Origin: Verrucomicrobiaceae bacterium
Lineage (GTDB): Bacteria; Verrucomicrobiota; Verrucomicrobiia; Verrucomicrobiales; Verrucomicrobiaceae
DNA: 64,000 nucleotides
Direction of reading: 5' to 3'
Assembly (NCBI GenBank): GCA_027486585.1
Contig: JAIXOU010000078.1
Location: 1-64,000 of the forward strand
Below the pieces are notes generated by a model, which worked only from the letters and a program-made list of their open reading frames with translations, made no database searches and was not told the origin of the DNA. Numbering within the stretch: the stretch's first letter is position 1; every line of letters begins with the position of its first letter. The translations under genes were made by a program, and so were the position numbers. This document shows, in pieces, positions 1-64,000 of this stretch.

Positions 1-84
1 TACTACAACACCCGCCGCCTGCACTCCTCTCTCAACTATAAGTCACCCTCCCTCTTCGAGTCAGAAATCGCTCTCGCTAACTAA
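1..84 (+). CDS. IS3-family transposase OrfB, C-terminal fragment (5' end outside window)
   Basis: Reading from base 1 gives 27 residues before TAA at 82-84, starting YYNTRRLHSSLNYKSP. That string is the hallmark C-terminal motif of the rve integrase core of IS3-family OrfB transposases (usually F/Y-YNxxRxHSSLxYxSP). The function of the family is DNA strand transfer with a DDE catalytic triad; the triad itself lies upstream of the window, so activity cannot be assessed. It is directly followed by the probable right inverted repeat. Confidence 0.75.
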   Translation, partial: YYNTRRLHSSLNYKSPSLFESEIALAN

Positions 85-118
85 ATCATCCTCCGGTCCA
101 AAAAAGGCTGGCATCTCA
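1..118 (+). mobile_element. Right end of an IS3-family insertion sequence (truncated by window edge)
   Basis: The window opens inside the last codons of a transposase. After its stop codon comes a short non-coding tail that ends near 95-118 in a run of A followed by ...GCATCTCA. This resembles an IS3-family right terminal inverted repeat, which read outward-in begins TGA and contains a T-rich block followed by GGACC. The left end lies outside the window, so element length, target duplication and completeness cannot be judged. The terminal repeat boundary is an inference from family pattern. Confidence 0.6.
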
Positions 119-199
119 ATCAGTGAGATTATCGTCTTCCACTATCGCAGCAGTTTTAAGACTGGAGATGATCTGCATGAGCATGGCTCTGTCTCCTCA

Positions 200-1441
200 T
201 TAATGCGACACCTCTGTCGGCGTATCCAGTTCCTTCGGTGGCCAGAAGGCGATGAGAAGGATCACGGAGGCGGCCAAGGAAAGGCCAGTCGGCCAGAGGA
301 AAAGCTCTTTGTAATTCACCACGCCATCGGCGCTGGTGAGCTTGCCTTGAAGGGGGATAAAGAACCATTTGGCGGCAAGATCTCCAAGACCGAGAACGAG
401 TAGATTGAACAGGCCTTGGGCGCTGGAGCGCACATCTTTTGGAAAGGCGGCATCAATAAAGATATAAAGCGTGGCAAAAAAGAAGGCGTAACAAATACCG
501 TGGAGCACTTGGACGAGGATGATCATCGTCTGATTTTCTGGCATAAAGGCAAAGACGGCGAAGCGGGCAGCGTGCCCTAGAATGCCGAGGATCATGGTCG
601 TCTTCCAGCCCATTTTAGCCAGGAACCAGCCAAGCACAGCCATCGTCAAGATTTCGGCAATCTGACCGATGCTCATGACGGGCATGATCCATTCCGGTTT
701 GATACCGACGACATTGCTGCCGAGGAAGCCGCCTGCCATGAGGAAGTAGCCATTGTGAATCGTGGCATCGATGAAGGTCACAATGAAGAGAACGAGTAAG
801 TAGGGCTTGCTCAAATGGCGAGCTGCCTTGAGCCAGGCGAAACCGCCTTCGCCTGCGGAAGCTGGCTTGGCAGGTGTGTGTGGCAGACTTAGACTAAAGA
901 TAGCGAGGAAAAGTGAAGCGATCCCTGAGATGAGGAAGATATTCCGGCTGGCCGTGACGGCCTCCACGCCGACCTTTCCCTGCAAGATGAAGTAGAGAGG
1001 CCAGGCAGCCATGATCCAGCCAATCGTGCCGCCCATGCGCACTAAACCGTATTCTTTCTGAGCATTCTGAAGGTGGGTGAAGGCGATTGAATTGGAAACG
1101 GAAATGGTCGGAACATACAGCAGTGAGTGAACGAGCATGAGCCCAAAAAACGTGGGGAAATCTTTGGCCCAATACATCCCAAGGATGGATAGACCACCGA
1201 TCAAATGGCTCACGGACATGAACTTCTCTGCGGCAAAGTTCCGGTCAGCGAACTGGTTGCTGAAGAAAATGCCGACTACTGAGGCGATGGCGAAAGCGCT
1301 GCCGACCCAGGTGATCTGCATGTCACTGAAATTTAGCCCGTCTTTGCCCATGTAACCCCAGATCAGCGGAAGCCAGGCTCCCCAGATGAAGAACTCGAGA
1401 ACCATCATGACGAAGAGTTTTTTTGCGGCAGGGGATTTCAT
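200..1441 (-). CDS. MFS transporter, nucleoside:H+ symporter type
   Basis: 413 residues, highly hydrophobic, with the roughly 12 membrane segments expected of a major facilitator. The N-terminus (FFIWGAWLPLIWGYMG at about 16-31) and the overall length match the Nuc_H_symport family (NupG/XapB type), which imports nucleosides with protons across the inner membrane. The ATG at 1441 gives a short basic cytoplasmic tail (MKSPAAKK) before the first helix, which is the usual arrangement. It lies 59 bases downstream of the SLC13 carrier on the same strand and may be cotranscribed with it. Substrate is inferred from family resemblance only; many verrucomicrobial members sit near sugar or nucleoside catabolic genes and could carry other substrates. 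Confidence 0.75.
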   Translation of the reverse strand: MKSPAAKKLFVMMVLEFFIWGAWLPLIWGYMGKDGLNFSDMQITWVGSAFAIASVVGIFFSNQFADRNFAAEKFMSVSHLIGGLSILGMYWAKDFPTFFGLMLVHSLLYVPTISVSNSIAFTHLQNAQKEYGLVRMGGTIGWIMAAWPLYFILQGKVGVEAVTASRNIFLISGIASLFLAIFSLSLPHTPAKPASAGEGGFAWLKAARHLSKPYLLVLFIVTFIDATIHNGYFLMAGGFLGSNVVGIKPEWIMPVMSIGQIAEILTMAVLGWFLAKMGWKTTMILGILGHAARFAVFAFMPENQTMIILVQVLHGICYAFFFATLYIFIDAAFPKDVRSSAQGLFNLLVLGLGDLAAKWFFIPLQGKLTSADGVVNYKELFLWPTGLSLAASVILLIAFWPPKELDTPTEVSH

Positions 1442-1500
1442 GGGAATTTTAAGAGGCTAAAGATGAACGCAGAATGGAGCGAAGGTTTAACAAGTGATTT

Positions 1501-3264
1501 TCACAACGGCCAGAAGAAGGGAACCAGCAGCAGGATCAGAATCACGGAGAGCAAGGTCAATCCGCCACCGACTTTGATGAAGTCGCTGAAGCGATACTTG
1601 CCGGGGCCATAGACGAGGATGCAGCTAGGTTCAAAGGGCGTCAGAACAGAAATGCTGGCGCTGAGCATCACGGCCATCGCAAAGGCGCGTGGATTGACAT
1701 GCATGCTTTCAGCCGCTTTGAGAGCAATGGGTAGCACGACGAGGGCCGCCGCCGCATTAGACATGGGCTGAGTGAGAATGACGGTCAGGATGGCAAAGCC
1801 TGCCATGACAGCGACGGAGCCAAACGGCTGTAACCAGCCTGTGATCGCCTGCGCCAGCATCAGGTCAGCGCCCGATTTGGCCATGGCCGCTCCAAACGCG
1901 GTCATGCCGCTGATGAGGATGAGCAATCGCCAATCCACATTTAAATAAGCCGTGTCTAAGGTGATGCAGCGGGTGGCGAGTGCTAAGAGGGCAACAATGA
2001 GAAAGGCGATGGATGCCGGCAGCCATCCAAAGCTGCTTAGGATCACAGCGACCGCAAAGGCAGCTAGGACAAAAACGCCACGTTTTTGCGCGCTCGGACT
2101 GATGCTGTGCTCGCTGATCACCACCATTTCAGAGTCGGCCTCAAAGAAACGGATGCGATCATAGGATCCCTGCAGCAGCAGCATGTCACCAGCTTGCAAT
2201 GGCACGTCAGCCATGTGCTCACTCAGCGTGCGGTCTCCGCGTAGCAAAGCAAGCACAGAGAGACCCGAGCGGCGGCGGAAGTTGCTACTGCGTAGGCTTT
2301 GACCCACAAGGCTGGATCGCGGAGTTAGAACGACCTCGGCGATGCTGGCATCCTTCATGTCCACGCCGGAGTGCAGCAGGTCCACATCCTCGAGAATGTC
2401 GATGCCTTCGATCTTTTTCACCTTGATGAGGTTCTGCACTTTACCTGCTACCAGCACCACATCTGCCTCCTCAAAACGAACGTGCGGTGACACATCCATC
2501 TCCTGCCCTTTACGGCGTAGTTTCACGACCTGGAACTCGAGCACTGAAAAGTCTGAGGCGTAGGCTTCCTGGCCGATGAGCGGTGACCCAGGCTGAATGA
2601 TAACTTCAGCTAGGTATTCCCGAATGGGTGTATTGTCCGCTACGCCATCAGCTCGATCTCGCTCTGGAACCCAGCGCATACCGATGAGAATCATATAAAG
2701 CAGTCCGACGACGAGAAGGATGAGGCCGATGGGAGTGATTTCAAACATACCCACTGCCGGGAAGCCCATTTTGACCAAGGCACCACTGACGGCCACATTC
2801 GTGCTGGTGCCGATGAGTGTGCAGGTGCCACCCAGTAGGGATGAAAAGGCCAGCGGCATCAGTAAACGAGAGGGAGAGATGTTCAGGCGACGAGCCAACG
2901 CGATGACTGGCCCTAGAAACATGGCTGTCACCGTCGTGTTGTTCATGAAGGCTGAAATCGCGCCCACCGTGGTCATCATGCCCGCGACAACGCGCCCAGG
3001 ATGTCCACCAGTCGTCCTAGCCAGCACATGGCCCAGTTGATCCAGCACCCCAGTTTCCCGTAAAGCCGCCCCGATGACAAAGATGGCCCCGAGCATGATG
3101 ATCACCTCATTGCCGAAGCCAGCAAAGGCTTCATTGACGGTTAGAATACCACTGCAAACCAGCACGCAAAGCAGGGCAAGCGTCACCAAGTCCACGGAGA
3201 TCTTTTCCGTGGCAAAGAGAATGACGGCGATGATGAGTAGGCCGATGACAATAGCAGCTTCCAT
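1501..3264 (-). CDS. SLC13-family (DASS) permease with two RCK_C domains
   Basis: 587 residues. Hydrophobic halves (about 1-190 and 395-587) flank a soluble centre of about 200 residues that contains two TrkA-C/RCK_C-like segments (near 215-290 and 300-380). This is the layout of the divalent anion:sodium symporter relatives annotated as SLC13 family permeases. The N-terminal half contains FMNNTTVTAMFLGPV and the C-terminal half QPMSNAAAALVVLPIA, the paired SNT/SNA-like motifs that bind Na+ and substrate carboxylate in DASS carriers. Likely role: uptake of sulfate, or a dicarboxylate or other divalent anion. The RCK_C domains suggest ligand gating. The exact substrate cannot be told. Confidence 0.8.
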   Translation of the reverse strand: MEAAIVIGLLIIAVILFATEKISVDLVTLALLCVLVCSGILTVNEAFAGFGNEVIIMLGAIFVIGAALRETGVLDQLGHVLARTTGGHPGRVVAGMMTTVGAISAFMNNTTVTAMFLGPVIALARRLNISPSRLLMPLAFSSLLGGTCTLIGTSTNVAVSGALVKMGFPAVGMFEITPIGLILLVVGLLYMILIGMRWVPERDRADGVADNTPIREYLAEVIIQPGSPLIGQEAYASDFSVLEFQVVKLRRKGQEMDVSPHVRFEEADVVLVAGKVQNLIKVKKIEGIDILEDVDLLHSGVDMKDASIAEVVLTPRSSLVGQSLRSSNFRRRSGLSVLALLRGDRTLSEHMADVPLQAGDMLLLQGSYDRIRFFEADSEMVVISEHSISPSAQKRGVFVLAAFAVAVILSSFGWLPASIAFLIVALLALATRCITLDTAYLNVDWRLLILISGMTAFGAAMAKSGADLMLAQAITGWLQPFGSVAVMAGFAILTVILTQPMSNAAAALVVLPIALKAAESMHVNPRAFAMAVMLSASISVLTPFEPSCILVYGPGKYRFSDFIKVGGGLTLLSVILILLLVPFFWPL

Positions 3265-3370
3265 GAGGCTGGCCGATGATGGCGGGGACTCCGCAAGTTA
3301 CGAATGAAAATTTCGACGGATTGTCCTTTGGGGCCTTTGACTGAGCGTGCCAGGTTCTTGTCGGTTCTTT

Positions 3371-6300
3371 TTAATACCGTGTGATGGACTCATGCAGGTT
3401 CAGGGCCACGCGACAGACACTAGTCCATGAGGCAAGCTCGATGGGGTCAGCTTTGGAGACTGGGCGGATGCCGGCAGTGATCGCTTTTTGGGCGTCTTCA
3501 GGAGTGGCTTTGAAAACAGCGCGCTGGGTGCTTAGGAAGCTTAGCAGGCTTTGTTTTTCGCTCGGTTTTGGTTGGCGGGAAAGCGTGCGCTGAAAGATGG
3601 CGCTGATTCTTTCCTCATCGCTGCCGTGGAGGCTTTCGGCAAAGCTCCGAGCAGCTTCCACAAAGGTGGGGTCATTTAACAAAGTGAGAGCCTGCTGTGG
3701 CGTGTTAGAGACACTCCGAGTACAGGCAGATTCGTCACGGGCTGGGGCGTCGAAGTTAGCCAACATGGGATGCAGGAAAGTGCGCTGCCAATGCATGTAA
3801 ACACCTCGCCGCCACTGTTGCTCGTCGAGATCAAAGACGTAGTCGCGATTCGGGAACTGGAGGTTTTCATAATAATTGGCTGGCTGATAAGGCTTGGCGC
3901 TGGGACCTCCGATGTCTTCGAGGTTCAGAATGCCAGCCGCAAAGAGGGCATTGTCACGGACGAATTCCGCGTCCAGACGGCGTGGATTTTGAAAGGCTAG
4001 CAGGCGGTTATTGGGATCCACGTCTTTGAGTTCAGGACGGCTTTTACTATCCTGTAAATAAGTCTGACTGGTCACGATCAGCGTCATCATGTGCTGGATG
4101 TCCCAGCCGCTGTCACGGAACTCGCAGGCCAGCCAATCCAGGAGCTCAGGATGGCTTGGAGTCTCTCCTTGAGCACCGAGATCATCGGTGGCTGCAGAGA
4201 GGCCGTTGCCAAAGAATTGCTTCCATAGGCGATTCATGAATGCACGTGCTGTAAGTGGATTTTCTGCAGAGGTTAGCCATTTGGCGAGATCGATGCGAGT
4301 TTGTCTTGGTGCGGTTGGAGCTTTTGGACCGGCTAGAAACTCAGGTGGAGCTGGTGGGCAGATTTCACCGGTTTCATCCATCCAATTGCCACGCGGCAGG
4401 CGGCGGATGACCATGGGGTCTTTGACAGCGACGGTGATTTGCGTCCAGGCTTTGCCATTCAGGCATTTCCTAGACTCGATCTGAAGTTTGTTGAAGCTCT
4501 CACGCAGGGCTTTGTCGATGTTCACTGCGGAGGTTAGCCAATGTTTGGCATCTGTGGCCGGAGGGGTTTGAGCTAGCGGTTCTAAAGTTGCGATCGGTGA
4601 GAAGGAGATGCGCAAACTGCCAGCGCTGTGGTTGGGAAGTTTGATCGTGAGGCTGCTTTGCTCAGTGAGCGCTGCGGGTGTCTCTAGCTGCCAGATGGAG
4701 CGGTGGCGCAGCTTTGCTTCAACACCGCGTGTTTTCCAAGTTGGCTGGATGCCGATGACCTCCGCACCACTGCTATAACGTGGCTCGTAGTGGTCGGCTG
4801 CGGCATGGGCGACCTTGAGTTTGATGGTCTTGGGGTCTGTCGGCGACTGGATGGAGAACTCAGGTGTTAGGGAGACGCCGAGGCTGCTGCCATTGAGTTC
4901 TAGGCTTTCTTTATGCTGTGGCGTGGGGAGTAGCTCGATCTGGATGGCGGCCACTGTCATCGCACCCGGGGTGAAGGTGAGCGTTGTTGATTGCGCGGCT
5001 TTGGCGGTGAAGAGGATGCTGCCGTCGCTGGTGTAACTGGCCTTGGATTCATCGATAGGCAGGGGCTTTTTCGGGTCTGCGGGTTTGGCTTTTGGCTTGG
5101 CACCTTTGGGTGGTATCGGTGGGGCCAGTGCGGTGGTGATTTTTGGCTTCGTGGCGATCCAGCCGGTGGGTTGAAATTTGAGGAAGGCTTGTGTCGTTTT
5201 TTGCCAGTCGCTAAAGGCCGCTTGCTGCGCTTTGGCTGCTGCTGTCGCTGTGGATTGCATTTCGCCCTCTATCTTTTGTAGGCGTTTTTTCAGGTAAGGA
5301 CTGTCCACGAGAATCTCGGGAGGGAAGGGGAAATCATTGGTGAAGCCTTTCAGCTCATCTGACTCACTCTTTCGATACTGTGAATAGACGCCAAACTGCT
5401 TCACGTCGGCAAAGAAGGCAGACATGGAATAGAAGTCGCTGGCTTTATAGGGATCAAACTTGTGATCGTGGCATTCGCAGCAGCCAAGTGTGGCTCCGAG
5501 CCATGCTCCACCGACTGTTCGGACGCGGTCGGCCTGGTATTTAATCAGGTATTCCTGAGCCTGGGCACCGCCTTCACGTGTCATCATGTTCAGACGGTTA
5601 AAGCCAGACGCGATTTGCTGCTCGACGGTGGCATTGGGTAAAAGGTCACCCGCAAGTTGCTCTAGAGTGAATTGATCAAAGCGCTTGTTGGCATTGAAGG
5701 CATTGATGACGTAATCGCGATAAGGGAAAATCCTCTGATTTTGATCGCCATGGAAACCGACCGTGTCTGAAAATCGTGCCACATCCAGCCACCAGACGGC
5801 CCAGCGCTCGCCAAAGCGGGGTGATTTCAATAAACGTGCGATGAGATTTTGAATCGCGACGGATGAAGTGCGATTGCTGTTAAACTCTGTCACGAACGCT
5901 GTCACTTCCGCAGGTCTTGGTGGCAGTCCGGTGAGATCTAAGCTGATGCGGCGGATGATCGTGTGTGGATCTGCCTGAGGTGATGGGGAGATTTTCTTTT
6001 CGGCAAGTTCTGCACGGATGAAGGTGTCGATTGGATTGCCACCTCCGGCAGCGAAGGCTGGTTTCACCAGAGGTGTGTAGGCCCAGTGCGGTTCATACTT
6101 GGCTCCTTCTTTGATCCATTGAGTGATCAGTTGTTTCTGCTCTGTCGTGAGCACTTTTTTAAATTCAGACGGCGGCATCAAATCGTCTTCATCATGAGTG
6201 AAGAGGCGACTGACGACTTCGCTGCCATCAGGATTGCCAGGAACGATCGCCTTCATCTCGATAGCTGCTTCTCGCACATCGAGTCTGAGGTCGGCCTCCC

Positions 6301-6442
6301 GATGATTTTTATCTGGACCATGGCAGGCAAAGCAGTTGTCACTTAGGATGGGTCTGATGTCTCGATTGTAGCGTAACTTGCCAGCTTCCGCCGCGAGGGC
6401 TGGCAGACATAGGCCGAAAAAGACAAGAAAGTAAGATCGCAT
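3371..6442 (-). CDS. PSCyt1 / DUF1549 / DUF1553 cytochrome-type protein
   Basis: 1023 residues with an N-terminal signal peptide (about 1-20). The haem-binding motif C37-F-A-C40-H41 sits in a Planctomycete-type cytochrome c domain, followed by DUF1549 (about 110-350, with the typical GCCECHDHKFDP) and a C-terminal DUF1553 domain (about 690-980). An intervening beta-rich segment is present. Such proteins are abundant in Planctomycetota and Verrucomicrobiota, are exported, and are thought to take part in extracytoplasmic electron transfer linked to degradation of complex substrates. They are often paired with a DUF1501 protein; no such partner is adjacent here, the only DUF1501 gene being at 12812. 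Function beyond haem binding is not established. Confidence 0.9.
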   Translation of the reverse strand: MRSYFLVFFGLCLPALAAEAGKLRYNRDIRPILSDNCFACHGPDKNHREADLRLDVREAAIEMKAIVPGNPDGSEVVSRLFTHDEDDLMPPSEFKKVLTTEQKQLITQWIKEGAKYEPHWAYTPLVKPAFAAGGGNPIDTFIRAELAEKKISPSPQADPHTIIRRISLDLTGLPPRPAEVTAFVTEFNSNRTSSVAIQNLIARLLKSPRFGERWAVWWLDVARFSDTVGFHGDQNQRIFPYRDYVINAFNANKRFDQFTLEQLAGDLLPNATVEQQIASGFNRLNMMTREGGAQAQEYLIKYQADRVRTVGGAWLGATLGCCECHDHKFDPYKASDFYSMSAFFADVKQFGVYSQYRKSESDELKGFTNDFPFPPEILVDSPYLKKRLQKIEGEMQSTATAAAKAQQAAFSDWQKTTQAFLKFQPTGWIATKPKITTALAPPIPPKGAKPKAKPADPKKPLPIDESKASYTSDGSILFTAKAAQSTTLTFTPGAMTVAAIQIELLPTPQHKESLELNGSSLGVSLTPEFSIQSPTDPKTIKLKVAHAAADHYEPRYSSGAEVIGIQPTWKTRGVEAKLRHRSIWQLETPAALTEQSSLTIKLPNHSAGSLRISFSPIATLEPLAQTPPATDAKHWLTSAVNIDKALRESFNKLQIESRKCLNGKAWTQITVAVKDPMVIRRLPRGNWMDETGEICPPAPPEFLAGPKAPTAPRQTRIDLAKWLTSAENPLTARAFMNRLWKQFFGNGLSAATDDLGAQGETPSHPELLDWLACEFRDSGWDIQHMMTLIVTSQTYLQDSKSRPELKDVDPNNRLLAFQNPRRLDAEFVRDNALFAAGILNLEDIGGPSAKPYQPANYYENLQFPNRDYVFDLDEQQWRRGVYMHWQRTFLHPMLANFDAPARDESACTRSVSNTPQQALTLLNDPTFVEAARSFAESLHGSDEERISAIFQRTLSRQPKPSEKQSLLSFLSTQRAVFKATPEDAQKAITAGIRPVSKADPIELASWTSVCRVALNLHESITRY

Positions 6443-6607
6443 AGACGTGGAAAATAATACTTTGAAGCAGGCCTAATCTTGCAGCTGAAATGGCATCGAC
6501 GCTGGGCTTTTTAGGTCTGGAAGGTTTTGCAATTGGCTCAGTTGTTTTAAGTTTCTGCTGAGCCTGTGATGGCTGTAAATGATGGGGCAACCATTTCTGT
6601 TCCAGAA

Positions 6608-7639
6608 CTACGATGAAACGTCACTTTCGGGCCTAGGATCACGTGAAAGAAGAGCCTTCATTGCCTCCCGGGCGGGTTTCTCCTCATGCAAAACTGCATA
6701 AATTTCAGCCAACAGGGGTGTGCGGACTTGGTGGGTCTGGGCGGCTTCGTAAAGGCTGACGGTGTTGGGGACGCCCTCGGCCACCATTCGAGTGCTGGCG
6801 ATGATGTTGGCCAGCGACATGCCTTCTCCTAAAAGCTTGCCAACTCGGTGATTGCGACTGTGCTCTGAGTAACAAGTTCCCATGAGATCTCCCACACCAC
6901 CCAGACCAAAGCAGGATTCGGGTTTGCCACCCATGCGTGTCACCATCCTTACCATCTCGGCCAATGCCCGTGTCACCAGCGCGGCGATAGCGTTGTCGCC
7001 TAGCTTTAAACCGAGTGCAATTCCGGCTGCGATGGCATACGGGTTTTTCATGGCACCTGCCCATTCGACCCCGCAGGGATCATCACTGGTGTAAGTGCGG
7101 AACCAGGGCAGGGTGAAGCTGCTCTGGACCTCCTTTGTCACTAACTCATCAGCGCAAGCCACGACGGCTGCTGTGGCCAGTCGTTGAGAGACTTCCTCCG
7201 CATGATTTGGCCCCGTCAAAACGGCGCACGGCGTGGCAGGGAAGTGCTCGCTGAGAATCTCTGACATGCGTTTGCCAGAAAGTCTCTCGATGCCCTTGGC
7301 ACAGGAGACGACGACTTTAGCTTGAAGATGAAGCCCAGTGCTAGCGACAAGTTGGGCTGTCTCGCGGATGCCTTTGGATGGCACGACAAAGATAAGCATA
7401 TCGGCTGGCGTCAGCGCGCGGAGATCGCTCGTCACCTGAATCGTCTGAGGTAAATGCAGGCCTGGTAAATAACGTGTGTTTCTCCGCGTCTGTGAAATTT
7501 CCCCCATGAGTGCGGCATCACGCCCCCAGAATTGTATGTCGAGACCACGTTCATGCAGCAGCGCTGCTAGAGCCGTCCCCCAGCTGCCAGCTCCAAAAAC
7601 GATGGCACTGCGGAAAGGTGGCGGGAGAGACTCAGACAT
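6608..7639 (-). CDS. gpsA: Glycerol-3-phosphate dehydrogenase [NAD(P)+]
   Basis: 343 residues, the normal length. The Rossmann motif GAGSWGTALA is at 16-25. The conserved GAMKNPYAIAAG carries the catalytic lysine, and the C-terminal domain has LGGVGDLMGTCYSEHSRN, which is diagnostic of GpsA. The enzyme reduces dihydroxyacetone phosphate to sn-glycerol 3-phosphate in the cytoplasm, the entry step to phospholipid synthesis. It is divergent from the DUF1800 gene, with about 170 bases between them, and is followed on the same strand by the cytochrome gene. Nothing unusual in the sequence. Confidence 0.95.
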   Translation of the reverse strand: MSESLPPPFRSAIVFGAGSWGTALAALLHERGLDIQFWGRDAALMGEISQTRRNTRYLPGLHLPQTIQVTSDLRALTPADMLIFVVPSKGIRETAQLVASTGLHLQAKVVVSCAKGIERLSGKRMSEILSEHFPATPCAVLTGPNHAEEVSQRLATAAVVACADELVTKEVQSSFTLPWFRTYTSDDPCGVEWAGAMKNPYAIAAGIALGLKLGDNAIAALVTRALAEMVRMVTRMGGKPESCFGLGGVGDLMGTCYSEHSRNHRVGKLLGEGMSLANIIASTRMVAEGVPNTVSLYEAAQTHQVRTPLLAEIYAVLHEEKPAREAMKALLSRDPRPESDVSS

Positions 7640-7811
7640 GATGCTTCATCGCTCAATAGGCCGCCCTGAGTCAAGTGCAGCTTGTGGGGCTTGGGCTCTT
7701 TACTCGCTGCGCCTAAGTGGAGCGTTAGAACTAGCTAATTGACTCAAATGAGCCTTTCTCGGCTTGGGGTTGCTGAGTGGACAGCCTATCGTTTAAGTGA
7801 TAGTTTAAAGA

Positions 7812-10800
7812 ATGCGTTACGCATTCTCTATTTGTTTGCTCGGAATCTTTGTTTCCTCCCTTCATGCGGAGTTCACGACGCTTTGGTCCCTGGGGGTTTG
7901 GGATGGTGATCCAGAGAATGAATATGGAGAATCGACATGGCAGTACAATGCTGCTCCTGGGAGTGCGACCGCTCTTGATAATGATTTTTACTTTGCAGGC
8001 CTTTATCCTGCACCCATCGGAACGGTTGCCGGCGAGCCCGCGACGAACTTTGAACCTGCACTGGACGGCAGTAATCTTTCAATGAGGCTTCATTTCAATC
8101 TGACAGCAGCGCAGGCGACAAGCACCGCTCGGATGAGATTGAACATGCACCAAGTCTGGGGTGGCTGGTGGAATCCTTTGATCAACAACTACGCAGAGGG
8201 TTATGGCAGACATCAATTTGAGGTTTTTTGGAACGGAACACTGCTCAAGACGGCAATTCATACGAAGTCTGATACCTTGATTGTAGAAGCTAACTCGGGG
8301 TCTTTTAATCCTGTTGCTGGTGCCAATGTGCTTGAGATTCGGCGTGCCCCAGCACCTGCTTCCTCGCCAGATGGCTGGGTGCAGTTTGATGCGTTGTCTC
8401 TGGAGTTAGACCCCATCGCTTTACAGGACATTGATGGAGATGGACTGCCGCGCTGGTGGGAACTCGATCATGCTTTCAGTGATACCGTCGCCAATGCAGC
8501 CCAAGATGCGGATGCTGACGGTCGCACCAACGCGCAGGAATTCGCGGCGGGGACCTCGCCGATTCGAAAGGATACAGATGCTGATGGTTTAAGCGATGGG
8601 TTCGAGTTCACTCTTGGCACGAATCCGCTTCAAGCAGATACGGATGGCGATTCACTGACAGATAGCGAGGAGACTGTAGCAAATCCACTCTTGGCAGATA
8701 CCGATGGTGATGGGGCAGGAGATGCCTGGGAGCTGCACACCGGTTATTTGGCCAATTCTGCAGCTAGCACACCGCCGACTCAAAGTGGCCTGATCGGCAT
8801 TAATTTTGCGATGGAGCTGAATCCCGACAATACACTGGCGATTCATGAGGTGACGGGGTTGGTGCCACAACGTTTTTGGAACAACACCTGGCCACTTACT
8901 GGCTGGCGTAGCCAGCAGGGAACACAGGAAGACATTGCGACACCGACGCCGGATGTGATCGTCGATAGCTCAGGCGTAGCCACGCTCATGACGATGGCAT
9001 GGAATTTTCCGGGTAGCACCTGGGCCAATGGGCAGAGCGGGAAATCGACCCAAAAACTGCTGGATGGTTATCTCAATGTGAACTCGGACACGCCAGGTAG
9101 TCTCACACTGAATAACATCCCCTTTGCCACTTATGATGTGATCATCTATGCCGGCACCAGCTATGATGGTGCGATAGGTTATACAAGGCTGAATGATAAT
9201 GCGGCCACAGACCGCTGGTTCATGAGTGGCAGTACACCGCCACAATCACAGTTGGTGGAACTGATCAAATCAGATTCAGTCAAGCCCTGGCGTGCCAATG
9301 CGATCCGTTACCGCAATGTCACGGGCACTTCTGTGAACGTGAAGATTGCTCGGACAAGTTGGTATGAGATGGGTATCCATGCTATCCAGATCGTCGATTC
9401 CGTGTCGGACAGCGATTCAGACGGGATGACGGATGCCTTTGAATGGGAACATGGCTTTAAGTCGATACTGGCGGACGCCACACTTGATGCAGATGGAGAT
9501 GGATTAACCAATGTGGCTGAGATGACCGCCAACACAAATCCACGACTTCAAGATACCGATAGCGATGGGCTCAGTGATGGGGGGGAAACCCTGACGAATC
9601 CTCTGCTCGCTGATTCCGATGGAGACGGACTCACCGATGGTGAGGAGCAGGCTGTTTCTCCTGTCGCCACCAATCCAAATGATGCTGACACTGACGATGA
9701 CGGCATCGGCGATGCTGAGGAAGTGCGCGGATGGACGAATCCACATGCTGCTCAATCATTGCTACCTGTGGTGAGCACAAGTCCGCGTACTTTGAATTGG
9801 TTAGTAGAGAATGTGCAGATAGTCTGGGATCATCAGCGCGGTGGAGTCACAGATCAGGAAAATGGCGATCATTCACTCATGAACTTTCAGATTGTGAATT
9901 CAGCTAGCACCAGCAGCGATGCTTTTAATGTTGGAGTCCGAGTCAAATCTGGCCGTGTGACGCATTTCCTTTTTTCTGGTTTCGCAGGCGGCTTTAGCCA
10001 TTCAGACAACAACGCGTGGGACATCTGGGATTCAGATTGGCAGAATTACCCTGTCGATTTAAAGGCTGCCATGGGCTTTAGCGGCCAAGGCACGGTGGAC
10101 ATCAGTGATAGACTGCGTTTTCAAATTCAGGGTAGCAGCACTGGCAGTCGAACGGCCTGGAATTTCACCTTCAGCATCACCAATCAAGATACCAATGCGA
10201 TTGTGGTCAGTCGGACATTCACTGACTGTGCTTTAGCGCAAAATGTGCACGATGGCACGGTGGCCTGGCAGGATCGTAGTGATCCACCACGATCGAATCG
10301 AATCGAAACATGGACTCATGGTGGAGTGCGTGTTTACATGAATCCGACACCTTTAGAGAATACGCCAGCCTTTGCTGCCTACAGAGACAGTGATGAGGAT
10401 GGCATGCCGGATGTTTGGGAGGATGCCAACGGATTAAATAAGAACAGCGCCATAGACGCAGCGCTTGATGGAGATTCAGACGGCCTGACAAACCTCAAGG
10501 AATACTTGGTAGGAACCTCACCCGCCGATGCCGATAGTGATGATGATGCAGCCAAAGATGGCATTGAACTCGAAAGCAGCAGTGACCCTTTATTAGCTTC
10601 TAGCCTACCGCCGTTTTATCGCGGGCTGCCAGCGGGAATAAGTGGTGAGGATTTGAATGGAAATGGTCTTTCGGATGCCTGGGAACAATGGATCGGCCAT
10701 TTTGGATTAGCCTCTGCAAGCGACGATGATGGTGATGGCATGACCAACAGTGAGGAAGCCGTTGCAGGCACAGACCCTCTCGATTCTAAGTCGCGTCTAT

Positions 10801-12791
10801 GGGCTGAGCTGAGTAGCGGCAGTAGCTCCGTAGAGCTTCGCTGGCCCAGCTTACCTTGGAAACGTCATCAAGTTCAACAAAGCCTCGATTTAACTTCGTG
10901 GTCACTTGTGGAGGCTGCTCCACTGCTGAGCGGAAATGCCAACCAACAAACTTTTCCGCTCAGCGGAGAAAAACTGTTCTATCGAGTCAGCGTGAGCGAT
11001 CTGGATAGCGACAGTGATGGCGTGAGTAATTGGGCGGAAACCTTGGTAACAGGCACAAGTATCAGTTCAGCCAATAGTAATCGCAGTGCTGTGGTCATCG
11101 ATGTGAACGGTGATGGCACAGCAGAAGCCAGCCGCAGTGGTGACTACACGGCAATGGTGGAACAACTCCAAGGTGCCAAAACGAATGGTACCGCCTTAGC
11201 AGGAGTTTCACGGGCCAATGCCGCACGCTTCCTCATGCAGGCTGGCTTTGGGCCGACCTTGGAGGACATTCAGCGTGTGCAATCCCTGGGTTACAGCGGA
11301 TGGATCACGGAGCAAATGCAGGTACCGCTCACAAGGCATTCAGATTACATCCAGGACATCTATCAAAACATGACGACACAACGCCGCGCTGAAGCTTACA
11401 GTCGTGGCGGTGGTGACAGTGATCCGTTTCTCTTCGGTAACAACATGCAAACAGCTTTTGCCCGTGCAGCGATCCAGGGCAGCGACCAATTGCGGCAGCG
11501 TGTGGCCTTTGCGCTTAGTCAGATCCTCGTGACGTCTCGTCGAGATGCCAATCTGGAGAATCGATGCCTTGGCATGGCAAACTATTATGACCTGTTTGTT
11601 CGTCATGCCTTTGGCAACTACGAAGACCTGTTGATGGACGTAACCATGCACCCTGTCATGGGTCGCTACCTCAGCCATGTAGGCAACCAGAAAGCGGACC
11701 CTTCGATCAACCGTTATCCTGATGAAAACTACGCCCGTGAGTTGATGCAGCTTTTCACTTTGGGATTGTGGGAGTTGAATGCTGATGGATCGCGGGTGCT
11801 AGTGAGTGGGCAACCCGTGCCGACTTATTCAAATGCGGAGATCACCCAGCTCGCGAGGGTGATGACGGGCTTTTGGTTTGATGGTGAAGTCTGGGGCGGT
11901 GGTGGGTGGACCGAGCAAGACTACGCATCCCCTATGAGTCTTGTTGCCAACCGACATGACTTTGGAGCCAAGACACTGCTTGATGGTTTTGTGATCCCCG
12001 CCCGCGCGGCGACACTGGAGAACGCACAGCGTGATGTGCGGGATGCGATTCATCATCTTTTCGAGCATTCCAATACAGGTGTTTTCATCGGGAAGCAGCT
12101 CATTCAGTTCCTCGTGACAGACAATCCCAGCCCCGCTTATGTGCAGCGCATCAGCGCTGTCTTTGCCGACAATGGTAGCGGCCTGCGTGGCGACCTAGGT
12201 GCTGTCGTGCAGGCCATTTTGCTGGATGATGAAGCAAGAGCGCCGCTCAGCAATCAGGCGCCAGGTTTTGGCCGACTGAAAGAGCCTGTGATCCGTGCGA
12301 TGTCGATGGCACGTGTTTTTGGCATGAAGCAGGTGCCAGACTTGCTGTGGTGGGACTGGAGTGACTTTTATAATGAAAGCCGACAGTCCCCCACAAACTC
12401 ACCGAGTGTCTTCAACTTCTACCGCCCAGATTATCGCGCTCCCGGCGTGCCGACACAGAGCAATCTTGCGACCCCTGTGTTTCAGATCACGGACAGCTAC
12501 AGCAGCATCAGCTTCCCGAATCGTCTCTGGCGCATGTTGGAGGAAGGCTTCAGCTTATGGGAGTCGTATCGCTTCCCGTTGAATATCGCCCGTGAAAGTG
12601 AGCTTGCTGCTTCACCAGAGCGTCTCATGGATCATCTAAATCTGCTTTTCTGCGCTGGTCAGATGCAAGCCACCACTCGCAGCCATATCCTGGCAGCCCT
12701 TAACCAAATCCCCGCCGACCAAACCGCCGCTCGTGTGCGAGTCGCCGCTTATCTTTCCCTGACTTGCCCCGAGGGGGCGGTGATGCGCTAA
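7812..12791 (+). CDS. Secreted DUF1800 protein with multiple calcium-binding (thrombospondin type-3-like) repeats
   Basis: 1659 residues with a signal peptide (cut near residue 19). Several clusters of aspartate-rich repeats of the DxDxDGxxD type occur at about 200-310, 530-640, 855-930 and 960-1005. They are like thrombospondin type-3/dockerin-like Ca2+ loops and are separated by beta-rich modules. The C-terminal 500 residues (from ARFLMQAGFGPTLEDI, about 1137) are a DUF1800 domain. It is the first gene of an operon with a DUF1501 protein (20 bases downstream), the standard pairing in this phylum. Location outside the cytoplasmic membrane is inferred from the signal peptide and Ca2+ repeats. 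DUF1800 has no proven catalytic role; a part in surface display or polymer breakdown is a guess. Confidence 0.9.
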   Translation: MRYAFSICLLGIFVSSLHAEFTTLWSLGVWDGDPENEYGESTWQYNAAPGSATALDNDFYFAGLYPAPIGTVAGEPATNFEPALDGSNLSMRLHFNLTAAQATSTARMRLNMHQVWGGWWNPLINNYAEGYGRHQFEVFWNGTLLKTAIHTKSDTLIVEANSGSFNPVAGANVLEIRRAPAPASSPDGWVQFDALSLELDPIALQDIDGDGLPRWWELDHAFSDTVANAAQDADADGRTNAQEFAAGTSPIRKDTDADGLSDGFEFTLGTNPLQADTDGDSLTDSEETVANPLLADTDGDGAGDAWELHTGYLANSAASTPPTQSGLIGINFAMELNPDNTLAIHEVTGLVPQRFWNNTWPLTGWRSQQGTQEDIATPTPDVIVDSSGVATLMTMAWNFPGSTWANGQSGKSTQKLLDGYLNVNSDTPGSLTLNNIPFATYDVIIYAGTSYDGAIGYTRLNDNAATDRWFMSGSTPPQSQLVELIKSDSVKPWRANAIRYRNVTGTSVNVKIARTSWYEMGIHAIQIVDSVSDSDSDGMTDAFEWEHGFKSILADATLDADGDGLTNVAEMTANTNPRLQDTDSDGLSDGGETLTNPLLADSDGDGLTDGEEQAVSPVATNPNDADTDDDGIGDAEEVRGWTNPHAAQSLLPVVSTSPRTLNWLVENVQIVWDHQRGGVTDQENGDHSLMNFQIVNSASTSSDAFNVGVRVKSGRVTHFLFSGFAGGFSHSDNNAWDIWDSDWQNYPVDLKAAMGFSGQGTVDISDRLRFQIQGSSTGSRTAWNFTFSITNQDTNAIVVSRTFTDCALAQNVHDGTVAWQDRSDPPRSNRIETWTHGGVRVYMNPTPLENTPAFAAYRDSDEDGMPDVWEDANGLNKNSAIDAALDGDSDGLTNLKEYLVGTSPADADSDDDAAKDGIELESSSDPLLASSLPPFYRGLPAGISGEDLNGNGLSDAWEQWIGHFGLASASDDDGDGMTNSEEAVAGTDPLDSKSRLWAELSSGSSSVELRWPSLPWKRHQVQQSLDLTSWSLVEAAPLLSGNANQQTFPLSGEKLFYRVSVSDLDSDSDGVSNWAETLVTGTSISSANSNRSAVVIDVNGDGTAEASRSGDYTAMVEQLQGAKTNGTALAGVSRANAARFLMQAGFGPTLEDIQRVQSLGYSGWITEQMQVPLTRHSDYIQDIYQNMTTQRRAEAYSRGGGDSDPFLFGNNMQTAFARAAIQGSDQLRQRVAFALSQILVTSRRDANLENRCLGMANYYDLFVRHAFGNYEDLLMDVTMHPVMGRYLSHVGNQKADPSINRYPDENYARELMQLFTLGLWELNADGSRVLVSGQPVPTYSNAEITQLARVMTGFWFDGEVWGGGGWTEQDYASPMSLVANRHDFGAKTLLDGFVIPARAATLENAQRDVRDAIHHLFEHSNTGVFIGKQLIQFLVTDNPSPAYVQRISAVFADNGSGLRGDLGAVVQAILLDDEARAPLSNQAPGFGRLKEPVIRAMSMARVFGMKQVPDLLWWDWSDFYNESRQSPTNSPSVFNFYRPDYRAPGVPTQSNLATPVFQITDSYSSISFPNRLWRMLEEGFSLWESYRFPLNIARESELAASPERLMDHLNLLFCAGQMQATTRSHILAALNQIPADQTAARVRVAAYLSLTCPEGAVMR

Positions 12792-12811
12792 ATTTTTAAC
12801 ATTGTCTCAAC

Positions 12812-14260
12812 ATGCAAATGTCATCTACTACCCGCCGCCAGTTCTTCGGTAAGAGCGCCTGCGCAGCGATGAGCAGCGTGCCGATCATGAACACACTGCT
12901 AAATCTGCAGCTCGCTCAGCGGGCAGCAGGTCAGGGATCACCCGCTGATTACCGGACTGTGGTCTGCCTGTTTCTCAATGGTGGCATGGATTCCTTCAAC
13001 TGGCTGGTGCCACGCGATTCGGCTCGACATGCAGTTTACTCGACGACGCGTGGGAATCTGGCGCTGACAACGAGCCAGTTACTGAGTTTAAATCAGGACG
13101 GTGGAGATGGGCAATTGTATGGCCTGCACCCCAGTTGTACGGGTCTGCAAGAGCTCTTTAATGGTCTCGGTGGAGACCTAGCAAAACGTCGCGCTGCGCT
13201 GTTATCAAATGTAGGAACTCTGATCCAGCCTGTGACAAAGGCACAGTATTTGGCTGAAAGTGCAGCTCTGCCAAGAGCGCTGTATTCCCATAGTGATCAG
13301 ATTGATCAGTGGCAGACCTCTGTGCCGCAAGGCATGACGCAGCTCAGTGGTTGGGCAGGACGTGCAGCGGACGTTCTGCACGGTTCAGTCAACGATACCA
13401 ACAGCATCGCCATGAACATCTCACTGGCAGGGAACAGTCTCTGGCAGGTGGGCAATGCTACGACTCAGTTTGTTGTCACGGATCGCGGGGCACTCACGTT
13501 CACTGGCAGTGAAATCACAGATCCACTGCATGCGATGAAGCTGAAGAACACCGCGCATCGCAGCATCATCCAGCAAAATTATTCAAACCTCATGCAACAG
13601 AGCTATGGACAGCTCACCAAGACCAGCATTGAGCTGCAGGAGTTCTTTTTGCAGCAGTACAACAATCACGACGACAGCGCCGTTGCATCACTTTTCCCTT
13701 CAGGGAACTACATCGCACAACAATTCCGTGCGGCAGCCAAGATGATCGCGCTGCGCCCGTCTCTGGGGCTACATAGGCAAACGATTTTTATTGGTTTCGG
13801 CGGATGGGATCACCACGGCGAACTCCTCAATGCGCAGGCAGGTATGCTCTCAACCATGAGTGCGGCTCTCACCGCTTTTCAGCGTGCCTTGGACCAACTG
13901 GGCCTGCAAAACAGTGTGATCAGCTACACCGCCTCCGATTTTGGCCGCACCCTACGTAGCAACGGACGTGGCACCGATCATGCCTGGGGAGGAAACGCAC
14001 TCGTTATGGGAGGTCCAGTTCAGGGCGGTCGTATTTATGGTGCCTTCCCTGATCAAACTCTCGAAAGTGCAGATGACACCGGTTATGGAGGTCGCATGAT
14101 CCCAACCACAAGTGTGGACTCATTCTTTGCTGAGATGCTTCGCTGGTTTGGCGTTCCGGCAGCTAGCATGAACGCCGTCTTGCCGAACATCGCCAATTTT
14201 TACAATGCGAATTCGTCGAGCTTGCCCATTGGATTTTTGCGGCCCGGAACCTGGAGCTAA
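12812..14260 (+). CDS. DUF1501 protein, Tat-type export signal
   Basis: 482 residues. The N-terminus has a twin-arginine motif (TTRRQFFGKSA) followed by a hydrophobic stretch, so export is probably folded via Tat. The body belongs to DUF1501, a family with a sulfatase/alkaline-phosphatase-like fold; visible marks are NGGMDSFNWLVP near the start and TASDFGRTLRSNGRGTDHAWGG near 370-393. Partner of the preceding DUF1800 protein; together they form a widespread two-gene module of unknown function. A second ATG lies two codons downstream and could be the true start. Confidence 0.9.
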   Translation: MQMSSTTRRQFFGKSACAAMSSVPIMNTLLNLQLAQRAAGQGSPADYRTVVCLFLNGGMDSFNWLVPRDSARHAVYSTTRGNLALTTSQLLSLNQDGGDGQLYGLHPSCTGLQELFNGLGGDLAKRRAALLSNVGTLIQPVTKAQYLAESAALPRALYSHSDQIDQWQTSVPQGMTQLSGWAGRAADVLHGSVNDTNSIAMNISLAGNSLWQVGNATTQFVVTDRGALTFTGSEITDPLHAMKLKNTAHRSIIQQNYSNLMQQSYGQLTKTSIELQEFFLQQYNNHDDSAVASLFPSGNYIAQQFRAAAKMIALRPSLGLHRQTIFIGFGGWDHHGELLNAQAGMLSTMSAALTAFQRALDQLGLQNSVISYTASDFGRTLRSNGRGTDHAWGGNALVMGGPVQGGRIYGAFPDQTLESADDTGYGGRMIPTTSVDSFFAEMLRWFGVPAASMNAVLPNIANFYNANSSSLPIGFLRPGTWS

Positions 14261-14265
14261 GAGGC

Positions 14266-14838
14266 ATGTCTTTCAGCTCGAAGATGAAACCAAAAGTCGC
14301 CGTCGTGGCAGTGTGCCTACTGGCATGGCTTGGCTGGCGAGAGATCGGGAGAAACAGATGGCCACTTGCATCGGAGCAGTCCTCCGTTTCATCGACTGCG
14401 GTGAATTCGGTTTTAGATCACCCCGATCGCAGTACAAGGCAGGTCAGCCTACTTCCCGGGCAGCAAATCCTGAGCAACTACGCCTCCGCCGCCACTCGCC
14501 CGCAGGATGATTTGCACGCGATGGCGCATGTGTTTTCAAATCTGCGGATGCTGGTGAAGGGGGACTCACCTTTTCGAATGGGGGCCAATGAAGAATTTGC
14601 AGCAGCACTGCTAGGGAAGAATTCGGCAAAAGAGGTTTTCTTGGCAATGCCGAATCCTTGCTTCAATGAGCAAGGCCAACTCATCGACCGCTGGGCTACG
14701 CCCTTGTTTTTTCATGTTCGCGATGCCTCTAGGATCGACATCCGCAGCGCCGGTCCCGATCAAAAGATGTGGACACCCGATGATCTGCATCGGCGATATG
14801 ACGGTCAGTTTTCATCTGGGGAAACACTGCCAGATTAG
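14266..14838 (+). CDS. Small membrane-anchored protein of the DUF1800-DUF1501 operon
   Basis: 190 residues, starting only five bases after the DUF1501 stop, so almost certainly cotranscribed. A single hydrophobic segment at about 8-26 suggests an N-terminal anchor or uncleaved signal. The C-terminus reads IDIRSAGPDQKMWTPDD, a phrase also found at the end of type II secretion pseudopilin-like proteins (GspG-like S-x-GPDG motifs). I do not recognise an enzymatic domain. Best description: pseudopilin-like accessory protein of the surface module, function unknown. Confidence 0.7.
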   Translation: MSFSSKMKPKVAVVAVCLLAWLGWREIGRNRWPLASEQSSVSSTAVNSVLDHPDRSTRQVSLLPGQQILSNYASAATRPQDDLHAMAHVFSNLRMLVKGDSPFRMGANEEFAAALLGKNSAKEVFLAMPNPCFNEQGQLIDRWATPLFFHVRDASRIDIRSAGPDQKMWTPDDLHRRYDGQFSSGETLPD

Positions 14839-14882
14839 TGTCGATTTGAGGGAGGAAGCCTTTTTGAGCTTGTCTATCATGA

Positions 14883-15179
14883 GTGCTTATTCGAACTGCC
14901 CTTAGTGCAGCAAAGATGAGTGAAGACGATTTCAAGTCCTTGCTCAAGAGCGCCTTCATCAAAGGTATTCAGCTCAATGTTAGTATTCGCGATCAAGAGA
15001 TGGATTGGATTGCCGCAGGAAAAGACGCGAGTGCTGACTTTCAGAAGCAATATCTGTCTGCTGCCAAGTAGTCCTACACAGAAATTCACTGCGCAGCGCT
15101 TAATTCACAAGCTCATAGAGACATTCAGACAAACAATTCCATCTTCTTGGATGATCTGAAGATCACGCTGAAGAAGTAG
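14883..15179 (+). pseudogene. Short ORF interrupted by an in-frame TAG; probable gene remnant
   Basis: A frame opens at 14883 (ATG at 14916 also possible) and reads 62 residues to TAG at 15069-15071. The same frame continues without another stop to TAG at 15177-15179, ending NSIFLDDLKITLKK. That tail resembles the last strand of LamG/DUF1080-like secreted proteins in this window (compare YFDDIEVKVELAPKA at the end of the 18369 gene). I read this as a decayed copy with an amber mutation. A real 62-residue protein cannot be excluded. The rest of the 14839-15300 gap holds a hairpin repeat next to the peptidase stop and nothing else I can support. Confidence 0.3.
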
Positions 15180-15284
15180 TGGGCGGCTTTGAGGGTAGTG
15201 TGAACACAGAGAACCATGGTCAATACTCGAAGAGTCTCAACCATCAACGGTTTGATCCTTTGCTGAGATGCCTCTGGCTTTGTC

Positions 15285-15304
15285 AGGTGGCGTAACCCAC
15301 CTAC
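15285..15304 (-). repeat. REP-like hairpin with GTAG foot, overlapping the stop of the M3 peptidase gene
   Basis: On the minus strand the bases read GTAG, then a perfect six-base stem (AGGTGG/CCACCT) with a six-base loop. The TAG of the GTAG is the stop codon of the M3 peptidase. It could act as a terminator or mRNA 3' stabiliser, although no T-run follows. Similar GTAG-plus-palindrome units occur at 26570, 37404 and 38732. Confidence 0.45.
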
Positions 15305-17415
15305 GCTAAGCCGGCGCGGGTGAGCAGAGCGGCGGGGTCGGGGTCTCGGCCCATGAAGTCGCGGAAGAGTTTGGCGGGGTCTTCTGAGTTACCCTTGCTG
15401 ATGACTTTGTCCCGGAATTCGCGGCCAACTTTGGGATTGAGGATGCCTTCTTTTTGGAAGCGTGTGAAGGCATCGGCATCCAGCACTTCGGCCCATTTGT
15501 AGCTGTAATAACCGGCAGCGTAGCCAACGGGACTGCTGAACAGATGACTGAAACGCCGTGCCATGGTGGGGTTCTCGGTCTTCAATGGCATCAGGCAGTC
15601 TTTGAGGATCTCGCGGGAAAGTTCGTCGAGATCCGTGCCTTCATCCGTGGCGTGGTGCATGTGGAGATGCAGGTCCAGTTTTCCAAAAGCGACCTGACGC
15701 ATGATGTCGCTGGCGCTGCGGTAGTTTTTGGCGGCGATGACTTTCTTGAAGATTTTGGCAGGGATCGGCTTTCCGGTCTCGTGATGCAGGGCGAAGAGAT
15801 CCAGGCTTTCGCGTTCCCAGCAGAAGTTTTCCATGATCTGAGAGGGCAGTTCGACGAAGTCCCAATAGACGTTGACGCCATTCAGTGCGGGAATTTCGAC
15901 ATTGCCGCATAGCTGATGCAGGAGGTGACCAAACTCATGGAAGACGGTGGTCACTTCGTCATGGGTGAGCAGAGCGGGGCGTCCGTCCACTGGCGGAGTC
16001 ATGTTCCCACAAATGAGGCCAAGGTGCAGGCGGCGATCGCGGTCACCGCTGGGCGGGGTGCCCATTTTGAGGTAATTCATCCAGGCTCCACCTCGCTTCG
16101 AGTCGCGCGGATGCCAGTCGGCGTAGAAGGAGCCGATGTGGACGTCTTTTTCATTGTGTACCTCATAGAATTTGACCTCGGGATGCCAGACTTCGACAGG
16201 ACCTTCCTGGCCGGGTTGGGTGCTAGCTGGGCCGGTTTCGCCTGGAGCGTAAAAGACGGTGCTGCGCGGGGTGATCTTGAGATCAAAGACCTTCTCAGCC
16301 AGCTGGAACATGCCGCTGAGCACGCGGTCTAGGGGGAAGTATGGGCGGAGTTCTTCTTCATCGAAATCGTACTCGGACTTCCTCTGGCGCTCTGCCCAAA
16401 AGGCCACTTCCCAGGGCTGAAGCAGATCAGCTACCTGACCAAGGATGTCGGCGCGGTATTCCTGAAGCTGGATGGTCTCTCGCTGGAAGGGGATTTGGAT
16501 TTTGGCTTGCAGGTTCTCCGTGAATTGCAGGGCGGTTTGACCATTTTTAGCCATGCGTTGCTGGAGCACTTGGTCGGCAAAGTTAGCTTTGCCCATGAGT
16601 TGAGCTTTTTCATGACGTAGGCGGAGGATCTGCCAGATGAGGTCCGTGTTGTCATGATCGCCACCGCGACCGATGCTGGTGGAACCTTCCCAGACTGCAC
16701 GGCGTAATTCGACGTCTTCGGCGTATTCCATGACGGGAATCATGGACGGAGCTTTGAGAGAAAATCGGTATTGAGGTGCTTCTTGACTGCCTAGGCCCTT
16801 GGCCGCAGCGTCTGCTCGGGCAGCCTCGATGGCGGATTGGGGCAGGCCTTTCAGCCGCTCGGGATCGGTGATGATGAGCTCCCATTTGTTCGTCGAGTCG
16901 AGCACGTTTTCAGAGTACTTCTGCGTGGCCTTGGAAAGGGCGGACTCGATCTCTTCCAAACGCGCCTTTTTGGCTGGTGGCAGATCAGCTCCAGCCTGAC
17001 GGAAGCTTTCCAGCGTCTCTTCTAGGGCGCGCTTGGGAATCGGAGGCAGGTTACGGGCCTCGTCGGTTTTGCTGTAGGTTTCTAGCAAGTCCCAGAGGTG
17101 GTCATTGAGCGGGATTTTGGCGAAGAAGGCGCTGACTTTACTCAGCATGGCGTTGTAGGCCTCACGCAGGGCAGGGGAATTGCACAGGGAGTCCAGATGC
17201 TGGACGAGACCCCAGGACTCATTGAGTTTACGAGTGGTTTCATCCAGCCCGATGACCACGCTATCGAAGTTCATCTTACCCCGATCCTGCTCAATGAGGC
17301 GGTTCAGATTGGCCTCTGCTTGATCGAGAGCGGATGTGATGTCGGCTTCGATACAGGTGCTATCGAGGCTGGACCAGCGGATATGAAAATCCTGAGTGAG
17401 AAAGGGTTGGGCCAT
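15301..17415 (-). CDS. prlC: M3 family oligopeptidase (oligopeptidase A/PrlC-like)
   Basis: 704 residues, a normal length for the thimet oligopeptidase/oligopeptidase A family. The zinc motif HEFGH is at 493-497, followed about 25 residues later by the third ligand in the WDFVELPSQIMENF block. The enzyme cleaves short peptides in the cytoplasm, helping recycle signal peptides and degradation products. No signal peptide is present, which fits a cytoplasmic protein. The start at 17415 is the only reasonable ATG before the conserved N-terminal helices. It is divergent from the aldolase gene at 17550. The symbol follows the closest well-known homologue and is provisional. Confidence 0.92.
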   Translation of the reverse strand: MAQPFLTQDFHIRWSSLDSTCIEADITSALDQAEANLNRLIEQDRGKMNFDSVVIGLDETTRKLNESWGLVQHLDSLCNSPALREAYNAMLSKVSAFFAKIPLNDHLWDLLETYSKTDEARNLPPIPKRALEETLESFRQAGADLPPAKKARLEEIESALSKATQKYSENVLDSTNKWELIITDPERLKGLPQSAIEAARADAAAKGLGSQEAPQYRFSLKAPSMIPVMEYAEDVELRRAVWEGSTSIGRGGDHDNTDLIWQILRLRHEKAQLMGKANFADQVLQQRMAKNGQTALQFTENLQAKIQIPFQRETIQLQEYRADILGQVADLLQPWEVAFWAERQRKSEYDFDEEELRPYFPLDRVLSGMFQLAEKVFDLKITPRSTVFYAPGETGPASTQPGQEGPVEVWHPEVKFYEVHNEKDVHIGSFYADWHPRDSKRGGAWMNYLKMGTPPSGDRDRRLHLGLICGNMTPPVDGRPALLTHDEVTTVFHEFGHLLHQLCGNVEIPALNGVNVYWDFVELPSQIMENFCWERESLDLFALHHETGKPIPAKIFKKVIAAKNYRSASDIMRQVAFGKLDLHLHMHHATDEGTDLDELSREILKDCLMPLKTENPTMARRFSHLFSSPVGYAAGYYSYKWAEVLDADAFTRFQKEGILNPKVGREFRDKVISKGNSEDPAKLFRDFMGRDPDPAALLTRAGLA

Positions 17416-17549
17416 AAAGTGGGGGGTGGCGGGGTCGCGATTATCGCCAGCGGTCTCAAGATGGCAAGATGATTGATTGTGATGAGGGGGCGAATGAAGG
17501 TCCGCCCTTTACACTCTGCCGATCTGCCGCCATTCATTGGGTCTTACCT

Positions 17550-18344
17550 ATGAATCGCCAAGAAAATCTGGAATCCTTTTTTCGTGACGGAAAGACCGTC
17601 ATCCTGCCTGTGGACCACGGCTGCGCCATCCCTGTCCCAGGATTGGCCAATCCTTTTGAATTGATCGAGCGGGTCAGTCCCTATGTGGATGGTTACGTCA
17701 TGAATCTGGGCCTAGCCATGCGTGCGGCTGACTCGATGGCTGGTAAGGGAATCTGTCTGCGCACGGATGTCTATAATACCCGGATGGAAGGCGATGGCGC
17801 TGGTAGCATCAATGTTTATGGCGTCGAGGAGGCCGAAATGGTCGGCGCGAATGCGGTGATGAACATGCTTTACCCGAACTCCATCAGTGAGCGGGTGAAT
17901 TTTCAAGAAGTGGCTGATTTGATCCGCACCAGCCTGGATCTGGACATTCCGACCATTATCGAAGCACTGCCTTATGGTCTGGGTCAGACGGACAAATACA
18001 CTTTAGACAACATCCAGTTCGCCACACGCCTCGCCGCTGAGCTGGGTGCAGATGTGGTGAAGACACCGTATCCGATTGATTGCAAACCAGGCGACTTCCG
18101 CCGTGTCACCGAGTCCTGCTTTGTTCCTGTGATCATTCTAGGGGGTGCCAACATCAACGACGACGCCAGCCTGCTGAAGATGGTCGAAGACGCCATGGAT
18201 GCTGGTGCCGCCGGCATCGCCATCGGTCGCAATGTCTGGCAGCATCGCAATCCAGCCGCCATCGCACGCAGCCTCGCGGCTATCGTGCATGAAGAGGCCT
18301 CAGCTCTGGAAGCCTTGGCCCTGCTGAAAGAACCGCTGCGCTAG
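17550..18344 (+). CDS. Class I aldolase of the DhnA/LsrF (DeoC/LacD superfamily) type
   Basis: 264 residues from the chosen ATG (MNRQENLESFF). An upstream ATG at 17469 would add 27 residues that look non-coding. The TIM-barrel marks ILPVDHGCAIPVPGL and VVKTPYPID are visible; the lysine of the latter (about 171) is the expected Schiff-base residue, and GGANINDD plus GIAIGRNVWQ form the phosphate-binding end. Members include DhnA-type fructose-bisphosphate aldolase, LsrF thiolase and archaeal ADH synthase. With no pathway partners nearby, fructose-bisphosphate aldolase or a related phosphosugar aldolase is the cautious call. It is followed 24 bases later by a secreted-protein gene. Confidence 0.8.
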   Translation: MNRQENLESFFRDGKTVILPVDHGCAIPVPGLANPFELIERVSPYVDGYVMNLGLAMRAADSMAGKGICLRTDVYNTRMEGDGAGSINVYGVEEAEMVGANAVMNMLYPNSISERVNFQEVADLIRTSLDLDIPTIIEALPYGLGQTDKYTLDNIQFATRLAAELGADVVKTPYPIDCKPGDFRRVTESCFVPVIILGGANINDDASLLKMVEDAMDAGAAGIAIGRNVWQHRNPAAIARSLAAIVHEEASALEALALLKEPLR

Positions 18345-18368
18345 TTCTGTTACGGTTTTCCCCCACTT

Positions 18369-19013
18369 ATGAAAGCCTCTGCCTTTGTCAGCTTGTTTCT
18401 CTTCTCGTCTCTCGCTCATGCAGGTGAGATGAAGACTTTTTCTCTGAAAGCCGATGACTGGGCCGAGGGAGACGTGCCCAAGGAAGTCTTCGTCGTCGAA
18501 GGCACCGTCAAGATCGCTGCGAAAGACGGCAATAAAGCCATCATGATCGATGGCACACCCATCGTGGATGCCTGCGCCCAGCTCGCGGTCTCCGCAGCCG
18601 GTGAGTCCAGCATTCAAGCACGCGTCTTTGCCAGCAAACGTGCGCGCTCCATGCCCAAGTTCGGTCTTAGCGTGCATGGCATGAGCGGTTATCGCCTGCT
18701 GATCAATGCCGCTAAAAAACAGCTGGAACTCGTGAAGGCCGATGTCGTAGTTGCCAGTGTGCCCTACGCTTGGACGAGTGAAGTCTGGGTGCAGATGAAA
18801 CTGGAAGTGAAGCACGGTGAAGGCGATGCATGGATCATCACGGGCAAAGTCTGGCCTGCCGATGCCACCGAACCTGCTGAGGCAACGGTCAAGGCTGACG
18901 ACAAAGGCCTGAAAGGACAGGGCAAAGTCGGAGTCTGGGCCACACCCTACTCCGAGACACCTGTGTACTTTGATGACATTGAAGTGAAAGTGGAGCTGGC
19001 ACCTAAGGCGTAA
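18369..19013 (+). CDS. Secreted LamG/DUF1080-like hypothetical protein
   Basis: 214 residues with a clear signal peptide (MKASAFVSLFLFSSLAHA, cut near 18). The remaining part is beta-rich, with short strands ending YFDDIEVKVE, a closing strand typical of concanavalin-like (LamG, DUF1080) domains in this phylum. No catalytic motif can be recognised. It lies 24 bases after the aldolase and may be cotranscribed, though the functional link is unclear. It is followed by the tRNA-Asp gene with its own promoter. Confidence 0.7.
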   Translation: MKASAFVSLFLFSSLAHAGEMKTFSLKADDWAEGDVPKEVFVVEGTVKIAAKDGNKAIMIDGTPIVDACAQLAVSAAGESSIQARVFASKRARSMPKFGLSVHGMSGYRLLINAAKKQLELVKADVVVASVPYAWTSEVWVQMKLEVKHGEGDAWIITGKVWPADATEPAEATVKADDKGLKGQGKVGVWATPYSETPVYFDDIEVKVELAPKA

Positions 19014-19042
19014 ATTTTTTTGGCAAAAAGAGCAGTTTTAAG

Positions 19043-19070
19043 TTGCCTCCACTCCAACCTCTGTTACAAT
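19043..19070 (+). promoter_or_regulatory. Sigma-70-type promoter of tRNA-Asp
   Basis: TTGCCT (19043-19048) and TACAAT (19065-19070) are spaced by 16 bases. The -10 ends 23 bases before the mature tRNA 5' end, which leaves room for a short leader removed by RNase P. Called by eye from consensus. Confidence 0.5.
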
Positions 19071-19093
19071 CTCGTCCCACGTTTCTGGATACT

Positions 19094-19170
19094 GGAGCGG
19101 TAGCTCAATTGGTTAGAGCGCCAGCCTGTCACGTTGGAGGTTGCGGGTTCAAGTCCCGTCCGTTCCGCCA
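19094..19170 (+). tRNA. tRNA-Asp (anticodon GTC), CCA encoded
   Basis: 77 bases folding as a complete cloverleaf. The acceptor stem GGAGCGG pairs with CCGTTCC (one G-T pair). The D-arm is GCTC/GAGC, the anticodon stem CCAGC/GTTGG encloses loop CTGTCAC with anticodon GTC, and the T-loop is TTCAAGT. Discriminator base G73 is as required for tRNA-Asp, and CCA is encoded. A promoter and a hairpin terminator flank it, so it is a single-gene transcription unit. Confidence 0.97.
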
Positions 19171-19176
19171 GAAGTG

Positions 19177-19209
19177 AAAAGGGCCCATTCAGCAATGAGT
19201 GGGCCTTTT
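19177..19209 (+). terminator. Rho-independent terminator after tRNA-Asp
   Basis: An A-rich/GGCCC stem (AAAAGGGCCCATTC against GAGTGGGCCTTTT, one bulge and one G-T pair) around a short AGCAAT loop ends in TTTTG. It starts seven bases after the tRNA CCA. The A-tract/T-tract symmetry would also work for the opposite strand, but no convergent gene needs it. Confidence 0.75.
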
Positions 19210-19249
19210 GCTTTCTATGAAGTAAGCTTTCAAAAATCGCCCAAACGCC

Positions 19250-19615
19250 ATGCCTCCTTCATCCGATCATCAGCACGACCTCGACATCGCCAAAGTCGCT
19301 CAGCGCGCCAAGGACATTGAGGCTAAGTTACCCAAGCTGAAAGACTGGATGGACCAAGGCCTGAGCATCCTGGCTCTGGTGAAAGACTACTGGAATGGCA
19401 GCTACCGTGAAGTGCCCTACTGGGTCATCAGCGCTGCCGCTTTAGCCCTGCTCTACGTGCTGAATCCAGCCGATGTGCTGCCAGACGTCATCGTCGGCGT
19501 CGGTTACCTCGATGATGCTACCGTCGTCGCCTTCTGTCTGAAGCTGATCGAAAAGGAATTGGAGAAATACAAAGCCTGGCAGCTGGCGCAGAAGTCTTCC
19601 AAAGACGCCTCCTAA
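19250..19615 (+). CDS. YkvA-like DUF1232 membrane protein
   Basis: 121 residues. The central segment VPYWVISAAALALLYVLNPA then DVLPD is the DUF1232 (YkvA) signature: one hydrophobic helix followed by an NPxDxxPD-type turn, then GYLDDATV. Family members are small membrane proteins of unknown function. The N-terminal 50 residues are charged and probably cytoplasmic. It stands alone between the tRNA terminator and a decayed repeat, so context offers no clue. Confidence 0.85.
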   Translation: MPPSSDHQHDLDIAKVAQRAKDIEAKLPKLKDWMDQGLSILALVKDYWNGSYREVPYWVISAAALALLYVLNPADVLPDVIVGVGYLDDATVVAFCLKLIEKELEKYKAWQLAQKSSKDAS

Positions 19616-19627
19616 GCCAAGGGAGCT

Positions 19628-19717
19628 GTTTGCGATGGTTTGCAGTCGTTTGCAATGGTTGCTGGACCGTTTACAGTCGTTGACGGTTGTTTACAGTGGT
19701 TGACGATCGTTTGTCAG
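19628..19717 (+). repeat. Decayed 10-bp tandem repeat (GTTTGCAGTC-like)
   Basis: About nine head-to-tail units of 10 bases (one of 11), each starting GTTT or GTTG, such as GTTTGCGATG, GTTTGCAGTC, GTTTGCAATG, GTTTACAGTC and GTTTACAGTG. Phase is kept throughout while internal bases vary, so this is an old, diverged tandem array. It lies between the YkvA-like gene and the first pseudopilin-like gene. Confidence 0.7.
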
Positions 19718-19825
19718 AGGCGTCTCGCCTCTTCTCTCCAAGTGCAGCAAGGCTGGCTACCACCGTAGATACCAAGCAATCATTTTCGGCTTGGCTCACG
19801 CCCGGCTTTCTGCTGGAATCAGCGC

Positions 19826-20506
19826 ATGAATGAGCCGGAAAAACCAAAGAAAGGCTGGGGTTGTTTGCAGTGGGGCGTGGTGATCGTTGTTTTGCTTTTG
19901 CTGGTCTCAATTCTTAGGCCGATGATCTTTAATGTGGTTAGCCCGATGTCTAATCAGACGTCGACTGCTAATAACTGCCGCCAGATCATCATGGCGATGA
20001 AGATCTGGGCGCAGGATAATGGTGGGACTCACCCAGACTCAGCATTTCAGGAGATGCCCACGGCGAATCAAGTTTTTCGCAAATTGATCCAGGATGAGGT
20101 TATAGAAGACGAGCGAATCTTCGGAGCTAAAGATAGCTTCTTTGTGGGGGATGGGAAAATCGGAACGGCACCCGCTTTTAAACAGGCTGTTGAGGCTGGT
20201 GAGAACCACTGGATGATCACCGCAAAGCAAACCACCATGAGTGCTGCCAATACGCCGTTGGTCTTTGAAAACGCAATCAGTTCTACCTGGCCTTTGAGCT
20301 GGCTTTGCACACATCAGGAGGAGCCTATCCGTGGTCGCACTTGGGCAAAGGGAACGATCATTGTCGGCTTCAATGACAATAGCATTAGGGTCGTCGATCT
20401 TAAAAAGCAGAGCGATGTCATGGTTCTGCCAGATACGGTGCTGATTCCCAGTGGCACTACGCCTCTACCACCTCTGAAGATCCTCGATATCGAAGAAAAG
20501 AAGTGA
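19826..20506 (+). CDS. Pseudopilin-like membrane protein, copy 1 of a tandem pair
   Basis: 226 residues. A short cytoplasmic N-terminus (MNEPEKPKKGWG) is followed by one strongly hydrophobic helix (about 16-36) and then NNCRQIIMAMKIWAQDNGG with THPDSAFQ, which looks like the start of the globular part of verrucomicrobial/planctomycete pseudopilins (xxxRQIxxAxKxYaxDxxGxyPd). A classical prepilin peptidase site (G-F/M-x4-E) is absent. The C-terminal half has GFNDNSIRVVDL. It duplicates the next gene including flanking sequence. Function unknown; surface or secretion-related anchoring is inferred from the pattern. Confidence 0.75.
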   Translation: MNEPEKPKKGWGCLQWGVVIVVLLLLVSILRPMIFNVVSPMSNQTSTANNCRQIIMAMKIWAQDNGGTHPDSAFQEMPTANQVFRKLIQDEVIEDERIFGAKDSFFVGDGKIGTAPAFKQAVEAGENHWMITAKQTTMSAANTPLVFENAISSTWPLSWLCTHQEEPIRGRTWAKGTIIVGFNDNSIRVVDLKKQSDVMVLPDTVLIPSGTTPLPPLKILDIEEKK

Positions 20507-20584
20507 TCTCACGCTGGCCGTGTTCTATTCCGCCGCTGGATCTTTCTGCTTGGCTTTAGTCCTCCTATCCGCTGGAATCAGCGC

Positions 20585-21256
20585 ATGAATGAGCCAGAAA
20601 AACCAAACAAGGGCTGGGGCTGGTTGCAGTGGGGCGTGGTGATCGTTGTTTTGCTGATGTTTGGAGTAGGGCTTCTATGGCCAGTATTTGTTCTACTAGA
20701 CCAACAAGCATGTCAGACTTCAGTCACAAACCACGCCCGCCAAACGATCATTGCAATGAAGATCTGGTCGCAGCAAAACAATGGAGCTTACCCAGATTCG
20801 GCATTTCAGGAGCGACCCACGGCGAATCAAGTATTTCGCAAACTGATCCAGGATGACATTGTAATGGATGAGCGGATCTTCAGTAGCAAGATGAGCTTCT
20901 ATAATGGGGATGGAAAGATAGGCGTGGCGCCTGCCTTTGATCAGGCCGTGCAGGCGGGTGAAAATCACTGGATGATCACCGCTGGACTGAATACCAAGAG
21001 TCCCAGAGAAACGCCGTTCATCTTTGAAAACGCCATTAGTTCGACTTGGCCGCTGCGCTGGTTCTCATCGTATCAGGGAGAGCGAATTCGAGGCCGTGTC
21101 TGGAGGAACGGCAAGATCATCGTCGGTTTTCATGACAATAGCGTGAGCGTCGTCGATCTTGAAAAACAGGACGATGTCATGGTCCTACCAGATAAGGTGA
21201 TGATTCCAAAAGGCAAGACACCGCTGCCGCCACTGAAGATCCTAGATATAGAATAG
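20585..21256 (+). CDS. Pseudopilin-like membrane protein, copy 2 of a tandem pair
   Basis: 223 residues, clearly homologous along its whole length to the preceding gene: same N-terminus MNEPEKP, same single helix, same NHARQTIIAMKIWSQQNNG block, and same end LPPLKILDIE. The 15 or so bases before each start (GCTGGAATCAGCGC) are identical, and the 3' flanks (TCTAT-CCGCCGCTG) are also shared, so the duplication covered gene plus flanks. The central and membrane segments have diverged most. No prepilin cleavage motif. Unknown function. Confidence 0.75.
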   Translation: MNEPEKPNKGWGWLQWGVVIVVLLMFGVGLLWPVFVLLDQQACQTSVTNHARQTIIAMKIWSQQNNGAYPDSAFQERPTANQVFRKLIQDDIVMDERIFSSKMSFYNGDGKIGVAPAFDQAVQAGENHWMITAGLNTKSPRETPFIFENAISSTWPLRWFSSYQGERIRGRVWRNGKIIVGFHDNSVSVVDLEKQDDVMVLPDKVMIPKGKTPLPPLKILDIE

Positions 21257-21339
21257 AACCTTGCTCTATCCCGCCGCTGAACTTGTCATCGACAGTTTGG
21301 GATTGTGAGAAGACGGGGGCTTTTCATCATGCGGGAACA

Positions 21340-22140
21340 ATGAATGCACGATACGATGTTGAAGGTCTGGTGGTGGTCGTCATGGGCGGAACCACGGGGT
21401 TGGGTATGTCGGCAGCTCAGGCGCTGGTGGCCAATGGAGCGCGGGTGGTGGTGTCGAGCCGATCCGAAGCCAATGTTCAGGCCTCTTTGAATCTGCTTGG
21501 TGACCATGCACGCGGCTTTGCCGGGGATGCGGTTCAGCCAGAGACGGCTGAGCGTGCGGTTGCCTTGGCGGTGCAGGCTTTTGGCCGATTGGATGCGCTC
21601 TATCATGTGGCTGGTGGCAGTGGTCGCTCACGCGGTGACGGGCCGCTGCATGAGCTGACGGATGAGGGGTTGTGTTATACGCTGGATCTGAACTTAAACT
21701 CGATCATCCTTTCCAATCGCGCAGCTGTGAAGCAGTTCATAAAGCAGGGCGGCGGTGGTGTGATTCTGAATATGGGCAGTGTGCTCGGTTGGTCGCCATC
21801 CCCTGAGTTTTTTGCGAGTCATGCGTATGCTGCTGCCAAAGCGGGCATCATCGGGTTTAGCAAGTCCATCGCCAGCTTTTACGCACCGCAAAACATCCGT
21901 GTGAACGTCATCGCTCCCGCATTGGTGGAAACACCGATGTCCCAGCGTGCCGTGGGCAACGAGGACATCCAGCGCTTCATCGCCGCCAAACAGCCTCTGG
22001 ATAGCGGTCGAGTCGGTGCTCCGCAGGATGTGGAGGGCGCTGCTCTTTTTCTGCTTTCCCGCGCGGCAAATTTTATCACCGGTCAAGTGCTCGCCGTGGA
22101 CGGTGGCTGGACGGTTTCTGAGGGAAGGATGAAACAATGA
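21340..22140 (+). CDS. SDR-family oxidoreductase
   Basis: 266 residues from the chosen ATG (MNARYDVEG); an upstream ATG at 21283 would add 19 unlikely residues. Classical short-chain dehydrogenase: nucleotide motif GGTTGLG near 15-21, catalytic serine in NMGSVLG, Y-x3-K in HAYAAAKAG, and C-terminal ITGQVLAVDGGW. It is cytoplasmic and NAD(P)-dependent. It overlaps the ROK kinase by four bases (ATGA), so the two are translationally coupled, and a SIS-domain protein follows. Together they look like a small sugar or amino-sugar pathway; the actual substrate is not evident. Confidence 0.9.
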   Translation: MNARYDVEGLVVVVMGGTTGLGMSAAQALVANGARVVVSSRSEANVQASLNLLGDHARGFAGDAVQPETAERAVALAVQAFGRLDALYHVAGGSGRSRGDGPLHELTDEGLCYTLDLNLNSIILSNRAAVKQFIKQGGGGVILNMGSVLGWSPSPEFFASHAYAAAKAGIIGFSKSIASFYAPQNIRVNVIAPALVETPMSQRAVGNEDIQRFIAAKQPLDSGRVGAPQDVEGAALFLLSRAANFITGQVLAVDGGWTVSEGRMKQ

Positions 22141-23045
22141 CGGCGATCGGCATTGATCTTGGCGGGACAAACATCAAGGCAGCGCTGATTGATTGCGCTT
22201 CGGGCGATATGTTGGCCAGCGTCTCTAGGCCGACGCTGGATGGCGAGTTTGTCGGTGATGTGCCACGCTTTGCGCATACGGTGCGGGAGATCGTGCATGA
22301 GTTGGAGGCTAAGGCTGGGCATGGGAAGCTTCGTGTCGGTTTGTCTGCGCCGGGATTGGCCCATCCGAATGGCCGCTGCATCGATTGGATGCCTGGGCGG
22401 ATGCAGGGACTGGAAAAACTGGATTGGCCGAGCTTTCTGGAACGTGAGGTGCAGGTGCTGAATGATGCCCATGCGGCGCTTCTCGGCGAAGTCTGGATCG
22501 GCGCGGCCAAAGGCTGCCGAGATGTATTCATGATCACCCTGGGCACCGGTGTCGGCGGAGCGGTGCTCAGCGGTGGGCGCTTGCTGAAAGGAGCGATCGG
22601 GCGCGGTGGACACCTCGGACATATCACGGTCGAGGCTGGTGCGCCGAAGGACATTTTTAATACACCCGGCAGCCTCGAGTCTTTTCTGGGTAACAAAACA
22701 CTGCAGCAGCGTGGTCAGGGCCGTTATGAAAACACACTGACCTTGCTCGCTGCCGCCTCTGCTGGAGATGCGGAGGCCAAAGCCCTGTGGCTGGAATCCG
22801 TGCGCTATTTGGCCATTGGCCTTTCTTCTCTCATCAACGTCCTCGATCCTGAGCTCATCATTCTCGGCGGCGGCATCGCCTCAGGGGCTGGTGAGCACTT
22901 GATGCAGCCGCTGCAAAGCGATCTCGACGAATTCGAATGGCGTCCTGGTGGCCACCGCGTGCGTCTTGCTCTTGCTTCGGCTGGAGAGTGGTCGGGAGCG
23001 TTTGGCGCTGCGAGCGCCGCTAAAGAAATAATGGATGAAGGATGA
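22137..23045 (+). CDS. ROK-family sugar kinase (glucokinase-like), without the usual zinc cysteines
   Basis: 302 residues. ATP-binding DLGGTNIKAA near the N-terminus, a second phosphate motif GTGVGGAV near 138-145, and the substrate/ROK segment GHLGHITVEAG are clear. After that segment ROK kinases normally have a CxCGxxGCxE zinc site; here the stretch reads APKDIFNTPGSLE with no cysteine, so the zinc site is missing. This is known in some ROK subgroups but makes the glucose assignment weaker. The gene is coupled to the SDR upstream. Its last three codons and stop lie inside a GGATGAA tandem array, so the native C-terminus may have been replaced. Confidence 0.85.
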   Translation: MTAIGIDLGGTNIKAALIDCASGDMLASVSRPTLDGEFVGDVPRFAHTVREIVHELEAKAGHGKLRVGLSAPGLAHPNGRCIDWMPGRMQGLEKLDWPSFLEREVQVLNDAHAALLGEVWIGAAKGCRDVFMITLGTGVGGAVLSGGRLLKGAIGRGGHLGHITVEAGAPKDIFNTPGSLESFLGNKTLQQRGQGRYENTLTLLAAASAGDAEAKALWLESVRYLAIGLSSLINVLDPELIILGGGIASGAGEHLMQPLQSDLDEFEWRPGGHRVRLALASAGEWSGAFGAASAAKEIMDEG

Positions 23046-23095
23046 AGGATGAAGGATGAAGGATGAAGGATGAAGGATGAAGGATGAAGGATGAA
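23033..23095 (+). repeat. Nine perfect copies of the heptamer GGATGAA
   Basis: Nine uninterrupted copies followed by one copy with a changed first base. Because 7 is not a multiple of 3 the array carries start and stop codons in different frames: it supplies the TGA of the ROK kinase (23043-23045) and, in its last copy, the ATG of the four-helix-bundle gene (23091). Copies of the reverse complement follow the four-helix gene at 23460-23490. Confidence 0.97.
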
Positions 23096-23456
23096 AGATG
23101 AAGAGCCAGAAGATCTTCGGAAGCGCACAACTGATTATGGTGTCCTTGTTGTGGCTTTGTTTTGTCGGCTACCAAGGGAGGAGCATGCACGAATTTTGGG
23201 ACGACAAATGCTGCGGTCTGGGACGAGTGTTGGCGCTCAATACCGCGAGGGTAAACGAGCGAAATCCACTGCTGATTTGATCAGTAAATTGGAGGGTTCG
23301 TTGCAAGAACTTGATGAGACCGATTATTGGCTTGAGCTTCTGGATCGATCCAATTGTCTTCGCGGAATCGATTTTCAGCATGTAAAAAACGAAACCCAAG
23401 AACTTATTGCCATACTCACAAGCATCGTCATCAAACTCAAAAGACGCGGCAAATAG
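23091..23456 (+). CDS. Four-helix-bundle protein (S23/23S rRNA intervening-sequence protein, Avd-like family)
   Basis: 121 residues, typical for the family. Marks of the family are LRKRTTDYGVLVVALFCRLP at the start, RSGTSVGAQYREGKRAKS in the middle (helix 2, the most conserved block) and a C-terminal ELIAILTSIVIKLKR. Homologues are encoded in intervening sequences of 23S rRNA genes, free-standing in many Planctomycetota, Verrucomicrobiota and Bacteroidota, and as Avd in diversity-generating retroelements, where the protein binds RNA and reverse transcriptase. Here it is free-standing, opens inside a GGATGAA array and is closed by TTCATCC copies, and it interrupts an apparent SDR-kinase-SIS operon. 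No reverse transcriptase is nearby. Confidence 0.85.
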   Translation: MKDEEPEDLRKRTTDYGVLVVALFCRLPREEHARILGRQMLRSGTSVGAQYREGKRAKSTADLISKLEGSLQELDETDYWLELLDRSNCLRGIDFQHVKNETQELIAILTSIVIKLKRRGK

Positions 23457-23459
23457 ACC

Positions 23460-23490
23460 TTCATCCTTTATCCTTCAATATTCATCCTTC
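23460..23490 (+). repeat. Inverted copies of the heptamer (TTCATCC) downstream of the four-helix gene
   Basis: TTCATCC occurs at 23460-23466 and 23481-23487, with a degenerate TTTATCC between. This is the reverse complement of the GGATGAA array upstream, so the four-helix gene is framed by inverted arrays that end three bases before the CTT-ATG start of the SIS gene. Confidence 0.85.
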
Positions 23491-23494
23491 CCTT

Positions 23495-24274
23495 ATGTCT
23501 CCCGCTGAAACCTATCTCTCCAAGTCTTCAAATATCATCGACTGCGTCCGTGCCCAGTTGCCACTGATCCAGCAAACCGCGGATCTGTTCGCCCAGACCA
23601 TCCTCGCGGGACAAATGGTGCATGTGTTTGGATCGGGACACAGTCGCATTTTGGTGGAGGAAATGTGGCCACGCTATGGATCGTTTCCGGGGTTCAATCC
23701 GATCGTTGAGCTTAGTCTGACGTTTCACAATCTCGTGGTCGGAGCCAATGGACAGCGACAAGCGATGTTTCTGGAAAACGTGAGTGGCTTCGCGGCGCGC
23801 ATTTTGCGGAACTTTGATCTGAAGGCTGGCGACAGTGCGTTGGTGGTGTCTTCAGGTGGTTGCAATGTCGTGCCTGTCGAGATGGCCGAAGAGTTCCAGC
23901 GTCGCGGTGTGAAGGTCGTGGCGATCATTTCTCAGGTGCATTCAGAGGCCAGCACCTCCCGGCATCACGCAGGCAAGAAGCTGCAAGACTTTGCCGACAT
24001 CGTGCTGGATACCGGCGCACCGATTGGCGATGCCATGGTGAAGATCGAAGGCCTAGACACACCCGTCGCGCCAGGCAGCACGGTTGGCGGTTGCCTGCTC
24101 GTAAACGCCATCAAGGCCGAGGTCGCTGATCGTCTGGTGAAAGCCGGTCAACCGCCCAAGGTGCTGACTGCGGGTGTCGTCATTGGTGCCGAGCGCGCTG
24201 CCGAGATCTTTGAGGCCGCCTATGATGAACATGCACGCCGGCTTGCTCCTTATTACAGTGGGCTGGGGAGGTAG
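23495..24274 (+). CDS. SIS-domain sugar isomerase-type protein
   Basis: 259 residues from ATG at 23495 (MSPAETYLSKSSN); the longer open frame upstream runs through the four-helix gene and is not coding. It has an SIS fold: GSGHSRILVEEMWPR near 45-60, VVSSGGCNVVPVEMAEEFQRRG, and VAPGSTVGGCLLVNAIKAEV. It matches the family annotated as sugar isomerase domain-containing proteins (UPF0309 type), related to MurQ and GmhA, acting on phosphosugars in the cytoplasm. Operon neighbours (kinase, dehydrogenase) support sugar or amino-sugar catabolism. Exact substrate unknown. Confidence 0.88.
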   Translation: MSPAETYLSKSSNIIDCVRAQLPLIQQTADLFAQTILAGQMVHVFGSGHSRILVEEMWPRYGSFPGFNPIVELSLTFHNLVVGANGQRQAMFLENVSGFAARILRNFDLKAGDSALVVSSGGCNVVPVEMAEEFQRRGVKVVAIISQVHSEASTSRHHAGKKLQDFADIVLDTGAPIGDAMVKIEGLDTPVAPGSTVGGCLLVNAIKAEVADRLVKAGQPPKVLTAGVVIGAERAAEIFEAAYDEHARRLAPYYSGLGR

Positions 24275-24338
24275 GAGTCTGAAGATTTTGTGGACTAGTT
24301 TGGCCGTGCTTATTTGTGTGTGATAATCTGACCTGAGC

Positions 24339-25313
24339 ATGATGCTACACCCACAAAAAATCACCTCTACATTGAAACGCGATCTGATCGTGCTCTCAGG
24401 GCGCGCTTATCACGCTGCGGAGTGGTCTGAGACTGTGCTGCGTTTTTACCATCGGGTGAAATCAGTGCTGCGGGGAGTGGACCGTGAGCGTCTAGGCAAA
24501 CTGCATGATTGGGTGATGGCACCGCTGACGATCTGGCCGCTAGAGATGCGTGATTTGCTGCATGAGGCACTGACTCAGGCAGAAGTGCACCAAACTCTCA
24601 GTGAGCACCAGCGGTTGGTGATTGATCTGCTGCCTCCACCACCAGATGCTGCCACCTGTGAAATCGTAGCCCAGCATGAGCATCAGGTGCAGAGCGGTAC
24701 CTATGGCAACGTGATAGACAGTGCTGCTAAGTATGCTCAGCAGGAAGACGCGCTACAGGCCGATCCTGAGTTTCAGGCACAGTGGGCACGCATCAAGGCT
24801 GCCTTTGACGTGACTGCCTACGCCGAGAGTAAAGGTGTGATTCGCCGCACGCTGAGTACTGAGCGTAATCTACGGCCCGTATGGCCTAATCGCCTTCCGG
24901 AGCCAGAGTCTGCGTTTCGCACGGTCTTTGATGTCTTCTGCATGAACTGGAATCTTTACGGTATGCAACATGATCAGCCTCTGCTGTTGAAGCTAGCGGT
25001 GAACCTGACGCCGTATGCCACCATGATCGTCATCCCAGCTTACTGGTCCTTTGATCCGAAGCGCGATATACGCTGGTCAGAGATCGCTAAGCTGCATCGT
25101 GCCAGAGTTCCAGCGCGTCAAGGCAGCACCCTGAAAGAAGGCAAAGCACTACGTCGCAAGCTGGCGCTGAAATTGGTCAAACTCGATGCGGAAGCTGCTA
25201 AGCGAGGGCTGCGTGGTGACATGAAACACGTCTTCCTTTGTGAAGGCCTTGGTTGGGTGCCAGAGACGAGTGCCAAACGCCTTCGCAGACTGCGCATCGA
25301 GTTTAAAAAGTAG
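24339..25313 (+). CDS. Hypothetical protein, soluble, highly charged
   Basis: 324 residues, no signal peptide or membrane segment. I do not recognise a domain. Visible features: an N-terminal alpha-helical half, a run of prolines (LLPPPPDAA, near 100), a central YAESKGVIRR, then FCMNWNLYGMQHDQPLLLKL and a strongly basic C-terminus (EGKALRRKLALKLVKLDAEAAKR, then KRLRRLRIEFKK) that could bind nucleic acid. It has no close relative in the window. The AAA ATPase gene follows 66 bases downstream on the same strand, so the two may be functionally linked. Long, in-frame and of similar codon use to neighbours, so it is almost certainly a real gene. Confidence 0.7.
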   Translation: MMLHPQKITSTLKRDLIVLSGRAYHAAEWSETVLRFYHRVKSVLRGVDRERLGKLHDWVMAPLTIWPLEMRDLLHEALTQAEVHQTLSEHQRLVIDLLPPPPDAATCEIVAQHEHQVQSGTYGNVIDSAAKYAQQEDALQADPEFQAQWARIKAAFDVTAYAESKGVIRRTLSTERNLRPVWPNRLPEPESAFRTVFDVFCMNWNLYGMQHDQPLLLKLAVNLTPYATMIVIPAYWSFDPKRDIRWSEIAKLHRARVPARQGSTLKEGKALRRKLALKLVKLDAEAAKRGLRGDMKHVFLCEGLGWVPETSAKRLRRLRIEFKK

Positions 25314-25379
25314 GACACCGATTGGGGACATTCGGTTCCCTTTCTGAATTGGGATGGTTAGCCTATCTCTTCATTCGTC

Positions 25380-26513
25380 ATGCACCCCCAATTTAAAATC
25401 ACCGATAGCGAAGTCGAAGCGCAGCTCACGGAAACGCCACCGCCGATCCAGACCACACACGTCGTTTGTGATGTTTCAGAAGCGGGTGCCTTCACGCATA
25501 GATTCAATACGCTTTATGCTCCAGTTCTTGCTGCCTTTGGTGGGGAGCGCTTACATCAGTGTGGGATGAGTGGCCTTTTTGATCTGGACCGCGCCATCGC
25601 TGAAAATTCCGCAGCTCTCTATCGCTCCGTGCGCCGAATGTCGCTGGAAGATAGCAAGAAACCTTGGGATGATCTCACCTTTCAGTTTGGGCCGCGATCC
25701 TATCTTTTTGCTGATGAATATCGCGTCGTTGGTTATGCTGATAACGCAGATACAGCTGAGGCGCTGGTGACCCGATTTGTGCAGGACTACAGCAAGCCCC
25801 CAGAACCTCAAGGCGGCTCTTTTCATCTCATCAAAACGGGACGAGACATCAGCAGCGAATCCGTTTTTCTAAATGCAGAAACCCTTTTGGACGATTCAAC
25901 GCTCAATCTGCATTACGGCACGGATTGCGGGAAATGGAGCGCCGACTTCGTCGCTAAACTGAGGAAGATCAGCCACGGACTGTCCATTTTTGAGGGGCCG
26001 CCCGGCACTGGGAAAACGAGTTACCTTCGCCACCTCATGGGCGTGCTGAAAGCGACTCACCGCTTCTACTTCATCCCACCAGCGACCCTGGGTGTGCTTT
26101 CCAATCCCGACTTCATCGGCTTCTGGGCCGAGCAGCGCCGCCGCCATGACGACATGAAGTTTGTCGTCATCCTGGAGGATTCCGATGCCGCCCTGATGAC
26201 GCGTGGTACTGACAATCGCGATCAAGTCAGCGCCATCCTCAATCTATCCGACGGCATGTTAGCCGACTTCCTGCGCCTCCAGATAATCTGCACCATCAAC
26301 TGCTGCGCGAGAGACATTGATCAAGCGCTTCTGCGTCCTGGGCGACTGCTGAGCCATCGTGTTTTTGATCGACTGCCGCACGAAGATGCCGAACGGCTCG
26401 CCACTCATCTGGGCAAAACCCTGCCCGGCATTGGCGACTACACTTTAGCTGAAATCTTTGCCAACGAACCAATCGCCCCAAGACCTCATCGATCCATCGG
26501 CTTTTTAGCGTAG
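25380..26513 (+). CDS. AAA-family ATPase
   Basis: 377 residues. An unrecognised N-terminal domain of about 195 residues precedes an AAA module: Walker A GPPGTGKT at 206-213, Walker B FVVILEDSD near 260-268, a sensor-type IICTINC segment and the arginine-rich ALLRPGRLLSHRVF. The C-terminal lid is short. Central-domain AAA proteins of this shape remodel or unfold a partner protein. Adjacent genes (an unknown charged protein upstream; exonuclease and possible UDG-fold protein downstream) hint at nucleic-acid metabolism, but the partner is unknown. Confidence 0.85.
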   Translation: MHPQFKITDSEVEAQLTETPPPIQTTHVVCDVSEAGAFTHRFNTLYAPVLAAFGGERLHQCGMSGLFDLDRAIAENSAALYRSVRRMSLEDSKKPWDDLTFQFGPRSYLFADEYRVVGYADNADTAEALVTRFVQDYSKPPEPQGGSFHLIKTGRDISSESVFLNAETLLDDSTLNLHYGTDCGKWSADFVAKLRKISHGLSIFEGPPGTGKTSYLRHLMGVLKATHRFYFIPPATLGVLSNPDFIGFWAEQRRRHDDMKFVVILEDSDAALMTRGTDNRDQVSAILNLSDGMLADFLRLQIICTINCCARDIDQALLRPGRLLSHRVFDRLPHEDAERLATHLGKTLPGIGDYTLAEIFANEPIAPRPHRSIGFLA

Positions 26514-26569
26514 GCGCATTCGCCAGAATGCGATGATTCGCCGAAAACGCACAAACTTACCCAAATTGC

Positions 26570-26595
26570 CTCGTTCTTGCGAACGAGCCTACTAC
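26570..26595 (-). repeat. REP-like hairpin with GTAG foot upstream of the exonuclease gene
   Basis: A perfect 7-bp stem (CTCGTTC/GAACGAG, TTGC loop) lies next to CTAC, so the minus strand reads GTAG..GG then the palindrome. It sits between the AAA ATPase stop and the exonuclease ATG at 26597, directly abutting the latter. Pattern shared with the units at 15285, 37404 and 38732. Confidence 0.45.
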
Positions 26596-26596
26596 C

Positions 26597-27094
26597 ATGA
26601 AAATCGTAGCCATTGACTTTGAAACCGCCAACTACAGCCCTCTGAGCGCCTGCGCCATTGGCCTCGCCATCTTTGAGGATCACCAACTCGTTGAATCTCC
26701 CTACTGGCTCATCAAGCCGCCCAAAGGTCACGGTTGGTTTATTGAAGAATGGACCCAGGACATCCACGGCATCGGCTGGTTTGATGTTTGCCAGAAGCCC
26801 GAGTTTGGAGAGATCGCGCAGGAAGTAGTCACCCACCTAGCCGCCGCCGACCTCGTCGTTGCGCACAAAGCCAGCTTTGACCTGCGCGTACTGCACGCCC
26901 TGCTGGAGCATTTCCAAATCCCCGCGCCGTCCTTCCAGCACCAATGCACCCTACAACTCGCCCGCCAAACCTGGCTCGATCTGCCTAACCACCAACTCAG
27001 TACCATCGCCGCCCACATCGGCTGTGATCTGAATCATCACCACGCCCAATCAGACGCCATCGCTGCGGGAAGAGTGATGCTGGCCGTGAAGTAA
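26597..27094 (+). CDS. 3'-5' exonuclease, DnaQ-like (DEDDh)
   Basis: 165 residues. The exonuclease domain fills the protein: ExoI AIDFET with D7 and E9, ExoII AHKASFDLRVL (aspartate about 93), and ExoIII H-x4-D at about 148-153 (HHAQSDAIAAG). All metal ligands of the DEDDh superfamily are present, so the protein should degrade single-stranded DNA or RNA 3' ends. It is shorter than DNA polymerase III epsilon (about 240 residues) and lacks the polymerase-binding tail; it resembles stand-alone exonuclease-domain proteins. A REP-like hairpin ends one base before the start codon. Confidence 0.9.
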   Translation: MKIVAIDFETANYSPLSACAIGLAIFEDHQLVESPYWLIKPPKGHGWFIEEWTQDIHGIGWFDVCQKPEFGEIAQEVVTHLAAADLVVAHKASFDLRVLHALLEHFQIPAPSFQHQCTLQLARQTWLDLPNHQLSTIAAHIGCDLNHHHAQSDAIAAGRVMLAVK

Positions 27095-27180
27095 TAAACT
27101 CAAGCCTTGCCTCCCTACCTAACCACAGCTCACCTGATGAGGTGTAGCCAGCCCGCTTTAATTTAGAAATTTTCATCCCC

Positions 27181-27978
27181 ATGCCACTTCTTCCTAGCAG
27201 CCTTACTTACCCAGACTCCGAACTCCCAAAGCTCGATGTTCTTCGCCAGCTATTCGAAGACTGGATGGCAGCGGCGTTGTTAGCTGCCCCTGAACTCAAG
27301 GAGGAAATCGAGTCGATGGTCTTTGATGGGTTTTATCCACACTATTTCAGCCAGAAGCCAAGGATCTTGTTTATCGGGCGGGAGGCACGGGAGATCGAGG
27401 GGTACAATTATCTTGATCTACTTCATAACGCTTACCGGAAGACCAAGAAGATCGGTGTTCAGCATTTGAACTGTAGCCTTTTTCACCGGCGAATGCTCTA
27501 CACGGCCTACGGTCTTTTGAATGGTCTGCCGGAATGGAAAGACATTCCTGATGCGGATAAGATTGGAGACAGTTTCGCCACGTCGGAGGGTGTCAGTTTT
27601 GCCTTCATGAACCTGTCCAAGTTCAGCAATGAAAGTGATCATTGGTCCTCCAACTGGAAGCGGATTCAGGAGTCGGTGCGTCAGGCTACTCAAAGAAGGA
27701 ACTTCATTGCGGAGCAGATAGCCCTTCTTGAGCCTGATGTCGTCATCACGATGAACCTTGAGAACTACTTTCGGGCGCTGGGTGAGGAGGTCTCGCCTCT
27801 GGCCTCCTACGGTGACGGCATCTCAGCTTGGACTCTGAGCAGCCATGGCCACAAGTCACTCCTGCTGGATGCATTCCACTTCTCTGCTCCGGGGAAACGT
27901 GACCTAGAGCATTTTTACCTGCCTATTCGGGACGCAATGCGAGCTAATGTTCGACTTACGTCATCGAAGCCGTCTTGA
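27181..27978 (+). CDS. Hypothetical protein, possible uracil-DNA-glycosylase-like fold
   Basis: 265 residues, soluble. No family is named with certainty. Three segments recall the UDG superfamily layout: an early strand-glycine turn PRILFIGREARE (about 60-71), a mid-protein strand LEPDVVITMNLENYFRALG, and a late strand ending in H-x-S (LLLDAFHFSAPGKRD). However, the canonical catalytic D/N of motif 1 is not obvious. It lies 86 bases after an exonuclease gene, compatible with a DNA-related role. The assignment rests on fold pattern only; another alpha/beta function is equally possible. Confidence 0.6.
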   Translation: MPLLPSSLTYPDSELPKLDVLRQLFEDWMAAALLAAPELKEEIESMVFDGFYPHYFSQKPRILFIGREAREIEGYNYLDLLHNAYRKTKKIGVQHLNCSLFHRRMLYTAYGLLNGLPEWKDIPDADKIGDSFATSEGVSFAFMNLSKFSNESDHWSSNWKRIQESVRQATQRRNFIAEQIALLEPDVVITMNLENYFRALGEEVSPLASYGDGISAWTLSSHGHKSLLLDAFHFSAPGKRDLEHFYLPIRDAMRANVRLTSSKPS

Positions 27979-27982
27979 TTGG

Positions 27983-28076
27983 CTAATCACTGAACTTTAT
28001 TAATTGATGGCAGTGTACATGTGGCATTAGTCTAGTTCAAGACCGCCATCAGTCCGAAGACGCGCTAAGTGATTAG
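27983..28076 (+). repeat. Short palindromic element (about 94 bp)
   Basis: Outer arms CTAATCACT (27983-27991) and AGTGATTAG (28068-28076) are perfect inverted repeats; inner arms GATGGC (28006) and GCCATC (28045) nest inside, so the region can form a long hairpin. The element occupies the first half of an otherwise empty gap of about 220 bases after the 27181 gene, seven bases from its stop. Confidence 0.5.
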
Positions 28077-28202
28077 TTCCTCGCGCACCTGAAATAGAGG
28101 ATTACCGAATTGAACGCGCTACTTGTTAAATCGGAATGCTTGAGGGTTTATGAGGAGGGTTGCCAAATCCTTTGATACCCATTACAAGCCGATTGTGCTC
28201 TG

Positions 28203-28400
28203 ATGTCCCAGTCTTCCTCCAGCCAAGTTCCCGTGAAGCCATTGCTCACCGTCGAGCAGATGGAGCGGATCTTATCGTCCAGGCGCTCGATCACCTCCGA
28301 GGAATTCTATCGTCAGGTGGAAACCCACCTCGGACGTCCTCTATCGCCAGGCAGAAAGAAGATCTTCGTGAATGGGCGAGAAGTTTGGGTTTGTTGCTGA
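28203..28400 (+). CDS. Small hypothetical protein
   Basis: 65 residues with a serine-rich start and a helix-rich core (VEQMERILSSRRSITSEEFY), ending FVNGREVWVCC. The ATG overlaps the TGA of a 17-codon reading frame that begins after a GAGGAGGG-containing stretch at 28150, so it could be translated by re-initiation. No domain is recognised. A second frame becomes open across and beyond its 3' end, so this gene could be the front part of a longer frameshifted gene. Confidence 0.45.
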   Translation: MSQSSSSQVPVKPLLTVEQMERILSSRRSITSEEFYRQVETHLGRPLSPGRKKIFVNGREVWVCC

Positions 28401-28564
28401 AGTACGCTAAAAACTTGGTGCGGTTTGAGGACACGCTGATTCCCTTTGATGTAATCCCGTGGCGGCCTGATGGCGGGTTCCTCAAGTTCATCGCAGACAC
28501 ACTTGCGGAAGGGCAAACGCTGAGCGCCGTGCGCACCGTCTCGACTTCCAAGCGGATGTTGTGA
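28390..28564 (+). other. Open frame continuing past the 65-residue gene; possible frameshifted 3' part
   Basis: From about 28390 a different frame reads LLKYAKNLVRFEDTLIPFD and on to SAVRTVSTSKRML before TGA at 28562. It has a plausible protein composition but no ATG of its own (TTG at 28390 only). Either it is the 3' part of the 28203 gene displaced by a frameshift, or a chance frame. The upstream portion of this open frame (28160-28389) looks like a shadow of the 28203 gene. Confidence 0.25.
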
Positions 28565-28567
28565 GCC

Positions 28568-28981
28568 TCAATCGGCAGGACTTCTCTTTCTGCTGATGAC
28601 TCGAAAATAGAGCCACCTGATGATCCAAGTCAGCGAACTCAAGAGTAACGCTGGCAGCCAGCCCATAAAGGCAATAGCAAAAGAGGCGGGCCCTTCTGGG
28701 AAGTAGCTCCAAACTCTGCGTTCACCTGTCCACAACATAGCCAAGTAGGGTGAGGCCCAGCATGACCAAAGACCCCATAGGGTCAAAACAAGCCATATGG
28801 GTATGATACCTGATCTGATTCGATTTTTGTTCCACACTCGAAGCAAGCAAGGAGCAAGGCCGATCAGCAACAGAGGTAGATTAGTCCAGTCGAAGAGGTC
28901 AAGAACCCAATCGGTGTGCGGATTTTCACGAAGCTGCCGGATCGTTTCGGCGCGCTGTTGGAGAAAATCCGCCTGACTCAT
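28568..28981 (-). CDS. Small integral membrane protein
   Basis: 137 residues from ATG at 28981 (MSQADFLQQ). That start overlaps the stop of the topoisomerase gene (...GAGTGATATGAG), the likely coupled arrangement; an ATG eight codons upstream lies inside the topoisomerase frame. At least three hydrophobic segments (around 35-50, 60-85 and 100-125) predict an inner membrane protein with a cytoplasmic basic C-terminus. No family recognised. Probably cotranscribed with the topoisomerase gene without an evident functional link. Confidence 0.65.
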   Translation of the reverse strand: MSQADFLQQRAETIRQLRENPHTDWVLDLFDWTNLPLLLIGLAPCLLRVWNKNRIRSGIIPIWLVLTLWGLWSCWASPYLAMLWTGERRVWSYFPEGPASFAIAFMGWLPALLLSSLTWIIRWLYFRVISRKRSPAD

Positions 28982-28982
28982 A

Positions 28983-30998
28983 TCACTCTGCCGTCTTCCG
29001 CTCATTGACGATCCTGTCCACGGCGTGCTTGGTGACGACGTTACCCAGGGAATCGCGGCCTTTGACGGCGAGGGACATGACTGGGAATTTCAGGGATAGG
29101 GTACGCAGGTACAGGGCAGGCTTGAGATGGATGAGCAGGTTTTGCGCGTTGCTTTCCTCTTCGGTCTCGTGGCGGGCAAAGAAGAGTACCATGCTGCCTG
29201 GCGTGCCCTTGGTGATGGCGTAGGCTTTGTCACGTGTCGTGCCACCGACACGGAAGCGCTTGGCCATGACGGGGCCGTTTTTGCCGTCGCGATAGATCAT
29301 GGTATAGACCGCTTCTTCGTCTTTTTTGAAGAGGTTGATGTAGAGCGGGTTTTTACCAACATGCAGCTTGGGCGCAATCTTGGAGACGGTCATGCTGCCT
29401 TCTTTGGTAAAGAACAGGATGTCATCCAGATTGGAGCATTTGCAGATGGGCTCGCCCTCCTTCTTGAGGCCGGTGCCGGCAAAGCCTTCCTTAGCGTCTA
29501 GATAGAGGACTTCATTGGCGATGATGACCTGCGCGGCGGCGACTCGATCAAAGCTGCTGACAATGGTGCGGCGTTCACGGCCAGGACCATAGGTTTTCTT
29601 GAGCCGCTCGAAGTGAGCGATGGCGAAGCGAGTGAGCTGCTTGAGGTTTTTCTGAACGGCTTCGATGTCCTTTTCCAGACCGCGAATGTGTTCGTCGGCT
29701 TCGAAGCTGTTGAACTTGGAGATGCGCTTGATCTTGATCTCGGTCAGGCGGGCGACGTCTTCGTCGGTGACTTCGCGTTTCAGGATGCTGAGGTGGGGTT
29801 TCAGGCCTTTCCAGATGGCGGCCATCACGGCTTCCCAGGTCTCAGCCTCTTCGATCCGGCGGTAAATGCGGTTTTCGATGAAGATCTTTTCCAGGCTGCT
29901 GAAATGCCATTTTTCTTCCAGTTCACCCAGCTGGATCTCTAGCTCGGCACCCAGGAGCTTTTTGGTGTATTCAGCGCTTTCCTTGAGCAGATCGTTGACG
30001 TTGGCAAAGCGTGGTTTGTCGTTTTGAATGACGACAGCATTGGGTGCTAAAGAGATTTCACAGTCGGTGAAGGCATAGAGCGCCTGGATAGTCTGCTCGG
30101 CATCGGTCCCTGGTGGCAGCTGGACGACGATCTCGACAAACTCGGCGGTGTTGTCATCGACTCGGGCGATTTTGATTTTGCCCTTCTCATTGGCGGCGAC
30201 GATGCTGTCCATGACGCCACCGGTGGTGGTGCCAAAGGGGATCTCGATGATGCGCAGGGTGTTCTTTTTTGGGCCTTCTTCGATCTTGGCGCGGACACGG
30301 ACACGGCCACCTCTCATGCCGCCATTGTATTCGCTGGCGTCCATGATGCCGCCCTGGGGGAAGTCGGGCAGAAGATAAACTTCCTCACCGCGTAGGGCAT
30401 CGATGCTGGCTTCACAAAGCTCGACAAAATTATGCGGCAGGATGCGGCAACTCAGGCCGACAGCGATTCCCTCAATCCCCTGAACGAGCAGGAGAGGGAA
30501 TTTCACTGGTAGAGTGATCGGCTCCTTATTACGGCCATCATAGCTAGCGGCCCATGGCGTGACTTTTGGGGAAAAGACGACGTCTAGCGCGAACTTGGAG
30601 AGCCGTGCTTCGATGTATCGTGGCGCGGCAGCATTGTCTCCGGTGAGGATGTTTCCCCAGTTGCCTTGGGTATCAATGAGCAGGTCCTTTTGGCCTAGCT
30701 GCACCATGGCATCTCCGATGCTGGCATCGCCATGCGGATGGTATTTCATGGTGTTTCCCACCACGTTGGCCACTTTATTGTAACGACCATCTTCCAGCTC
30801 ATCCAGGCTGTGCATGATGCGGCGCTGCACGGGCTTGAAGCCATCATTGATGTGAGGTACGGCACGTTCCAGAATCACATAGCTAGCGTAGTCCAGGAAC
30901 CAGTCGCCGTAGAGATCGTCCACGGCTTTGTTCTCCATAGCTGCGGTCGCTGCAAGGATGGGGGAGGTGTCTTCGGTCTTGGATGATTTCTTGGCCAC
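28983..30998 (-). CDS. parC: Type IIA topoisomerase subunit A (topoisomerase IV ParC-like)
   Basis: 671 residues with a GTG start at 30998. Conserved motifs are DGFKPVQRRI near 51-60, KYHPHGDASIGDAM (85-98) and AAPRYIEARLS with catalytic tyrosine 128. The protein cuts and rejoins both DNA strands with a B subunit (ParE/GyrB) to decatenate or relax DNA. It is shorter than GyrA (about 850) or E. coli ParC (752), so the C-terminal beta-pinwheel is reduced to about 170 residues, which favours a ParC-like over a gyrase role. The parE partner is not adjacent in this window, unlike the common parE-parC pair. Divergent from the sugar kinase at 31100. Confidence 0.85.
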   Translation of the reverse strand: MAKKSSKTEDTSPILAATAAMENKAVDDLYGDWFLDYASYVILERAVPHINDGFKPVQRRIMHSLDELEDGRYNKVANVVGNTMKYHPHGDASIGDAMVQLGQKDLLIDTQGNWGNILTGDNAAAPRYIEARLSKFALDVVFSPKVTPWAASYDGRNKEPITLPVKFPLLLVQGIEGIAVGLSCRILPHNFVELCEASIDALRGEEVYLLPDFPQGGIMDASEYNGGMRGGRVRVRAKIEEGPKKNTLRIIEIPFGTTTGGVMDSIVAANEKGKIKIARVDDNTAEFVEIVVQLPPGTDAEQTIQALYAFTDCEISLAPNAVVIQNDKPRFANVNDLLKESAEYTKKLLGAELEIQLGELEEKWHFSSLEKIFIENRIYRRIEEAETWEAVMAAIWKGLKPHLSILKREVTDEDVARLTEIKIKRISKFNSFEADEHIRGLEKDIEAVQKNLKQLTRFAIAHFERLKKTYGPGRERRTIVSSFDRVAAAQVIIANEVLYLDAKEGFAGTGLKKEGEPICKCSNLDDILFFTKEGSMTVSKIAPKLHVGKNPLYINLFKKDEEAVYTMIYRDGKNGPVMAKRFRVGGTTRDKAYAITKGTPGSMVLFFARHETEEESNAQNLLIHLKPALYLRTLSLKFPVMSLAVKGRDSLGNVVTKHAVDRIVNERKTAE

Positions 30999-31099
30999 GG
31001 CGGGAAAAGGTGATGTGTAAGAGTCTCAGTGCTTACTTCTTGGCCCTGAGTCAAGGGGCTGTTGCAAGTGACGCAGACCTTTTCATATACTTCTCTCCC

Positions 31100-32176
31100 A
31101 TGTCTGGCCAACCCCATTACGATCTCCTTTCTCTCGGTGAAGTCCTCTTACGCCTCGATCCCTGCGAGGGCCGCGTGCGCACTTCAAGGCATTTCACGAC
31201 CTGGGAAGGTGGCGGTGAATACAACGTGGCTCGTGGTGCCCGGCGCTGCTTTGGATTGCGTTCAGGTATTTTGACTGCCTTTGCGGATAATGAAATCGGT
31301 CGGCTGATCGAGGACATGATCCTTCAGGGGGGAGTAGATGCCTCTCTGGTGAAATGGGTGCCGTATGATGGCATGGGCAAGCGGGTACGGAATCCAATCA
31401 ATTTCACCGAGCGCGGCTTTGGCGTACGCGGGGCCAAGGGCAGCGTGGATCGCGGCTGGAGCGCGGCGAGTCAGCTCAAAGTGGGTGACTTTGACTTTGA
31501 CCATCTGTTTGGCACACTCGGCTGTCGCTGGTTGCACACGGGTGGTATTTTCGCCGGATTGTCGGAATCGACGGCCGAGCTTACCGTTCAAGCCTGCGAG
31601 GCTGCCAAACGCCACGGAGTCACCGTCAGCTACGATCTCAATTACCGCGCCTCTCTTTGGCAGGAGCGTGGAGGCTTCCCCGCAGCGCAGGCGCTGAATC
31701 GCCGCCTTGCGCCGTTCGTAGATGTAATGATCGGTGTTCTTAGCGACGATCCGCCTGTGGCAAGTGTCACGCCAACTGACCCTGAGGATATCTTTGCCGC
31801 TGAGGATGCAAAGCTTCGTCCCATGATCGCTAAGTTGATCGCGGAATTCCCCAATTTAAAGACGGTGGCTGCAACTCTGCGCCGTGTGCATACCGCTTCC
31901 GTGAATGACTGGGGGGCTCTTTGCTATCATGAAGGGCAGTTTTATCGGAGTCGAAATTACCCACGATTTGACATTCTGGACCGCATCGGGGCAGGGGATA
32001 GCTTTGTGGCAGGTCTAGTTCACGGGTTGCTGGTCGAAAAAGACGCCCAAAAAGCGGTCGATCTCGGAGCCGCCCACGGTGCACTGGCGATGACAACTCC
32101 AGGAGATACGAGCATGGCGACGCTGATCGAGGTGCAAAAACTGGCCGAAGGCGGTGATTCTCGCGTGCAGCGCTGA
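31100..32176 (+). CDS. kdgK: PfkB-family kinase, 2-dehydro-3-deoxygluconate kinase type
   Basis: 358 residues from ATG at 31100 (MSGQPHYDLLSLGEVLLRLDP); the longer upstream frame overlaps the topoisomerase promoter and is not convincing. PfkB marks: GGGEYNVARGARRCFG near 35-50 and IGAGDSFVAGL near 295-305 with the catalytic aspartate. The N-terminal LGEVLLRLDP matches KdgK-type sugar kinases. It would phosphorylate KDG to KDPG in the cytoplasm, a late step of pectin/uronate breakdown, which fits the pectinolytic genes further right, though it stands apart from them. Kinase certain, substrate probable. Confidence 0.8.
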   Translation: MSGQPHYDLLSLGEVLLRLDPCEGRVRTSRHFTTWEGGGEYNVARGARRCFGLRSGILTAFADNEIGRLIEDMILQGGVDASLVKWVPYDGMGKRVRNPINFTERGFGVRGAKGSVDRGWSAASQLKVGDFDFDHLFGTLGCRWLHTGGIFAGLSESTAELTVQACEAAKRHGVTVSYDLNYRASLWQERGGFPAAQALNRRLAPFVDVMIGVLSDDPPVASVTPTDPEDIFAAEDAKLRPMIAKLIAEFPNLKTVAATLRRVHTASVNDWGALCYHEGQFYRSRNYPRFDILDRIGAGDSFVAGLVHGLLVEKDAQKAVDLGAAHGALAMTTPGDTSMATLIEVQKLAEGGDSRVQR

Positions 32177-32243
32177 GCATTCCAGCTCATTCGGCAGTGA
32201 ACAACTGATTGAAATCGTGGCTGTGTTCAATTAGAATTCGATC

Positions 32244-32495
32244 ATGACTGCGACGCTCGCCATCGACCTCCCCATCACGCTCAGTCTGCACGCGCTGAAC
32301 CGCGCCGCCGTGGAGCAGCGCAGCCGTTTCTTGCTGGCGTTGAAGTACTTTGAGCTGGGAGAGGTCACCTCTGGGCAGGCTGCGAAGATGTGTGGCATGG
32401 GCCGAGTGGCCTTTCTGGCTGAATCGGGACGCTGCGGCACACCTGCCGTCGAGCTCTCAGCAGAGGAACTGCTGCAGGAGTTTGCGGATGTCTGA
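32244..32495 (+). CDS. UPF0175-family antitoxin-like protein
   Basis: 83 residues. The pattern RFLLALKYFELGEVTSGQAA followed by KMCGMGRVAFLAESGR is that of UPF0175, small proteins with a helix-turn-helix-like segment usually found directly upstream of DUF3368 PIN-like toxins. The next gene is exactly such a toxin and overlaps this one by eight bases, so the pair is a probable type II toxin-antitoxin operon, with this protein as antitoxin and autorepressor. Confidence 0.85.
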   Translation: MTATLAIDLPITLSLHALNRAAVEQRSRFLLALKYFELGEVTSGQAAKMCGMGRVAFLAESGRCGTPAVELSAEELLQEFADV

Positions 32496-32982
32496 CTTCT
32501 TTTCTAAGCCCGTCATCTGCAATACTGGCCCAATCATCGCGCTGAGCCGTGCCTCATTGGGATATTTGCTGACCGAATTGTTTCCTCGCATCGTCACGAC
32601 CTCGGAGGTGCATGCCGAGTTGACCGCGAAAGATGCTGGCGACTCCGCTGAGATTCAGGCCACGCTAGCGGGTATCGAAATCATCATCGCTAACCGTCCG
32701 GACGCACTGCTGAGCATTGAATTGGACGTTGGCGAGGCCTCGGTCATTCAGGCTGCACAGGATTTGAACTGGAACAGCGTACTCATCGACGAGCGTCGCG
32801 CCAGACGAATAGCGTCCGAGGCTTACGGTCTTGAAGTTCGTGGCACCTGTGCAGTGATCATTCAGGCAAAGCGCCGCAGCTTAATTCCAGCAGTGCGTCC
32901 AGTGATCGAAAAGATGATCGCTGGCGGTTACTACATCGGCCCACAACTCCAAGCGGAGTGCATCAGACAAGCTGGAGAATGA
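32488..32982 (+). CDS. DUF3368 PIN-like toxin
   Basis: 164 residues from ATG at 32488, inside the last codons of the antitoxin gene (8-base overlap). PIN-like acidic residues: CNTGPIIALSR at the N-terminus (D replaced by N-T-G-P, usual for DUF3368), ELDVGEASVIQAAQ and VLIDERRARRIASE. The family is believed to act as an RNase toxin. Its C-terminus GYYIGPQLQAECIRQAGE is typical. Full length, no sign of decay. Confidence 0.88.
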   Translation: MSDFFSKPVICNTGPIIALSRASLGYLLTELFPRIVTTSEVHAELTAKDAGDSAEIQATLAGIEIIIANRPDALLSIELDVGEASVIQAAQDLNWNSVLIDERRARRIASEAYGLEVRGTCAVIIQAKRRSLIPAVRPVIEKMIAGGYYIGPQLQAECIRQAGE

Positions 32983-33050
32983 AAAACTCATCTGCCTTGC
33001 TGGTTGGCCGTATGCTGAATTCTTAATTTACCCCGTAAAATAAGCACTCA

Positions 33051-33230
33051 GCGCTGAGCCTAAAAACAGGAATGGCTGACCGCCGATTTGCATCCGTCAT
33101 TGATTCCACAAGGCTTTTCGCCTCTCGGGCGGTGTCACCCAAGACACAGCCGCTTCGAGTCGAAGAAGCCTTGTGAAACCAAGCCCTGGCGCAACTCAAC
33201 GATCTTCCATTCCTGTTTCTAGGCTGAGCC
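33051..33230 (+). repeat. MITE-like palindromic element of about 180 bp
   Basis: Outer arms 33051-33075 and 33207-33230 match inverted over about 22 of 25 positions (core AAACAGGAATGG / CCATTCCTGTTT). Inner arms CACAAGGCTT (33107-33116) and AAGCCTTGTG (33166-33175) are perfect, with a further GC-rich hairpin in the middle. It occupies most of the 32983-33371 gap between the toxin gene and the histidine kinase. It has no convincing reading frame. Could be a non-autonomous transposon relic or a structured RNA. The remaining gap sequence shows nothing I can name. Confidence 0.65.
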
Positions 33231-33371
33231 ACTGTAACGCTGGACAGGTTTCGATTGTAATCTCCATCACAGGCGGGTTTTTCAAAAATGAGAGGCAAAA
33301 AAGAGGATTATCCTGAAATTAAGGTTTACTTAACTATTCATGATTGCTAAATGAGGTAACTCATAGCTCCC

Positions 33372-35042
33372 ATGACCCTCTCACCCGACACCCTTCGCCC
33401 CGAGACTCTAACTGAGTTAGAAGCCAATCTCGATCAAATGAAGACGGCCAATTACTTCCTTCGGGTGGCTTTGGATCAAGTTCCAGAAGGCGTCATCATG
33501 GTGGAGGCGGAGAGCAGTCATCCTAGCGGACCCAAAATTCTCTTCAGCAATGTTGCCGCGGCCGTTTTGGTCGGGGTGGAGCCTGACAAAGGACTGCGCG
33601 GCATGTCCCTGGCCGATTTGGCTGTAGGGGATCTGGACGCTGCTGCTCTTTTGCAAAGTCTGAATCAAGCGGTCGAAAACGGCGGCACTCATGAGAGCGA
33701 ATGCCGCATTCAGAATTTCTATGGTCGTGAACCTGAACGCTGTATCTGGCGTGTGCGCGCGGTGTTTAACAGCCTGAGAAAACTGCTGAATTACACACTG
33801 GTCGTCTCACCTGTGCCCGTTGAATCCTTACAACAGGATTTCCTATCAGCGCCTGCTGCCAAGACAGTGCCCCTAAAGATGGATGATCTCGATCGCCAGT
33901 CCGAGCAGCTGAAGCAGGACAATCTGGCCGCATTGGCGCAGGGGATCGCCCATGATGTGAATAATCTCCTTGGACCTGTCACGGTTCGTCTTTCCGATCT
34001 TGTGCAGAAAGTGCAGGATCCTGGGATGCGTGAAGAGCTGCAGCTTATTTTTGGTGGTTTGAAGCGTGCTCGTCAGTTCACTTCTCAAGTGGTCAGCGCC
34101 TGCAAAAGTCGCCCAAATGAGTCGCAGCCTATCGATCTGGTACAAGTGGTGAATGACACCGTCAAGTTTGCCGGAGCTGGGGCAAATGTACAAATGCATG
34201 TCAACGTGCCTGACAACCTCCGCTGGCCTGTGGCAGATAGTGTGAAGCTCAGCCAGGTCCTGCAAAACCTCATCCTCAATGGCATCCAAGCCATGCCTCA
34301 GGGTGGCTACATGGATGTGGAGGCAGAAGATACCACCATTGCTTTGGGCCAGGACGCCGTCTTGAAGCCTGGCACTTACACCAAAATCACCGTACGTGAC
34401 CGTGGCTGTGGCATTTCAGAGGAAAATCTGAAGCGCCTCTTCCGTGAATCCTTCACCACCAAGGCAGACGGCAATGGCATCGGCCTGACGACCTGCAAGC
34501 GCTTCATCAGGGCCTATGAAGGTGATATCCACGTCAATTCACGACTCAATGTCGGCACAGAGTTTTCCGTCTTGCTGCCCTCCGTCCCCGCACCTGCGCG
34601 TGGCGCACCTGCCGCTGCCAGCAATTCAGCTGCACCCATTCCGCTAAAGCATGGCCAGGGCCGCGTGCTCATCGTCGATGATGAAGACGACCTGCGTAAA
34701 GTGGCGCACATGATCTTGAAGCGCTGTGGTTATGAAGTCATCGAGTGTGACAATGGTCAAGACGCCGTCAAAATTTACCAAAGCCTAGCCCGCACCGGCA
34801 CCGCACCTGATGTGGTGCTCATGGACCTCACCCTGCGTGGTGGCATGAATGGTGGCGAGACCGCTGCTGAGATCCTCAAATTTGACCCTGATGCCCGCCT
34901 CGTCGTCACCAGTGGCAGCGTGAATCAGGACGTACAATTGACCTTCCTGGAAAAAGGCTTTGTCGGAGTCCTTCCCAAGCCCTACGAGGCCGGTGAGCTC
35001 ACCCAAACGGTCTATCGCATCATCAACATGATGCGGAGGTAA
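33372..35042 (+). CDS. Hybrid sensor histidine kinase with receiver domain
   Basis: 556 residues, no membrane segment. A short coiled N-terminus and PAS-like domain (about 25-165) are followed by a HisKA-type helix with phosphoacceptor His194 (QGIAHDVNNLLGP), an HATPase domain (N box NLILNGIQAM at 299-308, G1 DRGCGIS about 343, G2 GNGIGLTTCKRF), an alanine/proline linker, and a C-terminal receiver (VLIVDDED near 432-439; phosphoaspartate D485 in VVLMDLTLR). The domain order suggests a cytoplasmic kinase that passes phosphate to its own receiver. No output domain and no adjacent regulator, so the downstream partner is elsewhere. A MITE-like element precedes it. Confidence 0.92.
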   Translation: MTLSPDTLRPETLTELEANLDQMKTANYFLRVALDQVPEGVIMVEAESSHPSGPKILFSNVAAAVLVGVEPDKGLRGMSLADLAVGDLDAAALLQSLNQAVENGGTHESECRIQNFYGREPERCIWRVRAVFNSLRKLLNYTLVVSPVPVESLQQDFLSAPAAKTVPLKMDDLDRQSEQLKQDNLAALAQGIAHDVNNLLGPVTVRLSDLVQKVQDPGMREELQLIFGGLKRARQFTSQVVSACKSRPNESQPIDLVQVVNDTVKFAGAGANVQMHVNVPDNLRWPVADSVKLSQVLQNLILNGIQAMPQGGYMDVEAEDTTIALGQDAVLKPGTYTKITVRDRGCGISEENLKRLFRESFTTKADGNGIGLTTCKRFIRAYEGDIHVNSRLNVGTEFSVLLPSVPAPARGAPAAASNSAAPIPLKHGQGRVLIVDDEDDLRKVAHMILKRCGYEVIECDNGQDAVKIYQSLARTGTAPDVVLMDLTLRGGMNGGETAAEILKFDPDARLVVTSGSVNQDVQLTFLEKGFVGVLPKPYEAGELTQTVYRIINMMRR

Positions 35043-35102
35043 TCTTATCTTTAAAGATAACCACCACCTTGTCATTAGGCTGAAGTTGATGCAGCTTAGG
35101 AC

Positions 35103-35816
35103 ATGTTTTCCTGTTACGGCCTGCTCATGATTTTCGTGCTTCTTTGCGCGGGATCGGTCATGGCTGTGCCGGTGGCTCCGGTGGATGGAATTCTCGACGA
35201 TACTCATGCGCTTTCTTCAGAGGCTCATCAAAAGCTGGTCGAACAGATGGCTAACTTTCGTCGTGACATGGGGTGTGATGTCTGGCTGGTGACCTCCACC
35301 TTTCTGGATTCTGGTCAGACGGTGAGATATTTTTCTCGGGATCTGCGGAAGGCCTGGAGCGGCACGAACGATGCCATTCTTTTGGCTTATGATCGTGGCA
35401 CGGATCGCTCGGCCATGTCTCTTTCATCCAGCATCTGGAACCGCTATTCAGCCTCCGCTTTGACCACTCTCATGCAAACCGGCGGTGTTATCATGTCGGA
35501 TGCAAACAAGACACCCGAGCAACGACTCACCGACTTTATGGGGAAACTGCTGCGTGGAATGCGCGAGATCAAGCAGCAGCAGGCCAAGATGGATCAGAGT
35601 TTCACTCGCGACCATCGTCGGCTCGCCGTTGCTTTTGCGACCGCCAGCGGTATGGGAGCTTTGGCGCTTTTTGTCCTAGGAGTCCGCTCACGGCGTCAAG
35701 ATGTTCAGAGCGCTTTGCAGTCTCACTTGCCGCAAATTGAGGTTGGTACGCGACTGGGTGCTCCCTTTGGCGGTGGCGTGGCTGTTGTCTGGTCGGATGA
35801 AAAGAAGCTAGCCTGA
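35103..35816 (+). CDS. TPM-domain membrane-associated protein
   Basis: 237 residues. Signal peptide or first helix at about 5-22, then a TPM domain (VDGILDDTHALSSEAHQKLV and the central CDVWLVTSTF), and a second hydrophobic helix near 175-197. TPM proteins (YgcG/TPM_phosphatase) are membrane-linked and occur in repair or envelope functions; activity in bacteria is poorly defined. The last codons and stop (TGA 35814-35816) fall inside the left arm of a palindromic element, so the native C-terminus may be altered. 60 bases downstream of the histidine kinase, same strand. Confidence 0.8.
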   Translation: MFSCYGLLMIFVLLCAGSVMAVPVAPVDGILDDTHALSSEAHQKLVEQMANFRRDMGCDVWLVTSTFLDSGQTVRYFSRDLRKAWSGTNDAILLAYDRGTDRSAMSLSSSIWNRYSASALTTLMQTGGVIMSDANKTPEQRLTDFMGKLLRGMREIKQQQAKMDQSFTRDHRRLAVAFATASGMGALALFVLGVRSRRQDVQSALQSHLPQIEVGTRLGAPFGGGVAVVWSDEKKLA

Positions 35817-35985
35817 CCTATTCATGAAACTCGACTGCGACTTGCTGCTAGCCCCCATTGGCGGCGTTGGGTTTGTTTTGAAAGCCGTCGAGTATCGACC
35901 GATACACTCCGCCTTTTAAAACGGCACCCGCCTAGCCACTGTGGGCTTTCGCGGCGTCTCGTGACGACTTTCATGAATAGGTCAG
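35813..35985 (+). repeat. MITE-like palindromic element of about 173 bp
   Basis: Perfect 17-base terminal inverted repeats: CTGACCTATTCATGAAA (35813-35829) and TTTCATGAATAGGTCAG (35969-35985). Internal short inverted repeats (ACTCGAC/GTCGAGT) would extend the fold. No coding capacity. It provides the stop codon of the TPM gene. Length and organisation resemble the element at 33051-33230, but the termini are different. Confidence 0.75.
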
Positions 35986-36050
35986 ACTAGAACGAGTTTT
36001 GAGTGAGGAATTGACGCTTGGCTGCGTTCTCTGTCAGTATGCTTTTTTCT

Positions 36051-37190
36051 ATGACGCGCACTGCCCTGCCTTTTCTCCTTGTTGCCATGGCCACCTCGAC
36101 CTTTGCTGGTGATCACTTTCGAGTGTATTTCGGCTGCTATACCAATGCCAAATCTGGCAGCAAAGGCATCTACCAGTCTGATTTTAACAGCACCACGGGC
36201 GACCTTTCTGATCCACAGCTTGCCGTGGAAACTGCCAGCCCGAGCTTTTTAGCCATCCACCCCACGAAGAAGTATCTCTATGCCGTCGGTGAGATGGGTT
36301 CTGCCGATAAAAAGGGCGGAGCTGTCAGTGCCTTCACGATTTCTCCGACAGATGGCAAGCTGACGCTCATCAATCAGTCTTCCACCGTCGGCGCAGGCCC
36401 ATGTCATGTCTCGGTCGATAAGACAGGCAAGATGGCCATGATCGCTAACTACGGTGGCGGCAGTGTGGCAGGCTACTCGATTCTGGACAATGGCGGACTC
36501 AGTGAGGCTAAGACCTTTATTCAACATGAAGGCAGTGGCTCCGATCCCAAGCGCCAGGCTGGACCTCATGCCCATAGCATGAATGTCAGTCCTGACAATC
36601 GCTATGGTTTTGCCTGCGATCTTGGGCTCGATAAAGTCTTCATCTACCAGCTCGATCCAACTGCTGGTCAGTTCAAAGCTCATGGTCATGGCGTGGTTCC
36701 TCCCGGCAGTGGCCCACGTCATTTTGCCTTCCACCCGAATGGTCAATTTGCCTTTGTGAACAATGAGATGCTCATGACGGTGACCACCTTCGCCTATGAC
36801 GCCGATAAAGGCAGCCTGACAGAAATCGAAACCGTCTCCACACTCCCAGAAGCAGATCGCGGCATGAAAGGTCTGAGCACCGCAGAAACTGTCGCGCATC
36901 CAAACGGCAAGTTTGTTTATGTCTCTAATCGCACGCATGACACCATCGCTGTATTCACCTGTGACCCTGCTACTGGAAAGCTCACCCTGATCCAAAACGC
37001 CCCTGCTGAAGGTCAAATCCCCCGTAACTTCTGCCTCGACCCCTCGGGCCAATGGATGATCGTCGCCCATCAAAACAGCAACACAGCCGCCTTAATGAAA
37101 GTCGATCAATCCACAGGTAAGCTCAGCTTTACGGGCAAAAAAGTGAACGTCGGTGGCTGTGTCTGCGTGCGATTCTTGGCCTTGGATTAA
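36051..37190 (+). CDS. Secreted lactonase-family beta-propeller protein (6-phosphogluconolactonase-like)
   Basis: 379 residues from ATG at 36051 (MTRTALPFLLVAMATSTFAG, a good signal peptide); a TTG at 36018 would add 11 residues. The body is a seven-bladed lactonase (PF10282) propeller: FRVYFGCYTN..SKGIYQ start, GAGPCHVSVDKTGK, GPHAHSMNVSPDN, GSGPRHFAFHPNGQ and PRNFCLDPSGQW blades. Cytoplasmic members (Pgl/YbhE) hydrolyse 6-phosphogluconolactone; this one is exported, so it more likely acts on free sugar lactones. It starts the plus-strand carbohydrate region. Confidence 0.88.
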   Translation: MTRTALPFLLVAMATSTFAGDHFRVYFGCYTNAKSGSKGIYQSDFNSTTGDLSDPQLAVETASPSFLAIHPTKKYLYAVGEMGSADKKGGAVSAFTISPTDGKLTLINQSSTVGAGPCHVSVDKTGKMAMIANYGGGSVAGYSILDNGGLSEAKTFIQHEGSGSDPKRQAGPHAHSMNVSPDNRYGFACDLGLDKVFIYQLDPTAGQFKAHGHGVVPPGSGPRHFAFHPNGQFAFVNNEMLMTVTTFAYDADKGSLTEIETVSTLPEADRGMKGLSTAETVAHPNGKFVYVSNRTHDTIAVFTCDPATGKLTLIQNAPAEGQIPRNFCLDPSGQWMIVAHQNSNTAALMKVDQSTGKLSFTGKKVNVGGCVCVRFLALD

Positions 37191-37206
37191 TCGTTTTAAA
37201 GGTAGC

Positions 37207-37389
37207 ATGATTCACTCGATCATTGACTGGTGGGCTGATCTCTCACGTCCAGCAAAGTATGGCTTTTGCTTGAGTGTGCTTGCCTTGAATGCAGCTCTTT
37301 TGCTTTTTGCGGGCACGCTATGGATCTTTGGCTGGGCTGTTGGTGGCGTCTTGCTCGTCTGTACCTTTCTCAAGGTGGGAGAGGAATGA
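37207..37389 (+). CDS. Small two-helix membrane protein
   Basis: 60 residues from ATG at 37207, preceded by AAAGG with short spacing. Two hydrophobic helices (about 18-35 and 37-54) separated by a tight turn, and a charged C-terminus (FLKVGEE). It follows the lactonase stop by 16 bases. No family recognised. Confidence 0.6.
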   Translation: MIHSIIDWWADLSRPAKYGFCLSVLALNAALLLFAGTLWIFGWAVGGVLLVCTFLKVGEE

Positions 37390-37403
37390 GCGGCATCCTA
37401 AAG

Positions 37404-37448
37404 TAGCTTCGGCTTTAGCCGAATCAGGGAAGCGTTGCAGCTAAAGCC
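37404..37448 (+). repeat. REP-like element: GTAG plus palindrome
   Basis: GTAG (37403-37406) is followed by the perfect hairpin TTCGGCTTTAGCCGAA, and GGCTTTAGC (37411-37419) is also repeated inverted as GCTAAAGCC at 37440-37448, so two alternative stems are possible. It lies just after the small membrane protein gene and may end its transcript. The rest of the gap to 37581 holds nothing else recognised. Confidence 0.5.
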
Positions 37449-37580
37449 ACAGTCACTTTGGCGAGTAGCATTCGGGTAAACCGTCGGCCGCTTATCATCA
37501 CTATTTCCGCTCATAAGCATCGGAAACAACTGATTTACCAGCTGCTAGACATGGGTTCTCGTAAAACACTTACTTCACTT

Positions 37581-38735
37581 ATGAAAACACAACGAATCGG
37601 CATCATCATGAACGGCGTCACCGGACGCATGGGCACCAATCAGCATCTCATTCGCTCGATCAAGGCGATTCGCGATCAAGGCGGCGTGAAAGTGGGCGAT
37701 GATCTCATCCTGATGCCTGACCCAATTTTGACGGGGCGCAATCATGATAAGCTGGCAGCGCTGGCCGCCCGCACGGGCTTTACTCGGTTCACGACGGATG
37801 TGGATGCGGCGCTGGCGAATCCTGAGGACGAGATCTTCTTTGATGCCAGCGGCACCTTGCAGCGCGCAGGCTTCATCGAGAAAGCGGTGAAGGCCAAGAA
37901 GGCGATTTATTGTGAAAAGCCAACAGCGGTAGAATCGGCGGAAGCACTGCGATTGGCGAAGCTTTGTGAGGACGCCGGTGTGAAGAATGGCGTGGTGCAG
38001 GACAAGCTTTGGCTCTCTGGCATTCGCAAGTTCCGCATGTTGCGCGATCAGGGTTTCTTTGGTCGCATTCTGAGTGTGCGTGGCGAGTTCGGTTACTGGG
38101 TCTTCACGGGTGAAGATGCAGACCAGCCCGCGCAGCGTCCATCCTGGAACTATCGCAAGGAAGACGGCGGTGGCATCATCGTCGATATGCTCTGTCACTG
38201 GCGTTATGTGATCGACGATCTTTTTGGCAAAGTGAAGGCAGTGAGCTGTCTCGGAGCTACGCATTTGCCAAAACGCATCGACGAAAAAGGCAATGCCTAT
38301 CCTGCCACCAGCGATGATGCCTGCTACGCGACTTTTGAATGCGAAGGCGGCGTGGTATGCCAGTTCAATAGCTCTTGGACGGTGCGGGTACGTCGTGATG
38401 ATCTGCTGACCATGCAAGTCGATGGCACACATGGCAGTGCCATCGTTGGCTTGCGTAAATGCTGGGTGCAAGCAGCTGGCACCACGCCTCGTCCGACTTG
38501 GAACCCTGACATTGATCAGCCGATCAATTTCTTCGACGGCTGGCAGGAAGTGCCAGATACCACGACCTATGACAACGCTTTCAAAATTCAGTGGGAGGCG
38601 TTCTTGAAACATGTAGCCGTAGGGACTCCGTTTCCATGGTCGCTGCGTGAAGGCGCTAAGGGCGTGCAGTTGGCTGAGCTAGGACTGCAAAGCTGGGAGC
38701 AGCGCAAGTGGCTGCCAGTGGAGCCTTTGGTGTAG
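37581..38735 (+). CDS. Gfo/Idh/MocA-family oxidoreductase
   Basis: 384 residues from ATG at 37581 (MKTQRIGIIMNGVTGRMG); the 41 preceding codons of open frame cover intergenic sequence with no coding look. The Rossmann start GIIMNGVTGRMG and the EKPTAVES motif near 110-117 place it in Gfo/Idh/MocA. There is no export signal, so a cytoplasmic NAD(P)-dependent sugar dehydrogenase is likely. The DHDPS-family gene follows with only a REP hairpin between; the pair is seen together in other genomes. The stop codon TAG belongs to the GTAG of that REP unit. Confidence 0.88.
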   Translation: MKTQRIGIIMNGVTGRMGTNQHLIRSIKAIRDQGGVKVGDDLILMPDPILTGRNHDKLAALAARTGFTRFTTDVDAALANPEDEIFFDASGTLQRAGFIEKAVKAKKAIYCEKPTAVESAEALRLAKLCEDAGVKNGVVQDKLWLSGIRKFRMLRDQGFFGRILSVRGEFGYWVFTGEDADQPAQRPSWNYRKEDGGGIIVDMLCHWRYVIDDLFGKVKAVSCLGATHLPKRIDEKGNAYPATSDDACYATFECEGGVVCQFNSSWTVRVRRDDLLTMQVDGTHGSAIVGLRKCWVQAAGTTPRPTWNPDIDQPINFFDGWQEVPDTTTYDNAFKIQWEAFLKHVAVGTPFPWSLREGAKGVQLAELGLQSWEQRKWLPVEPLV

Positions 38736-38797
38736 CATAGGCTTTCTAGCCTGTGTTTCTAAACCCTCAAATGCCCAGCCTAGAAAGGCTAGGCTAC
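38732..38797 (+). repeat. REP-like long hairpin between dehydrogenase and lyase genes
   Basis: Arms 38732-38753 (GTAGCATAGGCTTTCTAGCC..) and 38776-38797 are inverted copies matching at 19 of 22 positions. The left arm starts with GTAG, whose TAG is the stop of the 37581 gene; the right arm ends 15 bases before the ATG of the next gene. It could attenuate or stabilise the polycistronic transcript. Confidence 0.65.
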
Positions 38798-38812
38798 AAA
38801 ATCAAAGCTTCC

Positions 38813-39931
38813 ATGAAATCACTTATCTCCAAACCTGAAGACCTCTCTCCGAACACCGCTTGGCAAGATACCAAGTGGGCCTGGACGGGTGAGGAAGAAC
38901 TCATCGACCACACTTCCAAGCCACGCATCTGCGCAGCGGCACTTTTGCCGTTCCGCGATCAGAAGCCCGACTGGGAAGGCTTCATCGCAAGTATCCGCTG
39001 GATGCAGACCACGGCGGACCACTATGGCGTGGAGTTTGTGCCGGTGTTGAACGCAGATACGGGTTACATCTTCGACATGGATGACACGCAGTATGCCGAG
39101 GTGCTGCGGCGCTTTCGTGCGGAGTTTCCGACCATGAAGTTCATCGCAGGCGTCACGGCTCGCGGCGCTCAAGATGACACCTGTTTCAAGGTTGAGCGCT
39201 ATCGTCCGCTGATCGACATCGTGCAGCAGCATGATAACTGCGAGGTGATGCTCATGACTTCGAAGTGGCTCAGTGCCCTTGATCCCGAGCCCTGCCGTGA
39301 TGCCTACTACGAGATTGCCGAGTGGCTCATTCGTCCGGGTATCGTTCATGCCTTGGAGCCCGCCTTTGTGCCATGGGCGCGGCCCTTCGGTCCTTGGTTG
39401 CTGCATCAGCTCGCCATTCATCCGAAGTTTGTGGGTGGTAAAATCAGCACACTGGACGAACCGCACTTCCTCTACTGGGCAGCGATGTGTCGCGACCTTG
39501 GGCTCGATTTCGCCCCACACAGTGGTGATGATTTCGGCATCGCCACAGCCATCAAGCTAGGGCTGCCATTGCTCATCGGAGCCGCTGTCAGCGGGGCTCC
39601 GCTGATCTGTGCCGCAAAGGACATGTGGCTCAATGACGGCTCACCTGAGAAGAAATTCCCGACTGGCACGGGTCGCTTCGACACCCGAGTCTATAAGGTT
39701 TTTGAAGCCTTCCAGTCCCTGGAAGACCAAGTTTTCCGACTCGACGCAAACATGAGTGCCTCTGCTTACAAGCACAGTACCGCTCACGTCTTGCACAATC
39801 TCGGTATCATCGCATCCCCTGAGGCTCATCCAGCTTGCAAGGACCTGCGTGGCGCTGATGAAGCTTCACGTATGGCTGAGGCTCTGCGTCGCCCCAAGCG
39901 GGTGGCGGAGCGGTTAGGGATTCAATTCTAA
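38813..39931 (+). CDS. Dihydrodipicolinate synthase-family lyase (extended form)
   Basis: 372 residues from ATG at 38813 (MKSLISKPEDLS). TIM-barrel class I aldolase: FVPVLNADTGYIFDMDD, KFIAGVTARGAQDD, and FVGGKISTLDEPHF with the probable Schiff-base lysine. The usual family length is about 300; the extra N- and C-terminal segments and adjacency to Gfo/Idh/MocA recall the DUF993-like branch. It would split or form a keto-acid sugar. In a pectin or keto-sugar setting a 2-keto-3-deoxy sugar acid aldolase is plausible, not shown. Confidence 0.8.
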   Translation: MKSLISKPEDLSPNTAWQDTKWAWTGEEELIDHTSKPRICAAALLPFRDQKPDWEGFIASIRWMQTTADHYGVEFVPVLNADTGYIFDMDDTQYAEVLRRFRAEFPTMKFIAGVTARGAQDDTCFKVERYRPLIDIVQQHDNCEVMLMTSKWLSALDPEPCRDAYYEIAEWLIRPGIVHALEPAFVPWARPFGPWLLHQLAIHPKFVGGKISTLDEPHFLYWAAMCRDLGLDFAPHSGDDFGIATAIKLGLPLLIGAAVSGAPLICAAKDMWLNDGSPEKKFPTGTGRFDTRVYKVFEAFQSLEDQVFRLDANMSASAYKHSTAHVLHNLGIIASPEAHPACKDLRGADEASRMAEALRRPKRVAERLGIQF

Positions 39932-39942
39932 ACATCAATGCT

Positions 39943-40689
39943 ATGAAACAAATCCTCCTCCTTCTTTTCGCTCTTCTGTCCTCTGTTGACCTCATCGCTG
40001 ACGATGCCAAAGGGCCTGCAAAACCAGCAGCCAAAAATCCTGAGAAAGTCTGGCCAGAACCGCTGGTGGTGGAATCTAAGTATGATGGTCAATTTGTGCC
40101 TGCCCCCGAAGGTGCGGTCATCCTTTTTGATGGCAAAGATGCCACGGCTTGGAAGCAATTGCCCGATAAGAAAGACGCCGACCAAACGGATCGCTTTCGT
40201 TGGAAGATCGAGAGCGGCTACATGGAGGTTGTGCCGCGCACAGGCATGATTTCCACCATGAAGCCACTGATCACGAGTGGCCATCTGCACATCGAGTGGG
40301 CCACGCCAGCGGAAGTTAAAGGCAATGGTCAGGGGCGCGGCAATAGTGGCGTTTTTATTGAGGGCTTCCCTGAACTGCAAGTGCTGGATTCCTACAACAA
40401 CAAGACCTATCACGATGGTCAGGCAGCAGCTTTTTACAAGCGTCAGCCACCTTTGGTCAATGCATCACGCGGTCCCGGACAGTGGCAGAGCTACGACATC
40501 TTCATCCAGCGTGCCAAGGTGGAAAAGGGCAAGGTTACTCAACCCGCCACCATCACGGTGAAGCACAACAACGTGCTCGTGCAGGACCGGTTGGAGTTTC
40601 CCGGCTCCGTCCAGGCTGGCACGCTGAAGTTCCAAGATCACCTCAATCCCGTCCGCTTCCGCAATATTTGGTTCCAGCCTTCGCGCTAA
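39943..40689 (+). CDS. DUF1080 protein (3-keto-disaccharide hydrolase-type)
   Basis: 248 residues with a signal peptide (about 1-20). DUF1080 (jelly-roll, LamG-like): EGAVILFDGKDATAWKQ, WKIESGYMEVVP, RGNSGVFIEGFPELQVLDSY, NNVLVQDRLEF, and closing FRNIWFQPSR. Members act with Gfo/Idh/MocA dehydrogenases in breaking 3-keto-glycosides. It lies 11 bases after the lyase and 24 before a Tat-exported dehydrogenase, so an operon is very likely. Catalytic residues cannot be named with confidence. Confidence 0.92.
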   Translation: MKQILLLLFALLSSVDLIADDAKGPAKPAAKNPEKVWPEPLVVESKYDGQFVPAPEGAVILFDGKDATAWKQLPDKKDADQTDRFRWKIESGYMEVVPRTGMISTMKPLITSGHLHIEWATPAEVKGNGQGRGNSGVFIEGFPELQVLDSYNNKTYHDGQAAAFYKRQPPLVNASRGPGQWQSYDIFIQRAKVEKGKVTQPATITVKHNNVLVQDRLEFPGSVQAGTLKFQDHLNPVRFRNIWFQPSR

Positions 40690-40713
40690 CCTTCAACACT
40701 TTCTCAGCGCCTC

Positions 40714-42018
40714 ATGCCTAATCGCCGTCACTTTCTCAGCAAATCTGCCGCTGTCTTTGCGGGGATTCAAATCCTTCCACGTTCCGTTTTTGGAGCCAAT
40801 GAGAAGCTCAATATTGGCTTTGTCGGTGCGGGTGGCAAAGGCTGGCATGCGGTGCAGAGCTTGCTGGAAAATCCGCTGGTGAATCATGCGGCCTTTGCGG
40901 ATGTGGATGAAAAACGCGCCACTCAGTCACGGCAGGCCAAGCCAGATGTGCCTTTCTATTCCGACTTCCGCAAGATGCTGGACCGCCACGGGAAGGAACT
41001 CGATGGCGTTATCATCTCCACTCCTGACCACACGCATCATTTCAATGCCAAGACCTGCCTCTTGGCTGGAAAGCCGGTGTATTTGGAGAAGCCTCTCACG
41101 CACAGCATCGCCGAGGCGCGTGATCTGATGGCGCTGGAAAAGAAAACAGGTCTCGCCTGCCAGATGGGCAATCAAGGCCATTCAGGCGGCGGCCTTCTCA
41201 TGCTCGAAGAATGGGCTAAGGCGGGCATCATGGGTGAGGTAACTGAAGCCTATGCCTGGGCTGGACCTAAGTGGAGCGTGCCTGATGAGCGGCCTGCGGC
41301 ATCTGCTGTGCCAGCGGGACTGGATTGGGATCAATGGCTGGGCCCCGCAGCGATGGTGCCCTATAGTCCGAAGTATTTACCTGGAGCCTGGCGGGCTTGG
41401 TATGAGTTTGGCTGTGGTACGCTGGGCGACTGGGCCTGTCATAACATGGATGCACCTTATCATGTGTGGGCTCTGGATTGCCCGAGCAAGGTCGAGATCC
41501 AGTCCTCCGGCCCAAGCAAGCTCTCGTTTCCCAAGACGGTGCGGTTGATCTTCACTTTCCCGGCCACGTCCACACGGGGCGAGTTCAAGCTGCATTGGTT
41601 CCATGGTGACAATCACGCCATGCCGCGCCCACCTGAACTGGAAGCCGAACGCAAGTTTCCTGAGGGCGGAACGATTATCCGTGGCAGCAAGGCCACGGTG
41701 CTCATGGGCACGCACGCAGGCACACCACGCGTGATCCCAGAGCTGAAGATGCGCGAGATGGTAGCGACTCTGCCGAAGGTGAATCTCAAGCGCTCGGACC
41801 ATTGGGACAACTGGCTGCTCTCCATCAAAGGCCAGGAAAAATGCCGCTCTAGCTTCGCTTACGGAGGCCGACTCACTGAAGCCATGCACTATGGCAACAT
41901 CGCTCTGCATTTAAACCGCAATCTAACGATTGATCCAGTCACGCGCAGCGTCCTGGGCGATGAAGAAGCCTCCGCGCTGATGAGTGGCCCACCTGCTCGT
42001 GATGGATGGAAGATTTGA
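40714..42018 (+). CDS. Gfo/Idh/MocA-family oxidoreductase, Tat-exported
   Basis: 434 residues. The N-terminus MPNRRHFLSKSAAVFAG is a twin-arginine signal. Rossmann motif GFVGAGGKG, ISTPDHTHH and EKPLTHS (about 125-131) follow, and a C-terminal domain contains GDWACHNMDAPYHVW. The protein should fold with its nicotinamide cofactor and then be exported to the periplasm, as known for glycoside-3-dehydrogenase-like members. The neighbouring DUF1080 protein supports oxidation of a sugar at C3 followed by bond cleavage. Confidence 0.9.
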   Translation: MPNRRHFLSKSAAVFAGIQILPRSVFGANEKLNIGFVGAGGKGWHAVQSLLENPLVNHAAFADVDEKRATQSRQAKPDVPFYSDFRKMLDRHGKELDGVIISTPDHTHHFNAKTCLLAGKPVYLEKPLTHSIAEARDLMALEKKTGLACQMGNQGHSGGGLLMLEEWAKAGIMGEVTEAYAWAGPKWSVPDERPAASAVPAGLDWDQWLGPAAMVPYSPKYLPGAWRAWYEFGCGTLGDWACHNMDAPYHVWALDCPSKVEIQSSGPSKLSFPKTVRLIFTFPATSTRGEFKLHWFHGDNHAMPRPPELEAERKFPEGGTIIRGSKATVLMGTHAGTPRVIPELKMREMVATLPKVNLKRSDHWDNWLLSIKGQEKCRSSFAYGGRLTEAMHYGNIALHLNRNLTIDPVTRSVLGDEEASALMSGPPARDGWKI

Positions 42019-42028
42019 GACGCCGCGT

Positions 42029-43597
42029 ATGCACTCACTCACCTCGTGGATCCTTTTTCTGATCGCAGTCCAGTCTCTGGTGGCTGTGGACGCCCCGCTC
42101 TATCCGCTTCAGCATCACGATCAGTGGCAGCTTGAAGACCCTGCCGCCTGGGAATGGCAGGGCGAGGGTGAAGCGACGTTGCTGGTGTTGAAGAAGCCAT
42201 CGCACTACAAACCTAAGTTTCGTCGCCCGTTCAACCTGGGCTGGTTTGGCGGAACTGATTTGGATTCGTTCACCCTGACCTGTGAGGCCCGGCTCGATGT
42301 CTTTAACAAAGGGAACAATGACGTGTGCATCGCTTTCGGTGGTCGCAGCGAATCCGAGTTTTACTACGCTCATCTCGGCGAGACGGCAGACGGCGTGCAT
42401 CTACAGCTGCATGTGGTGAATAACGCGGACCGCAAAGCCATCACGACGACCCGTGCGAAGGCTTTGCCATGGAAACCCGGTCATTGGCACCCGATCAAAC
42501 TTGTGCGCGACGCCTCATCGGGCAGCATCAAGGTCTGGTTCGAGGATCAACTCGTGCTCGAAGCTTCCGACACAACATTTGCTAAAGGTCGCATCGGCTT
42601 CGGCTCGTTTGATGATCTTGGTGCGTTTCGGAAGGTGACCATCACCTCCGCCTCCGCTCAGCCTGCTTTGCAGGTCGAAGTCGTCGCCGGTGGCGGCACG
42701 ATGATCGAAAACGCGCCCGCAACTCAATGCAAGGTCACGCAGCCTTTTGGCATCGCCTTTGATCCACAGGATAACATGTTCATCTGTGAAGAGACACATC
42801 GCCTGCTGCGGGTGGACGCAAAAACGGGCGTGCTCAATGTTGTGACGTCAGCCAAGGCCAAAAACGCGCCCGCAGGTGACAACGGCGCTGCCAAAGACGC
42901 GAGCTTCATCGCGCCGCACAATCTCGTCGCGGATGCGGAGGGGAATCTCTTCATCGCCGATACCTACCACTACGCTGTGCGTCGTGTGGATGCCAAAACC
43001 GGCTTCGTGACCACTTTCGCGGGCAATGGCAGCAAGGAACTCAGCGGCGACGGCGGTCCCGCGACGAGCGCCGGACTGGATGGTCTTGCGTGCCTTTGCT
43101 TCAATCATGACTTCAGCAAGCTCTTCCTCGGAGGCTTTAGCAAAGTGATTCGGGTGGTGGACATGAAGACGGCCATCATCACCACAGTGCCCGGTTTTGG
43201 CGGTAGCCGTGCGATGGCTGTGGACTCTAAGGATAGCCTGTTCACCACGGTGGGGAACGGTGTGCGCATGCTGGCCACTGATGGCAAGGTCACCGTGCTG
43301 AATGATCCCAGCGCTGCGCCGCTGTTAAAAGGCGTGAAGCATCTGTGGGCGGATCGTGAAGACAACATCCTCATCGCCGATGCAGGCAATCATCTCATCC
43401 GCAAGTTCATCGTAGCGGAGCGTAAGCTTGTTACCCTCGCTGGAGTCGGTGAAAAAGGTGCCAGCGGCGTGCCTGGACTGGCTTTGCAGGCCCAACTCGG
43501 GGAACCTCACGGCGTCGTCACTCATCCACGCACGGGTGACATCTACATCGCCGACTCTCGCAATCATCGCGTGTTACGCCTCAAGCAGCGCCCGTGA
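42029..43597 (+). CDS. Secreted LamG/DUF1080-like + NHL-repeat propeller protein
   Basis: 522 residues from ATG at 42029 (MHSLTSWILFLIAVQSLVAV, signal peptide). The first part (about 20-220) is a concanavalin-like domain ending IGFGSFDDLGAFRKVTIT. The rest is a six-bladed NHL propeller with blades such as QPFGIAFDPQDNMFI, PHNLVADAEGNLFIAD and GEPHGVVTHPRTGDIYIAD. Likely a periplasmic or surface carbohydrate-binding or lactone/glycoside-acting protein. It begins 11 bases after the dehydrogenase stop. A decayed copy of its N-terminal domain is found at 44999-45293. Confidence 0.82.
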   Translation: MHSLTSWILFLIAVQSLVAVDAPLYPLQHHDQWQLEDPAAWEWQGEGEATLLVLKKPSHYKPKFRRPFNLGWFGGTDLDSFTLTCEARLDVFNKGNNDVCIAFGGRSESEFYYAHLGETADGVHLQLHVVNNADRKAITTTRAKALPWKPGHWHPIKLVRDASSGSIKVWFEDQLVLEASDTTFAKGRIGFGSFDDLGAFRKVTITSASAQPALQVEVVAGGGTMIENAPATQCKVTQPFGIAFDPQDNMFICEETHRLLRVDAKTGVLNVVTSAKAKNAPAGDNGAAKDASFIAPHNLVADAEGNLFIADTYHYAVRRVDAKTGFVTTFAGNGSKELSGDGGPATSAGLDGLACLCFNHDFSKLFLGGFSKVIRVVDMKTAIITTVPGFGGSRAMAVDSKDSLFTTVGNGVRMLATDGKVTVLNDPSAAPLLKGVKHLWADREDNILIADAGNHLIRKFIVAERKLVTLAGVGEKGASGVPGLALQAQLGEPHGVVTHPRTGDIYIADSRNHRVLRLKQRP

Positions 43598-43613
43598 GAT
43601 TCACTTCGATCCT

Positions 43614-45002
43614 ATGCAGACACGTCCAATTATTATTATCGTGAAACACAGCTTGATCTGCTTTTTAGGCTATCTTGCGATACTCAATGCGGCTGAACCA
43701 TTGCCCGCTTTTCCTGGTGCGGAAGGTTACGGTCGCTTTGCCAAAGGCGGGCGCGGCGGAGATGTGTATCATGTGACGAACCTCGAAGACAGTGGAGAGG
43801 GGAGCCTAAGGGATGCCATCAAGTCAAAGAAGCCAGACGTGCCGCGAACTGTGGTGTTTGATGTCGGAGGCACGATTAAGCTGAAGAAGGAGCTGCGCAT
43901 CGAGGGCGTAACGGGGCTCACTTTGGCTGGGCAGACGGCTCCGGGCGGCGGAATCGCGGTTCGAGATCATGGGGTCGACTTTCGGAAATGTTCGGACATT
44001 ATCGTACGCTACCTGCGCTTTCGTTTAGGCGATGAAACAAAGACCTCGGAAGATGTCCTCGGTTTCGGGCCAGAGGATGGGACGTGTCGAGATGTGATCT
44101 TAGATCATGTTACAGCAACGTGGGGTATTGACGGCATCATTGATGTGTATGCGACGGATCGCTTTACCATGCAGTGGTGCCTCTTTGGCGAGGCACTCAA
44201 TGACAGCACGCATTACAAAAAAGAGCCGCATGCAATGCTGATGTCCTTTCGCAAGATTAAAGGTAACATCAGCATCCATCACAATCTTCTCTTTAGCAGT
44301 CGCGACCGTCACCCAACACTCGGCGGCTATCCACCGCCAGAGAGTGATGCGAAATCGATCTTCGATTTTCGCAACAACGTCATCTATAATTGGGAAGGCG
44401 CATGCAATCTCGCCACAGGGCGATTCAACCTCGTTGGCAACTACTGGCGTCCGGGTCCAAACACAAAATCTTATGATGCTGAGATGCCCATTCAGCCCAA
44501 GGCAGAGGCACACAATGTCACGTTCGGCTTCCTAAACGCGAATGTTTTCGAGTCTAAGCCCGAGTGGAGTCGTGACAATTATGCGGCTTTTCAGTGGGGC
44601 GTGCGCGGCGGCAAGTACATCGGTGAAGTCACCGTGGATAAATTTAAACAAAACGCTGAAATAGTTCCTTTGGGTGATCGACCACTCACGCACAGCGCTG
44701 AAGAATCTTATGCGATTGTTTTGGCAAAAGCTGGAGCCAGCATGACACGCGATGCGGCGGATTTGCGAGTGATTGCAGGTGTGAAAGATCGCACACACCG
44801 TCGGATCGATAGCCAGAATGAAGTAGGTGGATGGCCAGACCTCGTGCCCGGTGCTCCTAAAAAAGACAGCGATGGTGATGGCATGAGTGATGAGTGGGAA
44901 GCGGCTCATGGACTAAACATTGCCGATTCCGCTGACGGCAACTCGATTCGGGATGATGGCTATACAAATTTGGAGCGCTATTTGAATCAATTGATACCTT
45001 GA
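43614..45002 (+). CDS. Pectate lyase-like secreted protein (PL1-type beta-helix)
   Basis: 462 residues from ATG at 43614; the open frame extends 62 codons further into the NHL gene but is not coding there. A signal/anchor segment (HSLICFLGYLAILNAA) precedes AFPGAEGYGRFAKGGRGG, VYHVTNLEDSGEGSLRDAI, LTLAGQTAPGGGI, IIVRYLRFR and LDHVTATWGID, the classical PL1-like beta-helix order. The C-terminus has one Ca2+ repeat (DSDGDGMSDEWEAAHGLN), as in secreted verrucomicrobial proteins. It would cleave polygalacturonate-like uronic acid chains by beta-elimination outside the cell. Confidence 0.88.
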   Translation: MQTRPIIIIVKHSLICFLGYLAILNAAEPLPAFPGAEGYGRFAKGGRGGDVYHVTNLEDSGEGSLRDAIKSKKPDVPRTVVFDVGGTIKLKKELRIEGVTGLTLAGQTAPGGGIAVRDHGVDFRKCSDIIVRYLRFRLGDETKTSEDVLGFGPEDGTCRDVILDHVTATWGIDGIIDVYATDRFTMQWCLFGEALNDSTHYKKEPHAMLMSFRKIKGNISIHHNLLFSSRDRHPTLGGYPPPESDAKSIFDFRNNVIYNWEGACNLATGRFNLVGNYWRPGPNTKSYDAEMPIQPKAEAHNVTFGFLNANVFESKPEWSRDNYAAFQWGVRGGKYIGEVTVDKFKQNAEIVPLGDRPLTHSAEESYAIVLAKAGASMTRDAADLRVIAGVKDRTHRRIDSQNEVGGWPDLVPGAPKKDSDGDGMSDEWEAAHGLNIADSADGNSIRDDGYTNLERYLNQLIP

Positions 45003-45293
45003 AGCCCCCACTGGCTGAACTCTACGAATCCCAGCGGATCCTTTGCTGGCTTCTGGTTGCCCTGGTAACGTCGTTCAGTTGCTTGTGGTTCGCTGATACC
45101 AAGCTTCATCTGCTCCTGCATCGAGAGCAGTGGAAAATTAAAGACCTAGCCATGGCTTGCAGATTACTGGCATCAACCCAAACTAAGGTTCGATATTTTA
45201 TCGCTAAAGATTGGCTGCTTTGATGATCTCCGTGCGTTTCGAGATAGCGCTATTACAGCAGCATTTTCATCTGCCAGGAGTCTGCTAGTTTGA
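44999..45293 (+). pseudogene. Decayed copy of the LamG/DUF1080-like N-terminal domain
   Basis: Two fragments in different frames resemble the 42029 protein. The first (frame of 44999) reads LHLLLHREQWKIKDLA, matching LYPLQHHDQWQLEDPA. The second (frame of 45210) reads IGCFDDLRAFRDSAIT, matching IGFGSFDDLGAFRKVTIT, and ends at TGA 45291-45293. About 150 residues between them are missing, so an internal deletion plus frameshift is the simplest reading. The remaining bases to 45362 show no feature. Confidence 0.6.
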
Positions 45294-45362
45294 AGTCGAC
45301 CCGATTAAAAGACCGAGTCACTTGTCTTATCACTAATTTACCTGCCTTCCATCTTAACCCAC

Positions 45363-47894
45363 ATGAATGTTTGTATAATCTGCCTCCTTTTAATCGCCCT
45401 CAAAGTTCAAGCCTTTGAGACTGTTCTGATCGATAGTGAAGATCAAGCCGCTTATCTTTACACACCGAGTGAGAAGCCCAGCGAAGGCAAAACTTACTGG
45501 CTCGCCATTGGGGTGCATGGGTCAGGTGGTGAGGGGAAGGGGGCGAACGGCATCGGTTACTGGGCCAAGGATGATGTGATCGTTCTCGGACCCTCGTTTT
45601 TGCAGCCGAAGCGGGATGAGAAGGCACCGAAGAAAGCGGGAATGCCATTGGATTCGTACCAGATGTGCGGGCCGACGCATGAGGCGAAACTGAAGGCGTT
45701 GATCGCGGAGGTGGGAAAGACTTGGAAGATTCATCCGAAGGTGTTTCTTCATGGCTTTTCGGCAGGGGCGCAGTTTGTGCATCGGTTTGCGATGAAGAAT
45801 CCTGAGTTAGTCGCAGGCGTTTCGGCGGCTTCGGCAGGATCATGGAGCACGCGTGGGTTTGGCGAGATCAATCCGGCGGCGAGCCACATCCCGTTCGCTC
45901 TTTCATGCGGGCAATATGATCGAGATAAGTCCATGCCTAGCGCGCCACTGAGTCGGCTGGAATGGATGCAGGATTTTGCGAAGGCACTGCAAGAGGCCCA
46001 CTTCGATGTTGAGTCGCGAGTCATCCCGAACACTGGCCACAAAGCCACGAGGGACACGATGGCGCTGGCGGAAGCTTGTTTCCAAAGGGCGCGTGCGTTG
46101 AGCTTTAGCAGTTCAGTCCTGTTGGCCTGCGATTTTAATGCGATCAATCCGCTGTGGTCCTTGAACGGTAAGGCAGAAGGTCATGGCACAACTGCGCTGG
46201 CGACTTGGGATGCAGACGTGGGTGTGATCGAGCAGCAAGGCACGGCGGACCGCACCGGAGCGCTGCGTTTGCGCGTGAACAGCGCGGCAAAGGCCAAGTC
46301 GTGGAGTGGCATGCTACGCACGGGCTTGTTGCCGGTGCGTTGTCCGGAGAAGGATATCAAGAAGCTCACTTTGGCCTTTGATCTGAGTGTGACGAGTGCG
46401 CGTGCGGTATGTGTTTTGATCGAGTCCTTCAATGCAAAGCATGAGCGGACAGGCGGACGTGAAGGCGTGGTTTATCCGGCTTCGCCCGAGGACTATCAGC
46501 GCCATGTGCTCGATCTCGGCGCGATGAAATCTGTGGGTGAAGGTGAGTTCAATGCTGCTGATCCGTTGGTGCAAATCAGCGTTATGATCAGCGGCGAACT
46601 CGGTTGGGCTACAGGTGCGTTTCATCAACTGCGGTTCGATAATCTGAGCTATGCTGCTCCTGCATTTTATGTTAGTCCCTCAGGTGATGATAAGAACGCT
46701 GGTGGCAATGCAGACAAGCCTTTGGCGACGGTCTCGAAGGCATTGTTTCGCGCGCAGCCCGGCGACATCATCCTGCTGATGGATGGCACGTTTATGCGTA
46801 AAAATGAAGTTGCTGATTTTGTCCGTGCAGGCTTGCCTGCCGCTTGGATCAGCTTGAAGAATCACCCAGGCCACAAGCCTGTGCTTACGAGCCCACACTG
46901 GAACTTGGTTAAGATCGGCAATACCGATCCGAGTCAGCTTTCTGACGCTCCAGCGCTCGCTTACCTCGAAGTGCGTGGGCTTACGATTCGCGGCGTGGCT
47001 GAAGAGGTGGAGGCCAAATACAAAGAAGACATTGGCAAGGTCAAGGGAACTACCAATGGCAATGGCTTTTCCATCGATGGCCGTTACAGCCTCCATAAGC
47101 CTCATCACATTCGCGTTGCTGATAGCGAAGTAAGTCAATGCCCCGGTGGGGGAATCAGTGTCATCCATGCGGACTACGTGCAGGTGGAAAACAATCACGC
47201 TCACAACAACTGTCACTGGATGATCTACGCGGGCTCAGGTGTCAGCGTTTATCAGCCTTTCAACTTCGACCTCACTACAGGCGGACACAAGATGCTCGTG
47301 CGCGGCAACCACACCCATCACAATTACTGCACGCAGCCCTGGGTGGCCACAGGCAAGCTCTCCGACGGCAACGGAATCATCGTCGATGACACGCAGAACC
47401 ATCAAAATAAGTCCATCAATGGCGTCTATCACGGAGGCCTGCTCATCCAGGGTAACCTCAGCCACGATAACGGTGGAAGCGGAATGCACAGCTATGCCAG
47501 TGACAACGTGGATTTCATCAATAATACCGTCGTTAACAACAACACGGTGATGGATTACGGGCAGCTATCTGTGACGCAATGTGGTCATGTGCGCGTGTTG
47601 AATAACATCCTCGTCGCGCCAAAGGATAAGCCGCTTAACCGTGTTAACGGTGATTTCCATGACGTACTACTTTCTCACAACCTTTTCTTTGGTGGAACGA
47701 AAGACATTGTCCCCGGTGAGCACGCCATCATTGCCGATCCGCTCTTCAAAGATGCCGCGCAGGGGGATTTTCACCTTGGTGAAAAGAGTCCAGCAAGAGG
47801 CTCTGGTGCAGCCTTTGAGATCGCGCCGATTCAGGACGTTGAGGGCAAGGCGTGGTCGATGGACGTTCTAAGCTTGGGCGCGTTGGCGGAGTGA
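45363..47894 (+). CDS. Secreted esterase + carbohydrate-binding-like + right-handed beta-helix (pectate lyase-like) fusion
   Basis: 843 residues with a signal peptide (about 1-17). The N-terminal alpha/beta hydrolase has nucleophile Ser133 in HGFSAGAQF, a likely acid Asp186 (CGQYDRDK) and His226 (NTGHKATRD), like PHB depolymerase/feruloyl or acetyl esterases. A beta-rich middle (about 245-430) resembles a carbohydrate-binding module. From FYVSPSGDDKNAGGNADKPL (about 440) to the end is a DUF1565-type/PL9-like parallel beta-helix with many N-x-H/NN turns. The two activities in one chain would deacylate and then cleave pectin-like chains. Neighbours are a pectate lyase and sulfatases. Confidence 0.82.
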   Translation: MNVCIICLLLIALKVQAFETVLIDSEDQAAYLYTPSEKPSEGKTYWLAIGVHGSGGEGKGANGIGYWAKDDVIVLGPSFLQPKRDEKAPKKAGMPLDSYQMCGPTHEAKLKALIAEVGKTWKIHPKVFLHGFSAGAQFVHRFAMKNPELVAGVSAASAGSWSTRGFGEINPAASHIPFALSCGQYDRDKSMPSAPLSRLEWMQDFAKALQEAHFDVESRVIPNTGHKATRDTMALAEACFQRARALSFSSSVLLACDFNAINPLWSLNGKAEGHGTTALATWDADVGVIEQQGTADRTGALRLRVNSAAKAKSWSGMLRTGLLPVRCPEKDIKKLTLAFDLSVTSARAVCVLIESFNAKHERTGGREGVVYPASPEDYQRHVLDLGAMKSVGEGEFNAADPLVQISVMISGELGWATGAFHQLRFDNLSYAAPAFYVSPSGDDKNAGGNADKPLATVSKALFRAQPGDIILLMDGTFMRKNEVADFVRAGLPAAWISLKNHPGHKPVLTSPHWNLVKIGNTDPSQLSDAPALAYLEVRGLTIRGVAEEVEAKYKEDIGKVKGTTNGNGFSIDGRYSLHKPHHIRVADSEVSQCPGGGISVIHADYVQVENNHAHNNCHWMIYAGSGVSVYQPFNFDLTTGGHKMLVRGNHTHHNYCTQPWVATGKLSDGNGIIVDDTQNHQNKSINGVYHGGLLIQGNLSHDNGGSGMHSYASDNVDFINNTVVNNNTVMDYGQLSVTQCGHVRVLNNILVAPKDKPLNRVNGDFHDVLLSHNLFFGGTKDIVPGEHAIIADPLFKDAAQGDFHLGEKSPARGSGAAFEIAPIQDVEGKAWSMDVLSLGALAE

Positions 47895-47962
47895 GTCGGG
47901 GAATCGGGTGCAAGGTTTTGGCGATTTGATCGTTGCCATCAGGCTTGGTTTAATCTTGCCTC

Positions 47963-49519
47963 ATGAAACTGCCGCTCATTGTCTCGCTGTCTCTTTTGTT
48001 CCTTGTCTTTGCTCATGGTTCGGAGACAAGGCCGAATGTCGTTTTAATCATGATTGATGACTTCGGTTACGAATGCTTAACGGCCAATGGCGGTGAAAGC
48101 TACAAGACGCCCGTAATGGATCAGCTTGCAGCAACCGGTGTACGTTTTGAACAACTGCACGTGCAGCCGCTGTGTACCCCGACGCGTGCGGCTTTGATGA
48201 CGGGCAGGATCAATAAACATAACTACACGCATTTTGGTCACCTTGATCCCTCTCAGAAGACGTTTGGAAATCTGCTCAAGGACGCAGGCTACGCGACCTG
48301 TATCACAGGTAAATGGCAGCTCGACAATGGTCTTGAAGGCCCGGCGCACTTTGGTTTTGAGGAGCACTGCTTGTGGCAGCTGGTGCGTCGTCCTGATCGC
48401 TACAAAAATCCAGGGCTTGAGATCAATGGCAAAAAATTCGACTATTCGAACAACGAATATGGTCCCGACATCGTGAACGACTACGCGCTCGATTTCATTC
48501 AGCGCCAAAAAGGAAAGCCATTCTTTCTCTATTATCCGATGATGTTGACGCACTCGCCTTATGACGCCACGCCAGACAGTCCTGATTATTCGGAATCAAA
48601 AGGCAAGCAAGGAAAGGGAAGCCACTTTGCCGACATGGTGGCCTATACTGACAAACTCATTGGCAAGTTGATCTCGAAACTCGAAGAACATCAACTGCGT
48701 GAGAACACAGTGGTGCTGATCCTTGGAGATAACGGCACGGGCAAGGGAACACCGTCGCGCTTCCAAGGCAGAGATGTCGAAGGAGGGAAAGGATCGAGCA
48801 CGAATTGGGGCACGCGTGTGCCTGGTATCGGCAATTGGCCAAGACATATCGCCAGTGGCAAAGTATGCCGTGATATGATCGATCCGATAGACTTCCTGCC
48901 GACCATTTGTGAGGTCGCAGGTGTGAAAGTGCCCGCTGAGTTAAAGATCGATGGCCAAAGTTTTTTGCCGCAACTGAAGGGTGAGAAAGGCACGCCTCGA
49001 GATGCTCACTATCTCTGGTATAACCCAAACGGTGGGGCCAAAGCCAAGTTTGAGTTTGCCCATGATTCCGACTACAAGCTGTATGCTGATGGAAGATTCT
49101 TCAACGTTGCAAAAGATGATCTTGAGAAGACGCCTCTGGATGAGGCAATGCTCGACGAACCTGCCAAGGTCGCGAAAGCTAAGTTACTGGCACTATTGAA
49201 GCAACATGAAGGCCCCCGGGAGGATTATTTTGTGAAGCAGGCTCAAGGGATGAAGGGCGAGGGTGTTGAAGAATCTGAACGGAAAAAGCCCATGAAGATG
49301 CAGGCTAAAGCAGACACAAAGACGGACAAAAATACAGGCGCTACAAGGTTCTCTGAGCGTGACGCCGATCACGATGGTAAGATCAACTGGGAAGAGTTTT
49401 TGAAGTCGGCCTCGGCTAAAGGCACAGCTAGGGAACGCTTTGAGATGTTCGATAAGGACAAGGATGGCGTCGTGACCCTGGAGGAGTTCAGCCTGCAACT
49501 CCGAAAGGCGGGCAAGTGA
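47963..49519 (+). CDS. Sulfatase with C-terminal EF-hand pair
   Basis: 518 residues, signal peptide to about 20. Type I sulfatase: metal residues in VLIMIDDFG, formylglycine site C71-T-P-T-R with TGR, GKWQLDNG, and a GDNGTG site. After about residue 430 a charged linker leads to two EF-hands, DADHDGKINWEEF and DKDKDGVVTLEEF, which bind Ca2+. It would desulfate a polysaccharide or glycoside in the periplasm. Cys at the active site means it needs a formylglycine-generating or anaerobic maturase, not seen in this window. The next gene is a second sulfatase, 27 bases downstream. Confidence 0.93.
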   Translation: MKLPLIVSLSLLFLVFAHGSETRPNVVLIMIDDFGYECLTANGGESYKTPVMDQLAATGVRFEQLHVQPLCTPTRAALMTGRINKHNYTHFGHLDPSQKTFGNLLKDAGYATCITGKWQLDNGLEGPAHFGFEEHCLWQLVRRPDRYKNPGLEINGKKFDYSNNEYGPDIVNDYALDFIQRQKGKPFFLYYPMMLTHSPYDATPDSPDYSESKGKQGKGSHFADMVAYTDKLIGKLISKLEEHQLRENTVVLILGDNGTGKGTPSRFQGRDVEGGKGSSTNWGTRVPGIGNWPRHIASGKVCRDMIDPIDFLPTICEVAGVKVPAELKIDGQSFLPQLKGEKGTPRDAHYLWYNPNGGAKAKFEFAHDSDYKLYADGRFFNVAKDDLEKTPLDEAMLDEPAKVAKAKLLALLKQHEGPREDYFVKQAQGMKGEGVEESERKKPMKMQAKADTKTDKNTGATRFSERDADHDGKINWEEFLKSASAKGTARERFEMFDKDKDGVVTLEEFSLQLRKAGK

Positions 49520-49546
49520 TCGAGTTGAAGATTTTACAGACTGCCT

Positions 49547-50977
49547 ATGAAATACTTATTCACCCTGTTGTCTGTCCTGCTGGCATCCATCAGTCAGTCG
49601 GGCGCGGCTGAATCTAGGCCGAACATCCTTTTGATCCTTGGCGATAACTGGCGGTATCCGACTGCGGGGATTCTCGGTGATCCAATGGCGAAGACGCCAG
49701 CTTTTGACCGCATCGCCAGGGAAGGGGTTCTCTTCACGCACACGTTTAATCCTGTTCCGTCCTGTTCGCCAACACGTTCTTGTTTGCTGACAGGACGAAA
49801 GGCGCATGAACTTGGCGAGCGTGCTAGCTTGTGGAGTGGCTTCCCCAAAGACACGCCTGTGGTTACGCAGTTGCTGAGGGATGCCGGTTACGAGATTGGT
49901 CACGCGGGTAAACCTTGGTCGCCGGGTAACCATGAGATCTCTGGTTGGACGGAAAATCCTGCAGGACCGAAGTTTGCTGACTTTGCTGATTTTTACGCAA
50001 AGCATGAGGCTTCAAAGCCCTTTTTCTTTTGGTTGGGTAACACCGACACCGCGACAAAAGCGGGCAAGGTTCCTTACCTTGAAGAGGCTAGTGCTAAGCT
50101 TGATGCGACAAAATTGACCGTCCCCCCGGAGTTGCCGGATTGTAAAGAGGTGCATGATGATTTGATGAACTATTACGGTGGTGTGATGAAGCTGGATGAG
50201 GCGGCTGCGGCCGCTATTGCTGTTTTAGAAAAAGCAGGCAAGCTCGATAACACGGTGATCATTTATACCAGCGACAATGGCTGGCAAATGCCGCGTGGCT
50301 TGGCGAATTGCTATGATTCTGGGTCACGGGTGCCGCTCGCGATTCGTTGGGGAAAGAACCTTGCTGCAGGGAGCTTTGCGGAGGAGTTTGTTAATGTCGC
50401 TGATCTAGGCCCGACCTTTCTTGAGTTGGCTGGACTTACGCCACCACCAGAAATGAGCATGCACAGCATCAAGAACTTGATGCTTGGCAAAGCGGATGCG
50501 TTTCAGCGTGACGCTGTCTTCATGGAGCGTGAGCGCCATGCGAATGTGCGCCACGATAACATGAGCTATCCTATCCGAGCCGTTCGTACTCGTGAGTTCC
50601 TCTACCTGCGGAATCTCCGCCCGGATCGTTGGCCAGCGGGTGATCCTGATGTACTGTTTCTTCATGGTCGTCCTTATGGCGATGTGGATACCACCTTGGT
50701 GAAAGATTTTCTCCTGGCTCATCAAAATGAGGCTGCTTACGCCAACTACATTGCGCTCATCTTTGGCAAACGTCCGGCAGAGGAACTCTACGATCTACGA
50801 ACTGATCCACATCAGCTCACGAATGTCGCGGACAAGCCTGAATACGCTGACGCGCTCAAGCAGCAGAGGCTGCGTGTCGATGCGTGGATGAAGGAGACGA
50901 ATGATCCTCGACTCGATCCAAGCTATGATGGCTGGGATAAGTTTCCCTATTACGGCAAGGCACCTCGGCGTGATTAA
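49547..50977 (+). CDS. Sulfatase, heparan N-sulfatase-like
   Basis: 476 residues with a signal peptide. Formylglycine motif C73-S-P-T-R followed by SCLLTGRKAHELG, GHAGKPWSPGN, and the second metal motif IIYTSDNGWQMPRG. The usual first metal pair DD reads GDNWRYP here (D-N), a variant seen in the sulfamidase-like S1_8 branch. C-terminal AEELYDLRTDPHQLTNVAD is standard. It acts on sulfated sugars outside the cytoplasm, probably in sequence with the first sulfatase. Confidence 0.9.
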   Translation: MKYLFTLLSVLLASISQSGAAESRPNILLILGDNWRYPTAGILGDPMAKTPAFDRIAREGVLFTHTFNPVPSCSPTRSCLLTGRKAHELGERASLWSGFPKDTPVVTQLLRDAGYEIGHAGKPWSPGNHEISGWTENPAGPKFADFADFYAKHEASKPFFFWLGNTDTATKAGKVPYLEEASAKLDATKLTVPPELPDCKEVHDDLMNYYGGVMKLDEAAAAAIAVLEKAGKLDNTVIIYTSDNGWQMPRGLANCYDSGSRVPLAIRWGKNLAAGSFAEEFVNVADLGPTFLELAGLTPPPEMSMHSIKNLMLGKADAFQRDAVFMERERHANVRHDNMSYPIRAVRTREFLYLRNLRPDRWPAGDPDVLFLHGRPYGDVDTTLVKDFLLAHQNEAAYANYIALIFGKRPAEELYDLRTDPHQLTNVADKPEYADALKQQRLRVDAWMKETNDPRLDPSYDGWDKFPYYGKAPRRD

Positions 50978-51004
50978 TACCTATTCGAAAAAATCGATAT
51001 CTCC

Positions 51005-52285
51005 ATGAATCGTCTGCTCTTTGTTCCATTGTTTTTGATGCTCATGCAGAGTGTCATCGCAGAGTTGCCGCCGTTTCCTTTGTTTCGTGATTTCGTTGGG
51101 CTTTGTGGACATACGGTGCAGTTCAAGCCGGAGCTCTATCAGCCTGTTTGCCGGGTTGTGCGTGATTATCATCCGGTGAAATGGGATCTGGGAAAGGATA
51201 CTTCCATCATGCCGGAATGGCCCTTTGCCAAGAATCGCGTGTCTTGGGAAAAGGTCTATGGTTCATGGCATGACAAGGGATTGAGCATCAGTGTGTGCTT
51301 TCAGTTTGATGACATGAAGGGGGATGACTGGAAGGACATTGAGCGTGACGCGCGATCCTATGCCAAGGGCTTCGCGGAGAACTTCGGTCCTGGTGGCAAG
51401 TATCCGTTTGTCGATACCGTGGAGATTGGCAATGAACCCGGGCACATCGATGACGCCACGTATCTTCGGATTTTCAAAGCGATGGCAGCCGGCATTCGCG
51501 AGGGCAATCCAAAGCTCAAGATTGCGAGCTGTAACACGGAGGCTGGTGGCAGTGATCGCTATTGGAAGGGGGCTGAGATTTTTAAGTCGCAGTTACCCAT
51601 GATCGATGTGTTACGGATCCACCGATATGCGATCAAAAGCGGATGGCCTACGTGGCAGCGCAGTTATCCTGAGGATTCCAGCGTGCCCTACCTCAGTAAG
51701 ATTCAGGACATGATCGACTGGCGTGACAAGCATGCGCCGGGGCGCGAAATGTGGGTGAGCGAGTTTGGCTGGGATTGCAGCACTCAGAAGCCTGATCCAA
51801 AGGGCGACATGGCTAAGTTCATCACTTGCAGCGATGAGGAACAGGCGATGTGGCTGGTGCGCAGCTACTTACTCTTTGCTGAAATGCGGATTGATAAGGC
51901 CTTTGTGTATTTTTTTAATGATGAGGACAATGCGTCTTTCCACGCCTGCTCTGGCATTACGCGGCATTTTCAGCCAAAGCCCAGTTATCATGCCATGGCG
52001 TGGATGCTGCGGAATCTAGCGGATTACCGATTTAGTCGGGCGATCCAAAAGTCAGAGAAGGATGGCTACCTCTTTGAGTTCATTTCGGAGCATCCCCAAG
52101 CGCCGAAAATTCTGGCAGCGTGGCATGCCACTCGTGACGGAGTCTCACTGGATCTACATGGGGCAAAGGCGATGAAATCTGAGCGGATGCCGATGACATC
52201 TGGTCCTAGCGCTGAGACACCTCTCAAATCAGGCGATTCAGCTGTTATGGCTGGCACAGTGCCTACTTTTATTTGGGTAGAGTAA
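51005..52285 (+). CDS. Secreted clan GH-A glycoside hydrolase
   Basis: 426 residues, signal peptide about 1-19. Clan A (TIM-barrel retaining) signature: acid/base E144 in TVEIGNEPG at the end of strand 4 and nucleophile E253 in WVSEFGWD at strand 7, with RIHRY on the strand between. The exact GH family (GH39-, GH5- or GH30-like) cannot be fixed by eye. It is placed 27 bases after the sulfatase and before a PQQ-like propeller gene, so it is part of the same degradative cluster. Confidence 0.8.
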   Translation: MNRLLFVPLFLMLMQSVIAELPPFPLFRDFVGLCGHTVQFKPELYQPVCRVVRDYHPVKWDLGKDTSIMPEWPFAKNRVSWEKVYGSWHDKGLSISVCFQFDDMKGDDWKDIERDARSYAKGFAENFGPGGKYPFVDTVEIGNEPGHIDDATYLRIFKAMAAGIREGNPKLKIASCNTEAGGSDRYWKGAEIFKSQLPMIDVLRIHRYAIKSGWPTWQRSYPEDSSVPYLSKIQDMIDWRDKHAPGREMWVSEFGWDCSTQKPDPKGDMAKFITCSDEEQAMWLVRSYLLFAEMRIDKAFVYFFNDEDNASFHACSGITRHFQPKPSYHAMAWMLRNLADYRFSRAIQKSEKDGYLFEFISEHPQAPKILAAWHATRDGVSLDLHGAKAMKSERMPMTSGPSAETPLKSGDSAVMAGTVPTFIWVE

Positions 52286-52382
52286 TATCGACAAATCAGC
52301 GCGGTGAACCTGGGATATAAAAAACAATGGCAAGAAAATGCTGCTCGCCGACGATTCACGGAACTGCCATCATCTGATCCCC

Positions 52383-53672
52383 ATGAAATTCATTCCTGCC
52401 CTTGCTTTTCTTTTTGCCATCACGGCTTCTGCCAAAACTGATTGGAGCCGGTTTCGCGGTCCCAATGGAAGTGGTGTGGCGGATACTAAGGGCCTGCCGA
52501 CGGCGGTAACGGAGGAGACGACGCTGTGGAAAGTCGAACTAGGCAAGGGTTGGTCCTCTCCTGTGCTGTGGGAGGACAAGATTGTGGTCACTGCCGAAAC
52601 GGATGCTGGAAAGCGTGCAGTGATCATGCTGGATGCTAAAACAGGAAAAGAACTCTGGCGGCATGAAGAGAGCTTTGCCGAACATAAGAAACATAATTTT
52701 AACAGCTTTGCCAGTAGCTCGCCCTTTGTGGATGCAGAGCGCATTTACATCAATTGGAGCACTGGCACCACGATTCAGGCCTTGGCGCTGGACCACGCAG
52801 GGAAAGTGCTTTGGAGGAATGAGCATGTGGCCGATTACATCCATGAGCACGGCACCGGTATCTCGCCCATCGTGGTGGATGGCGTGGTGATTGTACGCAG
52901 TGAGTTTGATTGGCAGCGTGATGGCAAAGTCTATACGGAAGATCCAGCGCAGCAGGCCTGGAAGGCTTGCATCGTTGGCCTGGATGCGAAATCAGGGAAG
53001 CAACTCTGGAAAGATGACCTGCCGAACTGTCTGAATACCTTTTCAACACCCGTGGTTCATGTGAGAGCTGACGGCAAAAACGAAGTGATTTGCACCAATA
53101 ACGCCAGTGGTGTGATGGGCATTGATCCGACGACAGGAAAGAAGAATTGGCAGCATAACCCTGGCTTCACTCAGCGCAGTTTGGGTTCAGGTGTTCTTCA
53201 GGACGGACGCTATTTCTGCACCTTCGGCACTGGCGGTGGCGTGAAGGAGTTTGCGGCCATCGATGTCAGTGGTGCTGAGCCAAAACCCGTGCCTTTTGAG
53301 TTTAGCAAAGGTCTGCCCTATGTGCCGTCTCCATTGGTCATGGATGGACTGATGTATCTGCTAGGCGATGGTGGTATCTTGAAGTTGGTAGACTTTAAAA
53401 CGGGCAAACAGCTTTACGAAGAGAGGCTTAATGGCAGCGCAGGAAGCAGTAAGTTTTTCAGCAGTCCTGTGGCAGGTGACGGTAAATTTTATGCCGGTAG
53501 CCAGCAGGGAGATTTGATCGTTGTGAAGGCCGGACCGAAGTTTGAGCAACTCAGTGCCAGCAAGCTGGATAGCCCAATCAACGCGAGCCCAGCCATTGGT
53601 GAGGGCCGCCTCTATGTCCGCACTGAGAAAATGCTCTGGTGCATCGGCAGCGGCAAACAGCCCGTGCCGTAG
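52383..53672 (+). CDS. PQQ-like beta-propeller protein
   Basis: 429 residues from ATG at 52383 (MKFIPALAFLFAITASA, signal peptide). The chain has repeated tryptophan-docking blades: DWSRFRGPNGSGVAD at the start, LWKVELGKGWSSPVLWEDKI, MLDAKTGKELWRHEE, GLDAKSGKQLWKDDLP, GIDPTTGKKNWQHN. Verrucomicrobial/planctomycete PQQ-repeat proteins of this sort usually lack a proven cofactor and may be scaffolds or dehydrogenases. Last gene of the plus-strand carbohydrate region. Confidence 0.85.
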   Translation: MKFIPALAFLFAITASAKTDWSRFRGPNGSGVADTKGLPTAVTEETTLWKVELGKGWSSPVLWEDKIVVTAETDAGKRAVIMLDAKTGKELWRHEESFAEHKKHNFNSFASSSPFVDAERIYINWSTGTTIQALALDHAGKVLWRNEHVADYIHEHGTGISPIVVDGVVIVRSEFDWQRDGKVYTEDPAQQAWKACIVGLDAKSGKQLWKDDLPNCLNTFSTPVVHVRADGKNEVICTNNASGVMGIDPTTGKKNWQHNPGFTQRSLGSGVLQDGRYFCTFGTGGGVKEFAAIDVSGAEPKPVPFEFSKGLPYVPSPLVMDGLMYLLGDGGILKLVDFKTGKQLYEERLNGSAGSSKFFSSPVAGDGKFYAGSQQGDLIVVKAGPKFEQLSASKLDSPINASPAIGEGRLYVRTEKMLWCIGSGKQPVP

Positions 53673-53848
53673 GATGGGAATGTTCGGCTGGAAAGCGTGC
53701 TGATCATACCCACCATCTAATCGCCGAATTTCCCGTCCGGTTTGGAGGCGTCGAAGGCTCAGTGGACACCACACCTCCAAAGAAACTCGGGAAGGTTGTT
53801 GGCCAGATCCAGTGCAAGAACACACTTAGCGCATCAACCGTTCCCAAG

Positions 53849-54499
53849 CTACAGTTGGGTGGCCCATCGCAAAGATGCACATGGTTCCCCGCGTTTCCAC
53901 ACAACCCAGCATTCGGGTGGACTTGCCTGGCGATTGATCGGGCGGAAGAGTTGCACCTCAAAAGCCCGTGAGGGCAGTGCAGAGGCCCATTCGGTGATCG
54001 CGCGTTGCTCGTCGCTACCACCCTCATGGCCAGGATAGACAGCAACAGTGAGGAGTCCACTAGGTGCCAGCATCTCCAAGGCCACGGAGAGGGCTTGGAG
54101 GGTGGTCGTTGTCTGTGTGATGACCGTTTTATCGGAGCCGGGCAGGTAGCCGAGGTTAAACATGATGGCATTTATCTTTCCATGCCATTCCGCGGGTAGA
54201 TGATCCCTCATGGTCTCATGGCCGGCATGAATCACGTGTGCATTGGAAACACCTGCTTCGTTGAGCCGCCTCTTGGTTTCAGCCACAGCTGCTTCTTGCA
54301 GGTCGAAGGCCCAAATGCAGCCGGATTCGCCGACGAGACGTGAGAGAAAGAGGGTGTCGTGACCATTGCCAGCGGTGGCGTCCACGGCTGCATCTCCCGT
54401 TTTCAGTCGATCAGCCATGAGTAGCTGAGCCCAGCCAACGGCGGAAGGTAGGCCGCCGGTGGAGCTGGCTAGTCGAGGAAGGGTCGGGATCTCATTCAT
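53849..54499 (-). CDS. mnmM: Class I SAM methyltransferase, MnmM/YtqB-like
   Basis: 216 residues, cytoplasmic. SAM motif VDATAGNGHDTLFLSRLVG at 39-57, then FNLGYLPGSDK, the highly specific motif of the YtqB/MnmM family, and VAVYPGHEGGSDE. Family members methylate the wobble uridine (nm5s2U34 to mnm5s2U34) of tRNAs. It is isolated between a convergent propeller gene and a divergent dehydrogenase. The symbol is by family, not verified. Confidence 0.85.
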   Translation of the reverse strand: MNEIPTLPRLASSTGGLPSAVGWAQLLMADRLKTGDAAVDATAGNGHDTLFLSRLVGESGCIWAFDLQEAAVAETKRRLNEAGVSNAHVIHAGHETMRDHLPAEWHGKINAIMFNLGYLPGSDKTVITQTTTTLQALSVALEMLAPSGLLTVAVYPGHEGGSDEQRAITEWASALPSRAFEVQLFRPINRQASPPECWVVWKRGEPCASLRWATQL

Positions 54500-54636
54500 G
54501 CGTTTGACGAAACGGTTGTTTTGGCGATTCCCAATACCGACGATTATGGGGATGTCTATTGGTTGAGATTTTTTCTCTTTTGCAACGTTATTTGGTGTTG
54601 CCGATGACGTGTTCCTTGGCGCATTCTCGATCTTCT

Positions 54637-55824
54637 ATGAAGTTAACTACACTCGCCGCTCTGGCTCTCGCTCTTTGTTTCAATGATACCGCCGCTGCTG
54701 CGGATGCGGTGAAGCTGACTCGTCTCTATGAGAAGATCGAGACGAAATGGCCGATTGCAGTGGCCATCGCACCGGATGGATCTGGGCGTGAATTTTTAGC
54801 ACTTCAACGTGGCCAGATTCTGATTTTGCCCAAGGACACGTCTAGCGCGGAAGCCAAGGTCTTTTTGGATCTCGCTTCCCACAATATGGAAGCTGTGAAT
54901 GGGAAGTTTGAGGAGGGTTTGAATGGCTTTGCGTTTCATCCGAAGTTTAAAGACAACGGCCTTTTTTACCTTTGCTACACGCAGCAGAAACCGAAGCGAC
55001 TCATCATCACTGAGATGAAGGTAGAGGGTGATAAAGCAGACGAAAAAACGGAGCGTGTGCTGCTGGAGATCCCGTTGATCAACTGGAATCATCATGGTGG
55101 AAACATTGTCTTTGGCCCGGATGGCTTTCTTTACATCGGCGTGGGAGATACCTCGAAGCGCAATGACGAGAAGCGCATGTCCCAGCTCACCGCAGTCATG
55201 GTAGGTAAGGTGTTGCGCATCGATGTGGATAGCCGCGAGTATCATGGAGCCTACGGCATCCCAGCCAGCAATCCCTTTGCCGATGGTGTGGACGCGCTGC
55301 CGCAGATCTATGCGTATGGCATTCGTAACCCTTGGGGCATGAGCTTCGATGCCAAAGGTCATCTTTGGCTCGCGGATGTGGGTCAGGATCTTTGGGAAGA
55401 GATCAACTGGATTACTGCCGGTGGTGACTATGGCTGGAGTTTCCGTGAAGGCGCGCGCCAGTTTCCATTACGTATCGATGCGCCACCAGCTGAGGCTAAA
55501 TTGATTGATCCCATTTTTGAATACAATCATGGTGATGGCTTGAGCATCACGGGCGGAATCGTTTATACAGGCAAAGGACATGCGGATCTTGTTGGACAGT
55601 ATGTTTATGGTGACTTTGTGATCGGCAAGATCTGGTCTCTACGCGCCAATGATGAGGGTAAAGTGGAAAGTAATACCCTTCTCTATACCAGCCCGCAGAC
55701 CGCTGGCGATAACCCCAAGAAAAAGCCAAGTGTGCTGGTGAAGCCCACGGCCTTTTGTGCCAATGCTGAAGGCGAGATTCTCGTGTTGGACTGGAATGGC
55801 GCGATTTATCGCATGGATAAGTAA
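54637..55824 (+). CDS. Soluble aldose/sorbosone-type dehydrogenase (PQQ-dependent sugar dehydrogenase family)
   Basis: 395 residues from ATG at 54637 (MKLTTLAALALALCFNDTAA, signal peptide); an earlier start at 54559 is unlikely. Six-bladed propeller of the GSDH family: FEEGLNGFAFHPKFKDN, NWNHHGGNIVFGPDGFLYIG, YAYGIRNPWGMSFD, LWLADVGQDLWEEIN. The conserved His of GSDH active sites (NHHGGN) is present. It oxidises sugars in the periplasm with PQQ; the host must make or import PQQ. Its stop codon is immediately adjacent to the convergent stop of ilvD (no base between). Confidence 0.88.
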   Translation: MKLTTLAALALALCFNDTAAAADAVKLTRLYEKIETKWPIAVAIAPDGSGREFLALQRGQILILPKDTSSAEAKVFLDLASHNMEAVNGKFEEGLNGFAFHPKFKDNGLFYLCYTQQKPKRLIITEMKVEGDKADEKTERVLLEIPLINWNHHGGNIVFGPDGFLYIGVGDTSKRNDEKRMSQLTAVMVGKVLRIDVDSREYHGAYGIPASNPFADGVDALPQIYAYGIRNPWGMSFDAKGHLWLADVGQDLWEEINWITAGGDYGWSFREGARQFPLRIDAPPAEAKLIDPIFEYNHGDGLSITGGIVYTGKGHADLVGQYVYGDFVIGKIWSLRANDEGKVESNTLLYTSPQTAGDNPKKKPSVLVKPTAFCANAEGEILVLDWNGAIYRMDK

Positions 55825-57498
55825 TCAGCGATCTCGCAACACCCAGGCCGAGACACAGCCATCATGCGCTTGAGCAGCGGTGGCTGCAAAGTCCGCCAAG
55901 TAGCCGCGACCGTATTGGGTTTTTGGCCATGATGACGAGCGTGTAGTGAGGTCAGCATGGAGATGGATGGTGCCTTTGAGAAGGTCGAATTCGATCTCAT
56001 CGCCATCTTGAATCGCTGCGATGGGGCCGCCGACGGCAGCTTCGGGCGAGCAGTGAATGCCCATGACTCCGTGAGAGACCCCAGAGACGCGACCGTCAGA
56101 GAGAAAGGCCACTTTGCCGTCTAGCTCTGGCACGGCCAGGGCAGCGCTGGCCACAAGGAGCTCGGGCATCCCTGCGGCAATGGGTCCGACACCGCGCAAT
56201 ACGACGAAATGGCCAGGCTTGATTTTGCCTTGGGCCGCGGCTTCTGAGACATCTGTGACTTTGTCAAAGCAGATGGCTTTGCCTGTGAACTGAGGATTCA
56301 GTCTAGAGGAGACTTTAAAGACCATGCCGTGCGGAGCCAGATTGCCAAAACAGATCTGGATGTCGGCGTAATCTTTGAAGGGGCGGCCAAGGGGCGCGAT
56401 GAGCTCCTGTCCCTCGGGCACATCGGGGCAGTGAGCGACGTTTTCTGCGAGAGTCTGCCCTGTTACCGTGATGCATGACCCATCCAGCAGACCAGCTTTG
56501 AGGAAATGTCGCAGCAGCATGGCCGTGCCGCCGATGCGATGCAGATCTGCCATGGTGCCTCGACCCCGTGGAGCAAAGTTACAATAGACGGGCGTGCGGC
56601 GGCAGATTTCCTGAGCATCACGCAGAGTGAAGTCCACCCCTGCCTCATGGGCCAGCGCCAGAATGTGCAGCACGCCATTGGTGGAGCCGCCCATGGCTGC
56701 GATGGCGGTCATGGCATTGGTGATCGCGGCCTTGGTTAGGATGTCACGCGGGCGCAAATTGAGCTCTAGCAAACGGCGCATGGCTTGTCCGACACGGAGA
56801 CAGTCCGCCTTTTTAGCATCGTCCACGGCTGGGATGGAAGAGGTGTCAGGCAAGCTGAGCCCCATGGCTTCTAGCGCGATTCCCCAGGTATTGAAAGAAG
56901 CCGCGATGCCACAGCCACCAGCGCCTGGGCAGGCGGCGCGGATGATTTTTTCGGACTCGTCAAAGCTCATTGTGCCGCTGTTTGACTGGGCTTGGGAGTC
57001 ATAGGCATCCAGAATCGTGATGTCTTTGCCCATGTGGCAGCCGGGTAGGATACTGCCACCATTGACTACAAGCCCGTGGCAGTTCATGCGGGCAAGCGCC
57101 ATGGCAAATGCGGGTCCGTTTTTATCACAATGATGCAGGCCGATCATGCCGTCGTAACGGTGTGAGCTACAGATCATCTCGGCTCCATTGGCCATGATGT
57201 TGCGAGAAACAAGGGAAGCTGCTCCACCCTCGTGGCCTTGAGTGATGTTATCGCTCACCGGACTGACTCCAAAGGGGAAGGCGATCATGCCCGCTTCTTC
57301 ACAGCCTTGGCGGATGAGTTGGGCCAGTTCATGAGCACGCAGATTGCAGAGATTGCCGTCTAAAAGAGGCGTCGCGATACCGATTTGAGCTTTATCAAAG
57401 TCCGCTTCCTGAAAGCCAAGCCCCCAGTAAAAAGATTTCACGCCACGCTGCCAGCCATGCGTGAGAGAAGATGAGTTCCAGTTCAGTTTTTCCGCCAT
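55825..57498 (-). CDS. ilvD: Dihydroxy-acid dehydratase
   Basis: 557 residues with start at 57498 (MAEKLNWNSSSLTHGW). A longer frame to 57612 would overlap the 3' part of the RNase P RNA gene, so it is rejected. IlvD/Edd family: GVSPVSDNITQGHEGG, NGGSILPGCHMG and RAACPGAGGCGIAASFNTWG carry the Fe-S cysteines, and C-terminal DGRVSGVSHGVMG fits. It normally dehydrates 2,3-dihydroxy-isovalerate in valine/isoleucine synthesis. A sugar-acid dehydratase role (as in arabonate or xylonate pathways) is possible since no ilv genes are near. Confidence 0.85.
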   Translation of the reverse strand: MAEKLNWNSSSLTHGWQRGVKSFYWGLGFQEADFDKAQIGIATPLLDGNLCNLRAHELAQLIRQGCEEAGMIAFPFGVSPVSDNITQGHEGGAASLVSRNIMANGAEMICSSHRYDGMIGLHHCDKNGPAFAMALARMNCHGLVVNGGSILPGCHMGKDITILDAYDSQAQSNSGTMSFDESEKIIRAACPGAGGCGIAASFNTWGIALEAMGLSLPDTSSIPAVDDAKKADCLRVGQAMRRLLELNLRPRDILTKAAITNAMTAIAAMGGSTNGVLHILALAHEAGVDFTLRDAQEICRRTPVYCNFAPRGRGTMADLHRIGGTAMLLRHFLKAGLLDGSCITVTGQTLAENVAHCPDVPEGQELIAPLGRPFKDYADIQICFGNLAPHGMVFKVSSRLNPQFTGKAICFDKVTDVSEAAAQGKIKPGHFVVLRGVGPIAAGMPELLVASAALAVPELDGKVAFLSDGRVSGVSHGVMGIHCSPEAAVGGPIAAIQDGDEIEFDLLKGTIHLHADLTTRSSSWPKTQYGRGYLADFAATAAQAHDGCVSAWVLRDR

Positions 57499-57550
57499 AA
57501 GAGGCCGCGATAGTAGCCGCCGAGGTGTAATTACCAACAGAAAAAGTAAA

Positions 57551-57994
<444 letters not shown>

Positions 57995-58000
57995 GTTTTT

Positions 58001-58028
58001 AGATTAAGCAGGCAAATGAAGATTCCAA
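58001..58028 (-). promoter_or_regulatory. Likely promoter of rnpB
   Basis: On the minus strand, TTGGAA (58028-58023) and TAATCT (58006-58001) are 16 bases apart, and the -10 ends about 6-7 bases before the P1 helix start. A moderate match to sigma-70 consensus, with distance in favour. Confidence 0.5.
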
Positions 58029-58092
58029 CTGGGAAATTCCACAGCAGGGAAACAAAAACCGCACTCGCCTTTTGGAGTGTGATGGATTAAAA

Positions 58093-58371
58093 ATGAGCAT
58101 GATCACGACACTTAGCGCTGACCTTACCACCCCTATCCCAGAGACTCTGGCTCGCTTGCTCGACCTGCGTCCAGGAGTTCAGCTAGACTGGCAGGCAGAT
58201 GAAAACGAAACCGTCATTCATGTGAAAGTGGCCGAGCCCAGCCGTGAGGAGCTTGTCATGCGTTTGCATGAACTAGGCCGTAAACACAAAAAGGCAGGAC
58301 AAGATGCCGTCGGCGACTTGATCCGCGAACGTGAGCTAGACGATGAGCTCAGAAGCCGTGTTCTAGAATGA
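58093..58371 (+). CDS. VapB-type antitoxin (AbrB/MazE-like)
   Basis: 92 residues from ATG at 58093 (a second ATG at 58099). The N-terminal half TLSADLTTPIPETLARLLDL followed by LDWQADENETVIHVK is an AbrB/SpoVT swapped-hairpin-like DNA-binding fold; the C-terminal half is charged, helical and suited to toxin binding. It overlaps the PIN toxin gene by four bases (ATGA). Likely antitoxin and autoregulator. Confidence 0.75.
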   Translation: MSMITTLSADLTTPIPETLARLLDLRPGVQLDWQADENETVIHVKVAEPSREELVMRLHELGRKHKKAGQDAVGDLIRERELDDELRSRVLE

Positions 58372-58787
58372 GTGCCTCTGTTACCCATGTTTTGGATACT
58401 TCAGCACTGCTGGCCTATTATCTCAAAGAGAATGGCTGGGACTTAGTGCATCAGCTTATCTTTGATGAGACATGCCAATTGCGTGTCAGCTCTGGGACTT
58501 GGCTTGAGTTTCATGTTCGCCTATCTAATTTAACTTCTGACACGGCTCAGCGCGCCGAAGCTATGGAGCTTTACCGTGCTCTATTAGGCGAAGGCATCCC
58601 AGTCGATGATGCAATTGCAGCCCATGCTTATCATCTCCGACAGACTGCGGCTTCTCGGTTGCCAAACATGGACGCCTTAATTGCAGCTACAGCCGCAGTA
58701 AACGGAGCCATCTTGGTACATCGTGATCCTCACATGGCAGGCATTCCGATCTCAACCTTGCCGCAAATGGTCCTGCCAAACAAATAG
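58368..58787 (+). CDS. VapC-type PIN-domain toxin
   Basis: 139 residues. PIN acidic residues: LDTSALLAYYLKE (first Asp), WLEF (Glu), NMDALIAATAAV (Asp) and VHRDPHM (Asp), all present, so an Mg2+-dependent RNase that probably cuts initiator or other tRNA is expected. It starts within the antitoxin's stop codon. Complete length for VapC. Confidence 0.9.
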   Translation: MSASVTHVLDTSALLAYYLKENGWDLVHQLIFDETCQLRVSSGTWLEFHVRLSNLTSDTAQRAEAMELYRALLGEGIPVDDAIAAHAYHLRQTAASRLPNMDALIAATAAVNGAILVHRDPHMAGIPISTLPQMVLPNK

Positions 58788-58887
58788 GGTCTTCAAATCG
58801 CATAATTCTGTTCTCGACGGACTGAAATGAATATCCGTTGAAAATGATACCACATCGAAATCAAAGTGTTTCAGACGGTGTGGTGAG

Positions 58888-61401
58888 TCACTCCAATTTG
58901 ACGACACCGGCATCATCACAATGCGTCGTTATCATACGTGCTCGTGAGATCCGCCGAGTTTCCTTGTCTAGCGTGACTTCCAGCAGGGCACCATGGCTCC
59001 ATTGTGCGTCTGGGCCCGGTCCGTCAAAGACGGTGTTTCCCAGTGAATAGGCTAGGCAGCTGCTGGGGTCATGGTCTAGCCGCTGCACGACATGTGGCCC
59101 AGAACCCACGATGAGGTCTGCGCCTGAGTCCAGCATTTCTGAAGCGAGACGCACCTGGCGCTCATTGGGTTCTAAGCTGTGCTCCGTGCCCCAGTGTGGC
59201 ATCACGATCACCCAGTCAGCCCGTTTGCGGGCCTGCTGGATTCTAGACATGAGTTCCGCAGGCTCTGGCAGCAGGCTGTCGTCCCATCCGATTAAAGCCA
59301 GACGGCAATCTGTGATCGAGAGGAATTCAGTGTCAGCACGCAGCACGCGAAGACCTGATTTCTGCAAAATAGAGATCGTGTTCATCAGGCCATCCTTACC
59401 GAGGTCAAGAGCGTGATTGTTCGCTAAACTCAGAGTTGTAATGCCAGCTGAGTGCAGGCAATGAGACGCCTCAATGGGAGCTACAAGCTGAAGGCGTTTA
59501 CCTTGGAATGATTCGGATTTTTCAGAGATGACGCATTCCAAATTTCCCAAGACCACATCAGCTTTGGCGAAAATGGGTTTTAAATGGATGAGCGGATTTT
59601 GACCTTGTTGGATTTTTTCCCCGATCGTGCGGCCTAGCATGAGATCGCCAGTGAAGACCAGTTTGAGAGGCTTCTTCGGCCTCTTGACCTGCATCAGTTG
59701 TGCTTTTGGTCTGCCTTTTTGAAGTGCTGCATAGGTCAATAGCTCTGGCCGTTTTTCGAGGTGGTGCACGCAGATGTCCTCTGCATTCAGTTTGCCAAGA
59801 GGCGGCCGATCTTCCCAAATGGCGGCCAGGTGGGTGTCGAGATGTAGCAGCGTCGCGCCGTCTGCTTGGATGTCGGACGTAGGTTGAAGATAGGGCAGCA
59901 CATCCTTTGGGCTGCCCCAGGGCATATAAAAGCCTTCCGCACGCAGGCCTTGAGAGATGAAGTTGGCACAATCAGCTCCCCAGCCTGTTTCTGGGCCAGT
60001 GCGCCAGCTTCGTCTGAGGATTCTGGAATCAAAGAGGTAGGGAAGTCCAAACTGCTCACTCCAGGCTGCACGGGCACCCTGAGTGCCTTTGGCTTTGACA
60101 CAAACAGTCACGCTTGGAGTTCTCCAAGTTTGACCATCTCTTGTGATCTCTGCTAGGACTTCGACCGTTCCGCATTTTAAAACAGGATCGAGGAAGGGCA
60201 CCAAGGCGGTTTGTGGCAGCGTCTTCATGGCAGGTCCGTCCGTCAGCGGCTTCAAAATATGCCGTAGCCACCGCGGTGTCTTACTGGCAAAGCCAAAGTC
60301 CGCGTGGCTCAGCCGATAAGTATCTGTTTCTGCACATTTCGTTAGCCAGCGGACATGGGCGCCGACGGGATCTGGTTTGATCTGCAAGATAGCATTACCG
60401 TCTAATTCTAGTCCATAGCTGCCATCTGGGCGCTGAGGGATGTCAATCAGCTGGAGGTGAGGGAGAAACGGATCTCCAGCCCAGCTTTCAAGTAGATCGC
60501 GTGCTTTCTGTGGATCATGCGTGACATTGTCCGCATCCCAGTGCTGTAAAAGTAGGCTTCGCAAAAAAGGCCCCGCTTGATCGAGTTCCAGTGCTGGTAG
60601 AGTCTCCCCTTTTCTCACGAGTAGCTGGGCCATCAGAGACCGATCTGGACCTGTTTTTGCAAAGGGTTCAAAACTCACCCTAGCCTGTGGCACTCGCCAA
60701 ACGGTATCCAAGAATAAACCTGTGAGCATTTCCGCCTGAGCAGCACTTTTCAAATAGGGAGATGAAATAGCAGCCGTCACATCGACAAGACCACGAAGTC
60801 TGAGTAGCGTGCCCATCACACGATCAACGGCTGGAGCCAGTTCGGCATCAGCCATGGCAGCAAAGAAATCCAGATCAACGCTGGCCACGATGCGCCGCTC
60901 CTGCGGCCATGTGGTCGCTTCTTTTTCCAAAGATTCCATATCGAGCACTCGATAACGCTGAGCCAAAGAGCCAGCCTCTCGCGGTAGAGCTTCCTGGTGT
61001 CCGTCTAGATACTGCCGTGCTTCTTGTTCCAGTTCATGGGCTTCACCCGCCTGTAATTTAAGTTTCGGCACCCAGATGACTTCAGCTATAGGAGCAGGCA
61101 TCAGTGGCTCCAGCCAGTTATAGCACTGAATGACTCCCTTTGCCCTCCAGCGGGCTAACATCTCAGATCTGATTTTTAATGTCGGGCCTTTGCGCACAGC
61201 CGTTCTGATCTCATCCGAGTTGGCGATGCTGCTCGCATCATTATGCGCATCCAGCAGGATCAGGGTGTGCGCCTCCTTCAGCGGTAGAGTCTCGATCAAA
61301 TGATAAAAAGCCCCTGCATGCGATTCCTCCAGATGCACTGGCAGTTGCGCTGCAGAGTCCAGGCACAAAATCAGTATAGCGACGATGACGGCTGGCCTCA
61401 T
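58888..61401 (-). CDS. Three-domain secreted protein: UPF0489-like + amidase-like + CapA
   Basis: 837 residues with a signal peptide (about 1-18). N-terminal UPF0489-like (arginase-fold) domain with metal-ligand patterns D51-x-H53-x-D55 and D176-x-D178. After a beta-rich spacer, an amidase/NlpC-like domain with catalytic Cys478 (GWGADCANF) and His524 (LHLDTHLAAIW). From about 580 a CapA metallophosphatase-like domain: VFTGDLMLGR, VLGNLECVIS, SLANNHALDLG, MPHWGTEH and VGSGPHVVQ. CapA domains act in poly-gamma-glutamate and related envelope chemistry; UPF0489 includes peptide arginases. It overlaps its upstream gene by four bases (ATGA). Confidence 0.82.
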   Translation of the reverse strand: MRPAVIVAILILCLDSAAQLPVHLEESHAGAFYHLIETLPLKEAHTLILLDAHNDASSIANSDEIRTAVRKGPTLKIRSEMLARWRAKGVIQCYNWLEPLMPAPIAEVIWVPKLKLQAGEAHELEQEARQYLDGHQEALPREAGSLAQRYRVLDMESLEKEATTWPQERRIVASVDLDFFAAMADAELAPAVDRVMGTLLRLRGLVDVTAAISSPYLKSAAQAEMLTGLFLDTVWRVPQARVSFEPFAKTGPDRSLMAQLLVRKGETLPALELDQAGPFLRSLLLQHWDADNVTHDPQKARDLLESWAGDPFLPHLQLIDIPQRPDGSYGLELDGNAILQIKPDPVGAHVRWLTKCAETDTYRLSHADFGFASKTPRWLRHILKPLTDGPAMKTLPQTALVPFLDPVLKCGTVEVLAEITRDGQTWRTPSVTVCVKAKGTQGARAAWSEQFGLPYLFDSRILRRSWRTGPETGWGADCANFISQGLRAEGFYMPWGSPKDVLPYLQPTSDIQADGATLLHLDTHLAAIWEDRPPLGKLNAEDICVHHLEKRPELLTYAALQKGRPKAQLMQVKRPKKPLKLVFTGDLMLGRTIGEKIQQGQNPLIHLKPIFAKADVVLGNLECVISEKSESFQGKRLQLVAPIEASHCLHSAGITTLSLANNHALDLGKDGLMNTISILQKSGLRVLRADTEFLSITDCRLALIGWDDSLLPEPAELMSRIQQARKRADWVIVMPHWGTEHSLEPNERQVRLASEMLDSGADLIVGSGPHVVQRLDHDPSSCLAYSLGNTVFDGPGPDAQWSHGALLEVTLDKETRRISRARMITTHCDDAGVVKLE

Positions 61402-62738
61402 CTTATGGGGCCGATCACCGGGGCTTTACTCAGGGGCTGAATTAGCATGACCTGACTGATGGAAGTGTCGCTGAATTGCAGGCCAGGATAAACTTTTGCG
61501 ATGGTGAGTTTGACGGATTTTACCAGTTCGCCGCCAGTCGATAGATCAAAGAAAAACATTTCCCGCTGCAAATATTCATCGGGTATTTTGACTCTGTTTG
61601 CTTTGCCGCCATTCACACTCACGTCCAGCTCAGCTGGGCGGCTATTGGCATAGTAAAGTTCGGCGGATTTGGCGTAACCATTCACGATCCCGATCTTTTT
61701 TACTGGAGAGGCCTTCTTGAGCGTCAGAGTGATCGACTCGCCCACACCATCTCCACTAACGCCCTCTGCCCAGGCTGTTTCACGGCCTTGGCTGACATTG
61801 GGTGGTTGGTAGTTGAGTGTTTCGGTGTCCACTAAACTTGAAGAAGCTGTGGCCACATAATCATCCCGCTGAAACTCCCACTTGCCTCCGCTCTTCTCGC
61901 CCGTTTTCGGGTTTCTCTTTGCATTGAATCCAACATACTGGCCGATCCATTGAGTTTCTTCTCCCGTCGTATCAACGGCTGGAGAAAAGCTATATCCAGG
62001 TCTGGTGATGATAACGAGGTCGTCCTCCAGAGTTGGCTCGAAGTCCGTGAAACTCCAAGTGTAGGTGCTGCCTTCTAGTGTGAATCTCTTGGGATGGCTA
62101 AGGCTGATCTGACCTGCTGGCACGGATACATTTCGAATCTTCACGATCCCTTGACCAATGGGGCCATGCCAAGCACCAGCAGCTGAGAAAAGGTAGGTGA
62201 GAGAAAGTGGCTCAGCGTCACCATTGTCAGAGATCGAAAAATCCGAATAGTAATACGGGTTCCGATATTTAACTGAAATCTGCCGGGTTTGGCCTTCGGC
62301 AAACTCGATCTTCACGCGGTGCCACGAGTTCACAATCACGCCATGGGTCATGCTCCGTCTGCTCAGGTCCAGCTTATCATCAGTCTGCACGACCTTGATG
62401 GCTTTCCCGTCCACGGTGAGACTGAAGTTTTCCAGCTTCGGTTGCTTTGCAGTTGTTTCGCCTGAGGGGAGCGAAGATGTGATAGTCGTTGTCGCAATCG
62501 CGCTCGGAAAACCCGCCTCAATCTTGACCTTCTTGCCCGGATTGTGCAGGACATAGTCGATACGAATGTCCGCGTATTCGATGTGTAGATCGATCTCCAG
62601 ACGTTCTGAAAGCATCTCCACTTGATCAATGCCGATTGGCTGAAAAGCCCCCGTATGGCTGACTCCGGTGATGTAGCCGCCGCCATTGGCTAAAGCCAAA
62701 CTGGGTAGAAAGAGAAGGCAGAGAACAGTTTTCATCAT
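61398..62738 (-). CDS. Secreted protein with NADase-type glycan-binding-like C-terminus
   Basis: 446 residues, signal peptide about 1-17. The first 270 residues form a beta-rich domain (DUF4424-like appearance: IHIEYADIRIDYVLHNPG-type strands, KYRNPYYYSDF). The C-terminal part, with AWAEGVSGDGVGESITLTL and KIGIVNGYAKS, resembles the discoidin-like NADase-type glycan-binding domain. No catalytic motif. Its stop overlaps the start of the CapA fusion gene, and its start overlaps the stop of a small ORF, so it is translated as part of an operon. Confidence 0.7.
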   Translation of the reverse strand: MMKTVLCLLFLPSLALANGGGYITGVSHTGAFQPIGIDQVEMLSERLEIDLHIEYADIRIDYVLHNPGKKVKIEAGFPSAIATTTITSSLPSGETTAKQPKLENFSLTVDGKAIKVVQTDDKLDLSRRSMTHGVIVNSWHRVKIEFAEGQTRQISVKYRNPYYYSDFSISDNGDAEPLSLTYLFSAAGAWHGPIGQGIVKIRNVSVPAGQISLSHPKRFTLEGSTYTWSFTDFEPTLEDDLVIITRPGYSFSPAVDTTGEETQWIGQYVGFNAKRNPKTGEKSGGKWEFQRDDYVATASSSLVDTETLNYQPPNVSQGRETAWAEGVSGDGVGESITLTLKKASPVKKIGIVNGYAKSAELYYANSRPAELDVSVNGGKANRVKIPDEYLQREMFFFDLSTGGELVKSVKLTIAKVYPGLQFSDTSISQVMLIQPLSKAPVIGPIR

Positions 62739-62863
62739 CGCTCATGATAGCGCTGTGAAAAGATCAGCAAGTCTTCGATGATGTCTTCGTAAACATTCGC
62801 AGCTCGGTTTTTGGGAGCCATGCAATCACAACAAGACTCCGGTTCGCTCTTGATCGCGCTCAA
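62735..62863 (-). CDS. Possible small protein coupled to the 62738 gene
   Basis: 42 residues if TTG at 62863 is used, or 28 from ATG at 62821. It contains a CCDC cluster and ends DIIEDLLIFSQRYHER. Its TGA overlaps the ATG of the next gene (ATGA), the same coupling seen at the following junction, which argues for translation. No homologue known to me; short length keeps this tentative. Confidence 0.35.
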   Translation of the reverse strand: MSAIKSEPESCCDCMAPKNRAANVYEDIIEDLLIFSQRYHER

Positions 62864-62878
62864 ATACAGCGGGCGATT

Positions 62879-63193
62879 TCACCCCTTCGTCACTTGAATC
62901 ACCCGACCATTCGCGATGGTGAAATTGAGGCGAGATTCTGAATAGTCCATGGTCATGGGAAAGGATTCGCCGTCACGACTAACGACTCGATGGGGAACAT
63001 TTTGTCTGTCGGCCTGAAGCCCAGCTTCGGCTTCTGTCAGGCCGATGAATGGCGATGCTGGTGGTTTGGGAGGTGACTTGTGGCGCACGAGCGGATTGGT
63101 ATCCAAGGGCGTTGTGGCGATAGGATACGAAGTCGAACAGATGCAGGAAGGCAGTCCTGTGGCCGCCAATAAGATAAGAAGGATTTTTGTCAT
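62879..63193 (-). CDS. Lipoprotein resembling I78-family peptidase inhibitors
   Basis: 104 residues. A hydrophobic N-terminus and GLPSC form a probable lipobox (Cys about 17). The C-terminal half, GLTEAEAGLQADRQNVPHRV with MTMDYSESRLNFTIANGRVI, follows the I78 inhibitor pattern (R-V-x..x-T-x-D-Y-x-x-x-R-L-N-x..G-x-I-x-x-V). The usual pair of cysteines of I78 is missing. It may protect the envelope against serine proteases. Located between recN and the CapA-type operon on the same strand. Confidence 0.7.
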   Translation of the reverse strand: MTKILLILLAATGLPSCICSTSYPIATTPLDTNPLVRHKSPPKPPASPFIGLTEAEAGLQADRQNVPHRVVSRDGESFPMTMDYSESRLNFTIANGRVIQVTKG

Positions 63194-63211
63194 GAGCGAG
63201 TAGTGTTGAGC

Positions 63212-64000
63212 TTAAGCCCCAGCCAGCAAAGCGCGGGCGTGCTCTCTGGCGGACTCGATCTTACCACCGAGCATTCGGGCGAGTTCTTCGAGACGTTCGT
63301 CGGCGGTAATTTCGCGGATGGTGGATTTGGTGCGGTCGCCAATGATGTCTTTGGTGACGACGAAGTGACTCTTGGCCAGCGAGGCAACCTGCGGGAAGTG
63401 GGTGATGGCGATAACTTGGTGCGTGGCTCCCAGCGAGGCCATTTTCCTACCGACAGCTTCAGCGATGTTACCGCCGACATTGGCGTCGATCTCATCAAAG
63501 ACCATGAGTGGGACGATGTCTTGCTTGGCCAACGCGCTTTTGACGGCCAGTAGCACGCGGGACATTTCACCCGAGCTGGCGGTGAGGCGTAGGGGTTTTA
63601 AAGGTTCGCCAGGGTTCGGGGCGAACTGGAAATCGACCGCTTCAAAGCCATGACGGGAGGGAGCTTCTAGCTTGTCGAGCTGAGCTTCAAAGACGCTGCG
63701 CTTGAAGCCGAGGTCGGCGAGGTGTGTGGCGACTTCTTTAGCGAGTTTTGGGGCGGCTTTACCACGCTTGTCGCTGAGTTGTTTACCGAGCTTATTCACC
63801 TGGGCACGGCGGTCGGCGACGAGCTTGGTGAGACGCTCAAGTTCTTCACCACGGTTTTCGATCTTGGCCAGCTTAGCCTCGGCCTCAGCTTGGAAGTCGA
63901 GGATAGCCTGGACGGTGCTGCCGTATTTGCGTTTCAGCGTCTGGATGGTGTGGATGCGCTGATCAAGCTGGGCGAGTTCGGCGGGATCAATCTCCAGGTC
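63212..64000 (-). CDS. recN: DNA repair protein RecN, C-terminal part (5' end outside window)
   Basis: 262 residues to the stop; the frame runs open through base 64000, so the N-terminal ATPase half lies outside. A coiled-coil segment (EAEAKLAKIENRGEELERL) leads into the C-terminal ATPase lobe: ASSGEMSRVLLAVKSAL (signature), VFDEIDANVGG (Walker B) and ITHFPQVASLA. RecN is an SMC-like protein that holds DNA ends during double-strand break repair. It is followed 18 bases later by the I78-like gene. Confidence 0.93.
   Translation of the reverse strand, partial: DLEIDPAELAQLDQRIHTIQTLKRKYGSTVQAILDFQAEAEAKLAKIENRGEELERLTKLVADRRAQVNKLGKQLSDKRGKAAPKLAKEVATHLADLGFKRSVFEAQLDKLEAPSRHGFEAVDFQFAPNPGEPLKPLRLTASSGEMSRVLLAVKSALAKQDIVPLMVFDEIDANVGGNIAEAVGRKMASLGATHQVIAITHFPQVASLAKSHFVVTKDIIGDRTKSTIREITADERLEELARMLGGKIESAREHARALLAGA

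What the first reader, a model, noticed from the sequence alone, without database searches (positions are those of the whole stretch)
58888..63193. Envelope operon with a UPF0489-amidase-CapA triple fusion
One secreted protein joins an arginase-fold UPF0489-like domain (family with peptide arginases making ornithine), a Cys/His amidase-like domain and a CapA metallophosphatase-like domain. It is translationally coupled (ATGA overlaps) to a glycan-binding-type secreted protein and a tiny Cys-rich ORF, with an I78-like inhibitor lipoprotein just upstream. A pathway that modifies arginine residues and amide bonds of an envelope peptide or polyglutamate-like polymer, shielded by a protease inhibitor, would be new.
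Basis: partly seen in the sequence, partly recalled or inferred. Interest (0 to 1): 0.62.

Follow-up and report, generated by a model that had tools for sequence, protein, structure and literature searches.

The report
Secreted arginase-fold, NlpC/P60, CapA protein
A bacterium carries a conserved two-gene cassette that makes a secreted protein with three apparently intact active sites, one resembling enzymes that turn arginine into ornithine inside peptides, together with a likely sugar-binding partner; what it acts on outside the cell is unknown.

Summary
The 837-aa protein (58888-61401, minus; secreted by its N terminus) has three enzyme domains. The N-domain is related by sequence and predicted fold to RiPP peptide arginases (only PDB hit of its profile is OspR 8BRP; VIA-align Z 18.2); all six metal ligands are invariant in 44 of 44 sequences. 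The middle domain is best read as NlpC/P60-like. The C-domain is CapA/MslH-like. Of 47 genomes found with the N-domain, 41 have all three domains in one frame and 42 have the DUF4424/NADase-discoidin gene directly upstream. Three of four Spirochaetota carriers have partner + arginase + NlpC/P60 without CapA, so CapA looks like an add-on. The tiny Cys ORF and the I78-like lipoprotein do not travel with the module: a congeneric genome (G024) has the I78 gene between a recN-like gene and ilvD with the module absent, so the "shielding inhibitor" idea fails. Poly-gamma-glutamate synthesis is unlikely (CapC in 0 of 20 carriers tested). Best reading: an extracytoplasmic peptide-editing or peptide-degrading enzyme with a glycan-binding partner. 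Substrate and all three activities are inferred; co-transcription was not tested.

The parts
58888..61401 (-). Gene for the secreted 837-aa three-domain protein (signal-peptide-like N terminus, about residues 1-18)
   Evidence: ORF; domains; model pLDDT 92.8, pTM 0.91; full-length homologues. Signal peptide read by eye.
60472..61347 (-). Residues 19-310: arginase-fold, peptide-arginase/UPF0489-like domain; predicted metal ligands H28, D51, H53, D55, D176, D178
   Evidence: 8BRP only PDB hit of the 8-row profile, E=0.0072; VIA Z 18.2, 216 residues, rmsd 4.0, 13% identity, model range 19-298; six ligands invariant in 44 of 44; NF052474 peptide arginase in 3 of 44 members, best E=1.4e-4.
60091..60471 (-). 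Residues 311-437: connecting, mostly beta region, no family assigned
   Evidence: Secondary structure; no Pfam hit there.
59707..60090 (-). Residues 438-565: NlpC/P60-like (papain-fold) cysteine amidase domain; C478, H524, D531, D542, H546 conserved
   Evidence: hhalign against seven NlpC/P60 proteins prob 86.5, E=4.6e-6, versus 0.05 and 0.14 for two control comparisons; NLPC_P60 in 5 and Amidase_6 in 4 of the 30 domain sequences scanned (30 of 43 held); C478 43 of 43, H524 42 of 43.
58966..59676 (-). Residues 576-812: CapA (PGA_cap) calcineurin-fold domain, MslH-like; D586, N620, E622, N662, H663, D666, H736, E740, H770
   Evidence: PF09587 E=3.3e-50; VIA Z 28.4 to MslH 8ith, 251 residues, rmsd 2.8; listed residues invariant in 39 of 39 rows with a letter there, D586 in 40 of 41.
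61398..62738 (-). Partner gene: secreted 446-aa protein, DUF4424-like N part and NADase-type discoidin (glycan-binding) C part (about residues 295-432); overlaps the three-domain gene by four bases
   Evidence: PF25302 E=2.9e-28, PF14415 E=2.8e-7; NF047619 E=3.6e-34; directly upstream in 42 of 47 carriers.
62735..62863 (-). 42-aa ORF (TTG start, 3 Cys), overlapping the partner gene; probably not a gene of the module
   Evidence: No family; no convincing relative in 56 genomes; no recurring small ORF upstream of the partner in other loci.
62879..63193 (-). I78-like lipoprotein: resident flanking gene, not part of the module
   Evidence: PF11720 E=0.18; 93% identical copy in G024 between a recN-like gene and ilvD without the module.
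58869..62876 (.). Segment present in the window and absent from G024 (58869-62876, or equally 58874-62881, as TTTCA stands at both ends): it holds the three-domain gene, the partner and the 42-aa ORF
   Evidence: L128 against the window; TTTCA positions read.

Best explanation
The two genes form a discrete, patchily inherited cassette for an extracytoplasmic peptide-processing enzyme. SHOWN by sequence and predicted structure: an arginase-fold domain with a complete binuclear metal site of the peptide-arginase type, an NlpC/P60-like Cys-His domain, and a CapA/MslH-like calcineurin-fold domain in one chain with a signal-peptide-like start, next to a partner with a discoidin-type binding domain. 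INFERRED: the partner anchors the enzyme on a glycan (cell wall, capsule or prey/host glycan). The first domain hydrolyses a guanidinium or amidine group on a peptide side chain (most simply peptidyl-arginine to ornithine plus urea). The NlpC/P60 domain cuts an amide or isopeptide bond in the same substrate. The CapA domain, seen in the window's phylum but in none of the four Spirochaetota proteins, acts on the peptide chain (epimerisation or hydrolysis; its closest solved relative MslH epimerises a peptide C terminus). The core common to two phyla is partner + arginase domain + NlpC/P60.
For: Six metal ligands invariant in 44 of 44 sequences; C478 in 43 of 43, H524 in 42 of 43; CapA site residues in 39 of 39. 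Peptide arginase 8BRP is the only PDB sequence hit of the N-domain profile and matches at the motif positions of PMC10028609 (motifs from passages); fold match Z 18.2. UPF0489 in 22 of 44 members, NCBIfam 'peptide arginase FlmR/OhkR' in 3 of 44. NlpC/P60 evidence. MslH Z 28.4, NF038314 matched by 39 of 44. Partner directly upstream in 42 of 47 carriers, including 3 of 4 Spirochaetota. Three Spirochaetota proteins lack CapA but keep partner, arginase and NlpC/P60 domains. Beyond the pair no neighbour family of a crude ORF set occurs in more than 8 of 47 loci, and the two at 8 look like sulfatases and ABC-F ATPases by eye. Presence/absence at the G024 site.
Against: No activity, substrate or expression is shown. 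The residue matching OspR Glu11, proposed to hold the guanidinium (PMC10028609, passages), is Ser/Asn in 41 of 44, so the substrate may not be arginine. With the 44-row full-length profile 8BRP is only E=0.69, and Foldseek listed no arginase in its best 50 rows for the better model. The middle domain was not fold-tested on its own (one search says parts outside 574-837 are barely tested by its list). No precursor peptide or polymer synthetase is linked to the cassette. The only promoter-like site found is on the plus strand. One of four Spirochaetota carriers has the arginase domain alone, without partner.
Confidence: 0.5

Rival explanations
1. The arginase-fold domain is a hydrolase of another kind (other amidine, formimino or amide substrate, or an N-deacetylase-like activity) in a cell-wall or surface-polymer remodelling enzyme; arginine is not involved. 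(Overlaps in part with the best explanation.)
For: OspR Glu11 position is Ser/Asn in 41 of 44, while family-specific residues S62, Q92, W96, E98, D253, S255 are invariant in 44 of 44, which would fit a changed substrate pocket. The superfamily holds several substrate types (PMC10028609, passages).
Against: The only PDB sequence hit of the domain profile is a peptide arginase, and the NCBIfam model hits are peptide arginase in 3 and rocF arginase in 2 of 44.
Confidence: 0.3
2. The cassette serves synthesis, trimming or release of a poly-gamma-glutamate-like or arginine-containing polymer (capsule, cyanophycin-like).
For: CapA domain with complete site; signal-peptide-like start; glycan-binding-type partner.
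Against: CapC (PF14102) in 0 of 20 carriers tested (20 of 47), control positive in B. subtilis. Cyanophycin synthetase above cut-off in only 2 of the same 20 and not in the window genome; lesser matches ring in all 20 and in all 14 controls. No synthetase seen recurring beside the cassette.
Confidence: 0.1
3. It is an antagonistic or predatory factor: a secreted cell-wall or peptide hydrolase used against other cells or to scavenge host or prey peptides for nitrogen.
For: Secreted multi-hydrolase by prediction; discoid domain named after NAD glycohydrolases; patchy distribution, 42 of 386 genomes of the order, and presence/absence at one site.
Against: No immunity-like partner recurs beside it; no PADLOC hit at E<=0.01; active sites and architecture are conserved, not polymorphic.
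Confidence: 0.2

Closest known systems
Peptide arginases of RiPP clusters (OspR, FlmR, OhkR; pfam12640/UPF0489)
   Same: Fold (Z 18.2 to 8BRP), three metal motifs and six ligands, best sequence match in the PDB.
   Different: Here with a signal-peptide-like start, fused to two further enzyme domains, no precursor peptide seen beside it, Glu11 replaced by Ser/Asn, below Pfam's curated cut-off.
NlpC/P60 endopeptidases (RipA/RipB type)
   Same: PYVFG...G.DC.NF...A.R..G motif with C478 and H524; hhalign prob 86.5; RipB model matched by 3 and RipA by 2 of 44.
   Different: Matches are weak (best Pfam E=6.2e-5; whether any passes the cut-off was not shown); DCSG of the compared NlpC/P60 proteins is mostly DCAN here; lies between two other domains.
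MslH lasso-peptide epimerase / CapA (PGA_cap)
   Same: Z 28.4 over 251 residues; D586, E622, N662, H663, D666, H736, H770 match Asp11, Glu44, Asn87, His88, Asp91, His259, His295 of MslH (PMC10406935, passages; matched by eye).
   Different: NF038314 score 61.7 against a cut-off of 700; the place of MslH His261 is Gly738 here (by eye), so it is a general CapA domain, not an MslH orthologue.
DUF4424 / lpg2210 family (beta-sandwich with similarity to M1-aminopeptidase domains)
   Same: N part of the partner matches PF14415 in 18 of 20 partner proteins scanned.
   Different: No YARHG hit at E<=0.01; a NADase-type discoidin domain follows instead. Paper PMC3848476: abstract and outline only.

Membership tests
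Peptide arginase (pfam12640) | Six Mn ligands in motifs EEH(N/H)EAF, DXHXD, LDIDLDYFSC | tested here: met
   H28, D51, H53, D55, D176, D178 in 44 of 44; profile alignment to 8BRP shows all three motifs, the third as a separate stretch of only 3.9 bits. The wording of motif 1 differs (ESHAGAF).
Peptide arginase (pfam12640) | Arginase alpha-beta-alpha fold | tested here: met
   Model pLDDT 92.8, 8brp_C Z 18.2, rmsd 4.0, 216 residues. Foldseek's own best 50 rows held no arginase for this model.
Peptide arginase (pfam12640) | Score above Pfam curated cut-off (27 bits) | tested here: not met
   Best E of 44 members 0.0015, which is 19.3 bits (L051); window protein no hit at E<=1. So filed as a relative, not a member.
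Peptide arginase (pfam12640) | Glu next to the first His ligand (OspR Glu11) | tested here: not met
   Position 27 is S or N in 41 of 44, never Glu.
Peptide arginase (pfam12640) | Converts peptidyl-Arg to Orn with urea release | not testable with these tools
   Needs assay.
NlpC/P60 | Cys in a G-x-D-C motif and following His | tested here: met
   C478 43 of 43, H524 42 of 43.
NlpC/P60 | Profile match and papain-like fold | tested here: inconclusive
   hhalign prob 86.5 over 39 columns with two clean controls; NLPC_P60 in 5 of 30 domain sequences; PDB search with the domain profile best E=0.14, 3pbi 'invasion protein' (NlpC/P60 type by recall), among unrelated hits; fold not searched for this domain alone.
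CapA / PGA_cap | PF09587 above cut-off with metal-site residues | tested here: met
   171.4 bits against 27; site residues 39 of 39.
CapA of poly-gamma-glutamate synthesis | Genome has CapC/PgsC | tested here: not met
   0 of 20 carriers tested, the window genome among them.
MslH epimerase (NF038314) | Score above equivalog cut-off | tested here: not met
   61.7 of 700 bits.
I78 inhibitor (flanking gene) | PF11720 above cut-off | tested here: not met
   12.4 of 23.6 bits.

The most novel reading that the evidence does not exclude
A secreted peptide arginase: an extracytoplasmic enzyme that turns arginine to ornithine within a wall-bound or extracellular peptide while cutting and epimerising or trimming the same chain through two fused active sites, docked on glycan by a dedicated partner. 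That would be a post-translational Arg-to-Orn system outside RiPP biosynthesis, shared by two phyla.
Probability: 0.3. Interest if true: 0.75.

Novelty: new variant of a known kind. Interest (0 to 1): 0.56.

Why it matters
The peptide arginases in the two papers whose passages I saw (PMC10028609, PMC12703449) are RiPP maturases. A conserved, apparently exported relative with two more domains of peptide-acting families and a fixed partner would extend that chemistry to the cell surface, and gives three active sites to test. The two-phylum core (partner + arginase domain + NlpC/P60) tells which parts to test first. In the listings of my literature searches (15, 15, 3, 6, 10 and 10 papers shown of 4,914, 58, 3, 6, 6,621 and 14) I saw no paper on this fusion by title or abstract start; the library holds only open-licence PMC papers.

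Tried and rejected
I78 inhibitor as part of the operon: rejected. In G024 (87% complete) a 93% identical gene lies between a recN-like gene and ilvD with no module; 9 of 56 genomes match the I78-like protein, and of the 11 full-length carriers only the window genome does.

42-aa Cys ORF as a peptide substrate: rejected for lack of conservation; a partial look-alike to the DD(I/V)LF precursor motif was noticed by eye and set aside as chance.

Poly-gamma-glutamate and cyanophycin synthesis: not supported. Defence system: no PADLOC hit for four proteins. UPF0489 by Pfam in relatives' genomes: 0 of 56, but the control rang nowhere, so it says nothing about absence. Foldseek against the PDB listed no arginase among the best 50 rows for the better model, although conventional arginases appeared at E about 5e-3 for the poorer model; the OspR match comes from the VIA-align second look. 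The full-length 44-row profile gives 8BRP only E=0.69. NCBIfam also listed aCcr1_fam in 4 of 44 (best E=0.019), taken as chance. The PDB search with the NlpC/P60-like domain profile gave nothing under E=0.14. The pattern scan of genome contigs gave two loci from 39 stretches. Promoter scan: one site, on the plus strand, against a mean of 3.2 in shuffles. Whether G024 lost the module or the window lineage gained it could not be settled: both fit TTTCA at the two ends.
Full report
WHAT IS THERE. All ORFs named in the finding exist at the stated places. The main protein (58888-61401, minus, 837 aa) begins with a signal-peptide-like segment (by eye) and has three enzyme domains, the first two joined by a mostly beta region. 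The gene overlaps the upstream partner gene (61398-62738) by four bases.

DOMAIN 1. Pfam does not see UPF0489 in the window protein at E<=1. Among 44 aligned homologues (window included), 22 match PF12640 weakly (best E=0.0015); apart from PGA_cap (39) and Metallophos (3) no other Pfam family is matched by more than one member. The best of these matches is 19.3 bits, under the cut-off of 27. NCBIfam 'peptide arginase, FlmR/OhkR family' is matched by 3 of 44 (best E=1.4e-4) and rocF arginase by 2. A profile of eight N-domains against all PDB sequences gives one hit at E<=10, the peptide arginase 8BRP (whole-sequence E=0.0072), aligned at the three motifs, the third with a low score; with the 44-row full-length profile 8BRP is at E=0.69. 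With the 44-sequence alignment the model reached pLDDT 92.8 and pTM 0.91 (the first, 11-sequence model had pLDDT 74.4), and residues 19-298 align to 8brp_C with Z 18.2, rmsd 4.0, 216 residues, 13% identity. PMC10028609 (passages) names six Mn ligands in OspR: His12, Asp39, His41, Asp43, Asp165, Asp167. Their counterparts H28, D51, H53, D55, D176, D178 are invariant in 44 of 44. Against: Glu11 of OspR, proposed there to stabilise the guanidine, is Ser or Asn in 41 of 44 and never Glu. S62, Q92, W96, E98, D253 and S255 are invariant and may shape another pocket.

DOMAIN 2. Amidase_6 is weak (E=0.0087). In 30 extracted domains (of 43 held) NLPC_P60 matches 5 (best 6.2e-5) and Amidase_6 4 (best 0.001); the RipB model is matched by 3 of 44 full proteins. 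Profile comparison with seven NlpC/P60 proteins of carrier genomes (six, one picked by eye from L102) gives probability 86.5 and E=4.6e-6 over 39 columns, against 0.05 and 0.14 for two unrelated pairs. C478 is conserved in 43 of 43 and H524 in 42 of 43. A PDB sequence search with this domain gave nothing under E=0.14, the first row being 3pbi, an NlpC/P60-type protein by recall. So the domain is best called NlpC/P60-like. Its fold was not searched separately.

DOMAIN 3. CapA is certain (PF09587 171.4 bits). The best structure is the lasso-peptide epimerase MslH, Z 28.4 over 251 residues. Most catalytic positions named in PMC10406935 (passages) have counterparts by eye, but it scores 61.7 bits against an equivalog cut-off of 700, so it is a CapA relative and not an MslH.

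PARTNER. The 446-aa protein, secreted by its N terminus (by eye), has a DUF4424-like N part and a NADase-type discoidin domain. Of 20 partner proteins from the 15 loci first collected, 18 match DUF4424 and 19 NADase_transloc. DUF4424 has a beta-sandwich similar to a domain of M1 aminopeptidases (PMC3848476, abstract).

DISTRIBUTION AND CO-CONSERVATION. The N-domain was found in 42 of 386 genomes of the order, 8 of 387 of the phylum and 4 of 296 of the phylum of the Spirochaetales locus L028; these are samples, not full counts, and the first two overlap. I examined the neighbourhoods of all 47 distinct genomes so found (42 + G305 + 4; window included). Architecture: 41 of 47 arginase + NlpC/P60 + CapA in one frame; 4 arginase + NlpC/P60 (three Spirochaetota, and G305 where CapA is a separate frame downstream); 1 arginase + CapA (G453, shortened); 1 arginase domain alone (L028). 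The partner lies directly upstream on the same strand in 42 of 47 (split into frames in L033, L100 and L103); misses are L028, L037, L038 (contig edge), L099, L102. A start codon at the exact 4-base overlap exists in 17 of those 42. In a crude ORF set no third neighbour family occurs in more than 8 of 47 loci. So the unit is two genes, and the core shared by two phyla lacks CapA. Three of the 47 (L038, L103, L106) were left out of the 44-row alignment A5.

THE FLANKS. G024, a genome of the same genus, 87% complete, carries a recN-like gene (named by eye), the I78-like gene (93% identical) and ilvD (Pfam in the window) in the same order at about 88-91% nucleotide identity, without the module. 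Its 66-base spacer keeps a 30-base stretch (26 of 30 identical) matching window 58838-58867, just downstream of the three-domain gene (score 40 against at most 22 in 200 shuffles), then joins at TTTCA to the I78 side. The missing segment (58869-62876, or 58874-62881) holds the three-domain gene, the partner and the 42-aa ORF. A TA-like pair with a PIN-domain toxin (58102-58787) lies in a separate difference. Whether G024 lost the module or the window lineage gained it is open. Either way the I78-like gene is a neighbour by residence; of the 11 full-length carriers only the window genome matches it. The 42-aa ORF has no credible relative.

MECHANISM. Three conserved active sites in one apparently exported chain, from families that act on peptides or peptide-like polymers, suggest processing of one peptide-type substrate at a glycan surface. 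Synthesis of poly-gamma-glutamate is disfavoured (CapC in 0 of 20 carriers tested of 47); cyanophycin synthetase is above cut-off in only 2 of the same 20. I commit to an extracytoplasmic peptide-editing or degrading enzyme at 0.5, with arginine-to-ornithine as the single most likely first-domain reaction but only about 0.3 likely in full. The rivals overlap in part, so the odds do not add up to one.

NAMES. Spirochaetota rests on the record title of L028 and the tool's phylum of its genome.

Noticed in passing
58102-58787: MazE-like/PIN-domain gene pair (PIN E=1.2e-11; MazE weak, E=0.065) on the plus strand beside the cassette, absent from the G024 site.
   Followed up: partly
L028:7830-11765: Spirochaetales MAG: arginase domain alone in a lipoprotein-like protein, followed by a large lipoprotein-like protein (919 aa; DUF3160 recalled, not tested) and a possible Memo-like protein (recalled, not tested).
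   Followed up: partly
L103:6903-8090: Shortened fusion: first half of the arginase domain joined directly to CapA in one frame, without the NlpC/P60 domain; decay or assembly error.
   Followed up: no
L032, L036, L049, L050, L051, L090, L091, L095, L097, L107, L108: The partner gene is present in two copies in tandem upstream of the enzyme gene.
   Followed up: no
G001:C92 and G030:C4: Cyanophycin-synthetase-like genes in pairs; the second copy (723-aa open frame) is listed with one internal TGA in both genomes.
   Followed up: no
L050:7054-9723: In G305 the arginase-NlpC/P60 part and the CapA part are in two separate frames, 72 bases apart.
   Followed up: no
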